Assembly: GCA_030753015.1 (NCBI GenBank)
Contig: JASMDC010000069.1
Coordinates: 1-9,179, forward strand
Reading direction: 5' to 3'
Source: Candidatus Undinarchaeales archaeon
GTDB taxonomy: Archaea; SpSt-1190; JASMDC01
DNA length: 9,179 bases
In this document: one piece after another, positions 1 through 9,179 of the stretch
Layout: each line of letters starts with the position of its first letter
How positions within the stretch are numbered: the first letter of the stretch is position 1
The notes under the pieces: model-generated
Database searches by the model: none
Told to the model about the DNA's origin: nothing
The model's input: only the letters and a program-made list of their open reading frames with translations
Translations under genes and position numbers: made by a program

Positions 1-238
1 CGAGGAGCACATCATCCCATCGGACGAACTACGCGAGGCCACCACATTCCTGGAAGAGAAGAAAGGCATGGTGGCCATCCACTGGTGCGAGGGCACCGAC
101 TGTGCAGGCGAGATCGAGCGCATGACCGAGGCGACCTTCCTGGGCGTCCCCTACAAGAAGGAGATGCGTCAGCCCGGCAACTGCATCATATGTGGGAAGC
201 CTGACTCCCCCGTCACGTACATCAGCAAGAAGTACTGA
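1..238 (+). CDS. proS: Prolyl-tRNA synthetase, C-terminal end (partial)
   Basis: The reading frame is open from base 2 to a TGA at 236-238 and gives the last 78 residues of a protein whose start lies outside the window. It matches the C-terminal zinc-binding domain of archaeal/eukaryotic-type class II ProRS, the cytosolic enzyme that charges tRNA-Pro with proline. Visible marks are HWCEGTDC (C-x4-C), then 26 residues later CIIC (C-x2-C), which together form the four-cysteine zinc site, and a protein that ends in the typical KKY with a C-terminal tyrosine. The motif PYKKEMRQPGNC is also typical of this domain. No downstream gene is close enough to be an obvious operon partner, since the next CDS starts 208 bp later with its own TATA box. 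The assignment rests on family recognition of the tail only, but the zinc pattern and terminus are specific. Confidence 0.9.
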   Translation, partial: EEHIIPSDELREATTFLEEKKGMVAIHWCEGTDCAGEIERMTEATFLGVPYKKEMRQPGNCIICGKPDSPVTYISKKY

Positions 239-403
239 CCCGGCCGTACGATACTCGTCGTCCGCGTCCTTGTGGGACCTGAGCGTGTCATCGAAGTCGT
301 CACCATCAGCGGGGGCGCGGACGCTTTGGTGGAGATGCTGCATTCACACCGTAAAGAAGGCTGTATCCAGAGACCTTCGAAGGCTCCACGGCCCCCCCGT
401 TCA

Positions 404-412
404 CTTTTTAAA
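404..412 (+). promoter_or_regulatory. TATA box of the M16 peptidase gene
   Basis: The sequence CTTTTTAAA stands out in a GC-rich gap. Counting about 28 nt from the TTTAAA core puts transcription start near 435, giving a leader of roughly 12 nt with no Shine-Dalgarno match before ATG 447. A perfect 10-bp palindrome, CCTTCGAAGG at 374-383, lies just upstream and could be a regulator site; that is speculation. Confidence 0.6.
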
Positions 413-446
413 CCTGAGCGCACCTGTGCTGGCGTAGGCGTTCACC

Positions 447-1682
447 ATGCCTCCCGTGTCCCCTCAACCGGAGTCGATCGTCCTTGATAACGGTCTTCGT
501 GTGCTCCTTCTTCCGACAAGAGCTCACACGGTCGGTATCGCCATAGGTATCGATGTGGGTTCCGTCCATGAGACGCCAGGACAGGCAGGCATTGCTCACG
601 CAGTCGAGCACTGCGTCTTCAGGGGCACTCGGTCGCGCAGCCCGTTCGAGCTCACGGCCTCCGTGGAACGCGCCGGTGGGATGCTCAACGCCTGGACCGT
701 CGAGGAGAACACGGTGTTCTACGCATCGATGCCCCCACAGGGATGGCAAAAGGGACTCGATGCGCTGGCGGACATCGTCATATCTCCCGCATTCCCCGAA
801 AAGGGTGTCGAGCGGGAACTCGCAGTCATCCTCGAGGAGGTGAGCTCGGTCGATGACGATCCCGCAGAGCTCGTGTGGCACAACGCCCTTGGAGCGCTCT
901 ATGGCGACCATCCCGCCGGGCGGGACGTGCTCGGTACCGCCGCAACGGTCCGCCGGCTCAAGACCGAGGACTTGGCAGCCTTCCACGCGGAAAACTACAC
1001 TCCGGACTCGATGGTGGTCTCGATCGCAGGGAGCTTTTCCAAGCACGACGTCCAAGAACGCATAACACGGCTCTTTGGCGACCTTGGTGGTAAGAGGACA
1101 CGTCGAACGCTCCCCCCACCCCCACAAAGCCCTCTTCGAGACAACATCGAGGTGCGTCGCGAGCTCACACAGGCTCACGTGGTTGTGGCCCACCCCTTCC
1201 CCTCCGCCAGCGATCGGCTCCATGCAGCGCGATGTGCGATGGCCGTCCTCGCAGGGAGGGACATCTCCCGTATCCGGTGGGAGGTACGTGAGCAACGTGG
1301 GCTTTCGTACGCGGTCGATGGCGAGTACGGGTTCGGTGCGGGCTGGGGGTATATGGGGGTCTACCTCGCTCCGGAAGCGCAACGCGCTACGGAGGCGGTC
1401 GACGTCATCCGGCGGGAGCTCGCCCGTCTTGCCGCAGGTGAGCTCGAGCAGCGGGAGCTGGACGAGGTCCTGACCTGGATCCGTGCCCTCCATCTCCGGG
1501 AGCTCGAGAGCCCCACGGAGCTGGCAGTGAGGATGGCGGGGGACGAGCTCGTGCTCGGGGAGAACGGTTGGATCCTGCGCCAGCAGCGCCTCGACGAGGT
1601 GGGAGTGGAGGATGTCGTTGCCGTGGCATCGGACCACCTCCGCGACCGTGAGGTCGTCTCGCGTGTGCTACCCCTGAAATAG
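447..1682 (+). CDS. M16 family zinc metallopeptidase (processing-peptidase-like)
   Basis: This 411-residue protein belongs to the M16 (pitrilysin/mitochondrial processing peptidase) family. The inverted zinc motif HxxEH is HAVEH at residues 51-55, with E54 as catalytic base. The third zinc ligand is the expected glutamate about 76 residues on (E131 in ILEEVSSVDDDP), so the catalytic half looks intact. The C-terminal half carries the family signature RGLSYAV (about residues 284-290), used for substrate binding and half-domain contact. A length near 410 is normal for single-chain M16B enzymes, which act as dimers or with an inactive partner; no second M16 gene is visible here. No signal peptide is seen, so it is probably cytosolic. 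ATG 447 is chosen because the TATA box at 404-412 predicts a very short leader. The substrate is unknown; peptide or protein turnover is the general expectation. Confidence 0.9.
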   Translation: MPPVSPQPESIVLDNGLRVLLLPTRAHTVGIAIGIDVGSVHETPGQAGIAHAVEHCVFRGTRSRSPFELTASVERAGGMLNAWTVEENTVFYASMPPQGWQKGLDALADIVISPAFPEKGVERELAVILEEVSSVDDDPAELVWHNALGALYGDHPAGRDVLGTAATVRRLKTEDLAAFHAENYTPDSMVVSIAGSFSKHDVQERITRLFGDLGGKRTRRTLPPPPQSPLRDNIEVRRELTQAHVVVAHPFPSASDRLHAARCAMAVLAGRDISRIRWEVREQRGLSYAVDGEYGFGAGWGYMGVYLAPEAQRATEAVDVIRRELARLAAGELEQRELDEVLTWIRALHLRELESPTELAVRMAGDELVLGENGWILRQQRLDEVGVEDVVAVASDHLRDREVVSRVLPLK

Positions 1683-1699
1683 GGTCGCGTCTTCGTCTG

Positions 1700-1715
1700 C
1701 GAAACCTTTTTATAT
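1700..1715 (+). promoter_or_regulatory. BRE/TATA promoter of the psmB-fttA operon
   Basis: CGAAACC followed by TTTTTATAT is a near-ideal archaeal promoter: a purine-rich BRE (1700-1706) directly abutting the TATA box (1707-1715). Transcription start is predicted near 1735-1740, leaving a leader of about 35-40 nt that contains a Shine-Dalgarno site, unlike the leaderless genes elsewhere in the window. It begins 18 bp after the M16 stop codon, so the T-run could also help end the M16 transcript. Confidence 0.75.
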
Positions 1716-1761
1716 CATACTGCCTAGTTGCCTCCCCTGCCTCGCTTCTGGGCTTGATCCC

Positions 1762-1767
1762 GAGGTG
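1762..1767 (+). promoter_or_regulatory. Ribosome binding site deciding the psmB start
   Basis: GAGGTG matches the 16S 3' end and sits 7 nt before ATG 1775. It overlaps the first codons of the longer in-frame TTG reading (1754), so it supports ATG 1775 as the real start. Confidence 0.75.
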
Positions 1768-1774
1768 TTCATTC

Positions 1775-2425
1775 ATGAGAGATACCATCTCCACAAAGGA
1801 TGTTGAGAACGTCGTCCGAACTGGTACCACTACCGTCGCTTGCATCGGCAAGGATGGTGTCGTCCTTGCGGCCGACAAACAGAGCACTGCCTTCTACGTA
1901 TCGTCGCGCGCGGAGCGAAAGATCCACAAGATCGGCGATCACGTCGGCATGACCATCGCTGGAAGCGTCGGCGATGCCCAATACCTGGTCCGGGTCCTGC
2001 GCGCGGAGGCCTCGCTCTTCAAGACCATGCGAGGGCGGGAGATAACGCCCAAAGGCGTCTCCACCCTCCTTGCTAACATCATGCACGGGATGAGGTACTA
2101 TCCCTTCATGACCCTGCTCCTCATGGGCGGTTACAACCCCCAGAACGGTGGAGAGATCTACTCCATCGATCCAATCGGCGGTATCTCTACCGGCGAGGGT
2201 TACTTTGGCTCAGGCTCGGGTTCCCCGATGGCCCTGGGTATAATGGAGGCAGAGTACAAGGACGACATGCCCATCGACGACTGCGTCAAGCTCTGCGTCA
2301 AGTCCATCAAGTCGGCTCGCGCACGTGATGTCTACACCGGTGGGTGGGGACTTATCGTCGCTATCATCGACAAGGACGGCTATAGAGAGGTCCCTCAGGA
2401 CAAAGTGAATAAGCTGCTCGAATAG
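1775..2425 (+). CDS. psmB: 20S proteasome beta subunit
   Basis: The gene encodes a 216-residue proteasome beta precursor, the catalytic subunit of the archaeal 20S core, which degrades proteins unfolded by PAN-type ATPases in the cytoplasm. A 17-residue propeptide ends in RTG, and autocleavage before TTTVAC would expose T18 as the N-terminal threonine nucleophile, leaving 199 mature residues. Supporting active-site residues are in place: D34 (canonical D17), K49 (canonical K33, one residue closer than usual), S148 in GSGSP (canonical S129) and D185 in ARDVYTGG (canonical D166). T188 replaces the usual S169, a conservative change. The start at ATG 1775 is preferred over TTG 1754 because of the RBS at 1762-1767. 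fttA follows after 30 bp, and the psmB-fttA neighbourhood is also known in other euryarchaea. No alpha subunit is in the window. Confidence 0.97.
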   Translation: MRDTISTKDVENVVRTGTTTVACIGKDGVVLAADKQSTAFYVSSRAERKIHKIGDHVGMTIAGSVGDAQYLVRVLRAEASLFKTMRGREITPKGVSTLLANIMHGMRYYPFMTLLLMGGYNPQNGGEIYSIDPIGGISTGEGYFGSGSGSPMALGIMEAEYKDDMPIDDCVKLCVKSIKSARARDVYTGGWGLIVAIIDKDGYREVPQDKVNKLLE

Positions 2426-2455
2426 ACCGGCATTACGCCCGGCAGCACTTGGAAC

Positions 2456-4354
2456 GTGTCACCAATGGCATCGATTATCGACAAGGTAGTGAAAGGCCTC
2501 CCGAAGGACGCCATGATCACCGAAACACTCTACGAGGGCGCCTATATCGTGCTCTACACGAAGAACTCGGAGTTCTTCCTCAACGCCGGGAACTTGGTCA
2601 AGGACCTCGCCCGCAAGTATAAGAAACGCATCGAGGTGCGCCCGGACAGCTCCATCTCCATGAAGCCCGAACTTGCGGCAGCGATCATCCGCGAACAGGT
2701 CCCTGATGAAGCAGGGCTCAACGACATCTCGTTCGAGCTCTTCATGGGCCGCGTGATCATCGATGCGGAGAAGCCCGGGCTCGTGATCGGCAAGAGCGGC
2801 AAGACGCTCAAGGAGATCAAGCGCCGTATCCTGTGGGCACCAGTGATCGAGCGGACACCGGCCATCAACTCCGAGATCATCAAGACCGTCAGGCTCACCC
2901 TTCGCGACGAGTCACGGTTCCGCAAACGCTTCCTGAACAAGCTGGGCAATCGCATCTATGGTGAGCCGAAGAAGACCTCCTGGGTGCGGCTCTCCGCACT
3001 TGGCGGGTTCCGCGAGGTGGGCCGTTCATGCCTCCTGCTCCAGACCCCCGAGTCCCGGGTGCTGCTGGATTGCGGTGTCAACGTGGCCTCGTTCCAGAAG
3101 GGCTTCCCCCACCTGGACGCTCCGGAGTTCGATATCAATGAGCTGGACGCGGTGGTCGTCACCCACGCCCACCTGGACCATGGCGGTTTCGTTCCCTATC
3201 TGTACAAGTTCGGGTACGAGGGCCCGGTCTACACGACCGCGCCCACGAGGGACATGATGACCCTGCTCCACATCGATTACATCGACGTCACCAGCCGCGA
3301 GCGTGGGGACAGCATCTACTCCTCCAACGATATCAAGGAGTTCATCAAGCACTCAGTGACCCTCAACTACGGCGAGGTCACCGACATAACCCCGGACATC
3401 CGCCTCACCCTCCATAACGCAGGCCATATCCTCGGAAGTTCGATCTGTCATCTTCACATCGGCAACGGACTGTACAACGTCGTGTATACGGGCGACCTGA
3501 AGTTCGCCAAGACACGTCTGCTCGATTCCGCGCAGACCTGCTTCCCCCGCGCCGAGACCCTTATCATCGAGAGCACGTACGGGCTCAAGGACGACATCCA
3601 ACCACCGCGACAGAACGCCGAGAAGTTCCTTCTCTCGGTGGTGAACAAGACGCTCGAGCGCGGTGGCAAGGTGCTCGTGCCCGTCCTGGGTGTGGGCCGC
3701 TCACAAGAGCTCATGGTGCTGCTCGAGTCGGCGTACCGGAAGGGCCTGCTCCCTAAGGACGCGAAGATCTACGTGGACGGGATGGTCTGGGACGCGACCG
3801 CCATCTATACCGCATATCCCGAGTATCTTTCGGAAACCGTGCGCAATCTGGTTTTCCGCCGCGACCACAATCCCTTCCTCTCCGACATCTTCAATCGCGT
3901 CGGTTCACAGGCGGAACGCAAGGAGGTCGTCGGCGGCCCGCCGTGCATCATAACGGCAACATCCGGTATGCTGACGGGCGGCCCCTCTGTGGAGTACCTT
4001 CGGACGCTCGCTGACAACGAGAAGAACAGCATGATCTTCATCAACTACCAGGCCGAAGGATCGCTGGGCAACAGGATCCAGCGTGGCTGGCGAGAGGTGC
4101 CCATGGACATTGTACAGGGCAAACGGCAAGTGCTCAAGATGAAGATGGAGGTCCATACGGTCGACGGATTCTCGGCCCACTCGGACCGCAACCAGCTCGT
4201 CAACTTCGTCTACGGTATCAAGCCGCGGCCCCAGCGCATCCTCGTCAATCACGGCGAGTCGAGCAAGTGCCAGGACCTGGCCCGTGCGCTCCATAAGCAG
4301 GTCCGGTCCGAGACGATGGCGCCACGGAACCTGGATGTCATCCGGCTTTATTAA
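2456..4354 (+). CDS. fttA: KH-domain beta-CASP ribonuclease FttA (aCPSF1), transcription terminator
   Basis: This 632-residue protein is the archaeal CPSF73 homologue that cleaves nascent transcripts at their 3' ends and releases RNA polymerase. Two N-terminal KH-like domains occupy about residues 1-165, the second with a GKSG loop (112-115) that contacts RNA. The metallo-beta-lactamase core follows with D205, HAHLDH (237-242), H324 and D347. The inserted beta-CASP domain has motif A E372 (IESTYG), SGMLTGGP (503-510), motif B H575 (GFSAHSD) and motif C H599 (LVNHGE). All expected metal ligands are present, so both endo- and exonuclease activity are plausible. Length is normal for the family. 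The start is GTG 2456 or ATG 2465; neither has a clear ribosome binding site, and the choice changes only three residues. No promoter is seen in the 30-bp gap after psmB, so it is probably co-transcribed. The cytosolic complex acts with RNA polymerase and Spt4/5 in studied archaea. Confidence 0.97.
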   Translation: MSPMASIIDKVVKGLPKDAMITETLYEGAYIVLYTKNSEFFLNAGNLVKDLARKYKKRIEVRPDSSISMKPELAAAIIREQVPDEAGLNDISFELFMGRVIIDAEKPGLVIGKSGKTLKEIKRRILWAPVIERTPAINSEIIKTVRLTLRDESRFRKRFLNKLGNRIYGEPKKTSWVRLSALGGFREVGRSCLLLQTPESRVLLDCGVNVASFQKGFPHLDAPEFDINELDAVVVTHAHLDHGGFVPYLYKFGYEGPVYTTAPTRDMMTLLHIDYIDVTSRERGDSIYSSNDIKEFIKHSVTLNYGEVTDITPDIRLTLHNAGHILGSSICHLHIGNGLYNVVYTGDLKFAKTRLLDSAQTCFPRAETLIIESTYGLKDDIQPPRQNAEKFLLSVVNKTLERGGKVLVPVLGVGRSQELMVLLESAYRKGLLPKDAKIYVDGMVWDATAIYTAYPEYLSETVRNLVFRRDHNPFLSDIFNRVGSQAERKEVVGGPPCIITATSGMLTGGPSVEYLRTLADNEKNSMIFINYQAEGSLGNRIQRGWREVPMDIVQGKRQVLKMKMEVHTVDGFSAHSDRNQLVNFVYGIKPRPQRILVNHGESSKCQDLARALHKQVRSETMAPRNLDVIRLY

Positions 4355-4462
4355 TGAGTGGCCGGATCCAACGATTACGGTCCACCCAGAGATGGGACGA
4401 ATGCTCAGAGAGCCCGAGCAGAATATGAGTGAGTTAAACGTGCGTTAATTAGGGCCTGCCGA

Positions 4463-4711
4463 TCACTTATCGAGGAGCTTGACGCTCTGGACCGTGGCCC
4501 CGCGCAACCAGAGCTGCTTCCCCTTCACATCGACCACAGCGTTCCCACCGCTGTCGAAGGCCTTGAGGATCCCCTTAGTCGTCTTCAAGCTCTTCCCTTC
4601 CCAGTGTGAGACCTCGACCTTCTTGTCGACGTGGTGCATGAGGAGCGAGAGCGGGAGAGGTAGGACCGGGCGATCGTCCTGACGCCGCCTATCGTCCCTG
4701 GGACCGGGCAT
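4463..4711 (-). CDS. Sm-like (LSm) RNA-binding protein
   Basis: The 82-residue product has the Sm fold signature. The Sm1 motif spans about residues 28-60 with the conserved G47, D53 and N57 pattern (KGILKAFDSGGNAVV). A short loop leads to Sm2, LRGATV (69-74), which corresponds to the usual IRGxxV. Archaeal LSm proteins form hexamer or heptamer rings that bind U-rich RNA and take part in sRNA and tRNA metabolism. The first 14 residues are rich in Asp and Arg and are probably a disordered tail. The start at ATG 4711 is supported by a TATA box whose first T lies 28 nt upstream, making a leaderless mRNA; an inner Met25 would cut into the fold. It converges with fttA and lies downstream of vapC. 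The sequence is divergent from the best-known archaeal LSm proteins, so its RNA targets cannot be told from here. Confidence 0.85.
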   Translation of the reverse strand: MPGPRDDRRRQDDRPVLPLPLSLLMHHVDKKVEVSHWEGKSLKTTKGILKAFDSGGNAVVDVKGKQLWLRGATVQSVKLLDK

Positions 4712-4732
4712 AGCGATGATGAGGTGTCTATG

Positions 4733-4742
4733 CTTTAAATAA
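4733..4742 (-). promoter_or_regulatory. TATA box of the LSm gene (leaderless)
   Basis: On the minus strand TTATTTAAAG lies so that the first T of TTTAAA (4739) is 28 nt from ATG 4711, the usual TATA-to-start distance. The LSm mRNA should therefore begin at or next to its start codon and be independent of the vapBC transcript, which ends just upstream at 4760. Confidence 0.7.
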
Positions 4743-4759
4743 TGCTCCCCTGGCGCGCC

Positions 4760-5176
4760 TCAGGAGAATTTCGTCGATATAAGGTCCACGCGTCCGAGCC
4801 CCCGGTCCCTGCTGTAGGCCTCGTTCACACCTCTGGAGAGCATGAGCGCGGCCTTGACGCCCTGGGAGAGGGAGAGCTCGTAGCTCCGGGCGAGCTCGCT
4901 CGCGCGCACGAGGTCCTTGGATGTGGACTCAACGACCTCCAGGTTCCTGAACGATAGGATGGCCTCCAACACCCGCTTCACCTCAGAGCCCTTCCCTACG
5001 GCCTCAAGGAACCACCCTACTTCCAGCAGCACGAGCGTGGAGGTGAGAACCCGTTCACCCTGCTCGAGCCTAGTGAGGATCCGAGCAGCCGTGGGGCCTC
5101 GCTCGGCATGGGCGGTGATCGTGTCGATGAGCACATCCGAGTCCAGGAACCTTATGCCGTGCTCATCGTCGCCCAC
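4760..5176 (-). CDS. vapC: PIN-domain toxin VapC, active site partly degenerate
   Basis: The 138-residue protein has the PIN nuclease layout: FLDSDVLID with D12, the second acid E52 in LVLLEVGWFLEA, and D124 in YSRDRGLGRV. VapC toxins normally cleave tRNA or rRNA using a four-acid Mg site. At the third acid, where homologues read LSxxDAxxAA, this protein has LSLSQGVKAA, so Q105 replaces aspartate. Activity may be weakened or lost, or the protein may act mainly as a DNA-binding co-repressor with VapB. The start is GTG 5176, 4 bp after the vapB stop. A GGAGG at 5190-5186 inside the end of vapB sits 9 nt upstream, so the two are translated in tandem. The family call is firm; toxicity is uncertain. 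Its 3' end lies only 18 bp from the LSm TATA box. Confidence 0.85.
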   Translation of the reverse strand: MGDDEHGIRFLDSDVLIDTITAHAERGPTAARILTRLEQGERVLTSTLVLLEVGWFLEAVGKGSEVKRVLEAILSFRNLEVVESTSKDLVRASELARSYELSLSQGVKAALMLSRGVNEAYSRDRGLGRVDLISTKFS

Positions 5177-5180
5177 GGGG

Positions 5181-5435
5181 TCAGTCCTCCCTCACGAGGT
5201 CCCCGAGAACGTGGCGCTTGATCGTGGCCTGCGGATCGGCCTCGTCGAGCCGGACGGCACCCTGTAGGAAAGAGGCAGGATTGTCGTGACGTCGGAGCGG
5301 GATGAGCACCAGTGAACCCTCCTGCTCCATGAAGAGCATCTCGTCCCCGACGCGCAGGCCATAGCGTTCACGCAGTTCTGGAGGAATGGTGACCCGCCAA
5401 TCATTGCGAATTCGGCACGAGCGTCCTTTTGCCAT
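5181..5435 (-). CDS. vapB: AbrB/SpoVT-type antitoxin VapB
   Basis: The 84-residue protein begins with a swapped-hairpin AbrB DNA-binding domain (about residues 4-48). Its typical stretch is WRVTIPPELRERYGL, followed by RVGDE and LVLIP. The C-terminal tail (about 50-84), rich in Asp and Glu, is the usual segment that wraps round and blocks the cognate VapC. Such antitoxins bind their own promoter and repress the operon. ATG 5435 is preferred over upstream in-frame starts reaching 5639, because the BRE/TATA box at 5461-5475 predicts transcription start only about 5 nt before this ATG and the upstream extension is low-complexity and AT-rich. Codons 5-9 contain a 14-base string identical to a common cloning adapter (see findings), but the frame runs through it without a break. 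vapC follows after 4 bp. Confidence 0.88.
   Translation of the reverse strand: MAKGRSCRIRNDWRVTIPPELRERYGLRVGDEMLFMEQEGSLVLIPLRRHDNPASFLQGAVRLDEADPQATIKRHVLGDLVRED
5186..5190 (-). promoter_or_regulatory. Ribosome binding site of vapC
   Basis: GGAGG on the minus strand lies within the last codons of vapB and 9 nt before GTG 5176. It fixes the vapC start and shows that the second gene of the pair depends on Shine-Dalgarno initiation while vapB is near-leaderless. Confidence 0.75.
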
Positions 5436-5460
5436 TCTTTTGGGGAAATGTCGCTCATGG

Positions 5461-5475
5461 TATTTAACGGTTTTC
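5461..5475 (-). promoter_or_regulatory. BRE/TATA promoter of vapBC
   Basis: Read on the minus strand the sequence is GAAAACC (BRE-like, 5475-5469) followed by GTTAAATA (TATA box, 5468-5461). Counting about 28 nt puts transcription start near 5440, about 5 nt before ATG 5435. This is the main reason for choosing the short VapB start. Confidence 0.65.
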
Positions 5476-5505
5476 AAGATGTTTTTCGATAGTTTTATTA
5501 AGATA

Positions 5506-5562
5506 TGTCGACAGAATAATATAGCGACAATTTGTCGTGATATTGTCGAGTACCCCCCGACA
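5506..5562. repeat. Cluster of TGTCG/CGACA half-sites, possible operator
   Basis: Within 57 bp there are six GTCG or CGAC cores. TGTCGACA (5506-5513) is a perfect palindrome. CGACAA-T-TTGTCG (5525-5537) is a perfect 6-bp inverted repeat. TTGTCG recurs at 5543-5548, 11 bp (about one helical turn) from its neighbour, and CGACA recurs at 5558-5562. The stretch starts 30 bp upstream of the vapB BRE/TATA box. An AbrB-type or other dimeric repressor or activator could bind here; this is inferred from symmetry and position. Confidence 0.5.
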
Positions 5563-5580
5563 CATCTCAAAGCACAACAA

Positions 5581-5604
5581 CCCCGGGGGAATCCACCCCC
5601 GGGG
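5581..5604 (-). terminator. Perfect GC hairpin, possible terminator or RNA structure
   Basis: CCCCGGGGG (5581-5589) and CCCCCGGGG (5596-5604) form a perfect 9-bp GC stem around a 6-nt loop. Read on the minus strand it is followed by TTGTTGTGCTTT, so it could end transcripts running out of the TPR gene, whose stop is 170 bp upstream, and shield the vapBC promoter. Archaea mostly terminate on U-tracts with FttA rather than hairpins, so a structural, attenuator or DNA-level role is equally possible. Confidence 0.35.
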
Positions 5605-5675
5605 CATTTCCTATTCACGATCATCCGGTCCGCGGTCATCAGCCATCCCCTCGGCTGGCGCGGCCTGGGAGTAAT

Positions 5676-5684
5676 ATGTATAAA
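5676..5684 (+). promoter_or_regulatory. TATA box of the candidate C/D sRNA
   Basis: ATGTATAAA contains TATAAA at 5679-5684, the same core as the YkgJ-gene promoter at the far end of the window. Counting 28-29 nt from its first T gives a start at 5707-5708, exactly the first base of the terminal stem of the sRNA. No protein frame on the + strand uses this promoter. Confidence 0.6.
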
Positions 5685-5706
5685 GAAGAGGGGAGGTTGG
5701 GAAACC

Positions 5707-5770
5707 CGGCGGCGATGAGGAAGAAACAGGATCTGAGTTATCGATGAGGATCCTTATGAGTTCCGAGCCG
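5707..5770 (+). ncRNA. Candidate C/D-box sRNA guiding methylation of tRNA-Met C34
   Basis: A 64-nt segment has the full archaeal C/D layout. The terminal stem is CGGC (5707-5710) pairing GCCG (5767-5770), followed by a 3-nt bulge as in a k-turn. Box C is GCGATGA (5712-5718), then a 14-nt guide, box D' CTGA (5733-5736), a 4-nt spacer, box C' TCGATGA (5741-5747), a 15-nt guide and box D CCGA (5763-5766). Both tandem G-A pairs of each k-turn can form. The D guide contains TTATGAGT (5754-5761), complementary to ACUCAUAA, the loop of CAU-anticodon tRNAs. By the N+5 rule G5758 pairs with C34, a methylation site guided by C/D sRNAs in haloarchaeal elongator tRNA-Met. The weak points are C instead of U at the second base of boxes C, C' and D. 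A TATA box predicts transcription start at 5707-5708. It lies beside the TPR gene's stop. Confidence 0.6.
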
Positions 5771-5774
5771 CCAT

Positions 5775-6674
5775 CTATACCTTCTCGTTATCACGCAGCC
5801 CTGCCATAAGGTCGGCTGCGTGGTCCCTGCCACGTCTGGCCCGGGCGTCGAAGGGCTCTAGCTTCAAGGCCCGTTCGAACGCATGGAGCGCATCCCCCGC
5901 CCATCCGAGCTCGAGCAGGAGTCTTCCCTTGAGCCTGAGCACGAAGCTCTGGTCGGGATACCTTCGCAGGACCTCGTCGCAGAAGTCCAGACCATCATGC
6001 ACTACGGGACGGATCTCGGTATCGCGCTCCTCCGTCGCGAGGAGCCTGATCGTCGCGCACCAGGGATCGAAGTCGTCATCGATACCGGGATGATGCGGGT
6101 CCCATACCTGACAGCGTTCCAACCGTGCCTCCAGCTCATCGCGTTCACCAGGACGCTCGCGCACTATGCTCCAGAGCGTCTTCATCAAACCAGCGAGCTC
6201 GTCAAGGCTCACCTCATCGACCGCATCGGGCCCGAGTGCAAGAGACCGTACCTCTCTGATCCGGGGATCTCGATGGTGGGCGGCCAATCCATTTTCCAGA
6301 AGACGGTGGAAGGCTTCCATCCTGCCGAGCCGGCGATTGAGCTCTGCCCGGCGCAGGAGTGTGTCGACGTCATCGGCACCAGCTTCTTCGAGGGCCGTCA
6401 ACGCTCGCTCCAGCTCCCCCGATACCTCCAAGAGGTCGGCCTTCACGATGAGGGCCTTATGGTCGTGCGGCCGCCGCTTGAGGATAGCGTCCAGACTACC
6501 GAGCGCTTCATTGTCCTCACCCAGGAGCCGAAGCACGTCGGCCCGATGTCGTAGGAGCTCGATATCGTCGGGACGCTTGCGAAGGTCGTCGTCAAGTGAC
6601 GCGAGCTTGTGCTTCAGTCCTGCAAGGGAACCGACCGGGGACACAGTTGTAAAGTGTAGGTGAAGCTTTTTCAA
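5775..6674 (-). CDS. TPR-repeat protein
   Basis: This protein of up to 299 residues is built mostly of helical pairs of the tetratricopeptide type. Clear units are seen at about residues 27-60 (RPDDIELLRHRADVLRLLGE), 61-95, and near the C-terminus (about 245-285, FVLRLKGRLLLELGWAGDAL then AFERALKLEP). The middle is more divergent. There is no signal peptide or membrane segment, so it should be cytosolic. TPR proteins are scaffolds; no partner or reaction can be named. The start is uncertain: TTG 6674 overlaps the stop of the upstream membrane-protein gene (TTGA), which suggests coupled translation, while GTG 6644 would remove ten residues; neither has a Shine-Dalgarno site. The shared operon hints that it works with the membrane protein. 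The stop codon touches the 3' end of the opposite-strand sRNA candidate. Confidence 0.8.
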   Translation of the reverse strand: MKKLHLHFTTVSPVGSLAGLKHKLASLDDDLRKRPDDIELLRHRADVLRLLGEDNEALGSLDAILKRRPHDHKALIVKADLLEVSGELERALTALEEAGADDVDTLLRRAELNRRLGRMEAFHRLLENGLAAHHRDPRIREVRSLALGPDAVDEVSLDELAGLMKTLWSIVRERPGERDELEARLERCQVWDPHHPGIDDDFDPWCATIRLLATEERDTEIRPVVHDGLDFCDEVLRRYPDQSFVLRLKGRLLLELGWAGDALHAFERALKLEPFDARARRGRDHAADLMAGLRDNEKV

Positions 6675-7372
6675 GCTGTGCCCGGGAGCAGAGGGGGCAA
6701 GACCGTCGTGGGGGTGGCTTGTGCGTCGGTGCTCGTCGCCACCTCACGGTCAACGGCGGCCGAAGCGGTCACCGATCCTGTACTCGGCTCCACCTCCACA
6801 CGCCAGAGGTGGGTGCAGGCCCCGGGGGAGCAGTCGGCACCTGCCACGAGCGCACAGGTCTCATTGCAGCGATGGACAAAGCCATAGGGCGGAGGATTGT
6901 CTGCGATGAAGCCCAGAAAGGATTCACTGGCTGAAGCGGCCTTTAGGAGCTCAGGGAGCGTGTCGACGGGGAGCTCCAGAGAGTCCGCGGCCCGAGGGAA
7001 GGTGTCGTTGATACCAGGAGGATCGGACATCACCTCCTGTCGAACGGATATGACCTGCGCCTTCCAGGCGTCGATCTCGGCCTTGATGGCCGTACCGTTG
7101 CAGGTCGCAGGTTCTCCCTCGACGCAGCGGGACATGAGCACGAGCACGAAACGGTTGGGCGTGCGGTGCCCGAGCCCGAAGGCTGCGACCGGCTGATGGT
7201 CCCAAGCGAAGCGGTTCAGTCCCTCGTGGCCCCCTGCGATCCGAAGTGCCTTCTCCAGTGTGTCGATTGGCGGATCGACCCTTGATGGGTTGTTGAACCA
7301 CAGGAAGAGCACGAATGCGACAAAGACCAGTGCCATGAAGGTACGGTTGTCGCCCTCCCCGTCACTGGCCAT
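6671..7372 (-). CDS. Membrane-anchored protein of unknown function
   Basis: I do not recognise this 233-residue protein. A short charged N-terminus (MASDGEGDNR) precedes one hydrophobic helix at about residues 12-26 (FMALVFVAFVLFLWF), which suggests a single N-terminal anchor with the rest outside the cell membrane. The exported part has six cysteines, in SRCVEGEPATC, HRCNETC and DCSPGAC, spaced as two or three likely disulfides. The Thr/Ala/Pro-rich tail (about 195-233) looks unstructured. ATG 7372 is supported by the shared palindromic TATA box about 26 nt upstream, with a GGGAAAC BRE on this strand, making the mRNA leaderless. The TPR gene overlaps its end by 4 bp, and secG diverges from the same promoter. 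It could be an envelope or secretion-related factor; that rests only on topology and neighbourhood. Confidence 0.75.
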   Translation of the reverse strand: MASDGEGDNRTFMALVFVAFVLFLWFNNPSRVDPPIDTLEKALRIAGGHEGLNRFAWDHQPVAAFGLGHRTPNRFVLVLMSRCVEGEPATCNGTAIKAEIDAWKAQVISVRQEVMSDPPGINDTFPRAADSLELPVDTLPELLKAASASESFLGFIADNPPPYGFVHRCNETCALVAGADCSPGACTHLWRVEVEPSTGSVTASAAVDREVATSTDAQATPTTVLPPLLPGTA

Positions 7373-7393
7373 GGCGGGGCCTCTGGCGGTCGA

Positions 7394-7402
7394 TATTTAA
7401 AT
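7394..7402. promoter_or_regulatory. Shared palindromic TATA box, divergent promoter
   Basis: TATTTAAAT contains the perfect palindrome ATTTAAAT (7395-7402). Its centre is about 26 nt from ATG 7372 on the minus strand and about 26 nt from ATG 7424 on the plus strand, so both genes would be leaderless from one TATA box. The BRE side is stronger for the minus strand (GGGAAAC) than for the plus strand (GGTCG). Confidence 0.65.
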
Positions 7403-7423
7403 GTTTCCCGCCACGGGGCTGAT

Positions 7424-7579
7424 ATGGCGAAGAAGGCAGGGAAGCTCCCGGCCAGCTACGGAGGGCTCGTACGCTACTTCGATGAGTACAAGAGCTCTCT
7501 CACCATCAAGCCCGAGCACGCGATCATCGTTACGGTGATCGTCATCATCTTCCAGTTCATCCTCAACCTGGCAGGATGA
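7424..7579 (+). CDS. secG: Preprotein translocase subunit SecG (Sec61-beta type)
   Basis: This short gene encodes 51 residues. The first half is basic and polar, with the family signature PASYGGLVRYFDEYKSS at about residues 9-25 (compare the usual GLVRYFEEE of archaeal Sec61-beta). It is followed by KPEHAIIV and one C-terminal transmembrane helix (about residues 33-49, IIVTVIVIIFQFILNL). This tail-anchored topology, cytosolic N-terminus and about 50-residue length are normal for the third, non-essential subunit of the archaeal SecYEG channel, which stabilises the pore and contacts incoming ribosomes or substrates. ATG 7424 lies about 26 nt from the centre of the palindromic TATA box, so the mRNA is leaderless. 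It converges with the YkgJ-type gene, with 21 bp between stop codons; the T/C-rich gap could serve as terminator. Confidence 0.92.
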   Translation: MAKKAGKLPASYGGLVRYFDEYKSSLTIKPEHAIIVTVIVIIFQFILNLAG

Positions 7580-7600
7580 AGGTCCTCTCGTTCTCCCGTC

Positions 7601-8752
7601 TCAGTTGTTCTCGCACAGATGGCTCTCCCAATCGGCCTCGCCGAGGTAGTACGCGACCGCGTCAGCGTAACCGATACCGTCACGCATGTCGCTCCGGGTC
7701 ACGGTCGGATGCCCATGACGCACAGCAAAGGCGGACGCTGCAGCACACGCACAGGCTGCCGTGTAATAGAGCAGTTCGCCGCGTAGCTGGACGGGATTGA
7801 GCCTGACCCCCTTGACAAGGATCCGCGAGCCGACACGTAGCATGAGGGCCTGTGTCTTGCCGCGTCGGGACACCTCTGAGAGAAATTCGCCGAGAAGCCC
7901 CCGTGCGCCCTCGTCGAAGGACATCGACCAGAGCTTGTCGAGCTGTATCCTGTCGTCGCCCAGGTGCAGCCCGTCCTCTGCCACGGACATGCAGTACACC
8001 TCGAGCTTGCCATCGGTCAGGGTCATGGCCTTGACGCCCGTGTCCAGGTAGAAGCGGACGCATGACAGCTTCGCCTCTTCCAGGGGGTGGACATCGACAC
8101 CGACGAGAACTTCGGTGACAGCGTCCGGGCCAGCTACCGGTGGGAACCGACGTGATACCGCAAGTGTGCCAGCGAAGAGCGCGGACAGAGGATCCTCGTG
8201 CTTCACGGCCCAGGTGATCAGAGCGGCGTCCACGGCCTCGAGCGTCCCGGGTCCAGGCCAGCTCCCCTCGAACGCGTCTACGATGCCAGCCCTGATGTGG
8301 TCGTAGCTCTCGTCGATGGTCGCGTAGAAGTCGGGCTTCAATCCCAGGTCCTCGGCCATGGTCGCGTTTATCCGGTCAGGCGTGTACATCTCCCCAATAC
8401 CCACGTACGGGCAGGTGTAGACAACGTCCACCACTGCCCTTCCCTTTCCGAGGAACACGACGTCCAGGGGATAGGTCCGACAGGAGATGGGGCGTACCTC
8501 GTACCGTTTGCAGAGGTCGTCCCGGTTGAAGATGCACATCCCCTCAGCGGTACGGGCTATGATACGGTCGCCCTCGCAATCGGCCAACTGATCGTCGGCG
8601 AGCGACATGCGCGTGATGTCGTCAGCGTCCACCTGGATGCGATACACGGCACAGCATATGCCACAGGACTTGCAGGTGAAGGACGCGTCGCGGAAGGAGC
8701 TCTTCCAGCGGACACGACCCCCCACGGTCCCGGCCTCGCCTGTGACGACCAT
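7601..8752 (-). CDS. YkgJ-type cysteine-cluster protein with long C-terminal extension
   Basis: This 383-residue protein starts with a cysteine-cluster domain of the YkgJ family. The core is FTCKSCGICC (C27, C30, C33, C34), followed by C73, C81, C91 in RPISCRTYPLD and C114 in YTCPY. The CxxCxxCC plus CRxYP pattern binds a metal, probably an Fe-S cluster or zinc, but family reactions are mostly unknown. The remaining roughly 230 residues (about 150-383) are a separate soluble region with no family I recognise, possibly a fused partner. Many YkgJ proteins stop after about 130-250 residues, so the extension is notable. ATG 8752 is chosen over ATG 8773 because the TATA box at 8776-8782 lies only a few bases before 8773 but 24-30 nt before 8752, making a leaderless mRNA. 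No membrane segment is seen. It converges with secG, and nothing in the context reveals its substrate. Confidence 0.82.
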   Translation of the reverse strand: MVVTGEAGTVGGRVRWKSSFRDASFTCKSCGICCAVYRIQVDADDITRMSLADDQLADCEGDRIIARTAEGMCIFNRDDLCKRYEVRPISCRTYPLDVVFLGKGRAVVDVVYTCPYVGIGEMYTPDRINATMAEDLGLKPDFYATIDESYDHIRAGIVDAFEGSWPGPGTLEAVDAALITWAVKHEDPLSALFAGTLAVSRRFPPVAGPDAVTEVLVGVDVHPLEEAKLSCVRFYLDTGVKAMTLTDGKLEVYCMSVAEDGLHLGDDRIQLDKLWSMSFDEGARGLLGEFLSEVSRRGKTQALMLRVGSRILVKGVRLNPVQLRGELLYYTAACACAAASAFAVRHGHPTVTRSDMRDGIGYADAVAYYLGEADWESHLCENN

Positions 8753-8775
8753 CAGAAAAGGACGGGAAGGCATCC

Positions 8776-8782
8776 TTTATAT
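8776..8782 (-). promoter_or_regulatory. TATA box of the YkgJ-type gene
   Basis: The minus strand reads AGATATAAAGG, with TATAAA starting at 8781. Counting 29 nt gives 8752, which is itself an ATG in frame. A start at 8773 would place the initiation codon before the transcription start, so this box decides the start. Confidence 0.7.
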
Positions 8783-8861
8783 CTACTTGGCCCAGGACCC
8801 GTGGTCCATTCCTGAACCTTGCCGTGAGATTCCCAGCGGTCCTGACAGGAGTTCGCCGGAT

Positions 8862-9080
8862 TTACTTCGCCTGGTCAGCGCAGTCCTTCTTCAGGTCATT
8901 GTTCGTGATCTGCTCACAGAGGTCGGGAGTCTTGTCGGCCACCGCCTTGTCGAAGTAGCACTTGTTCTTGGCGTTCTGGTCCTTCTCTTCAGCGCAGGCG
9001 TCGTCGCCGGTGCAACCTGCCATAGCGACGAGGGCGCCCACGATGAGGAGTGCGACCAGGATTCGGAGCGTCTTCTCCAT
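8862..9080 (-). CDS. Small cysteine-rich lipoprotein
   Basis: The 72-residue product has a lipoprotein signal: basic MEKTLR, a hydrophobic core (about 7-21, ILVALLIVGALVAMA) and the lipobox AMAGC with C23 as the lipidated residue. The mature part is only 50 residues and holds four more cysteines, C29, C41, C55 and C67, as two units of C-x11-C (C29/C41 and C55/C67), each ending in a similar C-[YA]-x-[DQ]-[KQ]-A context. The two units look like helical hairpins stapled by disulfides, a pattern seen in small secreted archaeal proteins of unknown role. It should be anchored outside the membrane. Start ATG 9080 is the only methionine before the signal sequence. The promoter is unclear; GAGAAAAGG plus TTAGTTATG around 9111-9130 would leave a leader of about 12 nt, or the gene may be read from its upstream neighbour 37 bp away. 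Confidence 0.75.
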   Translation of the reverse strand: MEKTLRILVALLIVGALVAMAGCTGDDACAEEKDQNAKNKCYFDKAVADKTPDLCEQITNNDLKKDCADQAK

Positions 9081-9117
9081 GGAGTGAATATACCCTGTAA
9101 ATTGCTTTGTTGCATAA

Positions 9118-9179
9118 CTAACCTTTTCTCGGCTCCAATCCCTTGTCCTCTTCGACAGTCAGGTCGACCACCCAGTTGA
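9118..9179 (-). CDS. C-terminal end of an unidentified gene (partial)
   Basis: On the minus strand a frame enters the window and ends at TAG (9120-9118). It gives about 19 residues, including WVVDLTVEEDKGLEPRKG, with codon use like the neighbouring genes (G or C at most third positions). The other two frames on this strand either stop at once (TGA) or give a Gly/Arg-rich shadow. The piece is too short to name a family. The lipoprotein gene begins 37 bp downstream on the same strand, so they may share a transcript. Confidence 0.5.
   Translation of the reverse strand, partial: NWVVDLTVEEDKGLEPRKG

Follow-up and report, generated by a model that had tools for sequence, protein, structure and literature searches.

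Several RNAs that direct 2'-O-methylation of the wobble base of tRNA-Met have been described. The haloarchaeal sRNA sR-tMet guides formation of Cm34 in elongator tRNA-Met (PMC4033218), and Joardar et al. (2011, RNA Biol 8:782; cited in PMC6601510) give pre-tRNA as its substrate in the title of their paper. A C/D sRNA for position 34 of tRNA-Met has been reported in three Pyrococcus species (PMC7994747), human SNORD97 and SCARNA97 are C/D guides for Cm34 of elongator tRNA-Met(CAU) (Vitali and Kiss 2019, PMC6601510), and a C/D-type RNA is linked to elongator tRNA-Met in the DPANN archaeon Nanoarchaeum equitans (PMC3491384). Since sR-tMet, the Pyrococcus guides and SNORD97/SCARNA97 share this job, the kind of guide considered here is already known; an earlier note on the present DNA had pointed to such a guide outside the haloarchaea, which holds true but is no surprise given the Pyrococcus report.

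The window analyzed here, the whole stretch of 9,179 nt, is one entire contig of a 117-contig, 3.85-Mb assembly. The earlier note had singled out positions 5750-5766, and a guide and box D do lie there, but most of the RNA was left out. Judged by its anatomy, fold and architecture, the complete box C/D sRNA gene runs from terminal stem to terminal stem at 5708-5772 on the plus strand, on which all of its elements given below lie. The terminal stem is a perfect pairing of GGCGGC (5708-5713) with GCCGCC (5767-5772), and between its strands box C (AUGAGGA, 5715-5721), box D' (CUGA, 5733-5736), box C' (AUGAGGA, 5744-5750) and box D (CCGA, 5763-5766) are present in order, C/C' and D being variants of RUGAUGA and CUGA. 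The spacer from C to D' is the 11-nt D' guide region (AGAAACAGGAU, 5722-5732), a 7-nt loop separates D' from C', and the spacer from C' to D is the 12-nt D guide (UCCUUAUGAGUU, 5751-5762); about 12 nt is the canonical archaeal C/D spacing. By the geometry of k-turn rules, the terminal stem and boxes C and D can form a k-turn, with the 6-bp G+C stem, a 3-nt loop (5714-5716), tandem G.A pairs and a G-C pair replacing U.U, in that the U5-to-G change of box C would face the U2-to-C change of box D. Such a compensating G-C pair would also explain the variant state of both boxes. An earlier placement of box C at 5712-5718 (GCGATGA) and box C' at 5741-5747 (TCGATGA) was rejected, as it gives 14- and 15-nt spacers and clashes with the 6-bp stem; the AUGAGGA placement at 5715 and 5744 is preferred because of its 11- and 12-nt spacers and compensated k-turn.

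A putative archaeal TATA box (TATAAA, 5679-5684, plus strand), read from the sequence, is centered about 26 bases upstream of the terminal stem start at 5708, which is the usual archaeal promoter distance. Two genes of the opposite strand, one MazE-like and one TPR, flank the gap that holds the sRNA gene, which ends just past the stop of the TPR gene. Elsewhere in the window, a PIN-domain protein adjoins the MazE/AbrB-like protein (4763-5176 and 5184-5458, minus strand), which looks like a VapBC-type toxin-antitoxin pair, and genes for an M16 peptidase, a proteasome beta subunit and aCPSF1 (FttA) follow one another on the plus strand at 447-4351.

The sRNA folds better than its shuffles (z-score -3.7). 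Its lowest-energy fold pairs the D' guide region with the 5' end of the D guide (5751-5754), and this predicted fold would hide that end until the target or proteins displace the D' pairing. The real window holds the two-motif C/D architecture once, and none of 3000 block-shuffled windows holds it. The motif GATGA-N1-12-TATGAG-NN-CYGA likewise occurs once in the 3.85-Mb genome, where its control has no match, and of 394 archaeal genomes 149 contain it, compared with roughly 15 that contain a reversed control pattern. A BLASTN search of the sRNA against 60 relatives gave chance matches only; such sRNAs are too short and divergent for BLASTN, and patterns were therefore used instead.

The D guide carries TTATGAGT at 5754-5761, followed by one more T at 5762 and then box D. 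As the earlier note had claimed, this sequence is complementary to a CAU anticodon loop. Its proposed register is also correct, since the C of ACUCAUAA, that is, C34, has as its partner G5758, the fifth base upstream of box D. Two CAU tRNAs were found in the same genome, an elongator (L026) and an initiator (L022), the latter having A1-U72 and, in its anticodon stem, three G-C pairs; the loops of both read CUCAUAA, the sequence on which the earlier proposal depended. What that proposal had missed is that the guide continues into an intron. The elongator gene is interrupted after position 37 (CCAGA CUCAUA|AGGCCCGG... AUCUGG), its precursor thus reads ACUCAUA|AGG..., and the guide CCTTATGAG of the window fits this intron: bases 5752-5761 form 10 contiguous, in-register Watson-Crick pairs with A31-A37 and the first three intron bases of the unspliced precursor. 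The spliced elongator tRNA-Met offers 8 bp, so that the duplex of 8-10 bp looked for by the earlier note is reached with either form. Substrate duplexes of 8-10 bp give high methylation in vitro (Yang et al. 2016, as cited in PMC7089733). Among the 40 tRNA genes of the genome, in-register matches to tRNAs other than the two CAU tRNAs are at most 6 bp. The D' guide, tested against the tRNAs, has a best match of 7 bp and no convincing target, and it is not conserved in other genomes of the class.

The earlier note had also named tRNA-Ile2 (CAU) as a candidate target. That idea, and with it any competition from this tRNA, is rejected: no tRNA-Ile(CAU) was found among the tRNA genes of the genome, and none of the 10 genomes of the class (G000-G009) encodes TiaS (PF08489), which two outgroup archaea do have. 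The genome does carry an intron-bearing tRNA-Ile(UAU) (L027 1501-1602; G000:C22:36877-36978), a tRNA found in only 2 of 167 archaeal genomes (PMC6000648).

Six class-mates (G001, G003, G005, G006, G007 and G008) have an intronless elongator tRNA-Met with ACUCAUAAUC, and in all six the guide takes the form GATTATGAG-NN-CTGA; a complete C/D sRNA is present in five of them, and G008 was read for the C'/D half only. These GATTATGAG guides fit positions 31-40 of their own intronless tRNA-Met; they form 10-12 bp with it but only 8-9 bp with the precursor of the window's genome, and the window's guide in turn forms 8 bp with the class-mates' tRNAs. The guides differ at the bases that lie opposite positions 39-40 when the tRNA is intronless and opposite intron bases 2-3 when the precursor is the partner. 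Their alignment suggests that the window's guide arose by insertion of CCT into GGAT-TATGAG, together with a shift of box C'. With a strict guide pattern, no C/D-like guide was detected in the f3 class-mates G002 and G004, which form the closest family, or in G009; the elongator tRNA-Met found in G002 and in G009 lacks an intron, which predicts a GATTATGAG-type guide for those two genomes. The D' guides of the class-mates' sRNAs (L151-L154, L211 and L212) are unlike that of the window. GATGACTCACAGTTACTCTGA is common to the D' guides of two genera (G001 and G007), which suggests a conserved second target there.

We read the sequence after CUCAUA in the CAU tRNAs of 80 of the 149 motif-bearing genomes. 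In intron-bearing tRNAs, the 5' bases of the guide mostly complement the first intron bases, the complementary intron/guide sets including GGG/CCC, AGG/CCT, AGC/GCT, AGU/ACT and ACAA/TTGT. Covariation was then scored with one genome per family, picked by hand, in 21 families with intron-bearing CAU tRNAs. Counted as contiguous pairs, the guides of these families total 58 against the first bases of the intron, compared with 13 against the spliced sequence; when the guides are permuted, the mean is 24 (for the precursor P is about 1e-5, for the spliced form 0.03), and a sign test of precursor against spliced form runs 15 to 3. The 21 families are not fully independent, guides within the GGG/CCC lineages are interdependent, and a few may be chance matches, so that together with the choice by hand these points weaken the numbers and leave their direction unchanged. 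In several families (e.g. G122, G123 and G330) a guide was found but does not match the intron, and such guides may have been picked up by chance. In families f44 and f24 (e.g. G091, G147, G323 and G374) the guide reads CCGTATGAG; if the covariation is true, it predicts elongator tRNA-Met introns starting CGG wherever this is the guide. Tracking of the tRNA's intron by the guide across many archaea is the new part of this work. We found no paper that states it, in a literature coverage that is incomplete, and we claim no priority. Some CAU tRNA introns themselves contain TATGAG, complementary to their own anticodon loop (G123:C71:4171-4204, G319:C7:91088-91121 and G043:C36:24650-24683), and the G123 intron reads CGTATGAGTAATGA, which is guide-like with a poor box D. 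In these introns TATGAG might simply take part in the usual pairing at the splicing site, or it might act as a cis guide like that of N. equitans.

With the anatomy, the pairing and the guide-intron covariation established here, we infer that the RNA is expressed, and we think it very probable that this box C/D sRNA methylates the 2'-O of C34 of its own elongator tRNA-Met, acting on the intron-containing precursor. The sRNA would assemble with L7Ae, Nop5 and fibrillarin; a search for the proteins of the C/D RNP, which covered fibrillarin, found this protein encoded in the same genome (E 1e-84). In the unspliced precursor, guide bases 5752-5761 would then pair with A31-A37 and intron bases 1-3, which would place C34 opposite G5758, five bases before box D, for methylation of its ribose. 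A31 and the intron bases would distinguish the elongator from the initiator, whose CUCAUAA loop is the same; because the duplex includes bases that the initiator lacks, the intron would serve as a specificity tag. Since the pairing reaches into the intron, methylation would precede splicing.

The pairing and the covariation favour the precursor as substrate, and other readings of the same guide can be weighed against them. The guide might act on the spliced elongator tRNA-Met, the two extra intron pairs being coincidental: the spliced form matches over 8 bp, which suffices in vitro according to published work (cited in PMC7089733), so action after splicing is possible, and the guides of the class-mates do act on an intronless tRNA. 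We nevertheless regard this as improbable, as the very bases by which the window's guide differs from those of its class-mates would lose the pairing to 39-40 and gain pairing to the intron, and the same relation of guide to intron is found in many families. It is considerably less probable still that the initiator tRNA-Met, which the earlier note had entertained as a further target, is an additional or the principal substrate for Cm34 guided by the sRNA. Its loop is indeed identical to that of the elongator, and initiators reported to carry Cm34 are those of M. maripaludis and P. furiosus (PMC7668247); however, the guide makes 7 Watson-Crick pairs and one G-U with the initiator, with mismatches at positions 39 and 40, against 10 pairs with the elongator precursor. 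Least probable of all is a degenerate C/D relic or a functionless chance likeness, to which the variant boxes AUGAGGA and CCGA, the low Rfam score and the self-paired guide end might point, because a G-C pair in the k-turn would make the two box changes compensatory, no base of the stem is mispaired, both spacers have canonical lengths and the guide fits the intron found in its own genome.

Returning to methylation of the precursor, we lean slightly towards a broader reading, in which the change in this lineage was a 3-base guide insertion (GGAT[CCT]TATGAG) with a shift of box C', and wobble methylation is tied to the unspliced state across the archaea. Sister lineages with and without the intron, whose guides match either form, amount to a natural experiment. 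They make it possible to test whether the intron persists through the specificity that it lends to wobble methylation, and whether methylation is required before splicing.

The host appears to resemble DPANN archaea and not a euryarchaeon, as judged from comparisons of its sequences. The nearest named relatives of its aCPSF1 are from DPANN genomes (up to 58% identical), and over 3.66 kb there is complete identity between class-mate G008 and a record labelled Candidatus Altiarchaeota DPANNHV_H2.bin.71; the euryarchaeal lineage assumed in the earlier note is therefore unsupported. The assembly, with a contamination estimate of 5%, measures 3.85 Mb against 0.6-1.1 Mb in the nine class-mates, so it is either unusually large, if the class is DPANN-related, or partly a mixture. 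Contig C83 carries a guide that fits the intron of contig C25, unlike the guides of the class-mates, and this argues that these contigs come from one organism. No match to the standard 16S rRNA 515F pattern turned up in the genome, even when one mismatch was allowed, the rRNA being either absent from the bin or divergent.

Compared with the systems described at the outset, the window sRNA adds a class near the DPANN archaea to the known occurrence of such guides in haloarchaea and Pyrococcus. The C/D-like RNA of N. equitans lies inside the tRNA-Met intron itself, whereas the window sRNA is a separate gene. SNORD97 and SCARNA97 are eukaryotic and are two cooperating RNAs, and their likeness to the window sRNA is one of job and not of demonstrated homology. 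The closest known RNA is sR-tMet (RF02163), whose D guide (..UAUGAGU) likewise selects C34 of elongator tRNA-Met and whose Rfam consensus shares a CCGA-type box D and a terminal stem rich in G+C. The window sRNA matches this model at 28.3 bits (E 0.07), below the gathering score of 50, and the score alone is unconvincing because an unrelated site in the same genome reaches 31 bits; the other matches to the model in the genome (L001 and L003-L006) are noise, with neither the guide nor the C/D layout. We therefore do not assign the window sRNA to RF02163, although it would work like sR-tMet. It differs from sR-tMet in that the 5' part of its guide matches its own intron (AGG) and in that its host is of another class, one close to DPANN genomes. 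Its second Rfam match is sR41, which has the same CCCUAUGAG guide type and is probably the Pyrococcus guide; guides of the sR41/Pyrococcus type end in CCC and fit introns that begin GGG, whereas the guide of the window ends in CCT and fits AGG.
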